DNA from: Imperialibacter roseus
GTDB taxonomy: Bacteria; Bacteroidota; Bacteroidia; Cytophagales; Cyclobacteriaceae
DNA: 64,000 nucleotides
Assembly: GCF_032999765.1 (NCBI RefSeq)
Contig: NZ_CP136051.1
Coordinates: forward strand, 1,526,417 to 1,590,416
Direction of reading: 5' to 3'
The notes below the pieces were generated by a model. That model searched no databases. It worked only from the letters and a program-made list of their open reading frames with translations, and was not told where the DNA came from. Within the stretch, counting starts at the first letter, position 1. Every line of letters starts with the position of its first letter. This document shows, piece by piece, positions 1-64,000 of this stretch. Position numbers and translations under genes: made by a program.

Positions 1-900
1 AATAGTAATGTAGTCGCTGTCGGGCTTCAGGGTTTTTGTGAAAGCCGATTTGCTCACACTCACCGCCAGGCGGGTGCCGATGAGGTAAAACAGCAGATCA
101 ATTTCTTTCTCATCCAAGGGCAGCACCTCATGGTAGCCGGTCAGCACCGGGATGGCCCATTCCAGCGGTTCTTCTTTCTCAAACATCACGTAGGTAAGCG
201 CTATGGCCAGCTCGTTGACGAGAGGACTGTAGCACATGTCGCCAAAGTCGATCAGGCCAGTGACTTTGTCGCCATTCACCAGCAGGTTCCAATCGTTGGC
301 GTCTCCGTGGAGGATTGTTTTCGGAAGTTTTAGCAGCAAGGGGTCGGCGACTTCTTTTTGTTGCATGAAAAAGTACTCAACCCATTTGCGTTTTTTTGAA
401 TCTTCGATGTGGGAGACATGCTGAAGGTTGCGTACGTATAGTTTCAAATCCCAATCGAAGTCTTTGGCGGCAACGGCTGAGTAGTATTGCCCTGTTAGGG
501 CTTTGTCCATTTTGCCAAGAAGTTGGCCCAATGAGTAATGGAGGGCAGTGCTTGGGGTTGACTCGGCAAAGAAGGATCCTTCAAGAAAGGTGAGCAGACG
601 CAGGAAGATGGTTTCACCTCCGTTGGTTTGGATGATGGTGACTAGCTCCTGCCGGACATTGGCGATGGGGTTGGAGAAGTAGCCCGGCAGCTTGTTGTTG
701 AGCAGCAATAGAATTTTATTCTCGGCTTCCAGCAGTTCTTCAAGGCCAGGCTCGTCCTGATAAATTTTGAGTAGGAAGGTGCCCTTGTCTGTTATGACTT
801 TGAAGTTGGTGCTGTCGTAGCCTTCGAGGCTTTTGAAGTTGGTGCAGGCGAGGTGGTAGTGTTCCTTGATCAATAAAAGAACGTCAAACTTATCGGTCAT
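1..900 (-). CDS. Phosphotransferase of the APH/hydroxylysine-kinase fold, 3' part outside window
   Basis: Three hundred codons run from an ATG at 900 down to base 1 with no stop, so the C-terminal part lies outside the window. The product shows the aminoglycoside-phosphotransferase kinase fold: Brenner motif HGDANDWN at residues 198-205 (catalytic Asp200, Asn205), metal motif IDFGD at 217-221, and FLLKIY at 42-47 giving a candidate ATP-binding Lys45. There is no signal peptide, so it should be cytosolic. Known of the family: small-molecule kinases acting on amino alcohols, choline or aminoglycosides. Kinase domains of this subtype are often the N-terminal third of roughly 1000-residue proteins with a class III aminotransferase domain. 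That would fit the open end but is inference. The substrate cannot be read from the sequence. Confidence 0.8.
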   Translation of the reverse strand, partial: MTDKFDVLLLIKEHYHLACTNFKSLEGYDSTNFKVITDKGTFLLKIYQDEPGLEELLEAENKILLLLNNKLPGYFSNPIANVRQELVTIIQTNGGETIFLRLLTFLEGSFFAESTPSTALHYSLGQLLGKMDKALTGQYYSAVAAKDFDWDLKLYVRNLQHVSHIEDSKKRKWVEYFFMQQKEVADPLLLKLPKTILHGDANDWNLLVNGDKVTGLIDFGDMCYSPLVNELAIALTYVMFEKEEPLEWAIPVLTGYHEVLPLDEKEIDLLFYLIGTRLAVSVSKSAFTKTLKPDSDYITI

Positions 901-940
901 CAGGTATGATTTGTGCTTTTGTCCTCAAGCCGGACGGGCT

Positions 941-967
941 GTTACTTTTCCTAGGATGAAAAGTAAC
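941..967. repeat. Perfect 10-bp inverted repeat (REP-like)
   Basis: GTTACTTTTC at 941-950 and GAAAAGTAAC at 958-967 are exact inverted copies around a 7-nt centre. They lie in the 265-bp gap between two minus-strand genes, about 40 bp upstream of the kinase-fold gene. No T-run follows on either side, so it is not an obvious intrinsic terminator. It resembles the short palindromic repeats scattered in intergenic DNA of this phylum; copy number elsewhere in the genome is unknown. Confidence 0.5.
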
Positions 968-1113
968 CAAAAATCATCGAAAAATTAACGCACGGGCCAT
1001 TTGTCCCGCACCCCTCCACCATTTTTCTCCCGCCCGCCGTGTCGGGGGCAATTAAGATCGAGAGCTTTATTTGGGAGGAGGCTTCACCTTTTTAGATTTA
1101 GAGATTTGGGGGT

Positions 1114-1153
1114 ATTTGTCGTGCCCACAGCCGTAGCTGGTGGCACGACAAAT
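1114..1153. repeat. 12-bp inverted repeat downstream of the esterase gene
   Basis: ATTTGTCGTGCC (1114-1125) pairs perfectly with GGCACGACAAAT (1142-1153) around a 16-nt loop. It starts 13 nt past the esterase stop in the direction of transcription, so it may end or protect that transcript, but there is no U-rich tail. Confidence 0.4.
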
Positions 1154-1165
1154 TTAGTAAATGGC

Positions 1166-2041
1166 CTAGTCAATCACCTGATGTACCTTCAGCCAGTCGG
1201 CCAGCCTATCGGCCCAGGAATTGAATACTTCGTTTTTAGTGTTCACCATCCCTAACCCGTGAGCGCCTTTTTCATAAATATGCATTTCGGCAGGCACTCC
1301 TGCTTTCTTCAGGGCCAGGTAGAAGTAAAGGCTGTTTTCTACGGGCACGGCCGAGTCTTCGGTTGTGTGTACCAGAAAAGTAGGCGGAGTGAGGTTGGTT
1401 ACCTGTTTTTCGTTCGACATCAAGGTTTGCTCTGCCTTGTTGGGCGTGTCGCCCAGCAGGTTGAACATAGAGCCCCGGTGAGTGAAGCTATCGTCCATAT
1501 TGATTACCGGATAGCCGAGCACCATGTAGTTCGGTCTGGAACTGACTTTTTCGACAGGGTCTTTGCTGCTTTTGTCACCATCAGTGAAATGTGTGCCAAG
1601 ACTGGACGCCAGGTGCCCACCGGCGGAGAAGCCCATGATACCTACCTTGTTGGGGTCGAGCCCCCACTTACCAGCATTGGCTCTTACCGTTCTTAGTGCT
1701 CTTTCTGCATCCATCAGGGGCACCGGGTGGGTGTAGCCACTTTTGTGAAAACCCAGGCGGTAGTAGAGCACATAGGCAGTTACGCCACGGTCGTTGTACC
1801 ATTTGGCCACCTGCTTGCCTTCGTGGTCGTCGGCCAGATGCCCGTAGCCGCCGCCGGGGCAGATAACAACTGCGGATTTCTGTGCGTTTTTGGTAGCAGG
1901 ATTGTAAGCCATCATGTAGGGCTGATCGGCATCTTCTTTGCTTTTGGCCATGGGGGCACCGTCAGGCCAGAGGTATATTTTTTCCTGAGCGAAGCTGTTC
2001 ATCGATATGCAAATGATTCCGAGTAAGAGTAGGTATTTCAT
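1166..2041 (-). CDS. Secreted alpha/beta-hydrolase esterase (BD-FAE / acetyl-xylan-esterase-like)
   Basis: A 291-residue protein with an N-terminal signal peptide (hydrophobic 3-16, cleavage likely after SFAQ at 19). It has the alpha/beta-hydrolase fold: oxyanion segment CPGGGYGHL at 61-69, nucleophile elbow GFSAGG with Ser139, acid Asp229 in HTTED, and base His261 in KGAHGLG. The pattern matches small carbohydrate or ferulic-acid esterases that remove acyl groups from plant polysaccharides. The exact substrate is not visible. It stands alone: the next gene upstream on the same strand (msrB) is 500 bp away. A long imperfect inverted repeat lies 32-105 bp before the ATG and may be regulatory. 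Confidence 0.85.
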   Translation of the reverse strand: MKYLLLLGIICISMNSFAQEKIYLWPDGAPMAKSKEDADQPYMMAYNPATKNAQKSAVVICPGGGYGHLADDHEGKQVAKWYNDRGVTAYVLYYRLGFHKSGYTHPVPLMDAERALRTVRANAGKWGLDPNKVGIMGFSAGGHLASSLGTHFTDGDKSSKDPVEKVSSRPNYMVLGYPVINMDDSFTHRGSMFNLLGDTPNKAEQTLMSNEKQVTNLTPPTFLVHTTEDSAVPVENSLYFYLALKKAGVPAEMHIYEKGAHGLGMVNTKNEVFNSWADRLADWLKVHQVID

Positions 2042-2072
2042 CTTTATAAAATTTGTTTTTCAGCGGTTAGAT

Positions 2073-2146
2073 GGAATAGCCTGTACCATTACGGAATAGA
2101 TCTTAGTCTGCTGACAGGTTATTCATTCCGTTGGGTAAGGTATTCC
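2073..2146. repeat. Long imperfect inverted repeat upstream of the esterase gene
   Basis: GGAATA (2073-2078) pairs with TATTCC (2141-2146) and ACGGAAT (2091-2097) with ATTCCGT (2125-2131), giving a nested, imperfect hairpin. In the minus-strand transcript it would lie in the leader or promoter region of the esterase gene. Function unknown. Confidence 0.35.
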
Positions 2147-2338
2147 TTATGGCTATTTCATGTTTCTTTTTTTTGAAAAGGAAATTACAGCCAAGCGGCG
2201 AAATACCAAGAATCAAAAGACAAAAATCAAATAAAACTCAAAAGGGGAAGGTTGAAATTTTGAAAGGCAGTTGCTGCCGAACGGTGATTGCGAGGTCATT
2301 ATGCAGTTCTTTCCCAGGTCAATGGCTAATGGCCCGTG

Positions 2339-2380
2339 GCAATCTGTTTATAAGGAGTAAAATTCTAATAAACAGATTGC
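2339..2380. repeat. 13-bp perfect inverted repeat, core of a larger palindromic element
   Basis: GCAATCTGTTTAT (2339-2351) and ATAAACAGATTGC (2368-2380) match exactly around a 16-nt loop. Outer flanks (GATTGCGAGG near 2286 and CCGCAATTGG near 2402) also mirror each other loosely, suggesting a palindromic element of about 130 bp. Confidence 0.45.
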
Positions 2381-2540
2381 TCCCGCACTCATCAAGTTGT
2401 TCCGCAATTGGAATGAGAACCAGTACTTCCCACCAGGCATTGGCCAAGCGAAATCTTATTCTACTTCTACGTTTATTTTCCTTCGAATCTGAACCTTGTT
2501 TGGGCTTTGCCTTTCGTGTTTGTTTTTTGCGGGGTCTGGT

Positions 2541-3038
2541 TTATTTTTTCTCTGCTACAAACTCCAGCGACACCGAATTCAGGCAGTACCTCAGTCCGGT
2601 TGGCTTGGGTCCATCAGGAAATACGTGACCAAGGTGACCGCCACAGCGGGCACATAGTACTTCGTCTCTCACCATGCCGAGCGATTTATCGGTTCCGACG
2701 AGGATGTTCTTTTTTTCAAGCGGCTGGTAGAAACTTGGCCATCCGGTGCCAGACTCAAATTTGGTTTGTGAACTGAATAGTGGCAACCCACATGCGGCAC
2801 AATTGTATTGTCCTTTATCGTGGTTGTCCCAGTATTTGCCAGTGAAAGCCCTTTCAGTTCCCTTTTCTCTCAGCACATAGTATTGGTCGGCTGTTAGCTT
2901 TTCTTTCCATTGCGCTTCTGTTAGCTTAAACTCTCCTGTGCCCGTATTGGCCGCAACTTCTTTCTGTCCCTGTGCCTGGCAGCTGGTAACGAACGCCAAC
3001 AAGGCAAGACCAGTCATTTTTATCAATAAGTTCTTCAT
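2541..3038 (-). CDS. msrB: Peptide-methionine (R)-S-oxide reductase MsrB, lipoprotein form
   Basis: A 165-residue MsrB that reduces methionine-R-sulfoxide in damaged proteins. It has a lipoprotein signal (lipobox ending at Cys20), so it should act in the periplasm or on the outer membrane. Zinc ligands are the two CxxC pairs Cys80/Cys83 and Cys129/Cys132. The family signature [10 protein letters not shown] is at 94-103 and the catalytic cysteine is Cys152 in RYCLNS. Length is usual for the family plus a leader. It is transcribed alone, about 260 bp downstream of the large permease gene on the same strand. Confidence 0.95.
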
Positions 3039-3300
3039 GGCTTTCTTTTTTGGTATAACTACGAAGTTAACAACATTGTTGGTTTGCCAGGTTCGCTTTA
3101 TTTGAGCGAAACGTCACGAAGAAGACCGAATACACGCACGAGCAAACAACAAGGCTCAAAAACAAAAAGGCAAATTAACATCAAATACAAAGCTCCAGAC
3201 TTAGGCCTACTGCCAAATTACCGATCGGTGGAGTTGCCCTTCAATTTCGAATTTGGAACTTCTTTGTTTTTTTCCTTTTGCTATTTGTTTTTTTACCCAG

Positions 3301-5742
3301 CTATTCGTTCCTCAGCGTGCTCACCGGATTCGAATAAGCTGCTTTGATCGCCTGATAGCTAATGGTCAGGCCGACGATCAAAAGCGTCAAGCCACCTGCC
3401 AGCAGGAAGCTTCCCGGCCCGATATTGATGCGAAAGCTAAAGTCGCTAAGCCACCCATCCATAAAGTAGTAAACCACGGGCACGGCAATCAACAGCGAAA
3501 GCAAAACAAGCAGAGCAAATCCTTTGGACAGTAGCAAGATGATGTTGCCAATGGTGGCACCCAGCACCTTACGTATGCTGATTTCCTTCATTTTCTGCTG
3601 TGCCAGAAACATGATCAGGCCATACGAGCCCAGGCAGGAAATAAGAATGGCAATGCCTGCAAAGTAGCCTACGATTTTCCCTAGTCGCTCTTCATTTCGG
3701 TATGAAGATGCGAGCGTTTCATCCAGAAAGGAATATTCAAACGCCTTTTCGGGGAAGTGCCTGGTCCAAATCTCTTCTATGCCGGCAATGGTGGCAGGCA
3801 GGTTTTGCTGATGAACTTTAATTGAGAACATGGTGAAGTTGGCCACCGATACCCGAAACACTAATGGCCCTATGGGCTGCTGCAAAGTCATGAAATGGAA
3901 GTCTTTGATTACTCCAACCACCTGGCAGTCATTTCCTTCTACTGTGAATTTTTTGCCAATGGCCTCTTCATTAGAGCCAAAGCCGTAGTCTTTCACGGCT
4001 GACTCATTAACGAGCACTGCGTTGAGGTGGTCAGTTCCAAACGACTTATCAAAGGCCCTGCCGGTAACAACGTTCAGACCATATGTATCAATAAAGTCAT
4101 AGTCTACCGAGAGCACAGGCGCTATGATATTTTCTTCTCTTGTATGTCCATCGGGAACAACAGGCCGATAAACAGATCCCAAGCCTAGTGGATTATCGGA
4201 AAGGGTGGACGCCAACACATTGGGGCTCCTCATCATTTCGTCTTCGAAGGTGTTCATTCGTTGCCTCATGTCGCCTTCAACGCCTCCAAAAGCATTATTG
4301 AAATTATTGCTAAAGAGCGGCACGTTAATAATGAAGTCTTTTTCAAAACCCATAGGTCGATTGCGCATGAAGTTGACTTGTTGGTATACTATGATACCAC
4401 CTGAGATCAGTATGATGGAAACGGTGAACTGAACAATTACAAGGACCTTACGAAACGAAAGACCCGCTTTTCCTTTATTTGAAAGAATACCTTTAAGCGA
4501 GTTGGCCGGATCGATTTTAGTTACAAAGAATGCGGGGTACAGTCCGGCAGCGATGGCTGTTGTGACCACCAGAGCAAGAAACATCAGTGCATTGGATGCA
4601 GTGATGAAGTCACCAAATAACAGCTCTTTGTCGGTAAGTGTATTCAGGGCAGGCAGCAGGTAAAATGAGAGCCCACAAGCAATGAAAGCTGCTACCAGAC
4701 TTACCACAAGCGATTCACCCAGAAATTGTATGACTAGCTGGGTTTTCCAGGCACCCAATACCTTACGCATGCCAATCTCTTTTGTCCGTTGCAGCGACTT
4801 GGCAGTGGACAGGTTGATAAAGTTGATGCAGGCAATGAGCAGCGTCAAAATGGCAATGGCTGAGAAAATATATACAAAAGTGATGCTGGACACTGGTTCG
4901 GGGTCTGCAGCAAGATTGGCATACAGGCGGGTGTCCGACATGGGAAAGAACGACCACTTCTGACCCAATTTGAGGTTTTCAGGAACAAACTTGTCATAGA
5001 AAGCTTCGAACCGTGCATTGGCCGTTTCCGCTGACTCCCCTTCTTTCAGCAGTGCGTAGGTGTATAGGTGTGAGGCTACCCAATTTTGGTTGAGTCGTTG
5101 CTTCAGCTCCTGGCCGTTGCCCTGTTCTATGTCAAATAGGTTGTCGAACGGAGCGATCATACTGAAATGAACATGAGAAGCGCTGGGAAAGTCTTTTATT
5201 ATCCCCGTTACATTGAAAGGGTGATTGCCTGCCAGATAAATGGTTTTACCGATGGCGTTTTCATTTCCAAAATACTTCTCAGCTACTTCATCGGTTAGCA
5301 CAACAGAAAAGGGATTTCTGAGCATTGATGCGGGGTCGCCAGCCACGTACTCAAAAGTGAAAATGTCCTGAATAGAGCTATCTGCGAAGAAAATCCTGCC
5401 TTCTTCGAATTGCTTTTTATTACCAGCCTGATCTACGATTTCGACACTGGCGTCCCTGTTGTACATTCTTGCCGCTTTTTCCACTTCGGGAAAAAATGAG
5501 ACAAGATTCGGAGCAATAGGCAAAGGACTTCGTGCGAGATTGAATCCATTGATTTCGTATTTGAGTCTGTAAATACGCTCACTCTTGGTGTGAAACTTGT
5601 CATAGCTCAACTCGTCTTGCACATAGATGAAAAGCAGCAGGCAGCAGGTGAGGCCGATAGACAGGCCAAGAATATTGATGAGAGAATAGGCTTTGTGACG
5701 CAGAAGATTCCTTATCGCCACTTTGAAGTAGTTCTTAAGCAT
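3301..5742 (-). CDS. ABC transporter permease with two MacB/FtsX modules
   Basis: An 813-residue membrane protein with the layout common in Bacteroidota: an N-terminal membrane helix (about 20-41), a large periplasmic MacB-type domain, three to four central helices (about 285-455), a second periplasmic domain and three C-terminal helices. The signature ending in RKVLGA occurs twice: RTKEIGMRKVLGA after the first core and KMKEISIRKVLGA near 690. Both mark FtsX domains. Such permeases act with a separate ATPase in lipoprotein or peptide export or in mechanotransmission rather than substrate import. No ATPase gene adjoins it on this strand; the nearest (7954-8634) is on the other strand beyond the CocE hydrolase gene, and could be its partner. 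Confidence 0.9.
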   Translation of the reverse strand: MLKNYFKVAIRNLLRHKAYSLINILGLSIGLTCCLLLFIYVQDELSYDKFHTKSERIYRLKYEINGFNLARSPLPIAPNLVSFFPEVEKAARMYNRDASVEIVDQAGNKKQFEEGRIFFADSSIQDIFTFEYVAGDPASMLRNPFSVVLTDEVAEKYFGNENAIGKTIYLAGNHPFNVTGIIKDFPSASHVHFSMIAPFDNLFDIEQGNGQELKQRLNQNWVASHLYTYALLKEGESAETANARFEAFYDKFVPENLKLGQKWSFFPMSDTRLYANLAADPEPVSSITFVYIFSAIAILTLLIACINFINLSTAKSLQRTKEIGMRKVLGAWKTQLVIQFLGESLVVSLVAAFIACGLSFYLLPALNTLTDKELLFGDFITASNALMFLALVVTTAIAAGLYPAFFVTKIDPANSLKGILSNKGKAGLSFRKVLVIVQFTVSIILISGGIIVYQQVNFMRNRPMGFEKDFIINVPLFSNNFNNAFGGVEGDMRQRMNTFEDEMMRSPNVLASTLSDNPLGLGSVYRPVVPDGHTREENIIAPVLSVDYDFIDTYGLNVVTGRAFDKSFGTDHLNAVLVNESAVKDYGFGSNEEAIGKKFTVEGNDCQVVGVIKDFHFMTLQQPIGPLVFRVSVANFTMFSIKVHQQNLPATIAGIEEIWTRHFPEKAFEYSFLDETLASSYRNEERLGKIVGYFAGIAILISCLGSYGLIMFLAQQKMKEISIRKVLGATIGNIILLLSKGFALLVLLSLLIAVPVVYYFMDGWLSDFSFRINIGPGSFLLAGGLTLLIVGLTISYQAIKAAYSNPVSTLRNE

Positions 5743-5892
5743 GTCCTTTGAATTTTGAGTTACTGTATGAGCGAATTAATGTGAAAAAGGTTGCTTTTAT
5801 TACGCTAATGGTGGAAATCAATTTCCTTGTGTCACTATTTTTATATCGGTTGACGGCAGTGGCGGCCAGGATTACTCCAAAATAGAAAACAA

Positions 5893-7875
5893 ATGCCAAT
5901 ACACAGAGTGCTTACTGATAAAGAATTGAGCCGCAGGGAGTTTGTGCGAACATCTGGCTTGCTGGGCCTCATGGTGTATGGCGGTGGAGTACTGGTGGGC
6001 TGCAAACAAGAAAGTTATACGCCTTTCGAAACAATTATCGAAAATGATATCATGGTAGACATGCGGGATGGGGTACGACTTGCCACCGACGTTTACTTTC
6101 CAGCAAAAAGCAATAAAAGAATCGGCAAGGCTTTTCCGGTTATTTTGGAGCGAACTCCTTACGGCAAGCACCTGCCAGTCGTTTCTGAAGTGACAGCGGC
6201 AGACACTACAACCTATAAGGACAGGGCCGAGGTGGCAGCATTCTTTGTCAGCGAAGGCTACATCGTGGTCTATCAGGATTGCCGTGGCCGCTACAATTCG
6301 GAAGGTGAGTATGTCAAATACCTGTCCGATCCGAATGATGGCTTTGATACCTGCGAGTGGATTTTGAAACAGCCTTGGTGTAACGGGAAGATCGGAACAA
6401 TGGGTTTGTCGTATGCTGCCCATAATCAGGCATCTCTGGCAAGTGCCGGAGCTCCGGGGGTAGTGGCGATGTGGCTCGACTCGGGCGGCTTCTCCAACAG
6501 CTATCAGGGCGGCATTCGGCAGGGAGGAGCTTTTGAGCTCAAGCAGGTCACCTGGGCGATTAGAAATGGCCCGAAAGACCCGGAAGCATTGAAAGATCCG
6601 GTAGTGCAGGCGATTTTTAAAAACATGGACGTGAAAGGCTGGTTCAAAAAAATGCCCTGGCAGCCTGGCAACTCTCCTCTTACCGCCGTGCCCGAATACG
6701 AGGACTATGTGTTTGAACAGTGGCGGCATGGCGACTTCGACGACTACTGGAAGCAGCCCGGCATTTATGCGCAGGGATATTATGATAAATTCCCGAACGC
6801 AGCTCAGGTTCACATGAGCGGCTGGTACGATCCCTATCCCCGAACGGCTATTGATAACTATCTGGGCATGAAGAAGCTCGGCAAGGGGCCTTTGAAACTC
6901 ATCATTGGGCCGTGGATGCATGGCAGGAGGTCTTTCACCTACGCTGGCGATGTTGATTTTGGCAGCCAGGCTACTTTGGATGCAAACCTGTCACCCGACT
7001 ACCTCACCGCCAGGCTGCGTTGGTTTGATCAATGGATGAAAGGAAACAATAACGGCACCAAAGAGGAGCCAGAGGTAGCGGTATTTGTGATGGGAGGGGG
7101 CAGCGGAAGGAAGAACGCTGAGGGAAGGCTTGACCATGGTGGGAAGTGGAGGTTTGCTAAGCAATGGCCAATACCTGAAGCGCAGGAGTTGAAACTTTAT
7201 TTAAATAGCAGGGGAGGATTGGAAAGTGACCTGGCCGCAGATAATAGGCCTCTTTCCTTTACATATGACCCCGACCATCCCGTGCCGAGCGTAGGTGGAA
7301 ACATTACGTCGGGTGCCCCCATTATGGAGGGTGGTGCCTTTGACCAGGTGGAGAGTGAGAGGTTTTTTGGTTCAGAAAGTGAAGGCAGAAAGCTGTCGGA
7401 CCGGTCGGACGTGCTCAGTTTTCAAACAGAGTCATTGGAGCGGGACATCGAGGTAACGGGACATATACTCGCCAATCTTTGGGTATCGTCCAACTGTGTG
7501 GATACGGATTTCACCATGAAGCTCGTCGATGTGTATCCGCCGTCCGAAGACTATCCAAACGGCTTTGCGATGAATATTACCGACGGAATTTTACGATGCA
7601 GGTACAGAGATTCATGGGAAAGGCCGACGCTTATGACGCCGGGGGAGGTATATCCCATTACCATAGAACCATTTCCCAGTAGCAACCTCTTCAGAAAGGG
7701 ACATAGAGTGAGACTGGATATATCGAGCAGTAATTTCCCGCATTTTGACCTCAACTTCAACACAGGCGAGCCCGAAGGGATGGCTACCACTAAGAAAGTG
7801 GCTGCAAACACTGTTTATATGACCCCGGAACAGCCTTCGCACATTGTGCTGCCTGTTATTCCGTTTGGAGACTGA
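5893..7875 (+). CDS. CocE/NonD-family (S15-like) hydrolase, Tat-exported lipoprotein
   Basis: A 660-residue hydrolase. The N-terminus has a twin-arginine motif (SRREFVRTSG, 13-22) followed by a hydrophobic stretch and a lipobox ending at Cys37, so it is probably folded, exported by Tat and lipid-anchored. The catalytic domain shows the S15/CocE landmarks: DGVRLATDVYFP at 59-70, QDCRGRYNSEGEY at 128-140 and nucleophile Ser173 in GLSYAA. The C-terminal jelly-roll typical of the family covers roughly the last 200 residues. Relatives include cocaine esterase, glutaryl-7-ACA acylase and X-Pro dipeptidyl peptidases; the substrate cannot be told. The ABC ATPase gene follows 78 bp downstream on the same strand. 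Confidence 0.9.
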   Translation: MPIHRVLTDKELSRREFVRTSGLLGLMVYGGGVLVGCKQESYTPFETIIENDIMVDMRDGVRLATDVYFPAKSNKRIGKAFPVILERTPYGKHLPVVSEVTAADTTTYKDRAEVAAFFVSEGYIVVYQDCRGRYNSEGEYVKYLSDPNDGFDTCEWILKQPWCNGKIGTMGLSYAAHNQASLASAGAPGVVAMWLDSGGFSNSYQGGIRQGGAFELKQVTWAIRNGPKDPEALKDPVVQAIFKNMDVKGWFKKMPWQPGNSPLTAVPEYEDYVFEQWRHGDFDDYWKQPGIYAQGYYDKFPNAAQVHMSGWYDPYPRTAIDNYLGMKKLGKGPLKLIIGPWMHGRRSFTYAGDVDFGSQATLDANLSPDYLTARLRWFDQWMKGNNNGTKEEPEVAVFVMGGGSGRKNAEGRLDHGGKWRFAKQWPIPEAQELKLYLNSRGGLESDLAADNRPLSFTYDPDHPVPSVGGNITSGAPIMEGGAFDQVESERFFGSESEGRKLSDRSDVLSFQTESLERDIEVTGHILANLWVSSNCVDTDFTMKLVDVYPPSEDYPNGFAMNITDGILRCRYRDSWERPTLMTPGEVYPITIEPFPSSNLFRKGHRVRLDISSSNFPHFDLNFNTGEPEGMATTKKVAANTVYMTPEQPSHIVLPVIPFGD

Positions 7876-7953
7876 TGCAGCTTTTGCATAAATTGTTCGT
7901 CATTTTGATATGAATTTCCGTATACTCAACCATTCAAAATAAAAGGACTAATA

Positions 7954-8634
7954 ATGATCAAACTGCAAAACATCGACAAGTACGTCGATTCTAAATTTCA
8001 GAGGGTATTTATACTTAAAGGGATTGACCTGGAGGTAAAGCAAGGAGAATTTGTCAGCATCATGGGACCGTCAGGCTCCGGCAAATCTACCGTCTTGAAC
8101 ATCATCGGTATGCTCGACAAGCCAAACGCTGGCGAGTACTATTTCCTTGATGAGCCTGTTCATAAATTCAGTGAGCGAAAGACCTCTGAGCTACATAAAA
8201 ACCATATTGGGTTTGTTTTTCAGGCGTATCATCTGATTGATGAGCTGACTGTGTATGAAAACATTGAAACGCCCTTGTTGTACCGTGGAGTAAAGGGTAA
8301 GGAGCGCTCCAGCATGGTGGCAGAAATGCTCGACCGTTTTTCGATGGTGGCAAAAAAGGATCTCTTCCCTGAGCAGCTTTCAGGTGGGCAGCAGCAGTTG
8401 GTAGGTATTGCCAGGGCTATTGTGGGGGAACCGAAGTTGCTTCTGGCCGATGAGCCCACAGGCAACCTGCATTCGGAGCAGGGCAAGGATATTATGGAGC
8501 TTTTCAAGAAGTTGAACGAAGAAGGAATGACCATTATTCAGGTAACTCACAACGAGGCGTATGCCGAATATGGCACTCGGATAGTGAAGCTGGAAGATGG
8601 AATGATCGTTAGCGACGTTCAAAACAAAAAATAG
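7954..8634 (+). CDS. ABC transporter ATP-binding protein (MacB/LolD class)
   Basis: A 226-residue ATPase with Walker A GPSGSGKS (about 45-52), Q-loop in FVFQAYHL, signature LSGGQQQ, Walker [12 protein letters not shown] and switch His in VTHN. This is the class that pairs with MacB/FtsX-type permeases (LolD, MacB, FtsE, antimicrobial-peptide exporters). No permease lies next to it on this strand. The permease at 3301-5742 is the nearest candidate partner but is divergently oriented and 2.2 kb away. A clear intrinsic terminator follows at 8660-8691. Confidence 0.92.
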
Positions 8635-8659
8635 AACCTTCAAAAGAGATGGTCTATTG

Positions 8660-8691
8660 TAGCCAGTTGCGCAGCAGCTGGCTATTTTTTT
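8660..8691 (+). terminator. Intrinsic terminator after the ABC ATPase gene
   Basis: TAGCCAG (8660-8666) pairs with CTGGCTA (8678-8684), followed by an uninterrupted T-run to 8691. It starts 26 nt past the ATPase stop. The T-run overlaps the last codon of the convergent small membrane protein gene. Confidence 0.75.
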
Positions 8692-9061
8692 AGCTGTAGA
8701 AGCTGGCTTTCTTTTTCTTGATGAATATCTGACGGAAGCTGTTGCCTGACAGCGACCCCAGCCCGCCAGCAATGGCACCTACGAAGCCGGAGCCAATCAC
8801 CAGGTAAATGGGATCGCCCACTTTGAACAGCGCAGCCACCTTGGCAGTAAGTATGCTGTGTGATTCGATGTCTATTTTCCATGAAATGACCATCCACAGC
8901 AAGCCAACACCAATAAAGCCACTTACAAATGCACCGAAACTGCTGGTAGGAATTGCCAGCGACACGCCTGCAGCCACCACTACCATTCCCCACCAGGGAA
9001 GGTACAGGCCTGACAGGTAAGCCAATCCGGCGATGAGCATTACTTTTATGATGAGTTTCAT
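8690..9061 (-). CDS. Small hydrophobic membrane protein, unknown function
   Basis: A 123-residue protein with about four membrane-spanning stretches (around 5-21, 24-45, 47-62 and 87-110) and a basic C-terminus with a run of four lysines. I do not recognise the family. Its ATG overlaps the stop of the penicillin acylase gene by four bases (ATGA at 9058-9061), so it is translationally coupled and should be made with the acylase. An inner-membrane partner or an unrelated cargo gene are both possible. Confidence 0.7.
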   Translation of the reverse strand: MKLIIKVMLIAGLAYLSGLYLPWWGMVVVAAGVSLAIPTSSFGAFVSGFIGVGLLWMVISWKIDIESHSILTAKVAALFKVGDPIYLVIGSGFVGAIAGGLGSLSGNSFRQIFIKKKKASFYS

Positions 9062-11484
9062 TTGTTGGAAGGGTTAAGCGTTTGAACAAGCGTCGCATTA
9101 GCGGCGAGATCAGCCTGCTGGGATGTGAATTGCAGGCTGAGGTATTTACCGGTTGCCCAGGGCGTGACCATATCAGCATAAGTTGGGTTGCCCGGGTTGC
9201 CGGTTTGGCTGCCGGGATAAACTCCCCAGGCTTTTACGCCCGCCTTGTCCAGCTCCACCACCATCCTCCACGACGGGCCGTGCCTTCGGCTGGCAGCATT
9301 GACTATGCCATGATTGCCGCCAATCTGCACATCGGTTACACTGAATGGTTCCAGCCGCATGAGATGCTGAATTGTGGTGTTCTTGAAGTTGGCCCAGGTG
9401 AGGTCAACGCTGTGATTGCCTTTCCAGCTTTCAACGCTATCAAGGGAGGAAACAAAAGTAATTGACAAAACATCCTTTATCGTTTCTTTTCGGGAGGTGC
9501 CAAGCACATCGGCGAAAGCGAGATCAGGATTGTTTTTCATGAGCACACTGGTGTGGTAGTTGTGCGGCTTGTAGGCCGCTACGCTCATTGTGTCAAACTC
9601 ATCCCAGAGCAATGCATAAAACTGATCCCACCACTCTTCAAAGTAGACCGGCGCCACCTTTTCGGGGTCGTTAAAATAGTCCCACTTGCGTAACAGTTGA
9701 TAAACCTCCCTGGTACGGGCAACCATCTTTCCGGTGTCAAGGCTGTCGAGCATAAAAGTCAGGTTCTCGTAGGCCAGGTAGTTATAGTTGTCGTTTTGCA
9801 GCTTCATCATGTCTTCAGGCTTAATGTTCTGCATAATTTTCAGCCGGTCGTTAATTCGCCTGTTTCTATAATGCTCGTAATTGTAGTCGTAAACGTAATA
9901 GGGGTAGGTGGCATCTGCCGGGTGCTGGTTAGCTGAGCTTACGAAATTCCGGGCTGGATTGAGTTCGTGGATATTTTGCTGCTGAGGAATGAAAGGCCCC
10001 CAGTCGTATTTACTGTAACGCCCGTCCATCAGGAATTTTCCCTGCTCGGGGTATTTTACAGGGAATTTACCCTGCACCCACATGGCAATATTGCCGTGTA
10101 CATCTCCGTAGACAATGTTTTGTGGTGGCCCTGAGTAGTGTTTGAGCCCCTCCAGGTAGTCGTTGTAGTTTTTGCCCCGGTTGAAATGATAGAATAGACG
10201 GAAGTCGTTGGACGTGTCGTGTGCCGTCCACCGAAACGCAAAATTCACCTGCTCGCCGTTGCCTTTGAAGTTTCGGTCGTAGGTAACAGGGCCAAAGTGG
10301 GTGTAGATCACTGTGTCATACTTAGTGTCCTCGCCTCTAACTGTAATTTCTTCTATCACTTTCTGTGTTTTCAGCCATTTACCGTCGTAGAGGTATTCGT
10401 CACGGTCATCATTTCTGAATTGGATGTAGAACCAGTCAGCCACATCTCTCTTGGCGTTGGTGAATCCAAAAGCGATGGAATCTGTAAACCCAATGGTGAT
10501 ACCGGGCGATCCGGGAAAAACTGCGCCCATTACATTTACTGATGGGCTATGCAAATGTGCCGCATACCAGATGGAAGGTAAGTTGAGGCCAAGATCCGGT
10601 TCGTTGGCCAGCAACACATGCCCGCTCGCAGTTTTGCTACCAGTTACGGCAAAGTTGTTACTGCCGTTTTTTGGGTCAGGCTTGCTGATGACCTGCTTTA
10701 CTTTTGTAAGTGGTAAAGAGTCGTTGGGGTTAGCAACTCTTAAGGGTTCGAAGTCAAACTTAGTGCCTGCGGTAATAATTGGATCGATGCCTGGGTCTCT
10801 GTCAGGAAACAAAAAATTGAACGTGTCTTTACCCAGAAGCCTCACCATGTTGGTGTTTTCAAGGTCGGCTTCTCCAGAAGAAAGCTGATCAGACATTTCT
10901 TTGAGTAGCAGACATATTTTATATGGGCTAAATGGTTCTGGCTCATAGTCGAGCAGTTTATATTCTATTGGAAGGTCTTTGTAGTCCAGTGTGGCGATGT
11001 AAGCATTTACGCCATCGCTATAAGCCTGAAGCATTTCGTATATGGCCTTGTCTTTTTTTACCTCCTCAAGCATCCAACTGGCACTGTAGGCTAGTCCTTT
11101 TCTTCGTTGCTGCTGATCAAGCGACAGGGTGAGGGGGCCAAGAATTTCCGATAGCCGGCCCGCTGTTTTGTAGAGCTGAAACTCCATTTGCCAAAGCCGG
11201 TGGAAGGCGATAGTATATCCTTCTGCAAAGTAGAGATCGTGGTCGCTTTCAGCGAAAATGTGCGGAATCAGGTCTTTGTCCCAGTATATTTTCACAGGTT
11301 CTTCCAGGCCATCCAAAGCTAGCTGCTCTGGTGCTTTGATAGCAGTGTATTCGCTGTTGGCCCAGAAGCCACTCATCGGATTAAGGAACTTTCCCAGTGG
11401 TGGGATATTGCCATTTTTGGAATTCAGAACGACTACAAGAACGATCGTTATTATTGTGAAAAAGACAAACTTAAATACTTTCAT
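9058..11484 (-). CDS. Penicillin acylase family Ntn-hydrolase
   Basis: An 808-residue member of the penicillin amidase family, which cleave amide bonds of beta-lactams, N-acyl-homoserine lactones or lipopeptides. Residues 4-21 form a signal or membrane anchor, then comes the alpha-chain region. The autocatalytic cleavage site and N-terminal nucleophile lie at Gly274-Ser275 in NGSNNFAVTGSKT, the usual G-S-N-N/W pattern. The motif LLANEPDLGL at 291-300 follows as in the family. Length fits a single precursor processed into two chains in the periplasm. It is coupled to the small membrane gene downstream. Substrate unknown; quorum-quenching or self-lipid hydrolysis are options. Confidence 0.92.
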   Translation of the reverse strand: MKVFKFVFFTIITIVLVVVLNSKNGNIPPLGKFLNPMSGFWANSEYTAIKAPEQLALDGLEEPVKIYWDKDLIPHIFAESDHDLYFAEGYTIAFHRLWQMEFQLYKTAGRLSEILGPLTLSLDQQQRRKGLAYSASWMLEEVKKDKAIYEMLQAYSDGVNAYIATLDYKDLPIEYKLLDYEPEPFSPYKICLLLKEMSDQLSSGEADLENTNMVRLLGKDTFNFLFPDRDPGIDPIITAGTKFDFEPLRVANPNDSLPLTKVKQVISKPDPKNGSNNFAVTGSKTASGHVLLANEPDLGLNLPSIWYAAHLHSPSVNVMGAVFPGSPGITIGFTDSIAFGFTNAKRDVADWFYIQFRNDDRDEYLYDGKWLKTQKVIEEITVRGEDTKYDTVIYTHFGPVTYDRNFKGNGEQVNFAFRWTAHDTSNDFRLFYHFNRGKNYNDYLEGLKHYSGPPQNIVYGDVHGNIAMWVQGKFPVKYPEQGKFLMDGRYSKYDWGPFIPQQQNIHELNPARNFVSSANQHPADATYPYYVYDYNYEHYRNRRINDRLKIMQNIKPEDMMKLQNDNYNYLAYENLTFMLDSLDTGKMVARTREVYQLLRKWDYFNDPEKVAPVYFEEWWDQFYALLWDEFDTMSVAAYKPHNYHTSVLMKNNPDLAFADVLGTSRKETIKDVLSITFVSSLDSVESWKGNHSVDLTWANFKNTTIQHLMRLEPFSVTDVQIGGNHGIVNAASRRHGPSWRMVVELDKAGVKAWGVYPGSQTGNPGNPTYADMVTPWATGKYLSLQFTSQQADLAANATLVQTLNPSNK

Positions 11485-11655
11485 TCTGGGGCTGGGTTTC
11501 TACGTCGAAATATAGCCACTTTTGAAAAGGTCTTCAGAGATTCGTCAAAAAATGTGATCGATGTTTTTTTAGGTGGTCGTTGCGGGTTGATCAACGACCT
11601 CAGGGCTATGGCCGGGGAAATATGAAGCAGGAGTGTGGCTTGCTGCTTTGTCGTT

Positions 11656-12510
11656 TTAATGGAAAGCAGAAGGCTTGGAGAACCAGCTTTCACCACCTTT
11701 GAAAAGGTGTGTGGGAAGGTAGAATTCAAGTTTCCATTGCAACAGCAGGTAAGAATCATTCCCGGCTTCACCTCGCTTTGCTCCGGGTATCATGGCCTCG
11801 TAGGCCGTTTCATTTACCATGTCTATTTCATCCTTCCTGTTAGAAAGGGTGAGAGCTTTGCCTGAAAGACCGCTTCCGTAGTTTTCGGACACATCGTCGA
11901 GCCTGTCGGTAAACGTGTAGCGGTAACCGACTTCGCCAACCAGGTTAATGAACTCGTTAATCCTGGCTTTTACTCCCACACCAAATGGAATAACGATCGC
12001 AGTTCCTTTGTAGGTAGTGCCCTCAGTCGCTAAAGGGCGGAGGGCTTCCCATTTCCCGTCGAGCTGGGCTTTGGGGTTTACGGTTGTCACCCCAACCGCA
12101 ACATGTGCGTACGGTTCAAACTTTCTTCTCTGATGATAGATTTTATTATAGGGCTTGAAGTAATACATAGCCCCCAATTGCCCTTCAAAATTATTGGAAC
12201 GAAAAGAAAGGTTGCGTTGCTTGTTGAAGCTGCTGTCTTCGGCATAGGTGTCACTACCCGATATATTATAGTAGACAAACTCAGCCCTGGCTGCCCACCG
12301 GGTAAGCAAGCGGCACTCAACTCCAAGGTTGAGATTGGAAAGCCCCTGTTGAAACCCCTTTCCGTTGTTCAGCTCTCCCAGGTACAGCGTGTGACCAGTT
12401 CCGGCAGTCAGACTGAAATAACGGTCGTTGTATTGCCAGGATAAAAAATTCTGGGCCGACACCTTTATAAAAGGAATCAATAAAATGGCAAGGAGGATAG
12501 CTTTTTTCAT
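11656..12510 (-). CDS. Outer-membrane beta-barrel protein (possibly PorG/DUF6089-like)
   Basis: Start chosen at the ATG at 12510 because it begins a clean signal peptide (MKKAILLAILLIPFIKVSAQ, cleavage after residue 20); a longer frame to 12555 adds an implausible leader. The mature chain of about 265 residues has alternating hydrophobic/polar strands rich in Tyr, Phe and Gly (for example RYFSLTAGTGHTLYLGEL and VGEVGYRYTFTDRL), typical of an outer-membrane barrel. The pattern recalls the DUF6089/PorG group linked to type IX secretion, but I cannot confirm it. It lies alone between the acylase gene and the YkgJ-like gene. Confidence 0.75.
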   Translation of the reverse strand: MKKAILLAILLIPFIKVSAQNFLSWQYNDRYFSLTAGTGHTLYLGELNNGKGFQQGLSNLNLGVECRLLTRWAARAEFVYYNISGSDTYAEDSSFNKQRNLSFRSNNFEGQLGAMYYFKPYNKIYHQRRKFEPYAHVAVGVTTVNPKAQLDGKWEALRPLATEGTTYKGTAIVIPFGVGVKARINEFINLVGEVGYRYTFTDRLDDVSENYGSGLSGKALTLSNRKDEIDMVNETAYEAMIPGAKRGEAGNDSYLLLQWKLEFYLPTHLFKGGESWFSKPSAFH

Positions 12511-12624
12511 ACGCCTAAGGCCGAAAATAGGAAATGTTTTACATTTTAAGGACAACCGCCTTCATTTTAAGCCATATTTTCATAAACCAGCCAACATGGT
12601 TTAACCCTGACAGATGCCTAAAAT

Positions 12625-13116
12625 TTATATTACTTTCTCAAGCCTTTCTACGATTTGCAACACGGCCGGACAAACCTGGGTGTTTCTCATAGTGAGATCC
12701 AGGATTTGGTGCATCTTCTTTCTGTTTGTGTGGGGATACTCTCTGCAAGCTCTGGGGCGGGCTTCATATATGGAGCAATAGTTGTCAGCACCCAGAAAGG
12801 CACAGGGGGAGCTTTTCAGCACGTAGTCGCCCTCATTGTCAATTTTTAAATACTGTTCGGTAAACGCAGATGGCTTAATTTTTAAAAATCTGGAGATCCT
12901 GTCGATATCGGCTCCGATAAAAATGGGGCTGGTGGTCTTGCAGCAATTGGCGCAGGTCAAGCAATCCACTTCTTCAAACACTTCTTCATGAAGTGAGTGA
13001 AAAACATCGTCCAAATGGGGGATTCTTTTCCTTTTAATTCTTGAAATAAACTTCTGAAACCCTGGCTTTTTACTGATTGCGTCAGAAGCGAACCGTTCTA
13101 AATCCATTGTATGCAT
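12625..13116 (-). CDS. YkgJ-family cysteine-cluster protein
   Basis: A 163-residue soluble protein with the YkgJ/Fe-S-oxidoreductase-like cysteine cluster: CLTCANCC at about 54-61, then CAFLGADNYCSIYEARPRAC (about 105-124) with a late Cys near 150. Members are thought to bind zinc or an iron-sulfur cluster; no reaction is established. It begins 15 bp after the stop of the STAS-like gene on the same strand and so probably shares its transcript. That links it physically to the oxoamine-synthase block. A second in-frame ATG at 13107 could be the start. Confidence 0.85.
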   Translation of the reverse strand: MHTMDLERFASDAISKKPGFQKFISRIKRKRIPHLDDVFHSLHEEVFEEVDCLTCANCCKTTSPIFIGADIDRISRFLKIKPSAFTEQYLKIDNEGDYVLKSSPCAFLGADNYCSIYEARPRACREYPHTNRKKMHQILDLTMRNTQVCPAVLQIVERLEKVI

Positions 13117-13131
13117 GTAAGGAAGCGCCCA

Positions 13132-13512
13132 CTAATCCACATTTTCTTTTTTAAATGTTGAAAGCCAGCCTAAAGCATCTTCCTGTGAGGTAAAGAGCCT
13201 CGTAGGTATGGTGGGTTTGCTCACGCTGAGAAAAAAATTACCCAGCAGCCGATTGACTGGCGACCCGACAACCAGCGCACAAGCGTTCATATTTTTGATT
13301 CCATCCCCCTCAGCAAAAGCCGAACGGGCGTCTTTTGTGATGGTTTTTACACTTGAAACATCCCCCAGGAAAGGATATGTCTTTCCGTCGCAGGCTTCTA
13401 CCCGAGCGGTAATCATGTGGTTGGCCACTTCCAGATCGACCTCGTCCACTTTGTAATACCCAAACATGATATCGTCTTCTGTCCAAATCTTTATGTACTG
13501 GTTTTCTATCAT
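13132..13512 (-). CDS. Small STAS-like protein (DUF7793-type), copy 1
   Basis: A 126-residue cytosolic protein with no known catalytic motif. It is homologous to the 123-residue protein at 22429-22800: both share a core of the form (K)xYPxLxDxxxx(K), then DARSAFAEG / ARDFLAKEG, ALVVGSP / ALVVDSP, FYLKVSKP-like and TRLFTS / TKMFSS segments. The alpha/beta pattern recalls STAS/SpoIIAA anti-anti-sigma or DUF7793 proteins (name from memory). It is divergent from the oxoamine synthase fusion gene, sharing a 132-bp intergenic region, and is followed by the YkgJ-like gene. The mirrored placement of its paralogue suggests a role tied to the fusion enzyme or the kinases. Confidence 0.75.
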   Translation of the reverse strand: MIENQYIKIWTEDDIMFGYYKVDEVDLEVANHMITARVEACDGKTYPFLGDVSSVKTITKDARSAFAEGDGIKNMNACALVVGSPVNRLLGNFFLSVSKPTIPTRLFTSQEDALGWLSTFKKENVD

Positions 13513-13644
13513 ATCATTTACTCTGTTACGGATGTAGGGTTCTTAGTTCATTAGGGCATATTCAGGATAGATGGCAGAGTAATTTTGAGTCATAATTAAC
13601 AAAAACTAATCTCTAGCAAGCTTCAAAAGTAAACTATTTTTCTC

Positions 13645-16071
13645 ATGGCTAAAACACGTCACAATCATTTACTGGATACAATTGATGATATTATTACCAG
13701 TGCCGCTAACAAAGGCATTGTCCACCTTCACTCTCAGGGAGACTCCTTGTCAGGCTCAACCCTAAGGATCAATGACAGGGAATTGAAACACTTTGGCACA
13801 TGCGGTTATCTGGGGCTGGAACAAGATTCAAGGCTAAAGGCTGGTGTGATTGATGCCGTGACTAAATATGGCACCCAGTTTCCTATGTCGAAGACTTATG
13901 TGTCGTCACCACTATATGCTGAGTTGGAGAATTTGATAGAAGCAATGTATGGTTATCCTGTTATTCTCACTAAGAATAGTACCCTTGGGCACATCACAGT
14001 GATACCTTCTATTATAAGAGACGACGACGTTGTTATCCTGGATCAGCAAGTGCATGCCAGCATACAAAGTGCCGTGCAAATGCTGAAACCAAAAGGTGTG
14101 CGGGTAGAGATTATCCGCCATAGCAACCTCGAAATGCTGGAGGAAAGAATACAAGAATTGCGCTCTAAGTACAACCGCATCTGGTACATGGCCGATGGCG
14201 TGTATTCTATGTATGGTGATGTGGCTCCGATAAAGGAAATGCAAAAGCTGGCAGATAAATATGATCAACTCTACTTGTACGTTGACGATGCCCATGGAAT
14301 GAGTTGGGCAGGTGAGCATGGCACAGGCTTTATCATGAGCCAGGTTAAGATGCATAGAAAAATGGTGCTGTGCGCAACCATGGGCAAGTGCTTTGGCGCC
14401 ACCGGCGGGCTCATTGTCTTTCCCGAAGAGGAAATGCGACGCAAAGTAAAAATATTCGGTGGTCCTCTTACTTTCTCAGTGCAAATAGAACCACCCATGC
14501 TTGGTGCTGCTATTGCTTCAGCGAAAATTCACCTTTCGGATGAGATATATGCCATGCAGCAGCGGTTAGCTGGTAAGATTGAGTTTTGCAATGAGCTTAT
14601 TCGGCAAACTGACCTTCCGCTGGTGGTCGAAAATGAGTGCCCTATTTTCTTTATAGGCACAGGCATGCCTGCCACAGGATACAATTTTGTAGAACGGCTG
14701 ATGAAAGAAGGGTATTATGTCAACCTGGGTGTGTTTCCGGCGGTGCCTGTGAAAAATACAGGGGTTCGGTTTACAATCTCTTGCCACAATAGCGAAGCAG
14801 ACATTGAAGGCTTTGTGGAGGCGATGGACTACCACTACCCGAAGGCATTGGAAGATGAGGGCAAAACGGAGAACGAAGTACGCAAATCATTTAAAATGCC
14901 ATTGTTGAGTGAGAAGGCAACTTTAGAAGCAAAAGTCACTTCGGAGCTTACAGCGCAGGTGAGCTCAACCATAGAAGCATTTCCAGAAGAAGAGTGGAAC
15001 AGGCTTATCAGCAAGAACATGTCTGTCGACTGGAAGGGTATGAAATTCATTGAGGAGGCATTTTCTGGCAACGACCTTCCTGAGGAAAATTGGAAATTCC
15101 ACTATCTGATGGTGCGGGACGGCGAAGGAACGCCAGTTTTGGCTACGTTCTTCTCAAGTGCGCTCTGTAAGGATGATATATTCGCCCAGGCTGGTGTTTC
15201 CATTCAACTTGAAGAGGATAGAAAATATAATCCCTACCTGCTGACTTCACAAACCCTTGTGATGGGCTCGTTGATGACCGAAGGCAACCACTTTTACCTG
15301 AATAAGGGGCATAGCCAGTGGGAAGAAGCTGTCAGGATCATGATTGGAAAGGTCGGTGAAATTCAGGAGTCTGAGAAAATAAGCGCTACCTATCTGAGAG
15401 ACTTTGATGACAACGACCCTCAACTGAAGGAGGTGTTTCACGACCAGGGCTTTGTAAAAGTTGATGTTCCCGACTCTTGCGTAATTGACAAGCTTGGATG
15501 GAAAAACACAGACGAATTCCTTTCGGGGCTGTCAACCCGCTCACGTCGCCACATACGTTACGATGTACTGAAGTATGAGCATATGTTTGATGTTGAGGTG
15601 GTAAATGCACCCTCAAAAGAGGATATGAGACATTTTCAGGACCTGTTTAGAAATGTCAGGAACAGGAACTTTGCCATTAATGTGTTTGACTATCCTGATA
15701 AATTTTTTCAAATGATGCCAGGTGAAGCCGGGTGGGAGTTTGTGGTGCTGAAACTGAAGCCTGAATTCGATAGTAACCAGAAACCTGTTGCTGTCGCCTT
15801 TAATTACCGGAACGACGCTGGAGTATATACCTTCCTTTTGATAGGAATGGACTATGAATATCTTGAAAAGTACAATATCTACAGGCAAACTATTTACAGA
15901 ACGCTTCAGCAGGCAAACACGCTTGGCTATCAGACGCTGCGACTAGGTATCTCGGCCACGATTGAGAAGAAGAAATTTGGCGCTAGCGTGCATCCAAAGG
16001 TGGCGTTTGTTCAAATCAAGGACAACTTTAATATGGAACAGATTGAGCAGTTGGCTGTGAGCCAGGCTTAA
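13645..16071 (+). CDS. Fusion of PLP alpha-oxoamine synthase and GNAT acyltransferase, copy 1
   Basis: An 808-residue two-domain protein. Residues about 45-400 form a PLP-dependent alpha-oxoamine synthase (family of KBL, BioF, serine palmitoyltransferase, CqsA): NSTLGH at 111-116, VDDAHGMSW at 213-221 (Asp214/215 and His217 hold PLP) and the Schiff-base Lys248 in ATMGKCFGATGG. These enzymes condense an acyl-CoA with an amino acid. Residues about 450-808 resemble FemAB/BioF2-like GNAT acyltransferases (STRSRRHIRYD; LIGMDYEYLEKYNIYRQTIY). A single chain could thus make an alpha-aminoketone and N-acylate it; that is inference. A hybrid kinase gene starts 36 bp downstream. A frameshifted paralogue lies at 19868-22299. 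Confidence 0.88.
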   Translation: MAKTRHNHLLDTIDDIITSAANKGIVHLHSQGDSLSGSTLRINDRELKHFGTCGYLGLEQDSRLKAGVIDAVTKYGTQFPMSKTYVSSPLYAELENLIEAMYGYPVILTKNSTLGHITVIPSIIRDDDVVILDQQVHASIQSAVQMLKPKGVRVEIIRHSNLEMLEERIQELRSKYNRIWYMADGVYSMYGDVAPIKEMQKLADKYDQLYLYVDDAHGMSWAGEHGTGFIMSQVKMHRKMVLCATMGKCFGATGGLIVFPEEEMRRKVKIFGGPLTFSVQIEPPMLGAAIASAKIHLSDEIYAMQQRLAGKIEFCNELIRQTDLPLVVENECPIFFIGTGMPATGYNFVERLMKEGYYVNLGVFPAVPVKNTGVRFTISCHNSEADIEGFVEAMDYHYPKALEDEGKTENEVRKSFKMPLLSEKATLEAKVTSELTAQVSSTIEAFPEEEWNRLISKNMSVDWKGMKFIEEAFSGNDLPEENWKFHYLMVRDGEGTPVLATFFSSALCKDDIFAQAGVSIQLEEDRKYNPYLLTSQTLVMGSLMTEGNHFYLNKGHSQWEEAVRIMIGKVGEIQESEKISATYLRDFDDNDPQLKEVFHDQGFVKVDVPDSCVIDKLGWKNTDEFLSGLSTRSRRHIRYDVLKYEHMFDVEVVNAPSKEDMRHFQDLFRNVRNRNFAINVFDYPDKFFQMMPGEAGWEFVVLKLKPEFDSNQKPVAVAFNYRNDAGVYTFLLIGMDYEYLEKYNIYRQTIYRTLQQANTLGYQTLRLGISATIEKKKFGASVHPKVAFVQIKDNFNMEQIEQLAVSQA

Positions 16072-16107
16072 TTTAAAAGGAATTAGTTTACTCTCTTATA
16101 ATATCTT

Positions 16108-17823
16108 ATGACCGTATCAGAAATGAGTGTAATTACGGATGATGATCGACTGGATAAAATCAATGCCTTAATTGTCAAACTGGCGTCCGGTAACCTGGAT
16201 GCCAGAGAAACTCCCTCCGATGATTTTGATGAGGTAGATGCAATTATTGCAGGGATCAACATGCTTGGTGAAGAACTGGAGAGTTCCACTGTGTCCCGCA
16301 ATTACCTAAAAAGCATCTATGATGGTATTGTGGACATGGTCATCATAGTAAAGGAAAACGGCCTTATTCAGGGAGTCAATGGTGCCGTCACGAAGCTCCT
16401 CGACTACTCGGAGAACGACCTGGTTGGGAAGAATTTGTCAGACGTTTTCAAGTCCGATTCTGCTGAACCTTTGGGTTTTCTGGAGCACCTGAGAGATGAT
16501 AGCAGTCTTCATAACATTGAAGGCATGGTGATGGGCAAATCTGGAAAAGAAACGCCGGTTAGCACCTCCTGCTCCATTTTGATTGACTCAAAAGGTGAGC
16601 CTGCCGGGCTGCTGCTAGTGGCCAAGGACATGACTGTTCAGAAACAGATTGAGGCTGAACTTAAGAAAAGCAAAGAAGCGGCGGAGTTGTCCAATCGGAT
16701 GAAAAGCAGTTTTTTGGCCAATATGAGCCATGAAATCAGGACGCCTCTCAATGGAATTCTTGGATTTACCGAATACCTCATAGGGATGAGCATTAGCGAC
16801 GAGCAAAAGGAGTACCTTCAATTGATTGAAAGTTCCGGGCAAACGCTAATGAAGCTTTTAAGCGATATTTTGGATCTCAACAAGATAGAAGAAGGTAAGC
16901 TCGGGTTTGATCACGTGCCCATTCATTTCAAAGAGACCATGACCTCTTCTCTTCAGCCATATAAATACATGGCCAACGAAAAGGGAGTAGCATTTGGTCT
17001 AGAGTTTGAGAATTTTGATGAAATTTCCCATGTGTATTGCGACCCTACCCGTGTAAATCAAATAATGGTAAACCTGGTAGGAAACGCTCTGAAATTTACC
17101 AGCAAAGGAAAAGTAAGTGTCAAACTAAGCATTTCCCCTATTGGCGATGGCAAACGAGCGATGATCAGAGGTTGTGTTTCCGACACAGGTATAGGTATTC
17201 CAGATGACGTTAAAAATGATATTTTCAAGGCATTTGTGCAGTCCGATTCGTCCATTACAAGGAGATTTGGCGGTTCAGGACTGGGTTTGTCGATAGTAAA
17301 AGAGCTTATTCATTTGATGGGAGGGGAAATCAGTATTGGCAGCCCTTCCCACATAGGCACGGCTGAAAACCCCGGCTCTGAGTTCAATTTTAACTTCTCT
17401 GTAGACATAGCCGAAGCACCGGTAAATGAAACATTAGAGAAGTTTGAAAAGCTGGAGTTTACAACGCAGTACAAGTTACTTGTGGTGGAGGACAATGAGA
17501 TGAATCGTATTCTCGCAGGGAGGGTATTGAGCAAGTTTGGAGCAACGGTTGAATACGCCGTGCATGGCAAGGAAGCGGTACAAATGCTGAAAGTGAACGA
17601 TTACGATGCCATTTTAATGGATGTTCAGATGCCCGTGATGGATGGACTTCAAGCCACACGGGTTATCAGGAGACTGGGGTATGACTTGCCCATTATTGGC
17701 CTGTCGGCCAACGTGTTCAAGGAAGATATAGACAGGAGCAGGCAAGCCGGCATGGACGATCACATTGGCAAGCCATTTACCAAATTATCCATTTTTAGAG
17801 CGTTGAAAAATGTGCTAGAATAG
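16108..17823 (+). CDS. Soluble hybrid histidine kinase (HAMP-like/PAS/HisKA/HATPase/REC), copy 1
   Basis: A 571-residue hybrid sensor kinase without transmembrane segments. An N-terminal HAMP-like stretch (about 12-60, ending GINMLGEELESS) precedes a PAS domain (about 65-175), HisKA with phospho-acceptor His208 in FLANMSHEIRTPLNG, an HATPase domain (DTGIGIP at 359-365, GGSGLGLSI at 388-396), and a C-terminal receiver with acidic pair Glu461-Asp462, phospho-acceptor Asp505 in LMDVQMPVMDG and Lys555. All catalytic residues are present. It has no DNA-binding output, so phosphate should pass to another partner. Only 36 bp separate it from the oxoamine-synthase fusion gene, so co-transcription is likely. 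Its signal is probably cytosolic. Confidence 0.93.
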   Translation: MTVSEMSVITDDDRLDKINALIVKLASGNLDARETPSDDFDEVDAIIAGINMLGEELESSTVSRNYLKSIYDGIVDMVIIVKENGLIQGVNGAVTKLLDYSENDLVGKNLSDVFKSDSAEPLGFLEHLRDDSSLHNIEGMVMGKSGKETPVSTSCSILIDSKGEPAGLLLVAKDMTVQKQIEAELKKSKEAAELSNRMKSSFLANMSHEIRTPLNGILGFTEYLIGMSISDEQKEYLQLIESSGQTLMKLLSDILDLNKIEEGKLGFDHVPIHFKETMTSSLQPYKYMANEKGVAFGLEFENFDEISHVYCDPTRVNQIMVNLVGNALKFTSKGKVSVKLSISPIGDGKRAMIRGCVSDTGIGIPDDVKNDIFKAFVQSDSSITRRFGGSGLGLSIVKELIHLMGGEISIGSPSHIGTAENPGSEFNFNFSVDIAEAPVNETLEKFEKLEFTTQYKLLVVEDNEMNRILAGRVLSKFGATVEYAVHGKEAVQMLKVNDYDAILMDVQMPVMDGLQATRVIRRLGYDLPIIGLSANVFKEDIDRSRQAGMDDHIGKPFTKLSIFRALKNVLE

Positions 17824-18165
17824 ATTAGGCTTAATTCAATGTTGTGCGCCACATTACCTGTTTTTACCCACGTTAGTGGGAACGGATTCATTTCTTCCTG
17901 GTTACCTACAGCACTCAATAGCCAGTTTTTGATGACAAAGATGAGTTGTTTTGGCCATGTTGACCGTCTACAAACTTCTGATCGGTAGTTGACCACTTTA
18001 TGATTCTATAAGGTTTTCTCTTCCTTTGCATTAAATTATGCTGGAAATTAACGTCTTCGAACTATAATTGTAAATTAGAGGGAGTTTAACCGTAGACCAG
18101 TGTCAGGTAAATAATATGGACCATCTCTTTTGCTGAAATAGTCGAAAATGTAAAGCGTACGCCAG
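17824..18165. other. Intergenic stretch between the two hybrid kinase genes
   Basis: 342 bp without a gene. A short hairpin (CCCAC 17867-17871 with GTGGG 17876-17880) follows the first kinase gene but has no strong T-run after it. I could not pick a convincing TAnnTTTG promoter for the second kinase gene. Confidence 0.5.
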
Positions 18166-19863
18166 ATGCTTCCGAAACACGAGATTCCAGATCACCTCAA
18201 GGGCAGAATAGACGACATAATACAATTGGTATATGAGATAGCCAATGGTAATTTCGAATATCGGCTTCCTCGCTATGGATTCAATGATGAATTGGATGGC
18301 CTTGTCGGTGGGATCAACATGTTGGGTGAAGAGCTCAAGTCCTCCATGGTATCCAAAAATTACCTTGAAAGCATTTATAAGGGAGTAGTAGATGTCCTTT
18401 TCATCCTTGACATCGATTTTCGAATTGAGGAAGTGAATGAAATCACACTGGAAAAATTCAATTGTGAAGAAAGTGCTCTACTCAAACGGCCACTTGCCGA
18501 ACTGCTAAGCGAGAATGAACAGATACTCCTTGAAAGGGTGAGGGCGGAACTTGGCGAGAAAAACATTTGCCGGATCAATGAGTTGCACTTCTGCTTTAAT
18601 GGCGAACTGTCCAAGCCGCACTCAGCCACGTTTTCCTATCTCCTCAACAGTCAGAATCAGCCGTCCAATATCCTGCTAATTGCTAAAGACGTCTCTGTTT
18701 TTAAGGAAGCAAGGGAAAGGGCAGAGGCATCCAATGAGGCCAAAACACGGTTTTTGGCGAATATGAGTCATGAAATAAGGACGCCCCTTAGTGCCATTTT
18801 AGGGTTTATCGACCTAATGTTTGAAACTTCTCCTACAGAGGAGCAGCAAAATTTTCTACGGCTTATCAAGGCTTCCGGTGAAGACCTCTCAAAACTGATT
18901 AATAACATTCTGGATATTAATAAGATTGAGGCAGGCAAGCTTACGCTTGAACAAATAGAATTTCAGTTTGAGGAAATAATGAAATCAAACTTGAATCCTT
19001 ATCGCTACCTGGCCAGGGAAAAAGGGATCGATTTGTCTATCTCTATTGATCCCGCTATACCTAAAGTGCTTATTGGCGACCCTCAAAAGATAAACCAGAT
19101 AGTCCGAAACCTTGTAAGCAATGCGGTGAAGTTTACAGTTACCGGCAATATAAATGTGAATTTCACCAGCTTGCCAGCCAAGGCAGGTTATGCTGTTATT
19201 CAGGGAGATATTATCGATTCGGGGATCGGCATCCCCTCCAATAAGCTAAACGTTATTTTTGACAGCTTCACGCAGGCCGATGACTCCACTTCCCGTAACT
19301 ATGGAGGATCCGGTTTAGGGCTCACAATCTGCAGGTATTTGCTCAACTCCATGGATGGAGACATAAAAGTAGAAAGCCCACCGGTGAGTTTTGGGTTCGA
19401 AAAAGGCACCGCATTCACATTTACCATGGAGCTCAAGGCGGCAGACTCGCAGGTTGTGAAGCCAAGAGAGGAAGCGCAAACCTTGAAGCTGAAGTTCAGC
19501 CGGCAATACCACATACTTGTGGTTGACGATAACGATCTTAATCTGAAGCTTGCGAAACGGGTGCTGGAAAATCTGGGAGCCAAAGCGCTAGTGGCCGACA
19601 GCGGACAGAGTGCGTTGGAACTCATCAACATCCATGACTTTGATTTGGTTTTCATAGACATTCACATGCCGGAAATGGACGGCTACGAGCTGGCCGCAAA
19701 AATCAGGAAAATGCAGTATAATATGCCTCTTATAGCCCTTTCGGCAGATGCTTATGAGGAAGCTGTGCTAAAGTCGCTGCAGTCGGGTATGAATGCCCAT
19801 GTTAAAAAACCATTTACAAAGGAGGAGATTTTTGTCGCCTCGAAGGGGTTTTTAGAGCTTTAG
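18166..19863 (+). CDS. Soluble hybrid histidine kinase (HAMP-like/PAS/HisKA/HATPase/REC), copy 2
   Basis: A 565-residue paralogue of the preceding kinase with the same order of domains and no membrane segments. The N-terminal HAMP-like region ends GINMLGEELKSS (49-60). The PAS domain (about 65-178) is the most divergent part. HisKA has His202 in FLANMSHEIRTPLSA, the HATPase has DSGIGIP (351-357) and GGSGLGLTI (380-388), and the receiver has Asp454-Asp455, phospho-acceptor Asp498 in FIDIHMPEMDG and Lys548. All key residues are intact. It ends only 4 bp before the stop of the convergent frameshifted fusion gene. The differing PAS domains suggest the two kinases sense different inputs. Confidence 0.93.
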   Translation: MLPKHEIPDHLKGRIDDIIQLVYEIANGNFEYRLPRYGFNDELDGLVGGINMLGEELKSSMVSKNYLESIYKGVVDVLFILDIDFRIEEVNEITLEKFNCEESALLKRPLAELLSENEQILLERVRAELGEKNICRINELHFCFNGELSKPHSATFSYLLNSQNQPSNILLIAKDVSVFKEARERAEASNEAKTRFLANMSHEIRTPLSAILGFIDLMFETSPTEEQQNFLRLIKASGEDLSKLINNILDINKIEAGKLTLEQIEFQFEEIMKSNLNPYRYLAREKGIDLSISIDPAIPKVLIGDPQKINQIVRNLVSNAVKFTVTGNINVNFTSLPAKAGYAVIQGDIIDSGIGIPSNKLNVIFDSFTQADDSTSRNYGGSGLGLTICRYLLNSMDGDIKVESPPVSFGFEKGTAFTFTMELKAADSQVVKPREEAQTLKLKFSRQYHILVVDDNDLNLKLAKRVLENLGAKALVADSGQSALELINIHDFDLVFIDIHMPEMDGYELAAKIRKMQYNMPLIALSADAYEEAVLKSLQSGMNAHVKKPFTKEEIFVASKGFLEL

Positions 19864-19867
19864 TACC

Positions 19868-22299
19868 TTATTTTTTTTGAATGATCCCCATCATTTCGAT
19901 AGAGTAGTTGTCTTTGGCTTGAATAAAAGCAACTCTGGGATAAATGGTGGCCCCTAGTTTCTTTTTCTCAAAGGAAGAGGAGTAACCGAAGTTTATTTTC
20001 TTAAAGCCCAACGACTGCGCTCTCACAATTGTTTGATACAGCATTTGCCGATAGGTCTGATACTTCTGCACATAGTCATAGTCCATGCCAATGAATGCTG
20101 GTACGTAGGTTATATTATTGTTGTTGAAACAGAACATGACCGCAATGGGGTTGTCGGTTTCATTTTGTTCTTGTTTTTCTTTTTTAAGCCTCAGTATAAT
20201 AAACTCCCAGTTAGTATCTGCCGACATCTTTTCAAAAACGCTCTTGTTGAAAGGGAATGTATTGACATCTAAATTCTTGCTCCAGACGTTTTGGTACAAT
20301 GCCATGAACTGGCGAATCTCATCTTCGGCAAGGGTCTGTTTTACTTCAATGTCGAAGTAGTCTTCAAAGGGAGCCACGTCTTGCCTGAAATGCTTTCTGG
20401 ATTTGCTGGAAAGAGTTGAAATATATTCTTCTGTGTTTGCCCACGACAGGTCTTCCACAGTACATGATTCTGGGAGTGTAGTTTTGAAAAAACCTTTCTT
20501 CAACACATACTCTTCAATTTCGGTATCGCTTTCGTCGAAGTCCCTTAGCACAATGGAAGAAGGCTTGAGAAGTTCATCCAGTTCTTCTACTTTTTCGATA
20601 ATCAAGTCCATCGCATTTTGCCATCGGTCATCATTTTTATCAAGAAAGAGATGTTGGCCTTCAGTAAACAGCGACCCCATAATTAGTGCTGTTGACACCA
20701 TGAAGCCGGGCTCTGATTTCCTTTTTCTTCAAACTCCTTTGAAATTGAAGCTGGCGCCAGCATGTCTTCTTTCCAAAGAGCGAAAGTAAAAAAGGTAGCA
20801 GCTATCACTTTTTTATTTTCATCACGAACGAGAAGATAAAAGAACTGCCAGTTATTTTCCTTCTCTTCATTATCAGTAAAGGTTTTCTCAAGAAACTGAA
20901 GCCCCGCATGATTGAAAACACCCTCTCCTCCAAAGTACGTGTCCCAGATTTTAGCGTCAATCTCACCGGCAGAGCGGAAGGTTTCTAGTGTCAGTGTTTC
21001 TGTTTTGCTGGCAGCGACTTTATTTTCTTTTTCAATAAGAGGAAGGTCAAAAATCTTTCTTACACTATTCATCGAATAGCGCTCCTCCTCCAGGGCCTTG
21101 GGAAAGTTTTCATTCAACGCCGCCACCAACTGCTCGATGTCCTCACGCTGGTTATGTCTGGAGATTGTAAATCTGATCCCGGTTTTCTTCACTGGTACAG
21201 CCGGAAAAATACCCATGTTACCATAGAAGCCGGCATCATACATTTTGTTAACAAAATTGTAGCCCACTGCGGGTGCACCTGCTCCAATATAGAAAACCGG
21301 GCAGTCATTTCTATCTACCAGCGGTAAATCTGTTTGTGCCAGTAAATCATTGCAATAGTCTATTTTGTCACGCAATTCCGCTTGCATCTCAACAATCTCA
21401 GGGCTCAGGTGAATCTTAGCAGAGGCAATGGCTGCCGCTACAGATGCCGGTTCGAGCTGCGCAGAAAACGTAAGTGGCCCTCCAAAGTTTTTGACCTTAT
21501 TGAAGTAGGACTGATTGGAAGAAACCAGTATGCCACCGCTTGCGCCAAATGACTTGCTGAGTGTACTGAAAAGGAATACATTCTCGGGCAGTTCTTTGTA
21601 TTGGTTCAGCACATAACCGGTTCCGTTCTCGCCTACCCAGCTCATGCCATGCACATCGTCGAAGTATAGATATAGCTGGGGGTATTTAGCGCACAACGCT
21701 TTGAGTTGCTCAATGGGTGCGGTGTCGCCAAACATAGAGTACACACCATCAGCACAATACCATATTTTTTCCCGGCCAGGGCTTAGCGCTTTAATTTTTT
21801 CCTCAAGCATATTCATATTGTTATGCCTGATCATATCTACTGTCACTCCTCTGTTTTTTAGCAGGAGGGAGGCATTCTGTACACTCCAATGTACATAGTG
21901 ATCTAAAATAACCGCATCTTCATCACGCACAATCGATGGGATTACCCCCATATGGCCAAGCGTACTATTTTTCATAACCAGCACGGGAACTTTAAACATG
22001 AGATTTAACTTCTCTTCTAGTTCCTGGTACAGCGAATGGGAAACATAACTTTTGGATAGGGGGAACTGTGTGCCAAACTTTTGAATGGCATCAATAGCGG
22101 CATCTTTTAACCTTTGATCTTGCTCAAGCCCAAGGTATCCCGTGGTGCCGAAATGAAAAAGATCTTTCCCATTTATTCTAATAGTTCGGCCAGTGAAACG
22201 CTCGTCTTCAGTGTGCAGTTGTATGACTCCACGTGATTTTGCGTCCTCTGCTATGGTATTAAGTGTGTCAATTAAGTTATTATGTTTTACTTTTGCCAT
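19868..22299 (-). pseudogene. Fusion of PLP alpha-oxoamine synthase and GNAT acyltransferase, copy 2, one-base frameshift
   Basis: Homologous end to end with the fusion at 13645-16071. The first frame (start 22299, stop at 20683) encodes the intact oxoamine-synthase domain, with FDDVHGMSW at 213-221 and Schiff-base Lys249 in STLSKSFGASGG, and runs into the GNAT part. The rest continues in another frame from about 20712 to 19868. Total length is 3n+2. Adding one base near 20711-20714 restores a run aligning without gaps to the paralogue (EEKGNQ-EPGFMVSTALIMGSL against EEDRKYNPYLLTSQTLVMGSL). So one base is missing: a true mutation, a phase-variation event or a sequencing error. An ATG at 20701 could restart the GNAT half. 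It is divergent from a STAS-like gene, mirroring copy 1. Confidence 0.85.
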
Positions 22300-22317
22300 T
22301 TGGGTTAGTTAGATTGC

Positions 22318-22340
22318 CAGCTAAATTACACCAGCTAAAT
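22318..22340. promoter_or_regulatory. Tandem direct repeat in a divergent promoter region
   Basis: CCAGCTAAAT occurs at 22318-22327 and again at 22331-22340, 13 bp apart centre to centre. The repeat lies 19-41 bp before the start of fusion copy 2 (minus strand) and about 90 bp before the STAS-like gene (plus strand). Position and spacing suit a regulator-binding site; no regulator is identified. Confidence 0.35.
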
Positions 22341-22428
22341 GTAATATTTGCATTTTAATAAGAAGAGAGGTGCAGAAATTATGTATTTTTCCTCAAGAAT
22401 TTGACTATTAGTAGTTTGCGATTGATCA

Positions 22429-22800
22429 ATGGACAAGATAGAAAATGAGTTTGCTAGCTTTTTTCTGAAAGATGGGATCTTGCATTTTATCTACAAACCC
22501 AACACAGAGTTAGATGTCGATGCAGCCAAGAAGGTGGTTGAAGATAGGAAAACTATTCAGAAGGGCAAGTCATACCCCGTTTTGTGTGATATACGGGGGC
22601 TAAAAGATGTGGATAAGGTTGCCCGAGACTTTCTGGCGAAAGAGGGATCTTCTTTGGTGGACGCCGTGGCCCTGGTGGTTGACTCACCTGCGTACGAATT
22701 TATGGCTAATTTTTATCTGAAGGTGAGTAAGCCAGATGTGCCGACAAAAATGTTTAGCTCTATGGAGGAAGCGCTAGAATACATTAAAAAATTCAAGTAG
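22429..22800 (+). CDS. Small STAS-like protein (DUF7793-type), copy 2
   Basis: A 123-residue cytosolic protein, paralogue of the product at 13132-13512. Shared landmarks are SYPVLCDIRGLKDVDK near 46-61, ARDFLAKEG, VALVVDSPAYEF, FYLKVSKPDVPTKMFSS and a final alpha-helix (EEALEYIKKFK). No catalytic motif is visible. It is transcribed divergently from the frameshifted fusion copy 2 with a 129-bp gap, mirroring copy 1 and its own fusion gene. It ends at a strong bidirectional terminator. The function is unknown; an anti-anti-sigma-like or scaffold role is a guess. Confidence 0.75.
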   Translation: MDKIENEFASFFLKDGILHFIYKPNTELDVDAAKKVVEDRKTIQKGKSYPVLCDIRGLKDVDKVARDFLAKEGSSLVDAVALVVDSPAYEFMANFYLKVSKPDVPTKMFSSMEEALEYIKKFK

Positions 22801-22820
22801 TCTGATTCCAGTAAAAACAA

Positions 22821-22848
22821 AAAACCCATCTCGATAAAGATGGGTTTT
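22821..22848. terminator. Bidirectional intrinsic terminator
   Basis: AAAACCCATCT (22821-22831) and AGATGGGTTTT (22838-22848) form an 11-bp perfect stem with a 6-nt loop. It has A/T-rich arms on both sides and lies between the convergent STAS-like gene and sucC, so it can serve both. Confidence 0.85.
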
Positions 22849-22870
22849 AGTATTTGGAAGGCTTGTTTGC

Positions 22871-24082
22871 TTAAGCCAGTACTTCTTTCACCTTGAGTGC
22901 AGCATCTTTTAGCACAATAGCAGGGAATACTTTCAGCCCCGACTCTGCAATTATTTTCGCTCCTTCTTCAGCGTTTGTGCCTTGCAAGCGAACGATGATT
23001 GGCACTTTAATCTCTCCGATGTTTTTGTAGGCTTCTACCACGCCAGTGGCTACCCTGTCGCAACGCACGATACCACCGAAAATATTGATAAGAATAGCCT
23101 TCACGTTAGGGTCTTTCAGGATGATCCTGAAGCCAGCTTCAACCGTTTTGGCATTTGCCCCACCACCTACATCAAGGAAGTTGGCAGGTTCGCCGCCAGA
23201 AAGTTTGATGATGTCCATGGTAGCCATGGCCAGTCCGGCGCCGTTCACCATACAACCCACGTTGCCGTCGAGCTTCACATAGTTAAGGCCTGCAACGCCA
23301 GCCTCTACTTCCAAAGGATCTTCCTCGGAAATATCACGGAGCTCGGCAAGGTCTTTATGACGGAACAAGGCGTTGTCGTCAAGGTTAACCTTGGCATCAA
23401 CAGCCAGAATTTTGTTATCAGAAGTTTTCAACACAGGGTTGATCTCAAACATCGTTGAGTCGCTTCCAATGAATGCGTTATAAAGAGAATGGATGAACTT
23501 CACCATTTCTTTCAGTGCGTTACCCTCCAGCCCCAATTTGAAAGCCACCTTACGTGCCTGGAACGGCTGCAAGCCAACAGAAGGGTCGATCCACTCTTTG
23601 ATGATTTTCTCAGGAGTATGCGCAGCCACTTCTTCGATGTCCATGCCACCCTCAGTAGAGGCCATGATAACATTGCTGGCTTTTGCCCTGTCGAGCAAAA
23701 TACTCATATAATATTCCTTCGGCTCCGATTCGCCAGGATAGTAAACATCCTGAGCAATGAGCACTTTATTCACCTTTTTACCTTCAGGGCCAGTTTGGTG
23801 TGTTACCAGCGTACCTCCCAATATTTTTTCAGCCTTTGGCGCCACTTCATTCAGGCTCTTGGCAAGCACCACCCCATTGGAATCGGTTTCCCTTACTTTG
23901 CCCTTACCACGTCCGCCGGCATGGATTTGTGCTTTTACAACATACCAGCTTGTGCCTGTGTCTGCATTGAGGGTTCTTGCAGCTTCCAAAGCCCGTTCTG
24001 GCGTATCAGCAACGATACCTTCCTGGATGGTAACTCCGTAGCTTTTCAGAATTCCTTTGGCTTGATATTCGTGAATGTTCAT
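22871..24082 (-). CDS. sucC: Succinate-CoA ligase (ADP-forming) beta subunit
   Basis: A 403-residue ATP-grasp protein, beginning [17 protein letters not shown] as in the family, with [10 protein letters not shown] near 51-60 (nucleotide binding), [12 protein letters not shown] and FLDVGGGAN (phosphate and CoA/alpha-subunit contact) and [10 protein letters not shown] near the C-terminus. Together with the alpha subunit SucD it makes succinate and ATP (or GTP) from succinyl-CoA in the TCA cycle in the cytosol. sucD is not in this window, which is common in this phylum. A promoter fits at 24100-24130 and the shared terminator at 22821-22848 ends it. Confidence 0.97.
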
Positions 24083-24099
24083 CCTCTAATTTTTTTGTG

Positions 24100-24130
24100 C
24101 GAATCTAAGCCATAGGGGGTGCAATTACAA
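24100..24130 (-). promoter_or_regulatory. Candidate sucC promoter (Bacteroidota type)
   Basis: Read on the minus strand: TTG (24130-24128), 20 nt, then TAGATTCG (24107-24100), one mismatch from TAnnTTTG. It lies 18 bp before the sucC ATG. Confidence 0.45.
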
Positions 24131-24170
24131 GCTAAAGTTTAATGGTGAAGAGATCGGTAGTTATAAAGCC

Positions 24171-24199
24171 TTGAAGGAAAGGCAATCTTTCTATATTTG
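24171..24199 (+). promoter_or_regulatory. Candidate lolD-operon promoter (Bacteroidota type)
   Basis: TTG at 24171-24173, 18 nt, then a perfect -7 element TATATTTG at 24192-24199, 19 bp before the ATPase ATG. It would drive the ATPase-EamA pair. Confidence 0.55.
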
Positions 24200-24218
24200 C
24201 AGGGCAACAATTTTTTAG

Positions 24219-24884
24219 ATGCTAAAAGCGACAGGAATAAAGAAAAAATACGGCAACCTTGAAGTATTGAAAGGCATAGACCTCGAAATAGCCAAAGGAG
24301 AAGTAGTTTCCATAGTGGGAGCAAGCGGTGCCGGTAAGAGCACTCTCTTGCATATACTAGGTAGTTTGGATACCCCCGACGAGGGCACGATTGAACTCTC
24401 CGGTAAAGATGTTTTTAAATTGGCATCGACACAGCTGGCGTCTTTTCGTAACAAAGAAATAGGCTTTGTCTTCCAGTTTCACAACCTGTTGCCAGAATTT
24501 ACTGCGCTGGAGAATGTGTGCATTCCTGGTTACATAGGCGGCAGAAATGATGATGATGTAGCCAAGCGGGCAAAGGAATTGTTGCAGCTTTTGGGGCTGG
24601 GAGCCAGGCTCGACCATAAGCCTTCAGCCCTTTCGGGAGGCGAGCAACAGAGGACGGCCATTGCCAGAGCACTGATCAACAGCCCCTCCATCGTTTTTGG
24701 TGATGAGCCAAGCGGTAACCTTGATTCAAAAAATGCCAATGAGCTTCATAACCTCTTCTTCAAAATCAGAGAAGAGTTGGGGCATACATTTGTCATCGTT
24801 ACCCACAACGAAGAATTTGCTGCTATGGCCGATCGTACATTGGAAATTCAGGACGGCATGGTGCTTACTGATGCGGAAAAATGA
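24219..24884 (+). CDS. lolD: LolD-like lipoprotein-export ABC ATPase
   Basis: A 221-residue ABC ATPase with Walker A GASGAGKST (about 38-46), Q-loop segment FVFQFHNLLPEFTALENV (the FH-LLPEFTA pattern is typical of LolD), signature LSGGEQQR, Walker B IVFGDEPSGNLD and switch VTHNEEF. LolD drives LolCE to release lipoproteins from the inner membrane. No LolC/E permease gene is adjacent, as usual in Bacteroidota, so membership in another MacB-type system is possible. Its stop overlaps the start of the EamA gene by four bases. Confidence 0.85.
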   Translation: MLKATGIKKKYGNLEVLKGIDLEIAKGEVVSIVGASGAGKSTLLHILGSLDTPDEGTIELSGKDVFKLASTQLASFRNKEIGFVFQFHNLLPEFTALENVCIPGYIGGRNDDDVAKRAKELLQLLGLGARLDHKPSALSGGEQQRTAIARALINSPSIVFGDEPSGNLDSKNANELHNLFFKIREELGHTFVIVTHNEEFAAMADRTLEIQDGMVLTDAEK

Positions 24885-25771
24885 GGAGATGGAGGAGCGT
24901 GCCGGCAGGGGTAAGGTATATGCTGCTCGCAACTGTGCTCTTCGCCATGATGAAGGTGTGCGTGAAAATGATTCCGCAAATTCCTTCCGTTGAAATCATC
25001 CTTTTCCGATCAGTTATTTCATTCATCATTTCATTTATTGGTATTAAGGCCGCTGGTATTTCGCCCTGGGGCACTAACAAGCCGATGCTGATTTTGCGTG
25101 GCGTTTGCGGCTCTCTGTCTTTAATTCTCTATTTTATTCTTATTCAGCAGATCCCTCTGGCCACTACTTACACGCTGCTCTATCTGGCCCCGGTGTTCAC
25201 TACTATTCTGGGAATCTATTTTGTAAAGGAAAAAGTATTTCCAATGCAGTGGGTGTTTTTTGCTCTGTCGATGCTGGGAGTAGTGATCGTAACAGGTTTT
25301 GATATCAGGGTGGAGCCTATCCATCTTCTCATTGGATTGCTTTCATCTATGAGTTCGGGTGTGGCGTATAATGTTATCCGTAAACTTAAAACCAGTGAGC
25401 ACCCGCTGGTAATTATCTTATATTTTCCATTGGTAACCATCCCTATAGCTGGTGTGTATTCTGTTTTTATCTGGGAGCAGCCGATTGGCTGGGAGTGGTT
25501 TTGGCTGATCATGGTGGGCATATTTACCCAGTTTGCGCAGTATTTTATGACGAAAGCTTACCAGCAGGAGGAACTTTCAATCATCTCAAGTCTCAGCTAT
25601 CTCGGCATTGTTTATGGGCTTGGGTTTGGCTTTCTTTTTGGCGAAACCTTTAATCTGTTGACCTACATAGGTATGGCTTGTGTTGTGATGGGGGTGGTCA
25701 GCAATATTTGGTGGAAGAAAAAAGGAGAGGAGTTGAGGCGGCGGAAATCGATGGTGAGGAGTAATCAGTAA
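24881..25771 (+). CDS. EamA/DMT-family permease
   Basis: A 296-residue inner-membrane protein with about ten hydrophobic helices in two EamA repeats (first about 10-145, second about 150-278). The motif TLLYLAPVFTTILG near 92-105 and its counterpart ISSLSYLGIVYGLGFG are typical of drug/metabolite exporters. The substrate is unknown. It is translationally coupled to the LolD-like ATPase (ATGA overlap at 24881-24884), though EamA carriers do not need an ATPase. The final codons (SNQ-stop) are formed by the AGTAATCAGT-type repeat that follows, so the repeat has probably rewritten the C-terminus. Confidence 0.9.
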   Translation: MRRWRSVPAGVRYMLLATVLFAMMKVCVKMIPQIPSVEIILFRSVISFIISFIGIKAAGISPWGTNKPMLILRGVCGSLSLILYFILIQQIPLATTYTLLYLAPVFTTILGIYFVKEKVFPMQWVFFALSMLGVVIVTGFDIRVEPIHLLIGLLSSMSSGVAYNVIRKLKTSEHPLVIILYFPLVTIPIAGVYSVFIWEQPIGWEWFWLIMVGIFTQFAQYFMTKAYQQEELSIISSLSYLGIVYGLGFGFLFGETFNLLTYIGMACVVMGVVSNIWWKKKGEELRRRKSMVRSNQ

Positions 25772-25855
25772 CTGGTAAATAGTAAGCAGTAATCGGCAGT
25801 CAGTAAGGAGTAATCAGTGATCCGTAGGTGGTAAATATTACGCAGTAATCTGCGA
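25757..25855. repeat. Degenerate AGTAATCAGT-type repeat tract, left of the four-helix-bundle gene
   Basis: A run of near-copies of (A/G)GTAATCAGT: GAGTAATCAGTAACTGGTAA, AGTAAGCAGTAATCGGCAGT, GGAGTAATCAGTGATCCG and GCAGTAATC. It starts inside the 3' end of the EamA gene. The same unit occurs inverted at 26384-26425 and as a compact palindrome at 29311-29373. Confidence 0.65.
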
Positions 25856-25979
25856 GAAGCTTGGGTTACTTATAGAAAAATGCTGGCATTGAAGACACAA
25901 TAGGGTAAATCATTGCTAGAATTAGCCAATTGCCGACATGTAGCTTTAGCATAGGTGATAATTTTTTAAATTTACCGAA

Positions 25980-26393
25980 ATGGAAAAGGGCAACAGATAC
26001 GTCAGGAGTTTTAGAGATTTGGACGTCTACAAAATGGCAAGCAACCTGACCAATTCAATTTTTGAAATAACCAAGCGGTTCCCGAAGGAAGAGATGTATT
26101 CCCTTACTGATCAAGTTAGAAGGTCGTCTCGTTCGGTCGGGGCACAGATAGCAGAAGCCTGGGGAAAGAGACGGTATGAAAAGCATTTCATTAGTAAACT
26201 TACAGATGCTGATGCCGAACAACTTGAAACCCAACACTGGATAGAAGTTGCTCTGAACTGCCAGTATATATCTGTGGTAGAGAGGAATGCTCTGATTGAA
26301 CAATGCAATTACATAGGAAAGATGATCTACTCCATGATAGCAAAATCAAAAATGTTTTGTAGTGGCGGTACGCAAAGCGAAACCGATCACTGA
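25980..26393 (+). CDS. Four-helix-bundle protein (23S rRNA intervening-sequence family)
   Basis: A 137-residue all-helical protein. The opening RSFRDLDVYKMASNLTNSIF, EMYSLTDQVRRSSRSVGAQI and AQIAEAWGKRRY match the S23/TIGR02436-type four-helix-bundle family, first seen in rRNA intervening sequences but mostly encoded in ordinary intergenic DNA. The molecular role is not known. It is flanked on the left by AGTAATCAGT-type repeats and on the right by their inverted form, and stands between the EamA gene and yebC, which looks like an inserted cassette. The right-hand repeat begins inside its last codons. Confidence 0.88.
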   Translation: MEKGNRYVRSFRDLDVYKMASNLTNSIFEITKRFPKEEMYSLTDQVRRSSRSVGAQIAEAWGKRRYEKHFISKLTDADAEQLETQHWIEVALNCQYISVVERNALIEQCNYIGKMIYSMIAKSKMFCSGGTQSETDH

Positions 26394-26425
26394 TTACCAT
26401 TCACTGAATACTAATTATCGATTAC
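26384..26425. repeat. Inverted AGTAATCAGT-type repeats, right of the four-helix-bundle gene
   Basis: GATCACTGATTACCATTCAC, then TGAATACTAATTATCGATTAC, carry the reverse complement of the unit seen at 25757-25855. The tract ends 6 bp before the yebC ATG, so it fills the whole gap between the two genes. Confidence 0.6.
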
Positions 26426-26430
26426 ACAAA

Positions 26431-27174
26431 ATGTCAGGACATAGCAAATGGTCAACGATCAAGCGGAAGAAAGGAGCGCTTGACGCCAAGAGGGGGAAAG
26501 TTTTCACCAAACTGAATCGGGAGATTACTGTTGCCATCAAAGAGGGTGGGCCCAATCCAGAAGCAAATACCAGGCTGAAAATAGCTATCCAGAATGCCAA
26601 AGGCGCCAATATGCCCAAGGATAATATTGACAGGGCGATCAAGAAAGCCTCAGATGCAGATGCTGACAGCTATTTTGAACTCACGTACGAAGGTTACGGC
26701 CCGCATGGTATCGCTATTTATGTGGAGTGCACCACCGATAATCAGAACCGCACAGTCCAAAATGTAAGACATGCCTTCACCAAGCATGGAGGGAGCCTGG
26801 GCACTAATGGCTCATTGGAATTTTTATTCGAAAGAAAAGGGAATTTTCAGATCCAAAAGCCGGTGGACTTTGACGAGGATGAGTTTACCCTGGAAGTGAT
26901 CGATGGAGGAGCGGAAGACCTGGAGGTGGAAGAGGAGTATGTGACGGTGACTTGTGCATTCGAAGATTTCGGTAAAATGCAGAAGAAGCTTGATGAGATG
27001 AACGTGCAGGTAGAGAACGCTGAGCTGCAGAGAGAGCCGGCCAACAGGCTTAGCTTAGGGGATGAGGAATTTGTAAAAGTAATGAAGCTCATCGACGCCC
27101 TGGAGGATGACGACGATGTGCAGAAGGTATTCCACAACCTGGAGATTACTGAGGCGCAAATGGAATTGATTTGA
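26431..27174 (+). CDS. YebC/PmpR-family protein
   Basis: Start set at the ATG at 26431 (MSGHSKWSTIKRKKGALDAK, the conserved family opening); the frame upstream to 26362 is built from repeat sequence. The product is 247 residues, standard for YebC. Known members act as transcriptional regulators or, as shown for some, as ribosome-associated factors relieving stalling at proline-rich stretches. The acidic second half (DFDEDEFTLEVIDGGAEDLE and following) is usual. The gene is likely cut off from its original promoter context by the four-helix-bundle cassette, yet remains intact. A hairpin follows at 27199-27223. Confidence 0.93.
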   Translation: MSGHSKWSTIKRKKGALDAKRGKVFTKLNREITVAIKEGGPNPEANTRLKIAIQNAKGANMPKDNIDRAIKKASDADADSYFELTYEGYGPHGIAIYVECTTDNQNRTVQNVRHAFTKHGGSLGTNGSLEFLFERKGNFQIQKPVDFDEDEFTLEVIDGGAEDLEVEEEYVTVTCAFEDFGKMQKKLDEMNVQVENAELQREPANRLSLGDEEFVKVMKLIDALEDDDDVQKVFHNLEITEAQMELI

Positions 27175-27198
27175 CCTCTTTTAATGTTACTTTCGGAT

Positions 27199-27230
27199 AA
27201 GGATTGACACTAAATCAATCCTTTATTATT
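27199..27230 (+). terminator. Weak intrinsic terminator after yebC
   Basis: AAGGATTG (27199-27206) pairs with CAATCCTT (27216-27223), followed by TATTATT. The stem is A/T-rich and the tail interrupted. It ends 9 bp before pncB, so it may instead act as a leader hairpin for pncB. Confidence 0.4.
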
Positions 27231-27231
27231 T

Positions 27232-28710
27232 ATGAAGATTACGAAAGACTTATACAGTGCTTCCATGGCGCTGCTTACCGACCTTTACCAGTTAACGATG
27301 GCTTTTGGCTACTGGAAGTCGGGCAAGGCAGACCAGAAGGCTGTTTTTAACCTATTCTTTAGAAACAACCCTTTTGGTGGGGGCTACACAGTCGCCTGCG
27401 GCCTGGAATACGTAGTAGACTATCTCAACAACTTTCATTTTTCAAAGCAGGACCTCAGCTACCTGGCTGAGACAACAGGCAACGACGGGCAACCGCTGTT
27501 TGAGCCTGCATTTCTCGAGTATCTGGCCAACCTGAAGTTTACCTGTGATATCGAAGCGGTGCCCGAAGGAACCATCGTTTTTCCCCACGAACCTATGGTG
27601 CGGGTGACAGGTTCCATTCTTCAATGCCAACTCATCGAAACGCCTCTTTTGAACCTTATCAATTTCCAAACGCTGGTGGCTACCAAAGCTTCCCGCATCT
27701 ACCAGGCTGCCGGCGGTGATCCGGTTATGGAGTTTGGTTTGAGGAGGGCGCAAGGTATTGACGGAGCGCTGGCCGCTAGTCGCTCCGCTTTTATCGGCGG
27801 CTGCACTTCCACCAGCAACGTGATGGCGGGTAAGCTCTTCGGAATTCCGGTAAGCGGTACCCATGCCCATAGCTGGGTGATGTCGTTCGATAGTGAGAAG
27901 GAGGCTTTTGAAACTTATGCCGAAGCCATGCCTAACAATACGGTGCTGCTGGTCGACACCTACGACACGGAGGAAGGCATCCGGCAGGCCATCGCTGTCG
28001 GAAAGACGATGCAGGCCAAAGGGCAGCAGTTGATGGGTATTCGGATAGACAGCGGTGACCTGGCCTATTTCTCGCAAATGGCCAGAGAGATGCTTGACGA
28101 AGCCGGCCTGAAGAATGTGAAAGTTGTGGCCAGCAACGACCTGGATGAAAACCTCATTCAGAGTTTGAAGCTGCAGGAAGCGAAAATTGACGTATGGGGC
28201 ATCGGCACTAAGCTGGTGACAGCCTATGACCAGCCGGCGCTGGGGGCAGTGTACAAGCTGTCGGCCATTGAGAACAATGGAAAGTGGGAATATAAGCTGA
28301 AGCTTTCTGAGCAAACGGTAAAAATGAACAACCCGGGTATCCAGCAGGTCAAGAGGTTCGATGACGGCAGGCAGTACGTGGGCGATATGATTTTTGACGT
28401 AAATACAGAGCTGAAAAAGAAGAGCCTCATTATTGACCCGATGGATGCTACAAAGAGAAAAACACTGAATGCGGAGAAGCTAAGTAGTGAAGATTTGCTG
28501 GTGCCGGTTTTCAAAAATGGTCGTTGTATCTATGCCTTGCCCGACATAAAGGATATCAAGAAGCGGCACACTGAGCAACTTGGTATGCTCGATAGAAGTG
28601 TAAAACGCTTTGTGAATCCACATGTTTACCCCGTAGGGTTGGAGGAAAGCCTTCATAAGGCCAAAACAGAACTGATTCTAAAACTTCGAAAAGTGACTAG
28701 CAATGAATAA
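27232..28710 (+). CDS. pncB: Nicotinate phosphoribosyltransferase
   Basis: A 492-residue enzyme of the Preiss-Handler pathway: nicotinate + PRPP + ATP to nicotinate mononucleotide. Landmarks are [18 protein letters not shown] at 14-31, [20 protein letters not shown] (substrate loop, about 163-182), [11 protein letters not shown] (catalytic His region) and [21 protein letters not shown] near the C-terminal third. It is the long form usual in Bacteroidota. The pncA gene overlaps its last 8 bases, so the two NAD-salvage enzymes are translationally coupled. Confidence 0.96.
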
Positions 28711-29308
28711 AGAAGCCCTGATCGTTGTAGACATACAAAACGACTTTCTTCCTGGTGGTGCGCTGGCAGTTAACCAGGGTGATGAGATCATTCCTTTTGT
28801 CAATGAGTTGATGGAACAGTTCGACCTCGTCGTTGTTACACAAGACTGGCACCCGGCCAACCACGGTAGCTTTGCGGCTAACCACGAAGGGAAGAAGCCG
28901 GGCGAGATAATTGACTTGCATGGACTGCCTCAGATCATGTGGCCGGTGCATTGTGTGCAGGGGTCGAAAGGCGCTGAGTTTGCTTCAAATTTGAATACGA
29001 CAAGATTTAGGAAAGTATTTCGAAAAGGCACCGACTCCACAATTGATAGCTATAGCGGCTTGTTCGACAACGGGAAGAGGAAGTCGACAGGACTTGGCGA
29101 ATACTTAAAATCAGAAGGTGTGGAGAAAGTTACTGTGGTGGGGCTGGCTGCCGATTACTGCGTGAAGTTCACCGCTTTGGATGCGAAGGAATTTGGCTTT
29201 GAGGTCGTGTTGCCTGTGGCGGGCACACGGGCCGTCAACTTGCGACCAGGTGATTTTGAAAAGGCCCTGAAGGAATTGGAAAGGGCAGGGGTGGAGGTGA
29301 GGCGGTAA
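28703..29308 (+). CDS. pncA: Nicotinamidase
   Basis: A 201-residue cysteine hydrolase (isochorismatase fold) that turns nicotinamide into nicotinate, the substrate of the pncB product encoded just upstream. The catalytic triad is visible: Asp10 (VVDIQNDF), Lys108 (FRKGTDST) and Cys153 (AADYCVKF). Metal ligands Asp48 and His50 (TQDWHP) and His83 (PVHCVQGS) are present. It overlaps pncB by 8 bp. The message ends in the palindromic repeat at 29311-29373, which directly follows the stop codon. Confidence 0.96.
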
Positions 29309-29310
29309 GA

Positions 29311-30388
<1,078 letters not shown>

Positions 30389-30409
30389 TTATGGTTATTA
30401 CAGAGAGTG

Positions 30410-30441
30410 CAAATCTAACACCCGTACCCACTAAAAACAAA
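30410..30441 (-). promoter_or_regulatory. gap promoter (Bacteroidota type)
   Basis: On the minus strand TTTG (30441-30438) is followed after 20 nt by TAGATTTG (30417-30410). Both are perfect matches to the phylum's -33/-7 consensus. It is 34 bp before the gap ATG. Confidence 0.65.
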
Positions 30442-30502
30442 GAAGTTGGCGGTTAAGGTTCAGTTGTTTTTGAAGGATTTTTAGAAAATTTTTCCGCAAT
30501 GC

Positions 30503-30533
30503 TTTGCAATTAAAATGAGGCCATATATCTTTG
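30503..30533 (+). promoter_or_regulatory. tRNA-Glu promoter (Bacteroidota type)
   Basis: TTTG at 30503-30506, 19 nt, then TATCTTTG at 30526-30533. Transcription would start about 55 nt before the mature tRNA 5' end. Confidence 0.55.
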
Positions 30534-30595
30534 CACCACAATTCAGGAAAGGGGTAGCGAATCAAGCTTAACTCTTCCTCAATTGTTCCCAAAAT

Positions 30596-30667
30596 GGTCC
30601 GTTCGTCTAGGGGTTAGGACGCCAGGTTTTCATCCTGGTAACAGGGGTTCGATTCCCCTACGGACTA
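30596..30667 (+). tRNA. tRNA-Glu (anticodon UUC)
   Basis: A full cloverleaf can be drawn. The acceptor stem pairs GGTCCGT (30596-30602) with ACGGACT (30660-30666), with a G-U closing pair. The anticodon stem is CCAGG/CCTGG (30622-30626 and 30634-30638) around the loop TTTTCAT, which puts TTC at 30629-30631. The T arm is AGGGG TTCGATT CCCCT. The discriminator is A30667; CCA is not encoded. An intrinsic terminator starts directly behind it. Confidence 0.95.
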
Positions 30668-30668
30668 C

Positions 30669-30696
30669 AAAAAGCCGCTAGAAAGCGGCTTTTTTC
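30669..30696. terminator. Bidirectional intrinsic terminator behind tRNA-Glu
   Basis: AAGCCGCT (30672-30679) pairs with AGCGGCTT (30684-30691), flanked by A-run and T-run, so it works on both strands. It serves the tRNA and the convergent ThuA operon, whose last stop is at 30733. Confidence 0.85.
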
Positions 30697-30732
30697 ATTT
30701 GTGGCAGCTTGCGTCGCAATGGGTTCACAACA

Positions 30733-31578
30733 TCATCTCTCAACAGCATTTGCCAGCATCTTCACAAACACCTCCTGCTGCCAGGCAGTGGCATCGTGAC
30801 CCATGGAGGTATAGAAGGTTCGGCCATTGCCAATTTGTTTGTGCCATGCCACCGGGTGGTCTTTTCCCATGCCAAAGTCTTTGTCGGTCATCCAAAGCAT
30901 GTTGCCGCTGGGAAGGATTTTGTCTCCATCAATGGTATAAAGAATACTGAAACCCTTCTTTCGTGGGTTGTCGAAAAACACATACCATTCATCGGTGTGG
31001 GTAAACTCGTGCGCCAGACCGGCAGCAAGCAGACTGTCGGCACCCGCTTCCAGCATCATGGTGGTTTCCTGCAACTGAGGGTTGAGCGGGTGGTGAGAGA
31101 AGGTAGCTCCCATCAGGTTGTCAGTATACCAATCCCAGTGATGCGAATTGTCGCCAGCACCATGGATGCCAATCAGACTGCCACCATTGTTGACGTAGTT
31201 TTCCAAATTTTGCTGCTGTTCATCGTTCAGCACACGGCCTGTGGAATTGTTGAAAATAACCACATCAAACTGGGCTAGCTGCTCACGATTAAATACACCG
31301 CCATCCTCTGTGTCGTAAAGAAACCAGTTGTTCTTAATGGCCAATTGAGCAAACACCTTTTTGCCAGCCTCTATCGATTCTCCGTGCCGGAAGCCGGAAG
31401 CCTTTGAAAAAAGCAGCACACTGGTTTGGTCTACCGGAATGGTGAGGTTTGGGGCTTCAGTTTCATACGACACAGGGAAACCATTCTTGATCTTGTACAT
31501 GAACCCGGCCAATAGCCCTACCAGCACCACCACGATGCCTAGCAAAGACCAAAGAGCTATTTTTAAAAACTTTTTCAT
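30733..31578 (-). CDS. ThuA-domain protein with N-terminal membrane anchor
   Basis: A 281-residue protein. Residues 7-27 form a single membrane helix and the rest (about 52-281) is a ThuA-like class I glutamine-amidotransferase fold: VLLFSKASGFRH, VVIFNNSTGRVLNDEQQQNL, GIHGAGDNSHHWDWY and FYTSMGHDATAW. ThuA was named from rhizobial trehalose/maltitol utilisation, where it is linked to 3-keto-sugar metabolism; the usual Cys-His-Glu amidotransferase triad is absent here. It lies 24 bp downstream of the large ThuA/dehydrogenase gene and is surely co-transcribed. A periplasm-facing sugar-processing role is inference. Confidence 0.88.
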   Translation of the reverse strand: MKKFLKIALWSLLGIVVVLVGLLAGFMYKIKNGFPVSYETEAPNLTIPVDQTSVLLFSKASGFRHGESIEAGKKVFAQLAIKNNWFLYDTEDGGVFNREQLAQFDVVIFNNSTGRVLNDEQQQNLENYVNNGGSLIGIHGAGDNSHHWDWYTDNLMGATFSHHPLNPQLQETTMMLEAGADSLLAAGLAHEFTHTDEWYVFFDNPRKKGFSILYTIDGDKILPSGNMLWMTDKDFGMGKDHPVAWHKQIGNGRTFYTSMGHDATAWQQEVFVKMLANAVER

Positions 31579-31602
31579 GGGAAAGAAATCAGGGTTTTTC
31601 TT

Positions 31603-34600
31603 TTATTTTTTGATAAACTCAATGGAGGCCAGACCGGCAAATATCTTTGTGGCATCAGCGCATTTGAAGGTGAAAACGAGCGTGTGTGGGCCGTCAACCG
31701 GGTCAATATCTACAACCATTTCCTTGAAGCCAAGATCAGTCAGGCCTGTTTCAAACGTTCCTGCTCCTATCTTTTGGCCATCAACGCCATCAATCATCAC
31801 GTTCATTGAGCCGCCGGAGAAATAGGTGGGGGCAACCACCAGGTTCAGCTTCAGCTTACCCACTCCGGTCAGGTCGATGTTGTTGTATTGGAGCACACCA
31901 TCGTCGCTGGGTAAAGTCATGGTCATGTCGTTTTCAATCCCGGGCATCATGCCTGCCGTTACATTGAACGTCATCACATTCTTTTTGCTGCTGAACTTGT
32001 CACCATTTATGATCGGGTAGGAGAGCGAAAGCACTTTGGTAGCAGTTAGCGGCTTCATGCCATTGGCGCCCCTGTCGGTATAGGAGGCAGTGAAAATATA
32101 AGTGCCTTCCTTTTCCGCCGGCTTATGCTTATTGAGGGCATAGGAGCCTTTGTAAGGGAGGCCTCCTTTCGCAGGTTTTCCGCTCAGCGACAGGATGTAG
32201 GCAATCATTTTCTCAGTGTCGGCGGTGCTTAGTTGTGGGTGAGGCGACATCATCAGGTCACCCCATACGCCGGCGCCACCTTTGATGACTTTTTCGGCCA
32301 GGGCTTTCACCGCACCTTCGTTGCCTGCGTACTTGTCTGCAATGGCTGTGAAGGTAGGGCCCACTGATTTTTCGGTAAGAGAATGGCATGCCTTGCAGTC
32401 GGAAGTTTCCATGAGCGCTTTACCTACGAGGAATGCCGATGCTTCCATATTGGCCTGATGCCCTTGCATAATTTCGGTTACATCGTAGCCCCTGGCCAGG
32501 TAATCGGCGGTGAAAGTAACAGCCGAGGGGTTGATGCCCTGGTTGATGGAGCCGTCTTCGGAATCCTGCACGGTCACTTCATAGTCAAAGGTTGAATTGC
32601 TCCAGTAAAATGACTGATTTCCTTTAAAGACAAGGTTTACTTCCGGCAGGTCGTTGCCAGCCAAAACGGTAGCTTCAGCGGTAGATACTTCGCCAGAGGG
32701 ATCCGTTACCGTCAAGCTTACATTGTATTCACCGGGCGTTTTATACTCGTACACAGGGTTTTTCTCTGTTGATGAACCACCATCACCAAAGACCCAGGCG
32801 TAGGAAAGTGCGTCTCCATCGAAATCTTTGGAGGCCTCTCCACTGAATTGGACGGCAAAAGGTGTTTTCCCTATCATTTTATTCGCTTCAATGACCGCAA
32901 GTGGCACCCTGTTGCCTGATGAGTAAGTGATGTGGATCAACCTGGCATCCATATTTTGCGTGAACCAGTTGGTGCCGTATTCAAGGGCATAGAAATCACC
33001 CGTGGGACTAATCACCAGGTCGACCATGTTGTTGAACAACATATTGGGCAGAAAACGCTCCATTCTCACAAAGTCTCCATTGTCATCCAGCGTTACCGCC
33101 ATTACCCAGCCACGCATCCAGTCGTAGGTGAAAAGCTTTTTGTCGTAGTACTCAGGGAGCCGCTGGTCTGATTCGGGGTAGCGGTCTTTGTAAAAGACGG
33201 GGCCTGCCATGGCATTTCTGCCGCCTTCACCCACCAAAGGGTACTCGGTGGATTCAGCATAGGGATAGTAGTATAATGGAGGATTAGCAGGCGGTAAATC
33301 CTTCGCTCCGGTATTGTTGGGAGAGGTATTGACGGGCTTTTTTGGGTCAAACAGCGGGCCGGTCTTGTTGTTGGTGTAGTCGTAGTGATTATAGGGGAAG
33401 TTGTTGCCTATAAAATAAGGCCACCCAAAATTACCTGCCTTTTTGGCCTGATTGAGTTCGTCATAACCCCGGGAGCCAAATCCAGCGCTGTCTTTAGCGG
33501 CATCGGGCCCCACGTCACCCCAGTAGAGGTAGCCATTTTTAGGGTCAATTGATATTCTGAATGGGTTTCGCAGTCCCATTACATAAATTTCAGGCCTGCC
33601 CTTTGTTGGATCGGTGAAAAGATTGCCTTCGGGAATTGAGTAAGTTCCATCATCTTCAGGCTTGATGCGTAGTATTTTTCCACGCAGATCGTTGGTGTTG
33701 GCCGACGACTTCTGTGCGTCCCATGGTGACCGGCCTTCGCCTTCGTCAATTGGGCCATAGCCGGTGGCACGAGGGCTGGTGTTGTCTCCAAGCGACACAT
33801 AAAGCAACCTGTCAGGGCCAAATTCTACAGAGCCGGCCGAGTGGCAACATTCCTGCCGCTGCGTGGGCACGGTCAGTAGCACCTTTTCGGACGCATAGAG
33901 CAAAGAGTCACCTTCAAAAGTGAAGCGGGAAAGGTGCTGCTTCGGTTCGTCACCCACCGGAGAGTAGAACAGGTAGATCCAGTGGTTGCTGGCGTAGTCA
34001 GGATCAATGGCAAATCCCAGTAGGCCGTCTTCCAGCTCACTGTGTACCGGAAAAGTGGTGACAAGCTTCACACTGTCCGCCCCTTTCTTGAAGAGCTTAA
34101 TCGCACCTTTCCTTTCTATAAATAGGATGTCTTCATTAGGGAAAATATCGAGTTCCATTGGCTCATTCAGATTGAAAGCAAGTACATTTTTCTGGAACCG
34201 GTTCTCTTCCGGAGCCACCCTCGAATTGTTATAGTCAACGGGTGTTCCGGGCCCCGCAGCATATTGGATGCCGCCCCACAGCATTGTCAGGAAGTCCTGA
34301 TCTTTCCATGCTTCATTCGTGTGTCCCAGGCCTGTGTACCACGACCTGCCTCCGTCAAAATCACGGTACCAGGTAATGGGGTGGTTTTCTCCGTTGGTGC
34401 CGCCTTCATAAGACAGCTCATCGAGATTGAGCAATACGTTGATGTCAGCTTTGATCTCTTTATAGTTGTACCACTCGTCGGTGCGAGGCCAGCTTTCGGG
34501 CAGGTGTTGTGTAGAAAAGTGGGTTTTGTCCACCACCCGCACCGTGGCATCTCTTACATTCGGATCGGAGGGGTGGCCGTTGAAATAAGCACCCACCAGT

Positions 34601-34986
34601 TCGCCGTACCAGGGCCAGTCATATTCTGTGTCGGCGGCAGCATGGACGCCTACAAACCCGCCACCTGCCTGAATCCAGCGGTTCATTTCCAGCTGCTGGG
34701 CGTCGTTGAGCACATCGCCAGTGGTGTGCAGAAACACGATTACGTTGTAATTCTGAAGGTTGGCTTCGTTGAAGTCATCACTGTTCTCTGTAGTGTCAAC
34801 GGAAAAGCCATGCTGTTTTGCCAGCTCAAGTATGGCTGTTTTTCCCGCAGGTATGGATTCGTGGCGAAACTCCGCCGTCTTAGAGAAAACCAGCACCTTG
34901 ATATCACGTGTGTCCCGGGTAAAGTAAAAGTAAGCGGCAGTGACAAGCACTGCCAATGTCAGCAGGATGATGTAGCGTTTTTTCAT
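31603..34986 (-). CDS. Multidomain ThuA / PQQ-type sugar dehydrogenase / PKD / cytochrome c / CBM protein
   Basis: An 1127-residue exported protein. In order: an N-terminal signal or anchor (4-22); a ThuA domain (about 28-240, with GVHAAADTEYDWPWYG and WYTGLGHT); a soluble glucose-dehydrogenase-like beta-propeller (about 265-690, with SLGDNTSPRATG, DLRGKILRI and VMGLRNPFR); a PKD domain (about 695-780, YAWVFGDGGSS); a single-haem cytochrome c (CKACH at 864-868, axial Met near 912); and a C-terminal carbohydrate-binding-like beta domain (about 990-1127). It should oxidise a sugar and pass electrons to its own haem in the periplasm. The promoter faces the Nudix-like regulator, which probably controls it. 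Confidence 0.9.
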   Translation of the reverse strand: MKKRYIILLTLAVLVTAAYFYFTRDTRDIKVLVFSKTAEFRHESIPAGKTAILELAKQHGFSVDTTENSDDFNEANLQNYNVIVFLHTTGDVLNDAQQLEMNRWIQAGGGFVGVHAAADTEYDWPWYGELVGAYFNGHPSDPNVRDATVRVVDKTHFSTQHLPESWPRTDEWYNYKEIKADINVLLNLDELSYEGGTNGENHPITWYRDFDGGRSWYTGLGHTNEAWKDQDFLTMLWGGIQYAAGPGTPVDYNNSRVAPEENRFQKNVLAFNLNEPMELDIFPNEDILFIERKGAIKLFKKGADSVKLVTTFPVHSELEDGLLGFAIDPDYASNHWIYLFYSPVGDEPKQHLSRFTFEGDSLLYASEKVLLTVPTQRQECCHSAGSVEFGPDRLLYVSLGDNTSPRATGYGPIDEGEGRSPWDAQKSSANTNDLRGKILRIKPEDDGTYSIPEGNLFTDPTKGRPEIYVMGLRNPFRISIDPKNGYLYWGDVGPDAAKDSAGFGSRGYDELNQAKKAGNFGWPYFIGNNFPYNHYDYTNNKTGPLFDPKKPVNTSPNNTGAKDLPPANPPLYYYPYAESTEYPLVGEGGRNAMAGPVFYKDRYPESDQRLPEYYDKKLFTYDWMRGWVMAVTLDDNGDFVRMERFLPNMLFNNMVDLVISPTGDFYALEYGTNWFTQNMDARLIHITYSSGNRVPLAVIEANKMIGKTPFAVQFSGEASKDFDGDALSYAWVFGDGGSSTEKNPVYEYKTPGEYNVSLTVTDPSGEVSTAEATVLAGNDLPEVNLVFKGNQSFYWSNSTFDYEVTVQDSEDGSINQGINPSAVTFTADYLARGYDVTEIMQGHQANMEASAFLVGKALMETSDCKACHSLTEKSVGPTFTAIADKYAGNEGAVKALAEKVIKGGAGVWGDLMMSPHPQLSTADTEKMIAYILSLSGKPAKGGLPYKGSYALNKHKPAEKEGTYIFTASYTDRGANGMKPLTATKVLSLSYPIINGDKFSSKKNVMTFNVTAGMMPGIENDMTMTLPSDDGVLQYNNIDLTGVGKLKLNLVVAPTYFSGGSMNVMIDGVDGQKIGAGTFETGLTDLGFKEMVVDIDPVDGPHTLVFTFKCADATKIFAGLASIEFIKK

Positions 34987-35058
34987 AATGAAAACTAAAT
35001 AATTTAAACCAACAGGAGTGAAGGACCGGTTGGCTTTTTTGTTACATTTGTTAAAATC

Positions 35059-35114
35059 TAATAAATAAAGGTAACTGCTTTATTATTAACATTTATTAAA
35101 TTTTAATAAATAAA
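35059..35114. promoter_or_regulatory. Palindromic AT-rich operator region between ThuA operon and Nudix-like regulator
   Basis: ATTTATTAAA (35091-35100) and TTTAATAAAT (35102-35111) form a perfect 21-bp dyad. TAATAAATAAA occurs directly repeated at 35059-35069 and 35104-35114, and CTTTATTATTA (35078-35088) gives a looser inverted partner to the first copy. The region sits in the 147-bp divergent gap, 20-75 bp before the regulator gene. It is the obvious binding site for that regulator. Confidence 0.55.
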
Positions 35115-35133
35115 TTTTGCTCTGTTAGAAACT

Positions 35134-35910
35134 ATGAACGGCTTGCAGGAAATAAGGCATTTTTTGGAGAAGGGGTATCGGGAATACCGGGCTAACGTCT
35201 CGGTGGATTGCACAATTTTTGGTTACCACGAAGGCAAGCTCCAGGTGCTGCTGCTTAAAAACAAGCTGTTGTCACAATGGAGTCTGCCCGGCGGCTATGT
35301 GAAGCATACGGAAAACCTGGATGAAGCGGCTGCAAGGGTAACAGCAGAAAGAACAGGCATCGAAAACCTTTTTCTGAAGCAGTTCAAGGTGTTCGGAGAC
35401 CCTGATAGAAATAGGATGGACGGTTTCGACCCTGAGATGCTTTATGAAATGACGGGCGTCAGGGTAACTGAAGACAGCTGGCTGGCAGGGCAGGCTGTCA
35501 CTATTGGATTTTATGCCATTACCGACATCGTGCATGCCCAGCCCAAAGCAGATATATTTTCAAGTGAAAGCCAGTGGTTTTCTATCGACGAGTTGCCCCG
35601 CATGGCTTTCGACCACAATGAGATTGTGCGGGAGGCGCTCTTCAACATGCGGATCCATCTGTATCATTTCCCTATTGGAAAAAACCTTTTGCCTCAGAAA
35701 TTCACCCTGAAAGAGATCAGGCTTTTTTATGAGGTGATGTCTGGCAAAACCCTCAATGCGTCCAACTTCCCTAACAAACTTATTTCTATAGGCCTGATCA
35801 AAAAGACCGATGAGAAGCTAAAGATCGGCGCCCACCGCTCACCCACGTTTTACACTTTCAACGACGAGGTGTACGAAAAGGCACTGGAGGAAGGTGTGGT
35901 GTTGGTTTAG
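35134..35910 (+). CDS. Nudix-like transcriptional regulator (NrtR/AraR type)
   Basis: A 258-residue protein with an N-terminal Nudix fold (about 20-150) and a C-terminal winged helix (about 175-258; PQKFTLKEIRLFYEVMSGKT, then NFPNKLISIGLIKKT). The Nudix box is degenerate: the segment after GGYVKHTENLDEAAA reads RVTAERTG instead of REUXEEXG, losing metal-binding glutamates, so it should bind but not hydrolyse its ligand. This matches NrtR-type regulators, which in Bacteroidota include AraR-like sugar sensors. It is divergent from the ThuA/dehydrogenase operon with palindromes between. A decayed copy of its 3' end occurs at 48003-48127. Confidence 0.85.
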   Translation: MNGLQEIRHFLEKGYREYRANVSVDCTIFGYHEGKLQVLLLKNKLLSQWSLPGGYVKHTENLDEAAARVTAERTGIENLFLKQFKVFGDPDRNRMDGFDPEMLYEMTGVRVTEDSWLAGQAVTIGFYAITDIVHAQPKADIFSSESQWFSIDELPRMAFDHNEIVREALFNMRIHLYHFPIGKNLLPQKFTLKEIRLFYEVMSGKTLNASNFPNKLISIGLIKKTDEKLKIGAHRSPTFYTFNDEVYEKALEEGVVLV

Positions 35911-36040
35911 GTAGCAGAATAGTATTTTTCTCGCTTTCGTACGTGGAGAGGCGGAACACGCAATGATCAACGATTACTCACAGCGCTCTTCATTACCGGA
36001 GGAGGGAATTATTTACCATCAGCCTTTATTTTTTACAATC

Positions 36041-36712
36041 CTATCCAATAAGATGGAAGTAAACTGATATTGGCATAGCGGCAAAGATCACCGAAACAAT
36101 AACAGAAAATGTAAAACCGCTTAAGTGGATCAATTTATTGTATTTGATATGATTGATTCCCAGCGACTGGAAGGCGCTATTAAAGCCGTGCAATAAATGC
36201 CAAAACAGTGAAATGCAACCGAAGAGATAGATAAGTACTTCCCACGGGTTCTGGAATGTGTCCATTATCATTTGATAAAGGTTTAATTCTTCTCCAAACC
36301 GAAATTGATTTGTTCTGTTTGGTATCCAAAAGTTGGAAGTGTGAATGACGAGAAACAGGAGAATTAATGTGCCAAACAAGGTCATGCTTCGACTGTACCA
36401 TTTACTTCCTTTTTCTGGGCTTGAGTAGCCATACCGGACTGGTCTTGAGTTACGATTCTGCTTCCATAATAGGAGGCCCTGAAGTATGTGTATGAGAAAA
36501 CCGGCTACCAACACTATTTCAATCGTCCGGATAACGGGGTTGGTGCCCATAAAGTGAGCCCAGTGAGAAAAGACAACTCCGCCATCGTCGACAAAAATCA
36601 AAGCATTGATGGCGCAGTGAACGACCAAAAAGCTAATCAGAAATAGTCCGGTAAGGGCCATGACTACCTTTTTGCCGACTGAGCTGGTCAAAAGTAAGGT
36701 GATCCATTTCAT
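36041..36712 (-). CDS. Succinate dehydrogenase cytochrome b subunit (b558 family), orphan
   Basis: A 223-residue inner-membrane protein with five helices (about 13-37, 60-83, 107-128, 157-178, 196-218) and histidines that could hold haem (VVHCAINAL, GFLIHILQGLL, FLVIHTSNFW, LFWHLLHGFNS). This is the SdhC-type anchor of the Bacteroidota/Bacillus b558 class that links succinate oxidation or fumarate reduction to quinone. The flavoprotein and iron-sulfur genes that normally follow it are absent: the next gene downstream on this strand is the distant ThuA protein. It may serve as a second copy or partner a remote SdhAB. Confidence 0.85.
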   Translation of the reverse strand: MKWITLLLTSSVGKKVVMALTGLFLISFLVVHCAINALIFVDDGGVVFSHWAHFMGTNPVIRTIEIVLVAGFLIHILQGLLLWKQNRNSRPVRYGYSSPEKGSKWYSRSMTLFGTLILLFLVIHTSNFWIPNRTNQFRFGEELNLYQMIMDTFQNPWEVLIYLFGCISLFWHLLHGFNSAFQSLGINHIKYNKLIHLSGFTFSVIVSVIFAAMPISVYFHLIG

Positions 36713-37027
36713 GGGAAAAAGCCTTTAAAGTGTTGATAGTGAGCAAATTTAAATGCCAAATCTCAATAGTCAATGAAATAAAAATTATATCAAAAACTAT
36801 GTCCAGATCTCGTTTTTGGATTGTTATAGGTAGCGATTTTAAGCGCTTATCGAGATGATAAACGATCAGTTACTACGATTTATGGCGAGTTTCGGCCGCA
36901 TTCTTCCTAGTAAAAAAACGAGTAGCCAGAGGTTGATGACGGTAGCATGCCAATCCGGATGGTTTATTCCAAAATTCGCTGTAATTTCATTACGTCAGGA
37001 AGCTCGCTGATCCCAAGTTGTCATAAA
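36713..37027. other. Divergent intergenic region before the sigma-54 activator
   Basis: About 315 bp. I see the 10-bp palindrome TAAGCGCTTA near 36839-36848 and no credible gene. An in-frame extension of the activator to 36947 exists but lacks domain sequence. No convincing -33/-7 or -24/-12 promoter was found. Confidence 0.45.
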
Positions 37028-40000
37028 ATGGAACCATCGAAAACATTGAAAGGCCAAAAAATTACGAAACTGTCTCCAGCGGATCAGCCTGGCAATGAGA
37101 AAGTGCCCGGCACACAGGGAGCCTCTTTTGAAAGAGAAAGAAAAATCCTGCTCGATATCGGCAACGATCTTACCAAAGTTCGGGAGAAGAATGATTTAAT
37201 TACTTTGTTTTCCTCCGGGATAAAGGGGCTTTTCCATTTTACCCACACGATTGTCACACTGGTTGAGCCTGAGCGTGGAACCTACACGCCCTTTCTTCTT
37301 AATAGTGAAGTCTCTCCCATCAGAGACCATCCAACCTATCCGTCTTTAATAGTTGACCATTTCCCACTTGACGAGCCATTCATAAAGGCTGTCATGGCAT
37401 CTGAGGGACCTATTTCCTTTTTAATGGAAGATATTATGGATGTTCCGGGGAGTCCTGTTTTTTTGAAGATCAACTATGAAAGAGGCATTCGGGAAATTTT
37501 AATGACCCCGCTTAGAAGCAAAGGCCAGGTTATTGGCTTTCTTCATTTATACTCTGACGACACAGTTAGTTTCACCGGGGAGTTCAAAAGAATAATAGAG
37601 GGAGTAGCACCGCAGATTTCAGCAGCTGTTTCTAATATCATCAAAAACGAGGAAATCAAACGCAGCGACCTTGTCAATCAGGTGCTTCTCACATTAAGTA
37701 ACGATATCGTTTCGGTGAGGAACAGAAAGGATTTGTTGCAAGTGATCAATGTAGGTCTTAAGCAACTTATCGACTTTAGCCACAGCATGATGACGGTTTT
37801 GGACAAGTCGGGGGAGACCTATATGGCTTTCTTAACAGACCCTGAATCGAAACCAAAAGCATTTGCTAAATACATTGAGGCGATTTCTAAACCTTATCCG
37901 GTGGAGGATGGTATCTATGATGAAGCGATGCGTGCAGGAAAACCAGTGGTGCTGAGTCTGAAGCAAATTGACATGGACTCCGCACCATTGTGGCTTAAGT
38001 TAAACTACACAGCCGGAGCCAGGGAAATGTTGATTAAGGCCCTTCCCGGCGAAGATGCACAACGCCACAGCTTGATCTTATTTTCAGACAAGTTGAACGG
38101 TTTCGACGATACGTCAGTCAGCATCGTCGAGCGTGTCTCAAGCCAGTTATCAACAGCGGCATCCAACATCCTTGCCAACGAGGAAATAATCAATAAGGAA
38201 AGCGAGAAGTCGTTCTTGCTGGATTTTAGTCATGCAATAGCGGCTGTTAGGAGCAAAGACGACCTTGTAGTGGCGGTGCGTCAGGCGCTCAGCAAGGTGA
38301 GCGCAATTAAGGGATACGCTGTAAGGGCTATTAATAATGATATGAGTACCACGAGTACGTATATCCATGATGGGGGCTCAGCTTTGGAAAATGACCCAGA
38401 TTTGATAGCCATAAAAGCATCGAAATTTCCAATTGAAGACGGCATGCAGAACAGAGTACTTGATAGCCCCATCCCACTTTTTTTTAATGTAAATTCGGAA
38501 ATAGCCAAAGGAAGGAAAATCAAATACCTCGACTTCTGGAAAAAAATGGGCTTTCAGCAAATGGTGGGAATCACCTTGCAAACGGGCTCGAAAAAGATTG
38601 GGATTTTTTGGCTTGCCATAGAAGATATCAACATTGCCCTGCTGCAGGGCATTGCTGCTCAGATTTCTATCGCCATGGCTAACATATTTGCCAACGACGA
38701 GATTCTCCTCAAAAGTACGGAGCAATCATTTCTGCTTGGCTTTAGTAGCGACATTGCAAGTGTCAGAACCAAGTCGGAACTCGAGGTAGCCATTCACAGT
38801 GTACTTAAAAACATGTTGAACACCAGATTGGCCATGATTAGGCTGATCGATGAGGATGGCATTCACCTTTCACCCTTCATGTATGATAAAAGTATTTTCG
38901 CCAACGTAATAAAGGAGTTTGAGGAGCTGGCTGACAACAGAATAACACTCGAAGAGGAGTTTACCGCCAGAGTGCTTTCAAGCCAGGATCCTGTAGTGTT
39001 CAATGTTGAAAAGGAGTTGGCTGAAAGGCCCGATCAGCCATATGTTTTGCATTGGAAAAAGGTTGGTTACAAAAACACCTATGGCGCTCCCCTAAGAGTC
39101 GGCAACAAGGATTTGGGCACACTATGGTTGTTGGGAGATGATATAAGCCAACGCCTGCTCAAGGGTATTTGCGCTCAGGTATCCATTGCCATCGACAATA
39201 TTCTATCCCACAAAGAATTGCTGGGGTATAAGCAAATGCTTGAGGTCGAAAATGATCAGCTGAAAGAACAGATAAAGACCATTTATAATTTTTCTGAAAT
39301 CATTGGTCAGGGAGAAGCGATGCAAAAGGTTTATCACCTGATGTCTCTGGTCGCAGAGTCTAACTCAACAGTATTGTTGCTGGGTGAAACGGGCACGGGG
39401 AAGGAGCTAATTGCCAGGGCCATCCACAATGCCTCACCTAGAAAGGATAAATTGATGATTAAAATCAATTGTGCCGCCTTACCCGCCAATTTGATAGAAA
39501 GTGAGCTTTTTGGGCATGAAAAGGGGGCGTTTACTGGTGCCACTGAACGGAGGGCTGGAAAATTTGAACTCGCCCACAACAGTACTCTGTTCCTGGATGA
39601 GATTGGAGAGATGCCGCTGGAGCTTCAGGTGAAGTTGCTGCGGGCCATACAGGAGCGTGAAATAGAAATAGTGGGTGGCGCAACAACAATCAAAGTAGAT
39701 GTTCGGATTATTGCCGCCACTAACCGTGACCTGGCCGAGGAGGTGAAGGCAGGCAACTTTAGGTCGGACCTTTACTACCGATTGAATGTGTTTCCAATCA
39801 GCCTCCCTCCATTGAGAGATCGTTTGGATGACATCGAACCCCTAACAAATTACTTTGTGGCTCGATTTAGTAAAAACACGGGCAAGAAAATCAGATCGGT
39901 AGCCCCCAGGGTGATGCAGGCGCTAAGAAGCTATTCCTGGCCTGGCAATGTTAGAGAGCTTGAACACTTGATAGAACGCAGCATCCTCCTGGCCAGCGAA

Positions 40001-40237
40001 GAGGTGTTGAAAGAAGTCCATATTCCCCAAACTTCGCCCGATGCCAAAATTGAATTAGGCGCCTACTCTGACAAGACTCTGGAAGAAGTAGAACGGGATT
40101 ACATTATTGGAGTTATGAAACGCTGCAGCGGAAAAATATCAGGGAGTGGGGGAGCTGCGGAAATCTTAGCCATGCCTGCCACCACATTGCATTCTAAGTT
40201 TAAAAAACTGGGAATCAACAAGCGAGATTATTTATAA
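37028..40237 (+). CDS. Sigma-54-dependent activator with four tandem GAF domains and Fis-type HTH
   Basis: Start taken at the ATG at 37028 ([10 protein letters not shown]); a longer frame begins at 36947. The 1069-residue product has four consecutive GAF-like units of about 175 residues, each opening with an LLxFSxDIxxVRxKxDL-type segment and closing with ASNIxxNEEI or a variant, so they arose by internal duplication. Then comes an AAA+ domain: Walker A GETGTGKE near 785, sigma-54 contact loop GAFTGA near 832, [17 protein letters not shown] and the R-finger region. A Fis-type HTH follows (about 1035-1069). All functional motifs are intact. It should sense small ligands through the GAFs and switch on the -24/-12 promoter directly downstream (40467-40482). 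Confidence 0.93.
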
Positions 40238-40350
40238 GCCAGGCATGCCAGAACAGGATGACCTCATTATGCCTCACTTCGTTCCGTTCTCTTCTCCTTT
40301 TATCTAATACCTCATCCGCTCTTCTGATTTAGAAGAAACTTGCTCCATCA

Positions 40351-40402
40351 TTTGGTGACAACCAAACTGACGATATATCGCCAGTAGTTCCGTCAATTGA
40401 CG
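40351..40402. promoter_or_regulatory. Cluster of palindromes upstream of a sigma-54 promoter (candidate activator sites)
   Basis: Three dyads lie in 52 bp: TTTGGT-gaca-ACCAAA (40351-40366), CGATATATCG (40371-40380) and CGTCAATTGACG (40391-40402). They lie about 65-130 bp upstream of the -24/-12 element, the usual distance for enhancer-type sites of sigma-54 activators. Confidence 0.5.
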
Positions 40403-40466
40403 AAATAGAGTGAGTTTTCATTTACTTTCTTGTTCGTAATTATAAGATAATCAGATAATTACGTCA

Positions 40467-40482
40467 TTGGCATGCCCCTTGT
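40467..40482 (+). promoter_or_regulatory. Candidate sigma-54 (-24/-12) promoter
   Basis: TTGGCATGCCCCTTGT: the GG of TTGGCA and the G of TTGT are spaced GG-N10-GT, against the consensus GG-N10-GC. It lies 42 bp before the ATG of the 58-codon gene and immediately after the gene of a GAFTGA activator. Confidence 0.55.
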
Positions 40483-40524
40483 CAACTGGACTGGTACGTT
40501 ACCAAGTTTCAAAACAAAAATTAA

Positions 40525-40701
40525 ATGAATATGAAAGATCTAGCTACCTCCAGCAATTATGAACTGAACTCGGCCGATAGGACTGGTCAAGACCAGGTAC
40601 CTACTGTTATTACCTCTGTGTACCAAGACGAGACTTATGAAGGGAGTGAATTTATTGATGATTCGATAAGGATGTCAGACCATCTCTCAGTTTGGAATTG
40701 A
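40525..40701 (+). CDS. Small unknown protein (58 aa), first gene after the sigma-54 promoter
   Basis: ATG at 40525 (second ATG at 40531), stop TGA at 40699-40701. The product begins MNMKDLATSSNYELNSADRT and ends RMSDHLSVWN. It is acidic and polar, with no cysteine pattern, signal peptide or membrane helix. I do not recognise it. It is the first frame after the -24/-12 promoter and lies 39 bp before the first YCII gene. Confidence 0.5.
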   Translation: MNMKDLATSSNYELNSADRTGQDQVPTVITSVYQDETYEGSEFIDDSIRMSDHLSVWN

Positions 40702-40740
40702 GGACAGTGCTAAAGCGTGACATAGATCAGATATAAAAAG

Positions 40741-41079
40741 ATGAAAGAGTTTGTACTAATATTTCGATTGGACTGTAAGGCAATTGAAAAGCATACCGCA
40801 CCTGACGAAATACAGTCTCACCTCAACCACTGGCAGGACTGGTTTCGAAGCCTCGCTGCCGACGATAGACTGGCCAGACCTGTGCAGCATTGGGAGCCAA
40901 AAGGCAAGGTGGTACAAGCGGGAAACCATGTTGTTACCGGGCCATATTCAGCAGCAAATGAACCGATTGTCGGCCTGATAATTATCAAGGCTAGCGATTA
41001 CCAGGAAGCTTTATGCGTTGCATCGACTTGCCCAGTGCTTGAGTTTGGCGGAAGTATTGAAATAAGAATGGCCACATGA
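40741..41079 (+). CDS. YCII/DGPF-related protein, copy 1
   Basis: A 112-residue single-domain protein of the YCII-related (DGPF) family: KEFVLIFRLD at the N-terminus, GPYSAANEPIVGLIIIKASD in the middle and CPVLEFGGSIEIR at the end. Such small ferredoxin-like proteins are encoded beside ECF41/ECF42-type sigma factors; their chemistry is unsettled. Two paralogues lie in the same array (41140-41478 and 44934-45287) and an ECF42-like sigma gene ends it. It probably belongs to the transcript starting near 40494. Confidence 0.88.
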   Translation: MKEFVLIFRLDCKAIEKHTAPDEIQSHLNHWQDWFRSLAADDRLARPVQHWEPKGKVVQAGNHVVTGPYSAANEPIVGLIIIKASDYQEALCVASTCPVLEFGGSIEIRMAT

Positions 41080-41139
41080 GTGCCAGGGTCAAGAGAAGAA
41101 ATCTTCACAATTATTAATAGCAATCTAAAAACAAAAATC

Positions 41140-41478
41140 ATGAACGAATTCCTTTTACTTTTTCGCAGAGATTACCAAACAAGTGATGTTCAACCCACAC
41201 CAGAGCAGTTGCAGGAGCACATTAAGCATTGGCAAAAATGGTATGGTGAATTGGCCAGCAAAGAAGTACTCGCCAAGCCTGTACAACGTCTCGACTTAAA
41301 GGGACAACTGCTAAGTGCAACGGGCAAAGCTGCGGAAGGCCCCTATGTCAAAGATGCCGAGTCAATTGGGGGCTATCTGATTATAAAAGCCGATACCTAC
41401 CAAGATGCTGTAAAAATAGCGCAGGACTGCCCAATTTTTGAGTTGGGCGGAAATGTAGAGGTACGACAAGGCAACTAA
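41140..41478 (+). CDS. YCII/DGPF-related protein, copy 2
   Basis: Start at the ATG at 41140 (MNEFLLLFRRDY), which aligns with its paralogues; an earlier in-frame start at 41080 adds a non-homologous leader. The 112-residue product has GPYVKDAESIGGYLIIKADT and CPIFELGGNVEVR, collinear with copies 1 and 3. The family context (ECF42-like sigma gene downstream) suggests it works with or is regulated by that sigma factor. Function unknown. Confidence 0.88.
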   Translation: MNEFLLLFRRDYQTSDVQPTPEQLQEHIKHWQKWYGELASKEVLAKPVQRLDLKGQLLSATGKAAEGPYVKDAESIGGYLIIKADTYQDAVKIAQDCPIFELGGNVEVRQGN

Positions 41479-41522
41479 CCCTTCAAGAACAAATTTTTCT
41501 AAACCACTAAATATTAATTGAT

Positions 41523-42284
41523 ATGAAAATTTTAGTAATAGGCGGTACCGGATTGATTGGATCAAAGCTGGTAAGCAAGCTTCGCCAACTTGGGCACGAA
41601 GTGATTGTCGGATCGCCGGACACAGGAGTCAATACAATCACAGGTGAGGGTTTGAAAGAGGCAGTGGCAGGAGTAGAGGTCGTTGTGGATGTCGCAAACT
41701 CTCCATCATTTGAGGACAAGGCGGTACTGGAGTTTTTCGAAACATCAGGCCGAAACTTACTAGCGGCTGAAAAGGCAGCTGGAGTAAAGCACCACGTAGC
41801 TTTGTCGGTAGTTGGAACCAGCAGGCTTTCCGAAAGCGGTTATTTCAGAGGCAAAATAGCTCAAGAGAAACTGATTAAGGAATCTGGCATGCCATATACA
41901 ATTGTCCACTCTACTCAGTTTTTTGAGTTTCTTGGCGGCATAACCAATGCTGGTACTCAAGGCAACCAAGTTCACTTATCGCCGGCTTATGTGCAGCCCA
42001 TTGCATCCGACGACGTAGCAGCAGCCATGGCCGATGCCACATTGGGAGAGCCGGTCAATGGGATCACCGAAATTGCCGGGCCGGATCAAATACGCCTTTC
42101 TGAGCTGGTCGACAAGTACCTGAGCGCCACTAACGACAGCCGAACCGTTGTGTCTGATCCTAAGGCTTTGTACTTCGGTGCCAAATTAACAGACATGATG
42201 CTCATGCCCGGAAAAAACGCACGACTTGGTGCTATCAACTTTGAAAAGTGGATGGCCACACAGCAAAAGCCTGTTGTTCATTAA
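41523..42284 (+). CDS. NAD(P)-binding NmrA-like/atypical SDR protein
   Basis: A 253-residue protein with the nucleotide motif GGTGLIGS (7-14) at the tip of a Rossmann fold, ALSVVGTSRL in the central strand and FRGKIAQEKLIKESGMPYTI at the active-site helix, as in NmrA-like or NAD-dependent epimerase-type proteins that often lack a true catalytic triad. Members act as redox sensors or quinone/flavin reductases. It lies in the array with the YCII genes and NDH-2, hinting at redox or quinone-linked stress. A hairpin with a T-run follows at 42306-42368. Confidence 0.88.
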   Translation: MKILVIGGTGLIGSKLVSKLRQLGHEVIVGSPDTGVNTITGEGLKEAVAGVEVVVDVANSPSFEDKAVLEFFETSGRNLLAAEKAAGVKHHVALSVVGTSRLSESGYFRGKIAQEKLIKESGMPYTIVHSTQFFEFLGGITNAGTQGNQVHLSPAYVQPIASDDVAAAMADATLGEPVNGITEIAGPDQIRLSELVDKYLSATNDSRTVVSDPKALYFGAKLTDMMLMPGKNARLGAINFEKWMATQQKPVVH

Positions 42285-42305
42285 TTGTGTGACTCCAAAA
42301 TCAGT

Positions 42306-42368
42306 AGCCTCCGCTTTGACAATACCTGCAATAAGTAAAAATGCCGTGAGCAGGGCGGAGGCTTTTTT
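42306..42368 (+). terminator. Long-loop intrinsic terminator inside the array
   Basis: AGCCTCCGC (42306-42314) pairs perfectly with GCGGAGGCT (42355-42363), followed by a T-run to 42368. The 40-nt loop is unusually long. It would separate the first part of the array from the following 93-codon gene, wholly or partly. Confidence 0.6.
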
Positions 42369-42398
42369 AAAACGCCTAAGGGCAAAACCAAAACTACT

Positions 42399-42680
42399 AT
42401 GAACTTTCAAGGATCAAAGGACTTAGGTCCGGCTAAAAAACAATATCAGAAGACGCTGACCTACCTTCTGGAGGTACAGAGAAACTTCCCCGGTGTTTAT
42501 CAAAAACTGGCTGAAGTGCCACAATTTGAGTATGAAGTGGAGATATATCGACACAATAAAAGAGAAGGCAGAAAATACCTGCTGACACTGAAATCTCTGG
42601 CGAAAGAGTATGGTTTGAAAGCTCAGATTGAGGAAAATGGCCTTGAATTTAAGAGGCAACTTCATCCCTCCATTGGCTAG
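42399..42680 (+). CDS. Unknown 93-residue protein
   Basis: A 93-residue, basic, probably helical protein (MNFQGSKDLGPAKKQYQKTL opening; several heptad-like hydrophobic positions). There is no membrane helix, signal peptide or cysteine. I do not recognise a family. It sits between the NmrA-like gene and the NDH-2 gene, after a terminator-like hairpin, with a 117-bp gap before NDH-2. Confidence 0.55.
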   Translation: MNFQGSKDLGPAKKQYQKTLTYLLEVQRNFPGVYQKLAEVPQFEYEVEIYRHNKREGRKYLLTLKSLAKEYGLKAQIEENGLEFKRQLHPSIG

Positions 42681-42797
42681 TAGAAAAGTCAGTGACTTAC
42701 CCGGGAATTTCGCCAGAATGCCGACTCGTTTATACGAAAGACATGCCTAAAAGGTGCTCCGAAAAAAGTAATACAATATGGCCACAGGCTAAATAAA

Positions 42798-44141
42798 ATG
42801 GAATTAAAAACAAATAGCAAAAAACAAGTTGTAGTGATTGGTGGGGGGTTTGCCGGACTGAACTTTATTACACGACTGGAGAAAAGTCCAGACTTTCATA
42901 TCACTTTGGTAGACAAAAATAATTACAACTATTTCACTCCACTTCTGTATCAGGTAGCCACCGGATTTCTTGAACCGGCAAGCATAAGCTATCCATTCAG
43001 GAAACTATTCAAAGGTTATGAAATTTCGTTTCGGCTGGGGGAAGTAGAAACGGTGGATCCGGCGCTAAACAAAGTGTACTTAACAGGGGGTCAAGAACTG
43101 AGCTACGATGTATTAGTTTTTGCTGCCGGAGCCCAACCTAATTTTTTCGGCAACGAAAGTGTGATGAAGAATGCCATTACTCTAAATGGAATAGGTGAGG
43201 CTCTTTTTATGCGTAACCAGTTGATAAAAGTGTTGGAACTAGCTGCATCTGAAAAAGATCCGATTGAAAAAAGAAAGCTGCTCACTCTGGTGATAGCTGG
43301 CGGAGGGCCCACAGGAGTAGAAGTTGCCGGGATGCTTGCCGAGATGAAATCATCGTTGCTGTTGCAGGAGTACTCAGAAATAAAGGATGAGTCGATTGAA
43401 ATTTATCTGGTTGACGGGGCAGATTCCTTATTGGCTCCAATGAGCACCAAAACCCACAAGGAAGCACTCCGGATACTTGAAGGTATTGGAGTCAATGTAA
43501 AGCTCAACACTCTTGTAACACAATTTGAAAACGGGAGAGTTCAGCTATCAAATGGCCAAACTATTGCCGCAGGCACTTTGATTTGGGCGGCGGGCGTAGT
43601 TGCCAATACATTCGAGGGGATAACAAAATCAAGCCTTGGGCATGGCAACAGAATGGTTACCGATTCATTTAATAGGGTTAAAGGATATCACAATATTTAT
43701 GCTATTGGCGACATCAGCATTCAACATGGTGATCTAAATTATCCAGACGGTCATCCACAACTAGCACAGCCAGCTATTCAGCAGGGAAAGAGGCTTGCAA
43801 GTAATCTGGTGCTGATGGCGAAGGGCAAACCTATGGCCCCATTTGACTATTTTGATCGTGGGGAGATGGCCATTATCGGTCGTAAGTTTGCTCTTGTAGA
43901 TCTTTTCAAGCACAAGGTTCATATCGGAGGCATACTCGGCTTACTGAGTTGGCTTTTTATACACCTGCTATCCCTGGTCAACTATAATAACATAATCAAA
44001 ACTATGTATGGCTGGGGAATGGCATATCTAACCCGTGACCAACCTTTAAGAATGATTATTAAGCCAGAAAAGCGAGGGGAAAGCATAAACGTCACCGATA
44101 ATTTGCTCAAGAGCCGACAGACGTATCTGGTGGAGAATTAA
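42798..44141 (+). CDS. Type II NADH:quinone oxidoreductase (NDH-2)
   Basis: A 447-residue flavoprotein. The FAD Rossmann motif GGGFAGLNF is at 15-23, the NADH motif GGGPTGVEVAGMLAE near 170-184, and the FAD-binding ending YAIGDISIQ near 312. NNYNYFTPLLYQVATGFLEP near 41-60 is typical of NDH-2. The C-terminal hydrophobic helices (LGLLSWLFIHLLSLVNYNN) attach it to the inner membrane. It passes electrons from NADH to quinone without proton pumping. Its place in a sigma-54/ECF42-associated array rather than with respiratory genes is unusual and suggests conditional use. Confidence 0.93.
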   Translation: MELKTNSKKQVVVIGGGFAGLNFITRLEKSPDFHITLVDKNNYNYFTPLLYQVATGFLEPASISYPFRKLFKGYEISFRLGEVETVDPALNKVYLTGGQELSYDVLVFAAGAQPNFFGNESVMKNAITLNGIGEALFMRNQLIKVLELAASEKDPIEKRKLLTLVIAGGGPTGVEVAGMLAEMKSSLLLQEYSEIKDESIEIYLVDGADSLLAPMSTKTHKEALRILEGIGVNVKLNTLVTQFENGRVQLSNGQTIAAGTLIWAAGVVANTFEGITKSSLGHGNRMVTDSFNRVKGYHNIYAIGDISIQHGDLNYPDGHPQLAQPAIQQGKRLASNLVLMAKGKPMAPFDYFDRGEMAIIGRKFALVDLFKHKVHIGGILGLLSWLFIHLLSLVNYNNIIKTMYGWGMAYLTRDQPLRMIIKPEKRGESINVTDNLLKSRQTYLVEN

Positions 44142-44233
44142 ATCTACCATATTACTGAATTCTGCTGAACCTGAGCTTCTGTTGGGCTCTGTCGACACCA
44201 TTGTATCACAGATAGAAATCAAAAGAAATAAAC

Positions 44234-44446
44234 ATGATGAATTACTCACACTCAACGGATTATTCTCAGCCTTCAGAAGAAGGATACAGCAGCTACGAAA
44301 AAGAAATAAAGCAGCAAGATGACCAGGCTGCAAACGGCTTAAAATCCTCTGAGAACTCTTTCATAAAAAGCCAGAAAGAAAGTGACTCAATTTTGTCCAG
44401 ATTCGAAACTCCGCTTGTCATTAAGCCAAACAATAAAAAACATTAA
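44234..44446 (+). CDS. Small hydrophilic unknown protein (70 aa)
   Basis: A 70-residue protein rich in Ser, Glu, Lys and Gln (opening MMNYSHSTDYSQPSEEGYSS, ending LVIKPNNKKH), probably disordered. There is no known domain. A second ATG lies at 44237. It ends 5 bp before the AhpD-like gene and so looks co-transcribed and perhaps coupled. TGTCGACA at 44190-44197 lies about 37 bp upstream. Confidence 0.6.
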   Translation: MMNYSHSTDYSQPSEEGYSSYEKEIKQQDDQAANGLKSSENSFIKSQKESDSILSRFETPLVIKPNNKKH

Positions 44447-44451
44447 ACATC

Positions 44452-44907
44452 ATGGAACAAAGAGTTGATTTATTCAAGAAAGGCATGAATGGCATGAAGC
44501 CCATTTTTGCTATGGGAGCTTACCTTAAAAGCTCAACTATCGAAAAAGGTCTTTTGGAGCTGATCGATTACCGTATTTCGCAAATTAACGGGTGTGCCTA
44601 TTGCCTCGACATGCACGCCAAAGATGCCCGTGCCCATGGAGAGACAGAGCAGCGCCTTTATGCTGTAAGCGCCTGGAGAGAGACTCCATTCTACACCGAT
44701 AGGGAACGAGCAGCACTGGCCTGGGCCGAAGCTGTTAATAGCAACCAGGTGCCGAAGGAGGTTTTTGCAAGAGTGAAAGAGATTTTTTCGGATGAAGAGT
44801 TGATAGACTTAACTTTAGCCGTGAGCAATATCAGCACATGGAATCGACTGAACCTCGCATTTCATCCTATGGAGCCAGGTTCTTACACGGTTGGTCAGTT
44901 TGGCTAA
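44452..44907 (+). CDS. AhpD-like carboxymuconolactone-decarboxylase-family protein
   Basis: A 151-residue all-alpha protein with the CMD/AhpD redox motif GCAYCLDMHAKDAR (about 48-61; CxxC plus His). AhpD-type members use this motif as a thiol peroxidase or adaptor and form trimers or hexamers in the cytosol. FYTDRERAALAWAEAV follows, as in the family. It lies between the small hydrophilic gene and the third YCII gene. The redox motif strengthens the view that the array deals with oxidative or quinone stress. Confidence 0.92.
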   Translation: MEQRVDLFKKGMNGMKPIFAMGAYLKSSTIEKGLLELIDYRISQINGCAYCLDMHAKDARAHGETEQRLYAVSAWRETPFYTDRERAALAWAEAVNSNQVPKEVFARVKEIFSDEELIDLTLAVSNISTWNRLNLAFHPMEPGSYTVGQFG

Positions 44908-44933
44908 GTCACTAACTTTAAAGGAAAAACAGA

Positions 44934-45287
44934 ATGGACGAGTTTGTATTGATCTTCCGACGAGACTTCACCTCTAAAGAGGCGCAGCCGGCACCTGATG
45001 AAATGCAAATCCACCTCAGCAAATGGCAGAGTTGGTTTGCAAATCTTACAGCACAAAACAAACTTTCTCGTCCCCTGCAACGGTGGGACAGGGAAGGCAA
45101 AATTGTCAAGAGAAACAGCCAGGTCATTAGCGGCCCATACGCTGAAATTAAAGAATTGATTGGGGGAATGATCTTTGTGAATGCCGCTAATTATGATGAT
45201 GCGGCAACCATTGCATCTGAATGTCCGATCCTTGATTTGGGCGGTAACGTGGAAATTCGTAAAGCTGCTTCTTCCGGAGATCAATAG
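44934..45287 (+). CDS. YCII/DGPF-related protein, copy 3
   Basis: A 117-residue member of the YCII-related family, collinear with the two copies at 40741 and 41140: MDEFVLIFRRDF opening, GPYAEIKELIGGMIFVNAAN in the middle and CPILDLGGNVEIR at the end. It is directly upstream (83 bp) of the ECF42-like sigma factor gene, the gene order usually seen for this sigma group. Confidence 0.9.
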   Translation: MDEFVLIFRRDFTSKEAQPAPDEMQIHLSKWQSWFANLTAQNKLSRPLQRWDREGKIVKRNSQVISGPYAEIKELIGGMIFVNAANYDDAATIASECPILDLGGNVEIRKAASSGDQ

Positions 45288-45370
45288 TAAGCTAAAAAGG
45301 GCAAGAGGCCCGTCAGGTCTTCTTGCCTTTACCTTATTTTGACCCTGATGTTTCGCATCTAAAGTCTGTT

Positions 45371-46606
45371 ATGGAGCACAAAGAGCTTTTACCACATCTA
45401 TTTCGTACGGAGTATCAGAAGCTTGTGTCCGTCCTTTGCAGTTTGTTTGGTATTCAGCATGTGGAAACTGCAGAGGATATTGTTAGCGACACTTTTCTCT
45501 CGGCCACCGAAAACTGGAGTCATCACGGGTTGCCAAACAATCCCACGGCCTGGCTTTATACAGTTGCAAAAAACAAGACTAAAAATCATCTCAAGCGACA
45601 TACCCTTTTCCAACAAAAACTGTCACCCGAGCTGCAAAGAGAAGGCGCCACAGGTCATGAAATTGAGGTAGATCTTTCGGTTAAAAATATTTCAGACAGT
45701 CAGCTCGCAATGATCTTTGCTGTGTGTGATCCCGTAAATCCCAGCGAGGCGCAAATCGCTCTGGCACTCAACCTGCTCTGCGGTTTTGGTGCTCAGGAAA
45801 TCGCCGATGCTTTTCTCACTAACAAAGAGGTGATTTATAAGCGGATTAACAGAGCCAAGGACAAACTGAGAGAGACCAACGTCAGGATAGCCCAACCATC
45901 AACCAAAGAAATTGGCAGCAGGCTTGATACTGTATTAACTACACTCTACCTGCTGTTTTCAGAGGGCTATTACTCTGTGTCTCAAAATACTACGCTTCGC
46001 AAAGAGTTTTGCATAGAAGCCATGCGGCTGACTTACCTGCTGATTCAAAATGCTACCACTAACAACCCTAAAGTAAATGCGCTTATGTCGCTGATGTGCT
46101 TTCATGCCTCACGCTTTGATGCAAGAATCAATGACAAGGGCGAGGCAATTCTGTACCATGAACAAAACGAATCGCTTTGGAACCAGGAACTTATTCAGCG
46201 GGGTAAATATTTTCTGAACAACTCAGCTGCCGGCACCAACCTATCGAAGTATCACCTTGAAGCAGGGATAGCTTATTGGCATACGCAAAAGGAGGACACG
46301 ACGGAAAAATGGCAGAGTATTCTTGAGCTCTACGATAGCCTGCTTGCGCTTGAGCACTCACCAGTGGCGGCATTGAACAGGGCATACGTCGTATCAAAAA
46401 CCAGTGGAAAAGAGGCAGCAATAACTGAGGCAGAAAAGTTGAAACTCGTCAATGATCATTTTTATTTCTCACTACTGGGCAACCTCTATACCGAGTTGGA
46501 CAACGGAAGGGCAATACAGTATTACGAGAAGGCCATTTCACTTACGAACTCAGTGGCTGAGCAAACAATGATCAGGAAAAAAATAGAGGACATCGGCCTG
46601 CTTTAA
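45371..46606 (+). CDS. ECF42-like sigma factor with TPR-like C-terminal extension
   Basis: Start chosen at the ATG at 45371 (MEHKELLPHLFRTEYQKLVS), matching the family opening; a TTG further upstream is less likely. The 411-residue protein has sigma region 2 (about 10-75, ETAEDIVSDTFLSATENW), region 4 (about 120-175, GFGAQEIADAFLTNKEVIYK) and a long helical C-terminal extension (about 180-411) with TPR-like repeats (SPVAALNRAYVV, HFYFSLLGNLYTELDNGRAI). This is the ECF42 design, in which the extension replaces an anti-sigma factor and neighbours are DGPF/YCII genes, as here. It probably feeds back on this array. Confidence 0.9.
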   Translation: MEHKELLPHLFRTEYQKLVSVLCSLFGIQHVETAEDIVSDTFLSATENWSHHGLPNNPTAWLYTVAKNKTKNHLKRHTLFQQKLSPELQREGATGHEIEVDLSVKNISDSQLAMIFAVCDPVNPSEAQIALALNLLCGFGAQEIADAFLTNKEVIYKRINRAKDKLRETNVRIAQPSTKEIGSRLDTVLTTLYLLFSEGYYSVSQNTTLRKEFCIEAMRLTYLLIQNATTNNPKVNALMSLMCFHASRFDARINDKGEAILYHEQNESLWNQELIQRGKYFLNNSAAGTNLSKYHLEAGIAYWHTQKEDTTEKWQSILELYDSLLALEHSPVAALNRAYVVSKTSGKEAAITEAEKLKLVNDHFYFSLLGNLYTELDNGRAIQYYEKAISLTNSVAEQTMIRKKIEDIGLL

Positions 46607-46651
46607 AACGTTGACCATGGTTGAGGTGAAAGTTTCGTCAGCATATTGCAA

Positions 46652-46993
46652 TTAACTCTCTGTAACTTTCTTTCTGTGGTTCACTCCCCATTTTATCATT
46701 TCGTCAACCAGCGGTTTCAAACTTTTGCAGTAAGGAGACACTGTGTATTCTACAACTACTGGAGAGGTATCATATACGGTTCTTCTCACTAGCTTGTTTT
46801 GCTCAAGGTCTTTCAGTTCTTTGGAAAGTACTCTTGTGGTAATAGGAGGGACACTTCGTTGTATATCTCTAAAACGTTCACTCCCCTGACTTATGGCGAT
46901 TAATATAGGAAGCTTCCACTTGCCGCTAACGACGAATAGCGTATCCTGCACATATTTTATTTTCTCATCTGTTGCCAGGTCTTCAATATCCAT
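46652..46993 (-). CDS. HxlR-family winged-helix regulator
   Basis: A 113-residue HxlR-type repressor or activator: VVSGKWKLPILIAISQGSER near 22-41, then FRDIQRSVPPITTRVLSKEL (recognition helix region) and the wing VRRTVYDTSPVVVEYTVS. HxlR proteins respond to aldehydes, quinones or oxidants. It has no cysteine outside the start region that I can point to as a sensor. It is divergent from the SDR gene at 47062 with a 68-bp gap, the usual arrangement with its target. Confidence 0.93.
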   Translation of the reverse strand: MDIEDLATDEKIKYVQDTLFVVSGKWKLPILIAISQGSERFRDIQRSVPPITTRVLSKELKDLEQNKLVRRTVYDTSPVVVEYTVSPYCKSLKPLVDEMIKWGVNHRKKVTES

Positions 46994-47061
46994 AGTTGAT
47001 ATCCTTTAGGTTACTGGTATTAAAAGTATATCAAATAAGACATAGTTTTGCCTAAAAAGAA

Positions 47062-47946
47062 ATGAAAGAACGAATTGCTCTAATTACAGGAGCCACCAGT
47101 GGCATTGGTAAGGCTGCGGCCATGTCTCTTGCAAAACAGGGATTTGTAGTCATAATACACGGACGGAGTGAAGAAAAGACTCAACGAGTCGGGGATGAGA
47201 TACGAATGGCGACCGGAAATAACAAAATAGACACAGTTGTTGCAAACCTATTTCTTTTGGGAGAAGTGCGAAAAATGGCGGCAACCTTGAAGCAAAAGTA
47301 CGACCGCCTTGACGTGTTGATCAATAACGCAGGAGGTGTCATGAATAAAAAAAGAGAGACTACCGTTGAGGGATTGGAAACCACGTTGGCTGTCAACCTA
47401 CTTGCCCCCTTTCTGCTGACCGGCCTATTACTGGATTTATTAAAAAAGAGCCCTGACGGTCGTGTAATTAATGTGTCTTCTAACTCACATAAGCTCAATG
47501 CCAAACCAAATTTCGGTGATTTGCAATTAGAAAACGGATATGACCCACTCAGGGCCTATGGAAATGCAAAACTATTTCTTATTTGGGTAACTCAGCGTTT
47601 AGCAGGCATGCTGAAGAAGTACGGCATAAGTAATGTCACAGTCAACACATTGCACCCTGGAGCTGTAGCAACAAATTTCGGAGTAGATAGTAACTTAGGA
47701 GGCTTTCTAAATTTAGCCAGCAAACTGGCAAGGCCTTTTTTCAAAACAACTGAACAAGGTGCGGACACCCTGGTTTTTCTGGCCTCTTCTAATGAAGTGA
47801 AAGGTATTTCCGGCCGATACTTCGTCAACAGAAGGCAGGCAACAGTTGCTGACAAATACTTCACCACAGAAAATGAAAATTTGATTTGGGCCTATTGCGA
47901 GAAACAAACCGGAATATCTGTAAGTGATCTAATTGTCGGCAGTTAA
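47062..47946 (+). CDS. Short-chain dehydrogenase/reductase
   Basis: A 294-residue classical SDR. The cofactor motif TGATSGIGKA is at 9-18, NNAGG near 90-94, the catalytic Ser lies in VINVSSNSH and the YxxxK pair in YGNAK (about 160-164). The length and LHPGAVATNF motif match retinol-dehydrogenase/WW-domain-oxidoreductase-like SDRs, which reduce aldehydes or ketones with NADPH. It is divergent from the HxlR regulator and probably its target. TAGTTTTG at 47043-47050 could be a -7 element, but no good -33 partner was found. Confidence 0.9.
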   Translation: MKERIALITGATSGIGKAAAMSLAKQGFVVIIHGRSEEKTQRVGDEIRMATGNNKIDTVVANLFLLGEVRKMAATLKQKYDRLDVLINNAGGVMNKKRETTVEGLETTLAVNLLAPFLLTGLLLDLLKKSPDGRVINVSSNSHKLNAKPNFGDLQLENGYDPLRAYGNAKLFLIWVTQRLAGMLKKYGISNVTVNTLHPGAVATNFGVDSNLGGFLNLASKLARPFFKTTEQGADTLVFLASSNEVKGISGRYFVNRRQATVADKYFTTENENLIWAYCEKQTGISVSDLIVGS

Positions 47947-48002
47947 ACAGTGCCCTGAGATTTGGCAGTGGGACAGAGGCCGACACAATATCCCCGGGCC
48001 AG

Positions 48003-48127
48003 GCAATAAACCCGATCAAAAAGACCGGCGAAAACTGAACATCGGTGAATATCCCTCCCCCACCTTCTACACCTTCAACGACGAGGTGTATGAAAAGGCA
48101 TTGGAGGAAGGGGTAGCGCTGGTGTAG
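48003..48127 (+). pseudogene. Decayed 3' end of a Nudix-like regulator gene
   Basis: The DNA from 48003 to the TAG at 48125-48127 is similar to the end of the regulator gene at 35134-35910. Both read GATCAAAAAGACCG, then a diverged stretch, then an end encoding FYTFNDEVYEKALEEG. Relative to the intact gene one base is missing near 48025, so LIKKT and the FYTFNDEVY part are in different frames. Nothing of the Nudix domain remains upstream. It is a remnant of a second copy or of a recombination event. Confidence 0.75.
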
Positions 48128-48320
48128 GTAAGAAAAACTTTTATGCTCTGACGCTGAGCAGAGGCAACTGAGGGCAAGGGGTTGACCTTGGTGCGTTCAA
48201 TTTCCGTTGACTAAGCAGCACATTTTTTGCTGGATCACAGATCCTGGGGTAGAGGTTCAGGGTTGCAAATCTGGAACGTCCAGGTAGCAGGTTAAATGTC
48301 TTTAAAGCTTTTAAATCACT

Positions 48321-48587
48321 TTATGGAAACTTTTTGTAGATATCCTTTCGATGAGCCAGTGTTGTTATCAGAGCTACTCCCTTGTCAATATAAAACCCTA
48401 GCCTATAATCACCTATTCTGATCCTATAAGCGCTTTTATGCCCCTTCATTTTTTTAGCGCTGGGTATCTGGCTGACAGTCTTTGCTTCAATTATTTCTTT
48501 GATGGCACCAGCAACTCCTTCTTTTGATATATTGTCAGGAATTCCTTTAAGCTGCTTTTCAAATGATTTGCTAAACTCCAGATTCAC
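48321..48587 (-). CDS. RelE/ParE-family toxin
   Basis: An 88-residue basic protein of the RelE fold: MNLEFSKSFEKQLKGI at the N-terminus, MKGHKSAYRIRIGDYRLGFY in the core and LAHRKDIYKKFP at the end, with the Arg-rich strand and terminal His/Lys/Tyr typical of mRNA-cleaving members. It starts with GTG at 48587, overlapping the stop of the antitoxin gene (GTGA), so the two are translationally coupled. It should cut mRNA on the ribosome when free of its antitoxin. Confidence 0.88.
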   Translation of the reverse strand: MNLEFSKSFEKQLKGIPDNISKEGVAGAIKEIIEAKTVSQIPSAKKMKGHKSAYRIRIGDYRLGFYIDKGVALITTLAHRKDIYKKFP

Positions 48588-48787
48588 TCCAACCCAAGTT
48601 TATTAAGAACTTTGGTTTTGTCTGCAAGTCCACTTTGCTTGTCTTCTTCCATCATCGAAAGCAACACTCTGTCTTCCTGTTCTTCCAGGTCAATAAAGGA
48701 AATCCCCTCAATTTTGAGGGTCTTTATGAGTTCTAAAAGTTGCCTTGCACCGGGTAAAGAATCGTTTATTTCTATAAAGTGTCGCAT
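48584..48787 (-). CDS. Antitoxin of a RelE-type pair
   Basis: Start at the ATG at 48787 (MRHFIEINDSLPGARQLLEL); a longer frame begins at 48859. The 67-residue acidic protein has an N-terminal beta/alpha part and an acidic C-terminal tail (DKTKVLNKLGLE) as in antitoxins that wrap the toxin. No clear DNA-binding family could be named. It overlaps the RelE gene by four bases, antitoxin first, the usual order. Confidence 0.78.
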   Translation of the reverse strand: MRHFIEINDSLPGARQLLELIKTLKIEGISFIDLEEQEDRVLLSMMEEDKQSGLADKTKVLNKLGLE

Positions 48788-48927
48788 AGTGTAAAAATAG
48801 CAAAAATTGATCAGATCGGTTCTTCTTGCTTCAATTATTGTGTCAGACTGAAGTATCACAGGATAAGTTTACTGACTAGTTGAAGTGTCACTTCCATAGA
48901 AGAATTATGAGCCTTATTCTTTTTCCA

Positions 48928-49095
48928 TCACCTAAAATTCCTCCCCTCAGGAAATATCGTACCCTGCACCACTTCCGGCTTTAGTGCTTTTTTGATTTGG
49001 GAGCAAGGTCGTTCCATCAGGCTCTTTATGGGTTTATTGGCAAGCAGTTTCTTTTTTGTTCGCTAAGTTGCTACAGGATATTGGAAGCATTGCCA
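48928..49095 (-). pseudogene. Decayed 3' end of a second dnaE2 gene
   Basis: Read on the minus strand the last 32 codons encode CSQIKKALKPEVVQG, TIFPEGRNFR and a TGA, against YSQIKKSPKPEVVQG, KIFPEGRNFR and TGA in intact dnaE2 (49354-52575). Upstream similarity continues (RTKKKLLANKPIKS against RQKQELSLKPMSRS) but with an in-frame TAG near 49064 and an insertion. The remnant is about 165 bp and runs parallel to intact dnaE2, 260 bp away, with the DUF433 gene between them. Confidence 0.8.
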
Positions 49096-49123
49096 TATTG
49101 AACAGAAAGAAGTATTTTTGACT

Positions 49124-49312
49124 ATGCATTATCAAGATCGCATCATATCAGACTATAAGATACTTTTGGGAAAGCCAGTAATAAAGGGCACAAGAATATC
49201 AGTGGAATTAATCTTGAAGAAACTCTCAGAGGGAGCAACTGTGGACGAGCTTGTTAGTGATTACCAGGTACAAAAGGAGGACATTTCTGCAGCTCTGAAT
49301 TACGTTGCATGA
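49124..49312 (+). CDS. DUF433-domain antitoxin-like protein, partner lost
   Basis: Start at the ATG at 49124 (MHYQDRIISDYKILLGKPVI); 62 residues. KPVIKGTRISVELILKKLSE, EGATVDELVSDYQV and EDISAALNYVA are the DUF433 (VapB-like) hallmarks: a winged-helix DNA-binding protein normally followed by a DUF5615 PIN-like toxin. Here the following frame, overlapping the stop as ATGA, stops after MIIS, so the toxin gene has been deleted up to the dnaE2 end. A -7 element TATTTTTG (49113-49120) with TTG 20 nt upstream lies right against the start codon, so the message may be leaderless. Confidence 0.82.
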   Translation: MHYQDRIISDYKILLGKPVIKGTRISVELILKKLSEGATVDELVSDYQVQKEDISAALNYVA

Positions 49313-49353
49313 TTATCTCATAGACTCCGAGAGAAGTCGTTTCTTAAGATCAA

Positions 49354-52300
49354 TCATCTAAAATTCCTCCCCTCCGGAAAGATTTTCCCCTGCACTACTT
49401 CTGGTTTCGGTGATTTCTTGATTTGAGAATAAGGCACGGTCGTTTCATCAGAACGGGACATGGGTTTTAGCGATAGTTCTTGCTTTTGTCTGGCCGTTAG
49501 TTGCTGTAGCATTCCTGAAAGATTGAAAAGCCGTTTGGCAATCACATGAATTACTTCGCCTTCTTTTTGCAACTGGCCTTCCACCATCAGCAGCTTCGAT
49601 TGGATGATCTCTTTTCTGTATTTGTCGAACAGCTTTTTGAAGACCACCAGGTTGGCAGTGCCTGTTTCATCTTCGATGGTAATAAAACAAATGCCGCTGG
49701 CAGTGCCGGGCCGCTGTCGTACCAGCACCAGTCCGGCTACTTTCACCAGGTCACGGTCTTTTGCTCCAGTCAGGTTTATGTGCGGAGTGATTCCCAGTCG
49801 TGTTAGCTGCTCTCTCAAAAAACTCACCGGGTGGGCTTTGATAGACAGAGAAGTGGAGGCGTAATCCTGGATCACATGTTCGGACAGTTGCATTTCAGGC
49901 AGGTCAACCTTTTGCTCGTGCTCATTTTGTTGTTGCGAACTGAACAAGGCTTTGTGCAGGTGGTCTTTGGTGGAAACTTCCCACAAAGCCTGACGCCGGT
50001 CAAGTCCTATCGATCGGAAGGCGTCGGCATCGGCCAGTCGTTCCAGGGCGCTTTCTGACAGGCCCAACTCCCGCAGTTCATGTACGCTGGTGTACGCTTG
50101 TTCCCGGCCAGCCACCAGGAGCTGGATGTCTTCCTCTTTCAGTCCTTTTACCTGTCGAAATCCAAGACGTAAAGCACAAAATTCACCCTCCTTTTCTTCC
50201 AGCGTATAATCCCATTCCGAATGATTAATATCGAGTTGCCGCACTTTAACACCATGGTTTCTGGCATCGGTGATAAGTTGCGCCGGCTGGTAGAAGCCCA
50301 TCGGTAAACTATTGAGAATGGCACAGGCAAACACATCAGGGTAATAGCATTTGAGCCAGGAAGAAACGTAAACCAACAGGGCAAAGCTGACCGCATGACT
50401 TTCGGGAAATCCATAGCTACCAAAGCCTTCCAGTTGTTTGAACACCCTCTCGGCATATTCCCGGCTATATCCTTTTGCAGTCATGCCATTGACCAGTTTG
50501 TCATGGAAATAAGATACCTTGCCCTTGGCCTTGAAGGTAGCCATGCTTCGCCGCAACTCATCGGCCTCTGCCGGGGTAAAGTTGGCCGCCACTATGGCAA
50601 TTTTCATGGCCTGCTCCTGGAAAAGGGGTACACCCAATGTTCGGCCAAGGATTTCTTTTAGCTCTTCGGATGGGTACTCCACTTTCTCTTCACCATTGCG
50701 CCTTCGCAGGTAAGGGTGCACCATGTCTCCCTGAATTGGCCCGGGGCGTACAATGGCTACTTCTATCACCAGATCGTAGAACTCTTTAGGCCTTAACCTT
50801 GGCAGCATCGACATCTGCGCCCGGCTTTCTATCTGAAACACGCCGATGGTATCGGCATGGCAGATCATTTCATAGACTTTAGGATCATCCTGAGGGATAT
50901 TGGCCAGGGTGAAATCCTTTCCATAGTGTTGCTTAGCCAAATCAAATGCCTTGCGGATGCAGGTGAGCATGCCCAAAGCGAGTATATCAATTTTCAGAAA
51001 GCCTAAAGCTTCGATATCGTCTTTGTTCCACTCAATATTGGTGCGGTCTTCCATCCGGGCATTCAGCACCGGACACAAGTCGGACAGCTTGCCTTCAGTA
51101 ATCACAAATCCACCTGTATGTTGCCCTAGCTGCCGTGGGAAGCCAATGTATTGCTGGGTAAGCTCGAGCACTTTTTTAATAGTCGGGTCATCGGGGTTGA
51201 TGCCCTGGCTAATGATACGGTTTTTGTCGAAACCTTCGTCTTTGAAGTCCCAAATGAGGCTGGACAAACGGGTAATGGTATCGACCGATAGCCCCATTAC
51301 TTTGCCAACATCCCGGATGGCACCTTTGTGATGCAACTGGGTGACCGTAGCCACCACAGCGGCTCTGTCCCTTCCGTATTTGTTGTAGATATACTGCATT
51401 ACTTCCTCCCGTCGTTCGTGTTCAAAGTCCACATCGATATCCGGCGGCTCGTTGCGGGCAGCAGAAATGAAGCGTTCAAACAGCAGGTTGAATTTAGACG
51501 GATCTACTGAGGTAATGCCCAGACAGTAACAGACGGTAGAGTTGGCAGCAGAACCACGACCCTGACAAAGGATTTGCTGCTCTCTGGCATAGCGCACGAT
51601 ATCGTAAACGGTGAGGAAATACTCTGCATAATTCATCTGGTCAATGAATTTCAGTTCATAGTTGATATTGCCTTCGACCTTTGCGGGTATTCCCTCGGGA
51701 AACATTTGATGGGCTCCTTTCCAGGTAAGGTAGGTAAGCTCCTCCTGTGGTGTGCGGCCCTCGCTGGTGATCTCTTTCGGATATTTGTATTTAAGTTCAT
51801 CAAGTGAAAAAGTGCATTTTTCTGCAATGACCTGGGTTTGTTTGATAGCCTCTGGATAGGCCCTGAATAATCTGAGCATTTCATCGGCTGGCTTGAGATA
51901 GCGCTCCGCATTAGGATAAAGCCGAAAGCCAGCTTCTTGTATTGTGCATTTTTCCCGTGCACAGGTCACCACGTCCTGAAGCTCCCTTCTTGCAGGGTGA
52001 TGATAATGCACATCGTTAGTGGCAACCATTGGGATATTAAGCTTCTTTGAGAGTTGATTGAGTCGGTGAAGCAACTTGAGGTCGTTGCCATCGTAGGGCC
52101 TGCTGGCCGCAAGGTGAAGGCGGGCACCTAAAGCTTCCCTGTATTCCTCTAGTTGTGATTTGAAAACCGGGTCAAAATCAAATGCTTCATTCAATTGCAG
52201 AGGAGGGATGGCTACCAGCTCCAGGCCTGCTGCATGTTCATATAAGTCCTTTTTATAAAGCTCACATTGCCCTTTTTCGGTTCTCAGGTTGCCTTTGGTA

Positions 52301-52575
52301 AGTAAAGCGGATAAACCTGCATAGGCATGAATGTCTGTAGGGAAAGCCAGCAAGCTGGGGCCATCCTGCAGGTCGAGGCGGCAGGCAGGGATGATGCGAA
52401 TAGCAAGACCTCTGGTGGCGGTGTGGGCCCGAACGATGCCTGCCAGGGTATTTCGGTCCGTAATGGTGATGGCAGAGTAGCCATATTGGACAGCCTGCTT
52501 CACTAACTCCTCTGGATGAGAGGCTCCCCTGAGAAAGCTGAAGTTAGAAGTGACTTGTAGTTCGGTGTAGGGCAT
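49354..52575 (-). CDS. dnaE2: Error-prone DNA polymerase DnaE2 (ImuC)
   Basis: A 1073-residue C-family polymerase. In order: PHP domain (1-about 230; TELQVTSNFSFLRGASHPEE and NDVHYHHPARRE), palm with the catalytic aspartates in PPDIDVDFEHERREE near 377-391, fingers (VRPGPIQGDMVHPYLRRR), helix-hairpin region and an OB domain (VAGLVLVRQRPGTASGICFI). It lacks the long tau-binding tail of replicative DnaE, as in ImuC. It is the catalytic subunit of the SOS mutasome with ImuA and ImuB, encoded just upstream, doing mutagenic translesion synthesis. A 213-bp gap filled with palindromic repeats separates it from imuB. A decayed copy of its 3' end lies 260 bp past the stop. Confidence 0.96.
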   Translation of the reverse strand: MPYTELQVTSNFSFLRGASHPEELVKQAVQYGYSAITITDRNTLAGIVRAHTATRGLAIRIIPACRLDLQDGPSLLAFPTDIHAYAGLSALLTKGNLRTEKGQCELYKKDLYEHAAGLELVAIPPLQLNEAFDFDPVFKSQLEEYREALGARLHLAASRPYDGNDLKLLHRLNQLSKKLNIPMVATNDVHYHHPARRELQDVVTCAREKCTIQEAGFRLYPNAERYLKPADEMLRLFRAYPEAIKQTQVIAEKCTFSLDELKYKYPKEITSEGRTPQEELTYLTWKGAHQMFPEGIPAKVEGNINYELKFIDQMNYAEYFLTVYDIVRYAREQQILCQGRGSAANSTVCYCLGITSVDPSKFNLLFERFISAARNEPPDIDVDFEHERREEVMQYIYNKYGRDRAAVVATVTQLHHKGAIRDVGKVMGLSVDTITRLSSLIWDFKDEGFDKNRIISQGINPDDPTIKKVLELTQQYIGFPRQLGQHTGGFVITEGKLSDLCPVLNARMEDRTNIEWNKDDIEALGFLKIDILALGMLTCIRKAFDLAKQHYGKDFTLANIPQDDPKVYEMICHADTIGVFQIESRAQMSMLPRLRPKEFYDLVIEVAIVRPGPIQGDMVHPYLRRRNGEEKVEYPSEELKEILGRTLGVPLFQEQAMKIAIVAANFTPAEADELRRSMATFKAKGKVSYFHDKLVNGMTAKGYSREYAERVFKQLEGFGSYGFPESHAVSFALLVYVSSWLKCYYPDVFACAILNSLPMGFYQPAQLITDARNHGVKVRQLDINHSEWDYTLEEKEGEFCALRLGFRQVKGLKEEDIQLLVAGREQAYTSVHELRELGLSESALERLADADAFRSIGLDRRQALWEVSTKDHLHKALFSSQQQNEHEQKVDLPEMQLSEHVIQDYASTSLSIKAHPVSFLREQLTRLGITPHINLTGAKDRDLVKVAGLVLVRQRPGTASGICFITIEDETGTANLVVFKKLFDKYRKEIIQSKLLMVEGQLQKEGEVIHVIAKRLFNLSGMLQQLTARQKQELSLKPMSRSDETTVPYSQIKKSPKPEVVQGKIFPEGRNFR

Positions 52576-52602
52576 TGTTTTTATCAGTTCCTTATCCTGG
52601 AA

Positions 52603-52769
52603 TCAGCTCTGAAATTCTTCGTTTTACCCCGACCCTGAGCCGCACGCCCCCTGAAGGGAGCCGAAGAATTTCGCAGCTGCTTCAATTTTGCGTCAAAGAG
52701 CCTTTTGTTAAGGGTTTAAAGAATGACTAAATTTCATTGAGCTTCCCTCCCTTCAGGGTTGGGGTAAAG
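52603..52769. repeat. Palindromic repeat element between imuB and dnaE2
   Basis: Outer arms GAAATTCTTCG (52611-52621) and CGAAGAATTTC (52662-52672) are exact inverted copies, with CAGCT/AGCTG outside them. Inside lie TTTTACCCC, ACCCTGA and CTGAAGGGAG. A second, inverted piece follows: CTCCCTTCAGGGTTGGGGTA at 52747-52766. The same ACCCTGA/TCAGGGT and TTTTACCC/GGGTAAAA words recur in the element at 60200-60329, so this is a repeat family. Confidence 0.65.
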
Positions 52770-52772
52770 GAA

Positions 52773-52794
52773 GCTTGAAAATATGTTTTCAAGC
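52773..52794. repeat. 9-bp hairpin spanning the imuB stop codon
   Basis: GCTTGAAAA (52773-52781) and TTTTCAAGC (52786-52794) pair perfectly around four bases; the imuB stop (52789-52791) lies in the right arm. No U-run follows in the direction of transcription. Confidence 0.5.
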
Positions 52795-54288
52795 AAAGAA
52801 CCCATGCACATACCACTGGAAGCTTTCGTCGTCGTAGTGCCCTGACCGGAAGATCCAGAATCTGTGCCCTTCTTTGTCTTCTATCCTGTAATAGTCCCGG
52901 TGCTGGCCCTGCTGCAGCCACCATTCCTGCTCGATTCGCTCAGGGCCATCCGCTCTGGCCACTTCATGCACCTTGCCTTTGTAGCGGAAAAGCATAGGAG
53001 GATAATCAGGGATTGGCGCACTTACCTCAATTCTTTCCGGTCTGCTCAATAGCTGGAGAGGCCGAAGCTTATCCACTCTCCATAGGGTGGTTGCTTTTTC
53101 TTGCAGCGAAAGGGCAGGCCTAAATGACCTTTCGGGCCAATAATGCTCGTCGGGGAGGTAGCGCTGGACAGACTTTGCCCCGAATTTACCGGCCAGCTTA
53201 TCCACCAGCTCCGACAGCCGCATATCGTCCAGTCCGCCAGCTTCTTCCCACAACTGTTCTTGCTCAGGCATAAGCTCTTCTACTTTAGGAGCTTCCAGAA
53301 TGAATAACTCAATACCCAATGCAGGCTCAAACGTCGATATCTTGACCTCAAAGAGCTTAAAAAGATGATTGACATGATGGGTTGGCCTGCTGGTGCCGAT
53401 ATCTAGTTGAACAACCTTTCCATCCACCCGGTAGCCTTTGAATACTGCCGTTCTTAGCCCTTTCTGTTCCTGTCTTAGTCGGTGGCAGAGGGTTTCCAGT
53501 AGTCGCTCCAGTGCGATCTCTATGCCTTTAGCAGTAACGATAGGCTCCAGACAAGGAAGTCGTTCCTGGTAGGGCTCCACAGGTTTTATAGGCTCCATCC
53601 TTTCCTCTAAGGCACCAGTTGCCTGGTCGATACGCAGCAGCATTTGTGCCCCAAACCGCCTTCGGAGAGTGGCACGTGGCATGCTTATGAATTGATGCAG
53701 TTGATGTAAACCCAGTTTGTGTAGTCGTTCAAGGGCTTCGGGCTCCAGCCGGAGAGCCTCCGGGGGTAAGCCCATAAGTGCTTCATGGTGTTTTCCGCTT
53801 TCTATGATGCCCGACCCACGACTGTACCTGGCGATAGCCCATGCTGCTCCGATGGTGCCAGCCATGGCCGCCCTCACCCGGTAGCCATGGGTTTCGAGCT
53901 TCTGCTCAATGTCAGTTACATAATTTGCATCTCCTCCCCAAAGATGGGAGCATCCTGAGGCATCAAGTAAAAGTCCATCCGGTGGATCGATAGCCACATT
54001 GGGGGCATAGCGAATGCTCCATTCGCCCAGGCGCCTGAGTAGTTTGAGTATAAGCTCCGGCTGATCATCCAGTGCTACTACAGAAGGTACTGCCGCTCTG
54101 GCATCGGCGAGCACCATGCCATCACTGATGCCTTTGGCCCTGGCGATAGCATTCGAAGCTGAAATCACCATTCTGCCGTGGGAAGGGGTTCGCAAAACGA
54201 ACGGGATCTTTCTCAGCTCTGGCCGACGGAGAGAGAACCAGTCCGTGGTAAGGTAACGGAACCATATAGAAACAAATCTTTTGCCCAT
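52789..54288 (-). CDS. imuB: ImuB, catalytically inactive Y-family polymerase-like protein
   Basis: A 499-residue Y-family protein. The N-terminus RFVSIWFRYLTTDWFSLRRP replaces the usual catalytic DxD segment, and LLLDASGCSHLWGG stands where active enzymes have the SIDE motif, so the metal ligands are missing, as in all ImuB proteins. Helix-hairpin and little-finger regions follow (LHKLGLHQLHQFISMPRATL). ImuB links ImuA and DnaE2 to the beta clamp. Its ATG lies 3 bp beyond the imuA stop, so the pair is coupled. Confidence 0.93.
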   Translation of the reverse strand: MGKRFVSIWFRYLTTDWFSLRRPELRKIPFVLRTPSHGRMVISASNAIARAKGISDGMVLADARAAVPSVVALDDQPELILKLLRRLGEWSIRYAPNVAIDPPDGLLLDASGCSHLWGGDANYVTDIEQKLETHGYRVRAAMAGTIGAAWAIARYSRGSGIIESGKHHEALMGLPPEALRLEPEALERLHKLGLHQLHQFISMPRATLRRRFGAQMLLRIDQATGALEERMEPIKPVEPYQERLPCLEPIVTAKGIEIALERLLETLCHRLRQEQKGLRTAVFKGYRVDGKVVQLDIGTSRPTHHVNHLFKLFEVKISTFEPALGIELFILEAPKVEELMPEQEQLWEEAGGLDDMRLSELVDKLAGKFGAKSVQRYLPDEHYWPERSFRPALSLQEKATTLWRVDKLRPLQLLSRPERIEVSAPIPDYPPMLFRYKGKVHEVARADGPERIEQEWWLQQGQHRDYYRIEDKEGHRFWIFRSGHYDDESFQWYVHGFFA

Positions 54289-54291
54289 GGT

Positions 54292-55023
54292 TCACCCTGC
54301 TTTGCGTTCTTCCGGTTCAAAATGATGTAGTGCTTTCTCAGCTACGGTTTTCAGTTGGCCTTCCAGCCATTTCACATCCCAGGCACCCGGCTTGCCATTT
54401 CGCACACGTTGCAACTCCACTCTCCATTGTGGGTATCCCACACCGGGAAGGTCGTCAACAACCTCGCCGGGCAGAGAGGCTATTTTCCATCGGGATACAC
54501 AAGCTGTTGTTGTTAATTTTTGACTGAAAGGCCGGATCACAAAACCAGTGACACAGCTTTCCTCTACCGCTAGCTGCAACCTGCGGGAGGAGGTGAAGTC
54601 CAGGGTGGGCATTTCACCCACAACGGCAGTAACAGAAGTGCATTTCAAACCTTCTTCCACTGCCCACCATACATCTTTTTCTTTTTTCAGGTCAATGAAA
54701 ATGAATCGTTCAGGAGAGATGCCGAAACTTTTTAGTGCAGGAGGGAAGAGTGTTCGGGAGGTGCTGATCCATAAAGCTATTCCATTAACACCTGTAACAT
54801 TGCTTAGGAGAGAAGCGACAAAGCCGCTGGTGGCTGCAATGTCTTCTTCACCTGCAGGAAGAAATTCGTGGATGGCACCCAATGGGAATACGCCATTAGG
54901 AAAAGCAGCATCCATCAGGCCAAGATTCAGCCGGGCGGTGGTGTTGCCTTGCGACTTGAACCCTTGCAGCCGGAGAATATCCGATTGTAAAGAGGAAAGA
55001 ATGTCAGCCCTACTCTGTTGCAT
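54292..55023 (-). CDS. imuA: ImuA, RecA-like SOS mutasome accessory protein
   Basis: A 243-residue RecA/SulA-like protein: FPLGAIHEFLPAGEEDIAAT (family opening, about 46-65), then a core resembling RecA with a degraded Walker A, and VGYPQWRVELQRVRNGKPGAW near the C-terminus, the stretch best conserved in ImuA. It heads the imuA-imuB-dnaE2 operon. No lexA gene is present in the cassette. A promoter (TTG-N20-TAGCTTTG) at 55065-55095 lies under a large palindrome, so tight repression is expected. Confidence 0.9.
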   Translation of the reverse strand: MQQSRADILSSLQSDILRLQGFKSQGNTTARLNLGLMDAAFPNGVFPLGAIHEFLPAGEEDIAATSGFVASLLSNVTGVNGIALWISTSRTLFPPALKSFGISPERFIFIDLKKEKDVWWAVEEGLKCTSVTAVVGEMPTLDFTSSRRLQLAVEESCVTGFVIRPFSQKLTTTACVSRWKIASLPGEVVDDLPGVGYPQWRVELQRVRNGKPGAWDVKWLEGQLKTVAEKALHHFEPEERKAG

Positions 55024-55046
55024 GGTGTCCCATTCGGGATTTGAAA

Positions 55047-55093
55047 GCTAATTATTTTAGCTATCAAAGCTAATGATAACTAAAATAATTAGC
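55047..55093. promoter_or_regulatory. Large palindromic operator over the imuA promoter (candidate SOS operator)
   Basis: GCTAATTATTTTAG (55047-55060) and CTAAAATAATTAGC (55080-55093) are perfect 14-bp inverted arms. TATCA (55062-55066) and TGATA (55074-55078) extend them inward after one mismatch. The dyad begins 24 bp before the imuA ATG and covers everything between the -33 and -7 elements. Confidence 0.65.
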
Positions 55094-55095
55094 AA
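55065..55095 (-). promoter_or_regulatory. imuA-operon promoter (Bacteroidota type)
   Basis: On the minus strand TTG (55095-55093) is followed after 20 nt by TAGCTTTG (55072-55065), a perfect -7 match. It is 41 bp before the imuA ATG and embedded in the 47-bp palindrome. Confidence 0.6.
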
Positions 55096-55181
55096 AATAA
55101 CAAGAGAGAAGTTGCAAGAATTTTCAGCTGGAGATCAGTAAATTATTTGGTGATCTGCCTTCATAGTGAAAAGTGCTAAAG

Positions 55182-56234
55182 CTATACCTTGTACTGGTGA
55201 GCAATGTCAACAGCCAGCCTGACCTGCTTCCAGTCTATTTCTCCCAAAAGTGCGCATTCTGCACCCAGAACGAATCCTTCCGGGATATTTTGCATCACTG
55301 CATTTACTTCAGAAGTAAGATTCTCTGCACTTGCCGTTGAAATAGCCCCTCTTTTTTCCAATCCACCAAAAATGGGACGGTTAAACTGTCGGTGAATGTC
55401 CCCTGGAGTTAATATTTCATTATTCACTTTCAAGCTACAGTTCACCAGCTGACCTGGATAGTCCAGAAAGGGGCTAAGGTCATTATAGTCCCCTACATAG
55501 TCGCAAATATGCAGGACATTGCAAGAGCAAGCGGCATTGATTTCATTCATTACTATCAAGTCATAGGGCTTGATATAGTCATTGAAAATAGTAGGGTCTT
55601 GAAAACGAAACCCTTCTCCGCCTTGCGTAGAAGCAAGAAATCCATCAACTCCTAATTTAATGCACTCACGGGCAAAGAGAAGCGTGCTTTCAGTAATGAT
55701 ATCCATTCCCTTCTTCACACTTTCCGGGTCTTGCTTGAGGTGCTCGGTGAGTAGTTCACCAGTAACAGAATGCCCGGCGCTCATGAAAGGAGAGTAAAGG
55801 GTAGCGATCACCGGGGCATGTTTTTTACCTTCCTTTACCAGTTCCTTCACTACGTACAATTGATCCTCGTAAAAGTCTTTGCCATAAAACGGCATATTGG
55901 CCCAGTCTTCAGGCTTCTGTATACTGGTCAAATGAGGGAATTCAGACTCATATTGAATTTTCACAAAATCCATGTCAATAGCATGGAAGTATTCCATGTG
56001 CTTCTTCACTGCAGCATCGCCAGATTTGAAACCCTCCCCAAAATGCACGAAAAAACCGCATGGGATATACCCGTTGTTTTTCCCCGTGGCAATTAAATTG
56101 AAAACAGCTTCCCGCTTATTGACAGTGGAGCCCGAGGTACAGGCAGGTAAAATCCAACTGCTTGCCAATGCGGTGGCAGATAAGGCTCCAATGGATTGTA
56201 GAAACTTTCGGCGGTCAATTGATGAGTAAGACAT
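55182..56234 (-). CDS. Exported uroporphyrinogen-decarboxylase-like TIM-barrel protein
   Basis: A 350-residue protein with a Tat signal (RRKFLQSIGALSATALASSW, 8-27) and a lipobox-like LPAC ending near Cys32. The rest resembles the URO-D/corrinoid methyltransferase superfamily barrel: CGFFVHFGEG near 59-68, GVDGFLASTQGGEG, NEINAACSCNVLHICDYVGD (Cys/His segment) and PIFGGLEKRG. True uroporphyrinogen decarboxylases are cytosolic, so this secreted relative must do something else. It is flanked by imuA and a DinB-like gene on the same strand, without tight coupling. Confidence 0.8.
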   Translation of the reverse strand: MSYSSIDRRKFLQSIGALSATALASSWILPACTSGSTVNKREAVFNLIATGKNNGYIPCGFFVHFGEGFKSGDAAVKKHMEYFHAIDMDFVKIQYESEFPHLTSIQKPEDWANMPFYGKDFYEDQLYVVKELVKEGKKHAPVIATLYSPFMSAGHSVTGELLTEHLKQDPESVKKGMDIITESTLLFARECIKLGVDGFLASTQGGEGFRFQDPTIFNDYIKPYDLIVMNEINAACSCNVLHICDYVGDYNDLSPFLDYPGQLVNCSLKVNNEILTPGDIHRQFNRPIFGGLEKRGAISTASAENLTSEVNAVMQNIPEGFVLGAECALLGEIDWKQVRLAVDIAHQYKV

Positions 56235-56335
56235 GGTAGGTGATTATTTTTTAGTCAAATAATAATACAAAATACCAAGTCAACTTGAAAGCAGGAATAC
56301 GCCAGGTGCCAGCGTATACCCTGCAATAGTATTGA

Positions 56336-56821
56336 TTATTTCTTTTCCCTCAGAAAAGCGAGCTGCCCCAAATGGTTGGCTAAGTGAGCTGTCCGGTTCA
56401 TCACCAGGTTTAGCTTGTTTCTGTGCGGCTCTTTGGTAAAGTCTTCTTCAGTCACAGCAGTATGTCTGGTAAACCAATCGTCGGCTGAAAACTTTTCAAA
56501 TGCTGCGGAAAGCGCTGAGTTTACTTTATTCCAGGCTTCTCTTAATTCTGGAATAGGTGTGTTCTGACCTGACTTGTCTGGCGTTCTTACGTAGGGCTCG
56601 TAGAGTTCAGGGAACAGCTTATCCCCAGCACCAAGTAAAGGAAGCATGTTGTCATGAACTGCCGCCAGGTGGCCGAGCAGGTAGGTGCCTGTATTTCTGT
56701 TGGGCGCTACTTCTGAAGCGATTTGTTCATCGCTCAGACTGTCGAAAAGTTTGTTGGTGCGATCCACGTAGACGTTCCAGGCGTCCAGGGCCATTTTGAT
56801 AAAAAGTTCTTGTTGGTTCAT
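56336..56821 (-). CDS. DinB/YfiT-family four-helix protein
   Basis: Start at the ATG at 56821 (MNQQELFIKMALDAWNVYVD). The 161-residue protein has the DinB-fold helices with the three putative metal histidines spread as in the family: LLGHLAAVHDNML near 48-60 and NRTAHLANHLGQLAFL near the C-terminus. Members are metal-dependent thiol transferases or DNA-damage-induced proteins of unclear role. It is transcribed alone, about 100 bp before the URO-D-like gene. Confidence 0.85.
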   Translation of the reverse strand: MNQQELFIKMALDAWNVYVDRTNKLFDSLSDEQIASEVAPNRNTGTYLLGHLAAVHDNMLPLLGAGDKLFPELYEPYVRTPDKSGQNTPIPELREAWNKVNSALSAAFEKFSADDWFTRHTAVTEEDFTKEPHRNKLNLVMNRTAHLANHLGQLAFLREKK

Positions 56822-56993
56822 TGGGATGTATGTTTTATACAAAGTAAAAACTGATGATTGATAAGGAAGAAGTGGGGGTGAAAAGTTCGTGAAACGAGGT
56901 TATTACTTTATTTTCTGTTGGGCTTGAGTATCAAACTTTAAGTCTGGTAAATGTCTTAAACATTGTATTGTAGAATTCTCGTTATATTTGAGT

Positions 56994-57188
56994 ATGAATG
57001 AGGTGACATCCTATAAGCATATAAGCGAAAAGAAAATTGGGCCAGAATCGGAGCGCTTATCTGACGAAACTGCTTTGGCAAGAGTACTTGATCTGATGGA
57101 TTTTTATGCTGCTTTAAAGGCCGCCAATGAAGACTTGAAAGATGACTCCTCAGACATCCTATGGATTGAACTAAAAGAAGCCAAATGA
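56994..57188 (+). CDS. Small protein paired with a nucleotidyltransferase (antitoxin-like)
   Basis: Start at the ATG at 56994 (MNEVTSYKHISEKKIGPESE); 64 residues, acidic and helical, ending LWIELKEAK. I do not recognise a named family, but small proteins of this kind often precede nucleotidyltransferase genes in toxin-antitoxin-like pairs. Its stop overlaps the start of the next gene (ATGA at 57185-57188). A perfect -7 element TATATTTG (56983-56990) lies three bases before the ATG, hinting at a leaderless message. Confidence 0.65.
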   Translation: MNEVTSYKHISEKKIGPESERLSDETALARVLDLMDFYAALKAANEDLKDDSSDILWIELKEAK

Positions 57189-57702
57189 TTTCTAATGAAA
57201 TCAGAGAGTCACTCCAGCACACTTGCTCTGCTCTAAACAAACATGGTGTTGAATACATGCTGATTGGCGGAATTGCCGTTGGCTTCTATGGGTATCAAAG
57301 GCCTTCTGGTGTGCCGGAATATGGCATGTGGAAACAAGACCTGATCTCGATTTTTGGTACAATCCAATTGTTAAAAACTACTATAGATTACTTGTTGCCC
57401 TTAAGGAAATGGGGAAAGATACTTCCAGACTTGAGAACGAAGTTTTTGACCGTTACAAGACCTATTTAAGGATTCAGTACTCAACTTTTAAAACCGAGTT
57501 TCTTCCGCCAATGAAAGGTTTGGATTCATTTGATAAGTGTTATAAAAGGGCCAAGATCATAGACTTTGATGGATACAAATTATCGATAATTGGGTTCTCT
57601 GACCTCATGAAAAATAAAGAAGCAGTGAATCGTGAGATAGATCGAAGCGATATCGCTGAGCTCAAGAGAATAAGAAAGTCAAAAGAGGAAGACGATAAAT
57701 AG
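57185..57702 (+). pseudogene. Nucleotidyltransferase (MNT-like), frameshifted
   Basis: The first frame gives MISNEIRESLQHTCSALNKH, then GVEYMLIGGIAVGFYGYQRP, an NTase-fold opening with the GG motif. It goes astray after about residue 45. The continuation PDLDFWYNP (the DxD metal motif region), FLPPMKGLDSF and DLMKNKEAVNREIDRSDIAEL is in the frame of 57328-57702. Total length is 3n+2, so one base missing near 57318-57332 explains both. The restored protein would have 172 residues. It is either an inactivated toxin-like gene or a sequencing error. purT starts 11 bp later. Confidence 0.78.
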
Positions 57703-57712
57703 AACACCCCTC

Positions 57713-58858
57713 ATGAAAAAAATACTCCTTCTCGGCTCTGGAGAACTCGGAAAAGAATTTGTGATCAGTGCCAAAAGACTGGGCTGCCATGTGGTAGCCT
57801 GCGATAGCTATACGGGTGCGCCAGCCATGCAGGTGGCCGATGAAAGCGAGGTTTTTAGCATGCTTGATGCAGCGAAGCTGAGAGAAGCTGTCGAGCGACA
57901 CCAGCCAGACCTTATCGTGCCGGAAATCGAGGCCATCCGTACCGAGGTGCTGGTGGAAATGGAAAAGGAAGGCAGAAACGTAGTGCCCAGTGCCAGGGCT
58001 GTGAACATGACGATGAACCGTGACCGCATCCGTGACCTGGCAGTAGACCTCGGCGTTCGTACGGCTCGATTCGCTTATGCTGAATCTGCGGAGCAGCTCA
58101 TGGGGGAGGCCAAAGCCATCGGCTTTCCCGTGGTGATCAAGCCGGTAATGAGCAGCAGCGGAAAGGGGCAGAGTGTAGCCCAAACAGCTGATGATATCCA
58201 AAACAGCTGGGAATATGCCTGTGCTGGCATGCGGGGCGACCGCCAGAGGGTGATTGTGGAGGAGTTTATCAAGTTTGACTATGAGATCACGCTGCTTACC
58301 GTAAAACAGAAGAATGGCCCGACGCTCTTCTGCGACCCCATTGGCCATGTGCAGGAGCGGGGCGACTACCAGTACAGCTGGCAACCCCAGCCCATGATAG
58401 ATAAATTCCGACAAGACGCTGAAACAATGGCAAAAGCAGTCACTGACGATTTGGGTGGCGTAGGCATCTTTGGTGTGGAATTTTTTGTCACCAAAGACGA
58501 AGTGATTTTCAGCGAGCTGAGCCCACGGCCTCACGACACCGGCATGGTGACGCTGGTCAGCCAAAACCTCAGCGAGTTCGATTTACATGCCAGGGCCATT
58601 CTTGGCTTGCCGATTCCTAATATTACAGTAACCGAAGGCGCCAGTGCCGTGGTGCTAGCCGCAAAAGATGGTGTATCACCCACCTACACCGGGGTGGAAG
58701 CAGCGATGGCTGAGCCCGATGTTGACGTGCGGATTTTCGGTAAGCCCACTACCAGACCTTACCGTCGCATGGCGGTGGTATTGGCGAAAGGAGAGAATGC
58801 GGTGGAAAGAGCCAGAGCCGCTGCTGCAAAAATAAAGGTGGTTACAAAAGGGATTTGA
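57713..58858 (+). CDS. purT: Formate-dependent phosphoribosylglycinamide formyltransferase
   Basis: A 381-residue ATP-grasp enzyme: N-terminal GSGELGKEF (8-16), [11 protein letters not shown] near 70-80, ATP-binding [14 protein letters not shown] near 140-153, and [20 protein letters not shown] (metal/active site) near 263-282. It makes formyl-GAR from GAR, formate and ATP in purine synthesis, bypassing the folate-dependent PurN. Length is close to that of E. coli PurT. It lies 11 bp behind the broken nucleotidyltransferase gene, probably with its own promoter. Confidence 0.96.
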
Positions 58859-59009
58859 TTGTATCCTGCCGGGCAGTAGTCTCCCGCTTGCGATTTGATC
58901 CTGTCGGTTTTTATCTCAAAACTCCTGTGAACGGCAGTGGAGTGTTCGGGGAAAAGTGCTACTTTAAACGTTCCAATTTTCTTTGTCGCATTCCCTAAAC
59001 TATCTGAAG

Positions 59010-60137
59010 ATGAAATTTGCTCGTTATGCTTTTGCGCTTGTTATTCTTTTCTTGTGCGCTAAATGTAAAACCACCACAGAGCCTGGTCAGGCAGAACAAA
59101 CGAAAGAGTGGTTGACCTTTGAAGGCCGGGCAGACATGCCAAATATAGTCCTGGTTTCCGGCGACGAGGAGTACCGTTCGGAGGAAGCTTTGCCTCAATT
59201 GGCGAAAATTCTTTCTTCACGCCACGGGTTCAATTGCACCGTGCTTTTTGCACAGGATCCGAATATACCGGGCATAGTCAATCCCAATTATGTGCGCAAT
59301 ATACCCGGGTTGGAGGCCCTTGAAACTGCTGATCTGATGGTTATTTTCACCCGGTTTCGTGCTTTGCCGGATCAGCAAATGCAGTACATCGATAATTATC
59401 TAAAAAGGGGGAAGCCAGTGATTGGGATGAGAACGGCTACTCATGCATTCAATTTTGCGGCAGGAGACTCGACCTCGAACTGGAAGCGCTATGGAAATAA
59501 CTACAACGCCGAAGATGAATGGCAGGGTGGATTTGGCCGCCTTGTGCTTGGAGAAAAATGGATTTCGCACCATGGCAACCATAAAAATCAAAGTACCCGT
59601 GGGGTGGTAGCAGCAGGTGCTGAGGGGCATCCCATTCTTAATGGCATCGGGGAAGGAGAGATATGGGGGCCAACGGATGTATATGGCGTACGGTTGCCTT
59701 TGCCGGGTGATTCACAACCTATCGTGATGGGGCAGGTGATCAATAGGGCAGGTGAGTATACAGAGGATGATGTTCTATACGGCATGCGCTTTACAGACAA
59801 TGAGGTAGCTGGCGTTGAGGTGGAAAAAGACAAAGAAGGGAACGAAAAAGCAATCACCAAAAACGATCCAATGATGCCTGTAGCATGGATAAAAAGCTAC
59901 CAGATTTCAGGGGGGCAGCAGGGAAAAGTATTTACCACTACGATGGGTGCGGCCACAGACCTTTTGACGGAGGGCACCCGCCGGATGATGGTCAACAGCG
60001 TTTTTTGGAGCCTTGGTCTCCCAGTTCCTGAAAAAGCCAATGTAGATACAGTGGGAGTTTATCAACCCAGTCAGTTCGGTTTTCACGACGACCAGTATTG
60101 GTTGGACAAAAACTTGAGTGTGAAATCGCTGCAATAA
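59010..60137 (+). CDS. ThuA-like exported protein
   Basis: Start at the ATG at 59010 (MKFARYAFALVILFLCAKCK), which gives a signal peptide with a probable lipobox; an upstream TTG is less likely. The 375-residue protein contains a ThuA-like domain: IVLVSGDEEYRSEEALPQLA, LMVIFTRFRALPDQQMQYID and GKPVIGMRTATHAFNF, then HHGNHKNQSTRGV and a late TTTMGAATDLL segment. It is the third ThuA-family protein of the window and the most divergent. Such proteins often occur with sugar oxidoreductases and isomerases in this phylum. Substrate unknown. It is transcribed alone. Confidence 0.85.
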   Translation: MKFARYAFALVILFLCAKCKTTTEPGQAEQTKEWLTFEGRADMPNIVLVSGDEEYRSEEALPQLAKILSSRHGFNCTVLFAQDPNIPGIVNPNYVRNIPGLEALETADLMVIFTRFRALPDQQMQYIDNYLKRGKPVIGMRTATHAFNFAAGDSTSNWKRYGNNYNAEDEWQGGFGRLVLGEKWISHHGNHKNQSTRGVVAAGAEGHPILNGIGEGEIWGPTDVYGVRLPLPGDSQPIVMGQVINRAGEYTEDDVLYGMRFTDNEVAGVEVEKDKEGNEKAITKNDPMMPVAWIKSYQISGGQQGKVFTTTMGAATDLLTEGTRRMMVNSVFWSLGLPVPEKANVDTVGVYQPSQFGFHDDQYWLDKNLSVKSLQ

Positions 60138-60173
60138 CCCTGGCGATGTAGGTTCGGTGCGTTGAGATGGATG

Positions 60174-60200
60174 CACTCAGAGTCTCTCGCAGAAGACTCC
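60174..60200. repeat. CAGAGTC-type intergenic palindrome, copy 1
   Basis: CACTCAGAGTCTCTCGCAG then AAGACTCC: the pattern CAGAGTC-TCTC-gca-GAGG-ACTCTG, slightly mutated in its right arm. Two other copies lie at 61477-61503 and 63214-63243. This copy directly abuts the long inverted repeat at 60200-60329. Confidence 0.7.
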
Positions 60201-60329
60201 AATGCTATTAGGTTAAGAGCATTTTACCCTTAAGGCCTAAAGGGCTCAGCTAATGACAATTCACTCGCCCTTCAGGGTCAGGGGTAAAAATAGAATTGGT
60301 ACAAGGAACCTCTTAACTTAATAGCATTG
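60200..60329. repeat. MITE-like nested inverted-repeat element
   Basis: Terminal arms CAATGCTATTAGGTTAAGAG (60200-60219) and CTCTTAACTTAATAGCATTG (60310-60329) match at 19 of 20 positions when inverted. Inside, ATTTTACCC (60221-60229) faces GGGTAAAAAT (60282-60291) and AAGGGC (60240-60245) faces GCCCTT (60267-60272). The whole 130-bp unit lies between the convergent ThuA-like and DHH genes and has no coding capacity. Confidence 0.7.
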
Positions 60330-60358
60330 CAGAGGATCTTGAAGGAAGTATGTTTTGG

Positions 60359-61363
60359 CTATTGAATTGAGAAGTACGTTGGAATTAAATCTTTGATTTT
60401 GGCGAGGGTTTCGTTGACCGACAATTCACTCATCCCGCCGGCGGCGTTGGCGTGCCCACCTCCATTGAAATGGTCTGAGGCCAACACGTTCACTGGGTTT
60501 TCTTTCCCTTTGGAACGGAACGATATTTTCATGATGCCGTCACGCTCAGTAAACACAATAGCGGCTTTCATGCCTTTGATAGATAAGGCAAGGTTGGCAA
60601 GGCTGTCAGTATCTCCCTTTTTATAATTGTATTTCGCAAGCTCTTCTTTTGTCAGAGAAATGACAGAGACCTGATAGTCTTCCATGATTTCCAGCTTTTC
60701 GGCCATAGCATAGCCTTGCAGGCGCAACCGGCTTGCCGTATTGTTATCGTTGAGCATCTCGTGTACCAGGTGATGTTGCACGCCTGCTGCTAAAAGTTTC
60801 GCCAGTATTTCGTGAGTGCGGGGCTGCACGGACGAAAACCGAAAGCTACCGGTATCTGTCAGGATGCCGAGGTAAAGTGGAGTGCCTATTTTTTCGTCGA
60901 GCAATTCACCATGGCCCGATTGCTCTATGAGCTCAACGATCAGCTGTGAGGTAGAGGAAGCGGAGGTCTCCGAAACAACAATGCTGGGAAAATCTTGCGG
61001 ATGCAAGTGGTGATCAATCATGATCTTTTGGCAAGTAGCGGACTCCAGCAGGTTTTGCATGTCGGGGCCTACCCGATCGGTGCTATTGTAGTCCAGGCAA
61101 AAGAGTAGGTCAGCTTTTTGAAAGGCTTCTGTTACTTTCTCTGGCTTGTCGCTCATGAGTACAATGCAGGAGGTATCCAACCAATATAAAAAATCGGGTG
61201 ATGCATCTGGGTGACAAATGACAGCCTTTTTGCCCAGCTTTTCTATAAAATACAATAGCCCCAGCGAGCAACCTACCGAATCTCCATCGGCAGATTTGTG
61301 GGAGGTGATAACGATAGAAGAAGCGGCAAGTATTTCGGCTTCAATTTGTTGGTAAACATTCAT
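60359..61363 (-). CDS. NrnA-like DHH-family bifunctional oligoribonuclease/PAP phosphatase
   Basis: A 334-residue DHH/DHHA1 protein. Metal motifs: HKSADGDS at 22-29, Asp91 in CLDYNSTDR, and DHH at 117-119; the DHHA1 domain closes with GGGHANAAGG at 301-310. NrnA-type enzymes degrade 2-5-nt RNAs and dephosphorylate pAp; c-di-AMP/pApA hydrolysis is also known in relatives. It is cytosolic, transcribed alone, and not coupled to its neighbours. Confidence 0.93.
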   Translation of the reverse strand: MNVYQQIEAEILAASSIVITSHKSADGDSVGCSLGLLYFIEKLGKKAVICHPDASPDFLYWLDTSCIVLMSDKPEKVTEAFQKADLLFCLDYNSTDRVGPDMQNLLESATCQKIMIDHHLHPQDFPSIVVSETSASSTSQLIVELIEQSGHGELLDEKIGTPLYLGILTDTGSFRFSSVQPRTHEILAKLLAAGVQHHLVHEMLNDNNTASRLRLQGYAMAEKLEIMEDYQVSVISLTKEELAKYNYKKGDTDSLANLALSIKGMKAAIVFTERDGIMKISFRSKGKENPVNVLASDHFNGGGHANAAGGMSELSVNETLAKIKDLIPTYFSIQ

Positions 61364-61443
61364 TGTGTGGAGCTCTTGCTAAGACGGTTTCATTTTTCCG
61401 TTCTTAATGATTTGATGGCATTTCGTTGAGGGAAGAAAAATAG

Positions 61444-61470
61444 AAAAGCCAACCTTTTCGGCTGGCTTTT
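61444..61470 (-). terminator. Intrinsic terminator behind the sugar isomerase-like gene
   Basis: AAAAGCCA (61444-61451) pairs with TGGCTTTT (61463-61470), with two more G-C pairs after a mismatch and a TTTTC loop. On the minus strand the stem ends in TTTTC. It lies 47 nt beyond the stop at 61517. Confidence 0.65.
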
Positions 61471-61476
61471 CACTTT

Positions 61477-61503
61477 CACTCAGAGTCTCTCGAAGAGGAC
61501 TCG
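61477..61503. repeat. CAGAGTC-type intergenic palindrome, copy 2
   Basis: CACTCAGAGTCTCTCG then AAGAGGACTCG. It lies between the sugar isomerase-like stop codon (61517) and its terminator, so it is transcribed. It has one base less in the centre than copy 3. Confidence 0.7.
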
Positions 61504-61516
61504 AGTTGGTCATAAC

Positions 61517-62437
61517 TTATTTGAATCCGATTTCAGCCAAACCTTTGTGACTGATGTTGATAGCCTCAAAAGGTGGTAATCCAAAAGTGGCATCCTGCTC
61601 TACCAGGTAGAACTCCATACCTGACTGAGCCTTGGCTGCCAATATTTTCTTAAAGTCGATGCTGCCGGTGCCTACAGGAGCAAAATTGCCTTCAGCATTC
61701 ATATCTTTCACGTGCCATGCTTTGAAACGGCCTGGGTATTTTTCGAAGTAAGCCAGCGGGTCAGCGCCTGCTTTGGCTACCCAGAAAAGATCCATTTGGA
61801 AGTTCACAACATCAGCGCTGCAATTTTCCAGCAGGTAATCGATCAGTACAGTACCGTCCTCCCCTGGCATAAATTCAAAATTGTGGTTGTGATACAACAA
61901 CTGAAGCCCGGCTGCCTTACATTTTTCGCCCAGTGTATCCAGAATTTTAGCAATGTCGGCAGGTGTGCCTTTCATGCCCATGGTCATTGTTTCTCTGTTG
62001 AAAGTAAACATGCCCATCGGCGGAACCGGGATTACAAAGTACTGGATACCGGCAGCTTTGCAGTCAGCGATCAGCTGATCAGCGTTTTCCATGGTCACCA
62101 TGCCCATGTGAGCACTTTTGGCGGTGAGACCAAGGGTGGCAAGGTAAGCTTTGAAATCAGCGGGAGTCATGCCATAGAACTTGCCCTCTTCATAGTTGGC
62201 TGCTTCCACGTAGGCGTAGCCAGCGTCCGCTACTACCTGAAGGGTGGCCTTAGGATCGGTAGCCATGGAGTCACGCACGGTGTAAAGAGCAAGTCCGCCA
62301 AACTCAGTCGGCATTGTCTCCACCATAGCAGTCGAGTCTGCAGATTCTTCGGTTGAGTTGGTTTTGGTGCTGCAGGCAGAGAAGCCAAGGACTATGGCCA
62401 GCAGCAGTGTAAAGCTTAATTGTAAGTTACTTTTCAT
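61517..62437 (-). CDS. Sugar-phosphate isomerase/epimerase-like lipoprotein (xylose-isomerase-type barrel)
   Basis: Start at the ATG at 62437 (MKSNLQLSFTLLLAIVLGFS), giving a lipoprotein signal with Cys after GFSA at about residue 22; an upstream start is less likely. The 306-residue protein has an AP-endonuclease-2/xylose-isomerase TIM barrel: GLALYTVRDSM, AHMGMVTMENADQLIADCKA, LLYHNHNFEFMP (metal His/Glu), NFQMDLFWVAKAGAD and KAWHVKDMN. Exported relatives are common in Bacteroidota near ThuA-like and oxidoreductase genes and may process 3-keto sugars; that link is inference. Confidence 0.88.
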   Translation of the reverse strand: MKSNLQLSFTLLLAIVLGFSACSTKTNSTEESADSTAMVETMPTEFGGLALYTVRDSMATDPKATLQVVADAGYAYVEAANYEEGKFYGMTPADFKAYLATLGLTAKSAHMGMVTMENADQLIADCKAAGIQYFVIPVPPMGMFTFNRETMTMGMKGTPADIAKILDTLGEKCKAAGLQLLYHNHNFEFMPGEDGTVLIDYLLENCSADVVNFQMDLFWVAKAGADPLAYFEKYPGRFKAWHVKDMNAEGNFAPVGTGSIDFKKILAAKAQSGMEFYLVEQDATFGLPPFEAINISHKGLAEIGFK

Positions 62438-62543
62438 GATAGATTCAGTGTTTAATGCGTCAAAGTTACGCAACTTCAGGGGAAATGGAATATTTATGTT
62501 GCTAGTTAGTGCTTATTCGAATTTGCAACAGTTGCTCTAAGTT

Positions 62544-62885
62544 TTACTGAATCAGATTGAGTAGTGTTTGCAAATCCTTATCAGTGATCGTTTCTTGATC
62601 TGATTTATCATAGATGGAAAGTAGGTACACTACGTGACTAGATACGTGAACTACATGAGTTATTAGTCTTGCTCCGCCGGATTTACCCTTACCTTTTGAT
62701 TTAATAGCTAGCCGTATTTTGTAGCAATCATTCCCAATGGAAGTGCCAATTTGAGGGTTTTCCGAAAGCTGACGACCGAGTTCGGCTAATTCTCCTTTAA
62801 GAGATGGATATTTTCTAATGAGCTTTTTCGCCTCTTTACGAAAAGGCGCTATGGTCTCAATTTTATAACTCACTGAGGAACTCAC
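62544..62885 (-). CDS. RelE/ParE-superfamily toxin, second pair
   Basis: A 113-residue basic protein starting at GTG (62885; another GTG at 62873 is possible). APFRKEAKKLIRKYPSLKGE at the N-terminus, then CYKIRLAIKSKGKGKSGGAR and VVYLLSIYDKSDQETI near the end match the longer RelE-like toxins of the HigB/YafQ-related type found in Bacteroidota. It overlaps the upstream antitoxin gene by 11-23 bp. It should inhibit translation when the antitoxin is degraded. Confidence 0.85.
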   Translation of the reverse strand: MSSSVSYKIETIAPFRKEAKKLIRKYPSLKGELAELGRQLSENPQIGTSIGNDCYKIRLAIKSKGKGKSGGARLITHVVHVSSHVVYLLSIYDKSDQETITDKDLQTLLNLIQ

Positions 62886-63069
62886 TGAGGGGTTGCGCCT
62901 TCTTCTTACCGGCTTTGACCAGATTCACTTCCTCTACTGCCTCCTTAAGCCCCTCCAGTACTTCTGCCTTATAAGGGGTGAGTGGCTTGGCTTTAACGAA
63001 TGAAAAGTTCTTTAGCACTTCCAAAACGAATGCAGCCTTGTCGTCTTTTATATCCAGAATTACCTTCAT
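62863..63069 (-). CDS. Antitoxin-like protein of the second RelE-type pair
   Basis: Start at the ATG at 63069 (MKVILDIKDDKAAFVLEVLK); a longer frame reaches 63153. The 68-residue protein has a short beta-alpha N-terminus, KNFSFVKAKPLTPYKAEVL, and an acidic helical tail ending PLSEFLSEL. The opening is the pattern seen in small antitoxins paired with this RelE-like group. It overlaps the toxin gene. TATATTTG on the minus strand (63106-63099) could be its -7 element, without an obvious -33. Confidence 0.78.
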   Translation of the reverse strand: MKVILDIKDDKAAFVLEVLKNFSFVKAKPLTPYKAEVLEGLKEAVEEVNLVKAGKKKAQPLSEFLSEL

Positions 63070-63213
63070 AGAAACATTGATTTGGCCGGTCGGCTGCTCA
63101 AATATACGAAATAGATGTTCCTCTTCGGAATATTTTGGCGGTTGCAAGCGCATATATAGGTGCCCGGGGTGCTACAACCACCGACGATAGTGATTTATGC
63201 CTCACTTAGCTTT

Positions 63214-63243
63214 CACTCAGAGTCTCTCGCAGAGGACTCTGAG
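63214..63243. repeat. CAGAGTC-type intergenic palindrome, copy 3
   Basis: CACTCAGAGTCTCTCGCAG then AGGACTCTGAG: the most symmetric copy, CTCAGAGTC pairing with GACTCTGAG around TCTCGCAGAG. It lies in the gap between the second toxin-antitoxin pair and the last gene. Confidence 0.75.
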
Positions 63244-63284
63244 AAGGGCAGGAATTTCACCCCGGAAAGTTCACGTCGTTATTC

Positions 63285-64000
63285 CTATTGCACCAGCCAT
63301 TCATTTTGCTCTTCAATAATCATGGACAGGCAGGCAGCTGCCATTTTCAGCTTTTGATCAGCTGGCAAATCAGACGATATCCAGACATTTCGCTTGGGAG
63401 TAGCCTGCACGGCACCAATTTCAACGTCTCCCTTGTAGATAGCAAAACCTACCCAAAGAGTGAAAGGAGCTACCCTGCCGTTGTCCATTCTCTTTACAGG
63501 CACCAGTTTGTATTCCTCAGTATCTGTTTTGATAGCCCCGGTGAAAACGCCGTTGGCCACAGAGGCCGCCAGTCCCCACGTAAGTGTGTCGGCGCTGGAA
63601 GTAATGAGTGCCGTGACGTTCTGCGAGCCTTGCGACATGGTAATGTTGGGGAACCAGGAGTTTTGTGAGCTTTGCACCAGTCCGTCTTTCGACATGTTGA
63701 CGACGGCGGTGTCGCCTGCACTATTGATCATCGTGAAAGCCAGCTGCTGGCTGGAAGAAGAAATAGTGCCCTGCATATTGCTTCTGCTATTGGTAGTAAG
63801 CCAGCCGGCTTTGGAAGACACAATTTTGTATTCATCAAAGTAGTAATAGGGCACCGCTTTCATTCCTTTATACTTGACTTGCTGAGGGGTGGCCTTGGCG
63901 CTTAGCGAGGGGTCGATCTGCATGATCATCTGGGCATTCACTACTGACAGTGATGCCATGGAAATAACGGCTGTAACGACGATTTTAGTGAGAAAAGTTC
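63285..64000 (-). CDS. Exported protein of unknown function, 5' end outside window
   Basis: The frame is open to the window edge. Upstream of an internal ATG at 63959 it continues as TFLTKIVVTAVIS before MASLSVVNAQ, so the real start lies a few codons beyond base 64000 and the whole stretch is a signal peptide. The mature protein (about 215 residues visible) is beta-rich with polar repeats (SRSNMQGTISSSSQQLAFTM, NVTALITSSADTLTWGLAAS) and ends MAAACLSMIIEEQNEWLVQ. I do not recognise a family; a periplasmic or surface role is likely. Confidence 0.7.
   Translation of the reverse strand, partial: TFLTKIVVTAVISMASLSVVNAQMIMQIDPSLSAKATPQQVKYKGMKAVPYYYFDEYKIVSSKAGWLTTNSRSNMQGTISSSSQQLAFTMINSAGDTAVVNMSKDGLVQSSQNSWFPNITMSQGSQNVTALITSSADTLTWGLAASVANGVFTGAIKTDTEEYKLVPVKRMDNGRVAPFTLWVGFAIYKGDVEIGAVQATPKRNVWISSDLPADQKLKMAAACLSMIIEEQNEWLVQ

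Follow-up and report, generated by a model that had tools for sequence, protein, structure and literature searches.

Positions 13132-22800 of the window analysed here (64,000 nt of Imperialibacter roseus, GCF_032999765.1, contig NZ_CP136051.1, 1,526,417-1,590,416, forward strand) contain two diverged copies of a gene set made up of an alpha-oxoamine synthase/N-acyltransferase fusion, a DUF7793 protein and a soluble HAMP-like/PAS hybrid histidine kinase, and we consider it highly probable (about 0.9) that this block represents two lineages of a dedicated enzyme-plus-sensor module. The recurrence of the partnership in many related bacteria suggests a lipid-signalling or lipid-control system. Among the titles and abstract openings listed from open-licence PubMed Central papers, none describes fusion, DUF7793 and soluble kinase together, and DUF7793 itself had no match in open-licence PubMed Central.

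The ORF coordinates confirm the gene order and strands given in the preliminary description of this DNA. DUF7793 copy 1 (13132-13512, minus strand, 126 aa) is followed by fusion 1 (13645-16071, plus strand), which joins a PLP-dependent alpha-oxoamine synthase domain (residues 1-410; 13645-14874) to a tandem-GNAT (FemABX/NMT-like) N-acyltransferase domain (residues 438-808; 14956-16071). Two soluble hybrid kinases on the plus strand (16108-17823 and 18166-19863), both with HAMP-like, PAS, HisKA, HATPase and receiver domains according to Pfam and a HAMP-like profile, precede fusion 2 on the minus strand (19868-22299) and DUF7793 copy 2 on the plus strand (22429-22800, 123 aa). Every component does occur twice, with 38% identity between the DUF7793 copies (over 121 aa), 40% between the kinases (over 566 aa), and, for the fusions, 50% across 531 aa and 40% across 271 aa. 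The block had also been described as a mirror-symmetric duplication, which holds for the orientation of its outer parts; the kinases, however, lie in tandem on the same strand, and the two fusions fall into different supported clades of the fusion tree. A recent inverted duplication was rejected because of this divergence and these separate clades. The two fusions belong to old, separate lineages, and mirror duplication is a descriptive term only. The DUF7793 tree matched the fusion tree for copy 2 and not for copy 1, with weak support.

Both fusion genes are present, but the second has no single open frame. It is split into a 538-aa piece with the synthase domain and the start of the acyltransferase domain (20683-22299), ending in a frameshift, and a 277-aa piece with the remaining acyltransferase domain (19868-20701; PF13480, 36.4 bits). 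In the sister locus L009 the orthologue is intact (16214-18646, minus strand), and comparison of the two loci across all six genes shows a single indel, the loss of one base in fusion 2 near position 20725 of the window, which could be a sequencing error. The L009 orthologue was used in place of the broken fusion 2 for trees and distances.

Among 395 genomes of the phylum, the fusion was found in 8 and DUF7793 in 20, and all 8 fusion genomes were among the 20 (Fisher 9e-12, a value that overstates the certainty because related rows are not independent). Across 14 groups, labelled by genus or MAG, the fusion (14/14), DUF7793 (13/14) and a sensor/kinase cluster (12/14) were the only families that recurred within 9 kb in at least four groups; among the exceptions, the DUF7793 ORF of L019 is broken, L026 ends beside the module and L024 carries a 215-aa HAMP-like ORF. 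No exporter or extracellular-ligand receptor recurred beside the fusion within this distance. A penicillin-amidase-type gene of the window (9058-11484) was dropped as a candidate signal-degrading partner because its family recurs in no other groups.

Fresh loci bore out the expectation, set out in the preliminary description, that fusions elsewhere should neighbour these partners: DUF7793 lay within 4 kb in 35 of 40 fusion loci and in 0 of 20 loci of other alpha-oxoamine synthases (AOS) taken as controls. Within the same distance, a kinase/receiver or HAMP-like sensor accompanied 30 of the 40 fusions and 1 of the 20 controls, a comparison that favours the fusion loci since the kinase and receiver profiles were built from sensors of the same loci. 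Neighbours were counted by base distance over all ORFs. The 40 loci were drawn from 57 rows (the top 20 by score among 36 new class rows, and 20 of 21 new order rows), and at least three repeat earlier ones (L133 = L010, L112 = L022, L151 = L024). The controls were the 20 next-best AOS rows, skipping G210 and G140 (internal stops) and a further fragment of G057. Several of these controls are closely related, and 18 entered the tree. Four of the ten fusion loci where no sensor was detected lie at contig edges, and three of the five fusions that lack DUF7793 form a clade of their own. Distance matrices for 21 loci correlated at r=0.94 for fusion and DUF7793 and at r=0.81 for fusion and sensor (0 of 2000 permutations).

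The AOS fold and the catalytic Lys, His, Asp/His and Arg place the PLP domain in the alpha-oxoamine synthase superfamily. The possibility, raised earlier, that it is an ordinary KBL or BioF enzyme did not hold: the fusions scored 114-145 bits on the KBL models (equivalog cut-offs 460-493) and 165-166 bits on BioF (426), as well as 134.5 and 159.5 bits on the serine palmitoyltransferase (SPT) model NF047600 (640). The highest scores among all NCBIfam models, 267.0 and 271.9 bits, were to NF005697 (PRK07505), below its cut-off of 342. Against solved structures, the fusion profile matched Alb29 best (193 bits), ahead of the CFAT structures 28eh (122 bits) and 7u7h (109 bits), and Alb29 also ranked first in Foldseek. 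Alb29 is a stand-alone, L-glutamate-using AOS of albogrisin biosynthesis, with about 27% identity to the fusion domain. At the substrate-selectivity site ThAOS V79, which is Leu in Alb29 according to the part of PMC11906848 consulted, Ser is invariant among the fusions (S82) and is also found in SPT and AONS in an alignment read by eye. The host genome encodes an SPT-like enzyme (637 bits on NF047600, cut-off 640), Kbl (707 bits, above its cut-off), a BioF-like enzyme (354 bits, below its own) and two CFAT-like enzymes (L007 and L008; 564 and 587 bits to 7u7h). Because the host has these genes separately, the fusion is probably none of its SPT-, KBL-, BioF- or CFAT-type enzymes, and an ordinary identity of any of these kinds was rejected on this ground together with the model scores and the closer match to Alb29.

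The C-terminal domain of fusion 1 matches PF13480 (39.4 bits) and PF04339 (28.6 bits), both above cut-off. PF04339 comprises bCerS-type N-acyltransferases (gathering score 27), and fusion 1 lies just above this threshold and the fusion 2 piece (22.4 bits) below it. The same family matches in two control genomes, Caulobacter vibrioides, where we take the match to be bCerS, and Synechococcus elongatus. Since Foldseek/VIA searches with the whole fusion gave, among the matches listed, the AOS part only, the acyltransferase domain was modelled separately (pLDDT 90.9); it has a FemX-type fold with two GNAT folds in tandem, as in FemABX and NMT, and shares 7-17% identity with the FemABX, N-myristoyltransferase and MprF transferases among the matches listed. 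This fold also fits enzymes with aminoacyl-tRNA donors (FemX, MprF), so the N-cap may be other than fatty acyl.

The small protein previously termed STAS-like has its own family, PF25056 DUF7793 (122.3 and 163.3 bits for copies 1 and 2; cut-off 26); both copies fall just under the cut-off of the SpoIIAA-like family PF11964. A DUF7793 profile of 28 members finds the SpoIIAA-like structure 3bl4 at 2.4e-11, pointing to a SpoIIAA/SEC14-like fold, and SpoIIAA-like proteins resemble CRAL-TRIO carriers (PMC2954212, in the passages available). SpoIIAA-type partner-switch antagonists are recognised by a conserved phosphorylatable Ser at the start of helix alpha2; the alignment rows of DUF7793 read by eye show T, S, D, E, P or R directly ahead of the invariant K60. 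R37 is invariant as well. No HAMP-like ORF was found at the low-scoring DUF7793 loci L073, L102-L106, L108 and L110; L109 has a pair of DUF7793 ORFs next to a hybrid kinase unmatched by the HAMP-like profile, and the match at L111 is under the family cut-off. These low-scoring proteins may represent a different use of the domain.

The kinases had been credited with a shared HAMP-like N-terminus and no membrane helices. The HAMP family PF00672 (gathering score 25) gave 19.5 bits for kinase 2 and no listed match for kinase 1, and we retain the name HAMP-like because of this sub-threshold score; one profile does fit kinase 1 (2e-20) and kinase 2 (5e-25), by construction, as it was built from the shared N-terminus of both and of 21 other sensors. 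Their soluble character was upheld, with maximal Kyte-Doolittle 19-residue means of 1.18 for kinase 1 and 1.19 for the L009 orthologue of kinase 2 and no hydrophobic segment. Of the 26 kinases at 22 fusion loci, 23 likewise lack such segments; the remaining three, further kinases with 2-6 segments, are all at L112 (same contig as L022), one of them directly adjacent. Outputs are swapped behind one conserved input module: a hybrid kinase, a HisKA_3 (NarL-type) kinase (L015, L023) or PAS-AraC (L011, L062). The sensor carries a DELD...N..EE motif.

In Cqs/Lqs alpha-hydroxyketone quorum sensing, a synthase gene lies beside a membrane kinase gene, and CqsA/CqsS of Vibrio and LqsA/LqsR/LqsS of Legionella thus share with our loci an alpha-oxoamine synthase next to a histidine kinase. 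The likeness was clearest at related solo synthases, which lack the N-acyltransferase: two-component genes adjoined these in 15 of the 21 loci read (our choice of 18 of 33 class rows, including L066, and 3 of 8 order rows, leaving out the partial class rows G635 and G701). A multipass kinase was present at 14 of these 15 loci versus 1 of 22 fusion loci, 15 of 16 solo-locus kinases had at least two hydrophobic segments, and a small receiver protein occurred at 7 of 15, its receiver domain confirmed by Pfam in L155. The fusions, in contrast, lie outside the AHK-synthase family (NF005526; 74.7 and 82.4 bits, cut-off 428), carry the N-acyltransferase domain beside DUF7793, and have soluble HAMP-like sensors; no membrane-embedded kinase adjoins the synthase in the window, as judged from kinase 1 and the L009 orthologue of kinase 2. 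The kinship with CqsA/LqsA proposed in the preliminary description is supported as an analogy of gene arrangement and not as family membership.

As a signalling system, the module could work as follows. The PLP domain would form an alpha-aminoketone by condensing a fatty acyl thioester with a small L-amino acid. Its amine would then be acylated by the tandem-GNAT domain that follows in the fusion protein, a sequence of steps proposed for the separate proteins Spt and bCerS, and the result would be an N-acyl aminoketone resembling 3-keto-ceramide. The cytosolic DUF7793 protein, with relatives whose fold is proposed to carry nonpolar ligands, would bind this product and act on the soluble PAS sensor at its HAMP-like N-terminus. 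Gene expression would be set by the sensor output, which is a hybrid kinase in this window and a NarL-type kinase or AraC regulator at other loci. We regard this full sequence of synthesis, binding and sensing as tentative, at somewhat less than even odds.

The preliminary description had left the choice between a signal-synthesis and a regulated-lipid module, and the odds of the two lie close together. The main rival, to which we also give a substantial chance, though one well short of even, is that the fusion makes a ceramide- or deoxyceramide-like structural lipid, with DUF7793 and the sensor monitoring lipid level or envelope state and adjusting supply without signalling. The sensor linkage by itself also fits such feedback control, and the PF04339 match shared with the two control genomes speaks for a lipid product. 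The same two enzyme types, for C-acylation of an amino acid and then N-acylation, are found in the cytoplasmic Spt and bCerS that make Caulobacter ceramides (PMC11087976, in the sections consulted); these are two proteins, whereas the fusion is one chain, with a PLP domain at 134-160 bits on the SPT model. Unlike in the ceramide pathway, the families found beside the fusion in at least four of the 14 groups include sensor genes but no reductase, ACP or lipid-transport genes. The SPT-like, CFAT-like, Kbl and BioF-like genes already present in the host, the patchy distribution (8/395 genomes) and the multipass kinases beside solo synthases also speak against structural lipid supply.

Post-translational control, in which DUF7793 and the sensor answer a different stimulus and control the fusion enzyme as their output, much as MlaB acts on an ABC transporter, seems unlikely to us. 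Direct binding is one means by which STAS proteins can control their partners (MlaFB; PMC7367683, in the portion available), and DUF7793 and fusion distances co-vary strongly, but DUF7793 and a HAMP-like sensor also occur without any fusion (L100, L101, L107) or beside fusion remnants (L098, L099), so the pair must do more than regulate the enzyme. We find it very improbable that the product is a secreted secondary metabolite, such as an antibiotic or siderophore-like aminoketone amide, with incidental two-component control; the closest solved synthase, Alb29, comes from a Streptomyces natural-product pathway (PMC11906848, in the part consulted), yet the families that recur beside the fusion in the 14 groups include none for tailoring, carrier or export functions.

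Bacteroidota are abundant in soil, sea and gut, and synthase-type small-molecule signalling is, to our knowledge, poorly known among them. A wider lipid-signalling family in this phylum, which we consider a rather unlikely but coherent scenario, would have arisen by gain of an N-acyltransferase on an aminoketone-signal synthase together with a switch of receptor. Products without the N-acyl group would be read by membrane kinases, as at the Cqs/Lqs-like solo synthases, and N-acylated ones inside the cell by DUF7793 as a SEC14-like carrier and by a soluble HAMP/PAS sensor whose outputs can be exchanged. The module would also offer a possible job for DUF7793, and the fusion is predicted to be a C-acyl and N-acyl transferase in a single chain. 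Probable aminoketone-forming enzymes that travel with sensors, in membrane-kinase and soluble-sensor forms, constitute a concrete candidate for signalling in Bacteroidota.

The six genes of the module (window positions 13132-22800) were confirmed in the order and strands previously described: DUF7793 (-), fusion (+), kinase (+), kinase (+), fusion (-) and DUF7793 (+). Both fusions join an alpha-oxoamine synthase (AOS) domain to a C-terminal domain matching Acetyltransf_6 in Pfam; that of fusion 1 likewise exceeds the cut-off of FemAB_like (PF04339), a family matched within the host by the two fusions only. The small proteins belong to DUF7793 (PF25056), a family close to SpoIIAA-like whose profile matches the solved protein 3bl4. 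Both kinases contain HAMP-like, PAS, HisKA, HATPase and receiver regions and, as proposed, lack membrane helices, with no hydrophobic segment of sufficient length by hydropathy (kinase 2 via its orthologue at L009, the sister locus of Imperialibacter sp. EC-SDR9). All six genes occur at L009, where fusion 2 is intact; it is split in the window, and over the ~10.7 kb compared (89% nucleotide identity) the sole intragenic indel is one base in this gene.

Broken fusions, as frameshift splits or N-terminal remnants adjoining an intact DUF7793 gene, were observed in 6 of 32 first-set genes (window 19868-22299, L024, L026, L065, L098 and L099), with the sensor also intact in the window, L065, L098 and L099; sequencing error, decay and lost signal production are all possible causes. 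A penicillin-amidase family gene (PF01804; 9058-11484, minus strand) lies 1.6 kb from the module, and L009 holds an ORF of equal size. This family includes N-acyl-amide hydrolases; it was not recurrent near other fusions among the ORFs compared across fusion loci.

The linkage of these genes is conserved. A genome scan yielded 19 fusion loci. When ORFs within 9 kb were clustered into families across 14 groups of loci labelled by genus or MAG, the only families recurring in at least four groups were the fusion (14/14), DUF7793 (13/14) and the sensor/kinase cluster (12/14); the single DUF7793 miss was a broken ORF (L019), and of the two groups counted without a sensor, one is cut off by the end of its contig (L026) and the other has a HAMP-like ORF of 215 aa (L024). 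A search of 395 genomes of the phylum gave eight with full or nearly full fusions, all of them among the 20 with DUF7793 (19 above cut-off; Fisher 9e-12, indicative only as rows are related), leaving 12 with DUF7793 and no intact fusion. The expectation that homologous fusions elsewhere would neighbour these genes was borne out in a fresh set (40 of the 57 fusion rows that searches at class and order level yielded, at least three repeating earlier loci): within 4 kb, DUF7793 was present at 35/40 loci and a kinase or receiver at 25/40, or 30/40 when HAMP-like sensors were counted. The 20 control AOS loci, taken as next-best rows of the phylum search (<200 bits) and including two SPT-like and one Kbl among four checked by family, the fourth staying unassigned, had DUF7793 at none and a kinase at one. 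Five fusions lacked DUF7793: L131 at a contig edge, L145 in the main clade, and L147, L148 and L150, which form their own clade. This clade is small and separate, and no sensor was detected there; at L148 a phosphatidate-phosphatase (APP1) family gene adjoins the fusion. Across 21 loci the distance matrices co-vary (fusion-DUF7793 0.94, fusion-sensor 0.81, DUF7793-sensor 0.85; 0/2000 permutations for each pair), with a contribution from shared species history.

The mirror arrangement had suggested duplication, but recent copying is rejected, as 50-62% of residues differ between the copies and the fusions fall in separate tree groups. Fusion 1 clusters with Marinoscillum (88/82) and, in a second tree, with Marinoscillum, L134 and L135 (100/96); the Imperialibacter copy 2 fusion clusters with Flavobacteriaceae AraC-type loci (100/100; 100/88 in the second tree). 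The DUF7793 tree agrees for copy 2 (89/81) but sets copy 1 at another position, which is weakly supported (65/66). This divergence and these positions imply two old module lineages set back to back, a pairing found only in the window and L009 among the loci read.

Stand-alone synthases (~430 aa, 398-574 bits in the class and order searches) separate together with the fusions from the controls (100/100). Among those read, 17 of 21 fall into a single group (94/88); support for the main fusion clade is 98/96, and the tree gives no firm branching order among these and a few long-branched rows. A kinase or receiver lay within 4 kb at 15 of the 21 solo loci read (41 rows found; domains Pfam-confirmed for part), and no two-component gene was detected within that distance at the other six. 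In class genomes a solo synthase stands beside a histidine kinase at L152, L155-L163, L165-L168 and L066, and at seven solo loci a 141-151-aa receiver separates synthase and kinase; this is a gene order in Bacteroidota that resembles Cqs/Lqs. Kinases at 14 of the 15 loci carry two or more predicted hydrophobic segments, most often 3-5. At 22 fusion loci, 23 of 26 kinases contain no such segment; L112 accounts for the other three (2-6 segments), one of them immediately next to the fusion. At locus level, multipass kinases thus occur at 14/15 solo versus 1/22 fusion loci (Fisher 4e-8, indicative only given a crude hydropathy count and related rows). The solo at L169 falls within the fusion clade, with DUF7793 and a HAMP-like ORF still in place; its acyltransferase domain appears to have been lost.

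The N-terminal HAMP-like stretch is common to sensors of three output types: hybrid HisKA kinases, HisKA_3 kinases (L015 and L023, with LuxR-type receivers downstream in L023) and PAS-AraC regulators (Arenibacter and relatives). DUF7793 and such a sensor also occur together where the fusion is absent (L100, L101, L107) or a remnant (L098, L099). These swapped outputs and fusion-free loci suggest that DUF7793 and the sensor work together in sensing, with the fusion either supplying what is sensed or being a target related to it. At the AraC-type loci (L011, L065 and relatives) an RteC-family gene lies downstream of the fusion (PF09357 in two loci scanned; 11 ORFs form one cluster). ORFs of ~215 aa with the HAMP-like stretch and no output domain found (L139 10462-11115, also with a sub-threshold PAS match; L024 12450-13097) adjoin fusions mostly from one family of the order. 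Low-scoring DUF7793 genes at L073 (8014-8409) and L102 (5869-6261) lie beside glycoside hydrolase genes, with no HAMP-like sensor found, which makes this another and distinct context for the domain.

The preliminary description had considered that the PLP domain might be an ordinary KBL/BioF enzyme, which the profile scores contradict: no NCBIfam cut-off was reached, the best model (NF005697) giving 267-272 bits against 342, and the best solved match is Alb29. Separate host genes encode an SPT-like protein (637 bits, cut-off 640), Kbl, a BioF-like protein and two CFAT-like proteins, which match 7u7h at 564 and 587 bits. In the alignment K248, H137, D214, H217 and R375 are invariant, as is H116 in the fusions, where 6/8 other AOS proteins carry Asn. 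The equivalent of ThAOS V79, described in PMC11906848 as tuning amino-acid size, is an invariant Ser (S82), like SPT and AONS, in an alignment read by eye. Modelled alone (pLDDT 90.9), the C-terminal domain is a predicted tandem GNAT of FemX/MprF/NMT type, so that either an acyl thioester or a charged tRNA could serve as donor.

The fusion would perform C-acylation and then N-acylation within one chain. In Caulobacter these would be the steps of two proteins, Spt and bCerS, both cytoplasmic; bCerS is proposed to take the ketone intermediate as its substrate, a sequence of steps that others dispute (PMC11087976). Two SpoIIAA-like proteins have been likened to CRAL-TRIO carriers, one having a large nonpolar cavity (PMC2954212), and this makes DUF7793 a candidate to carry the fusion product or to act as its receptor. 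Regulated lipid synthesis as the module's role comes close behind, but the Spt/bCerS chemistry, the SpoIIAA-like carriers and the matrix co-variation lead us to prefer a lipid-type signal read intracellularly. Among the titles and abstract openings listed by searches of open-licence PubMed Central papers, none described this gene composition. The earlier comparison with CqsA/LqsA signalling holds in part: if this intracellular reading is right, the module would work alike, yet it is not a member of those systems.
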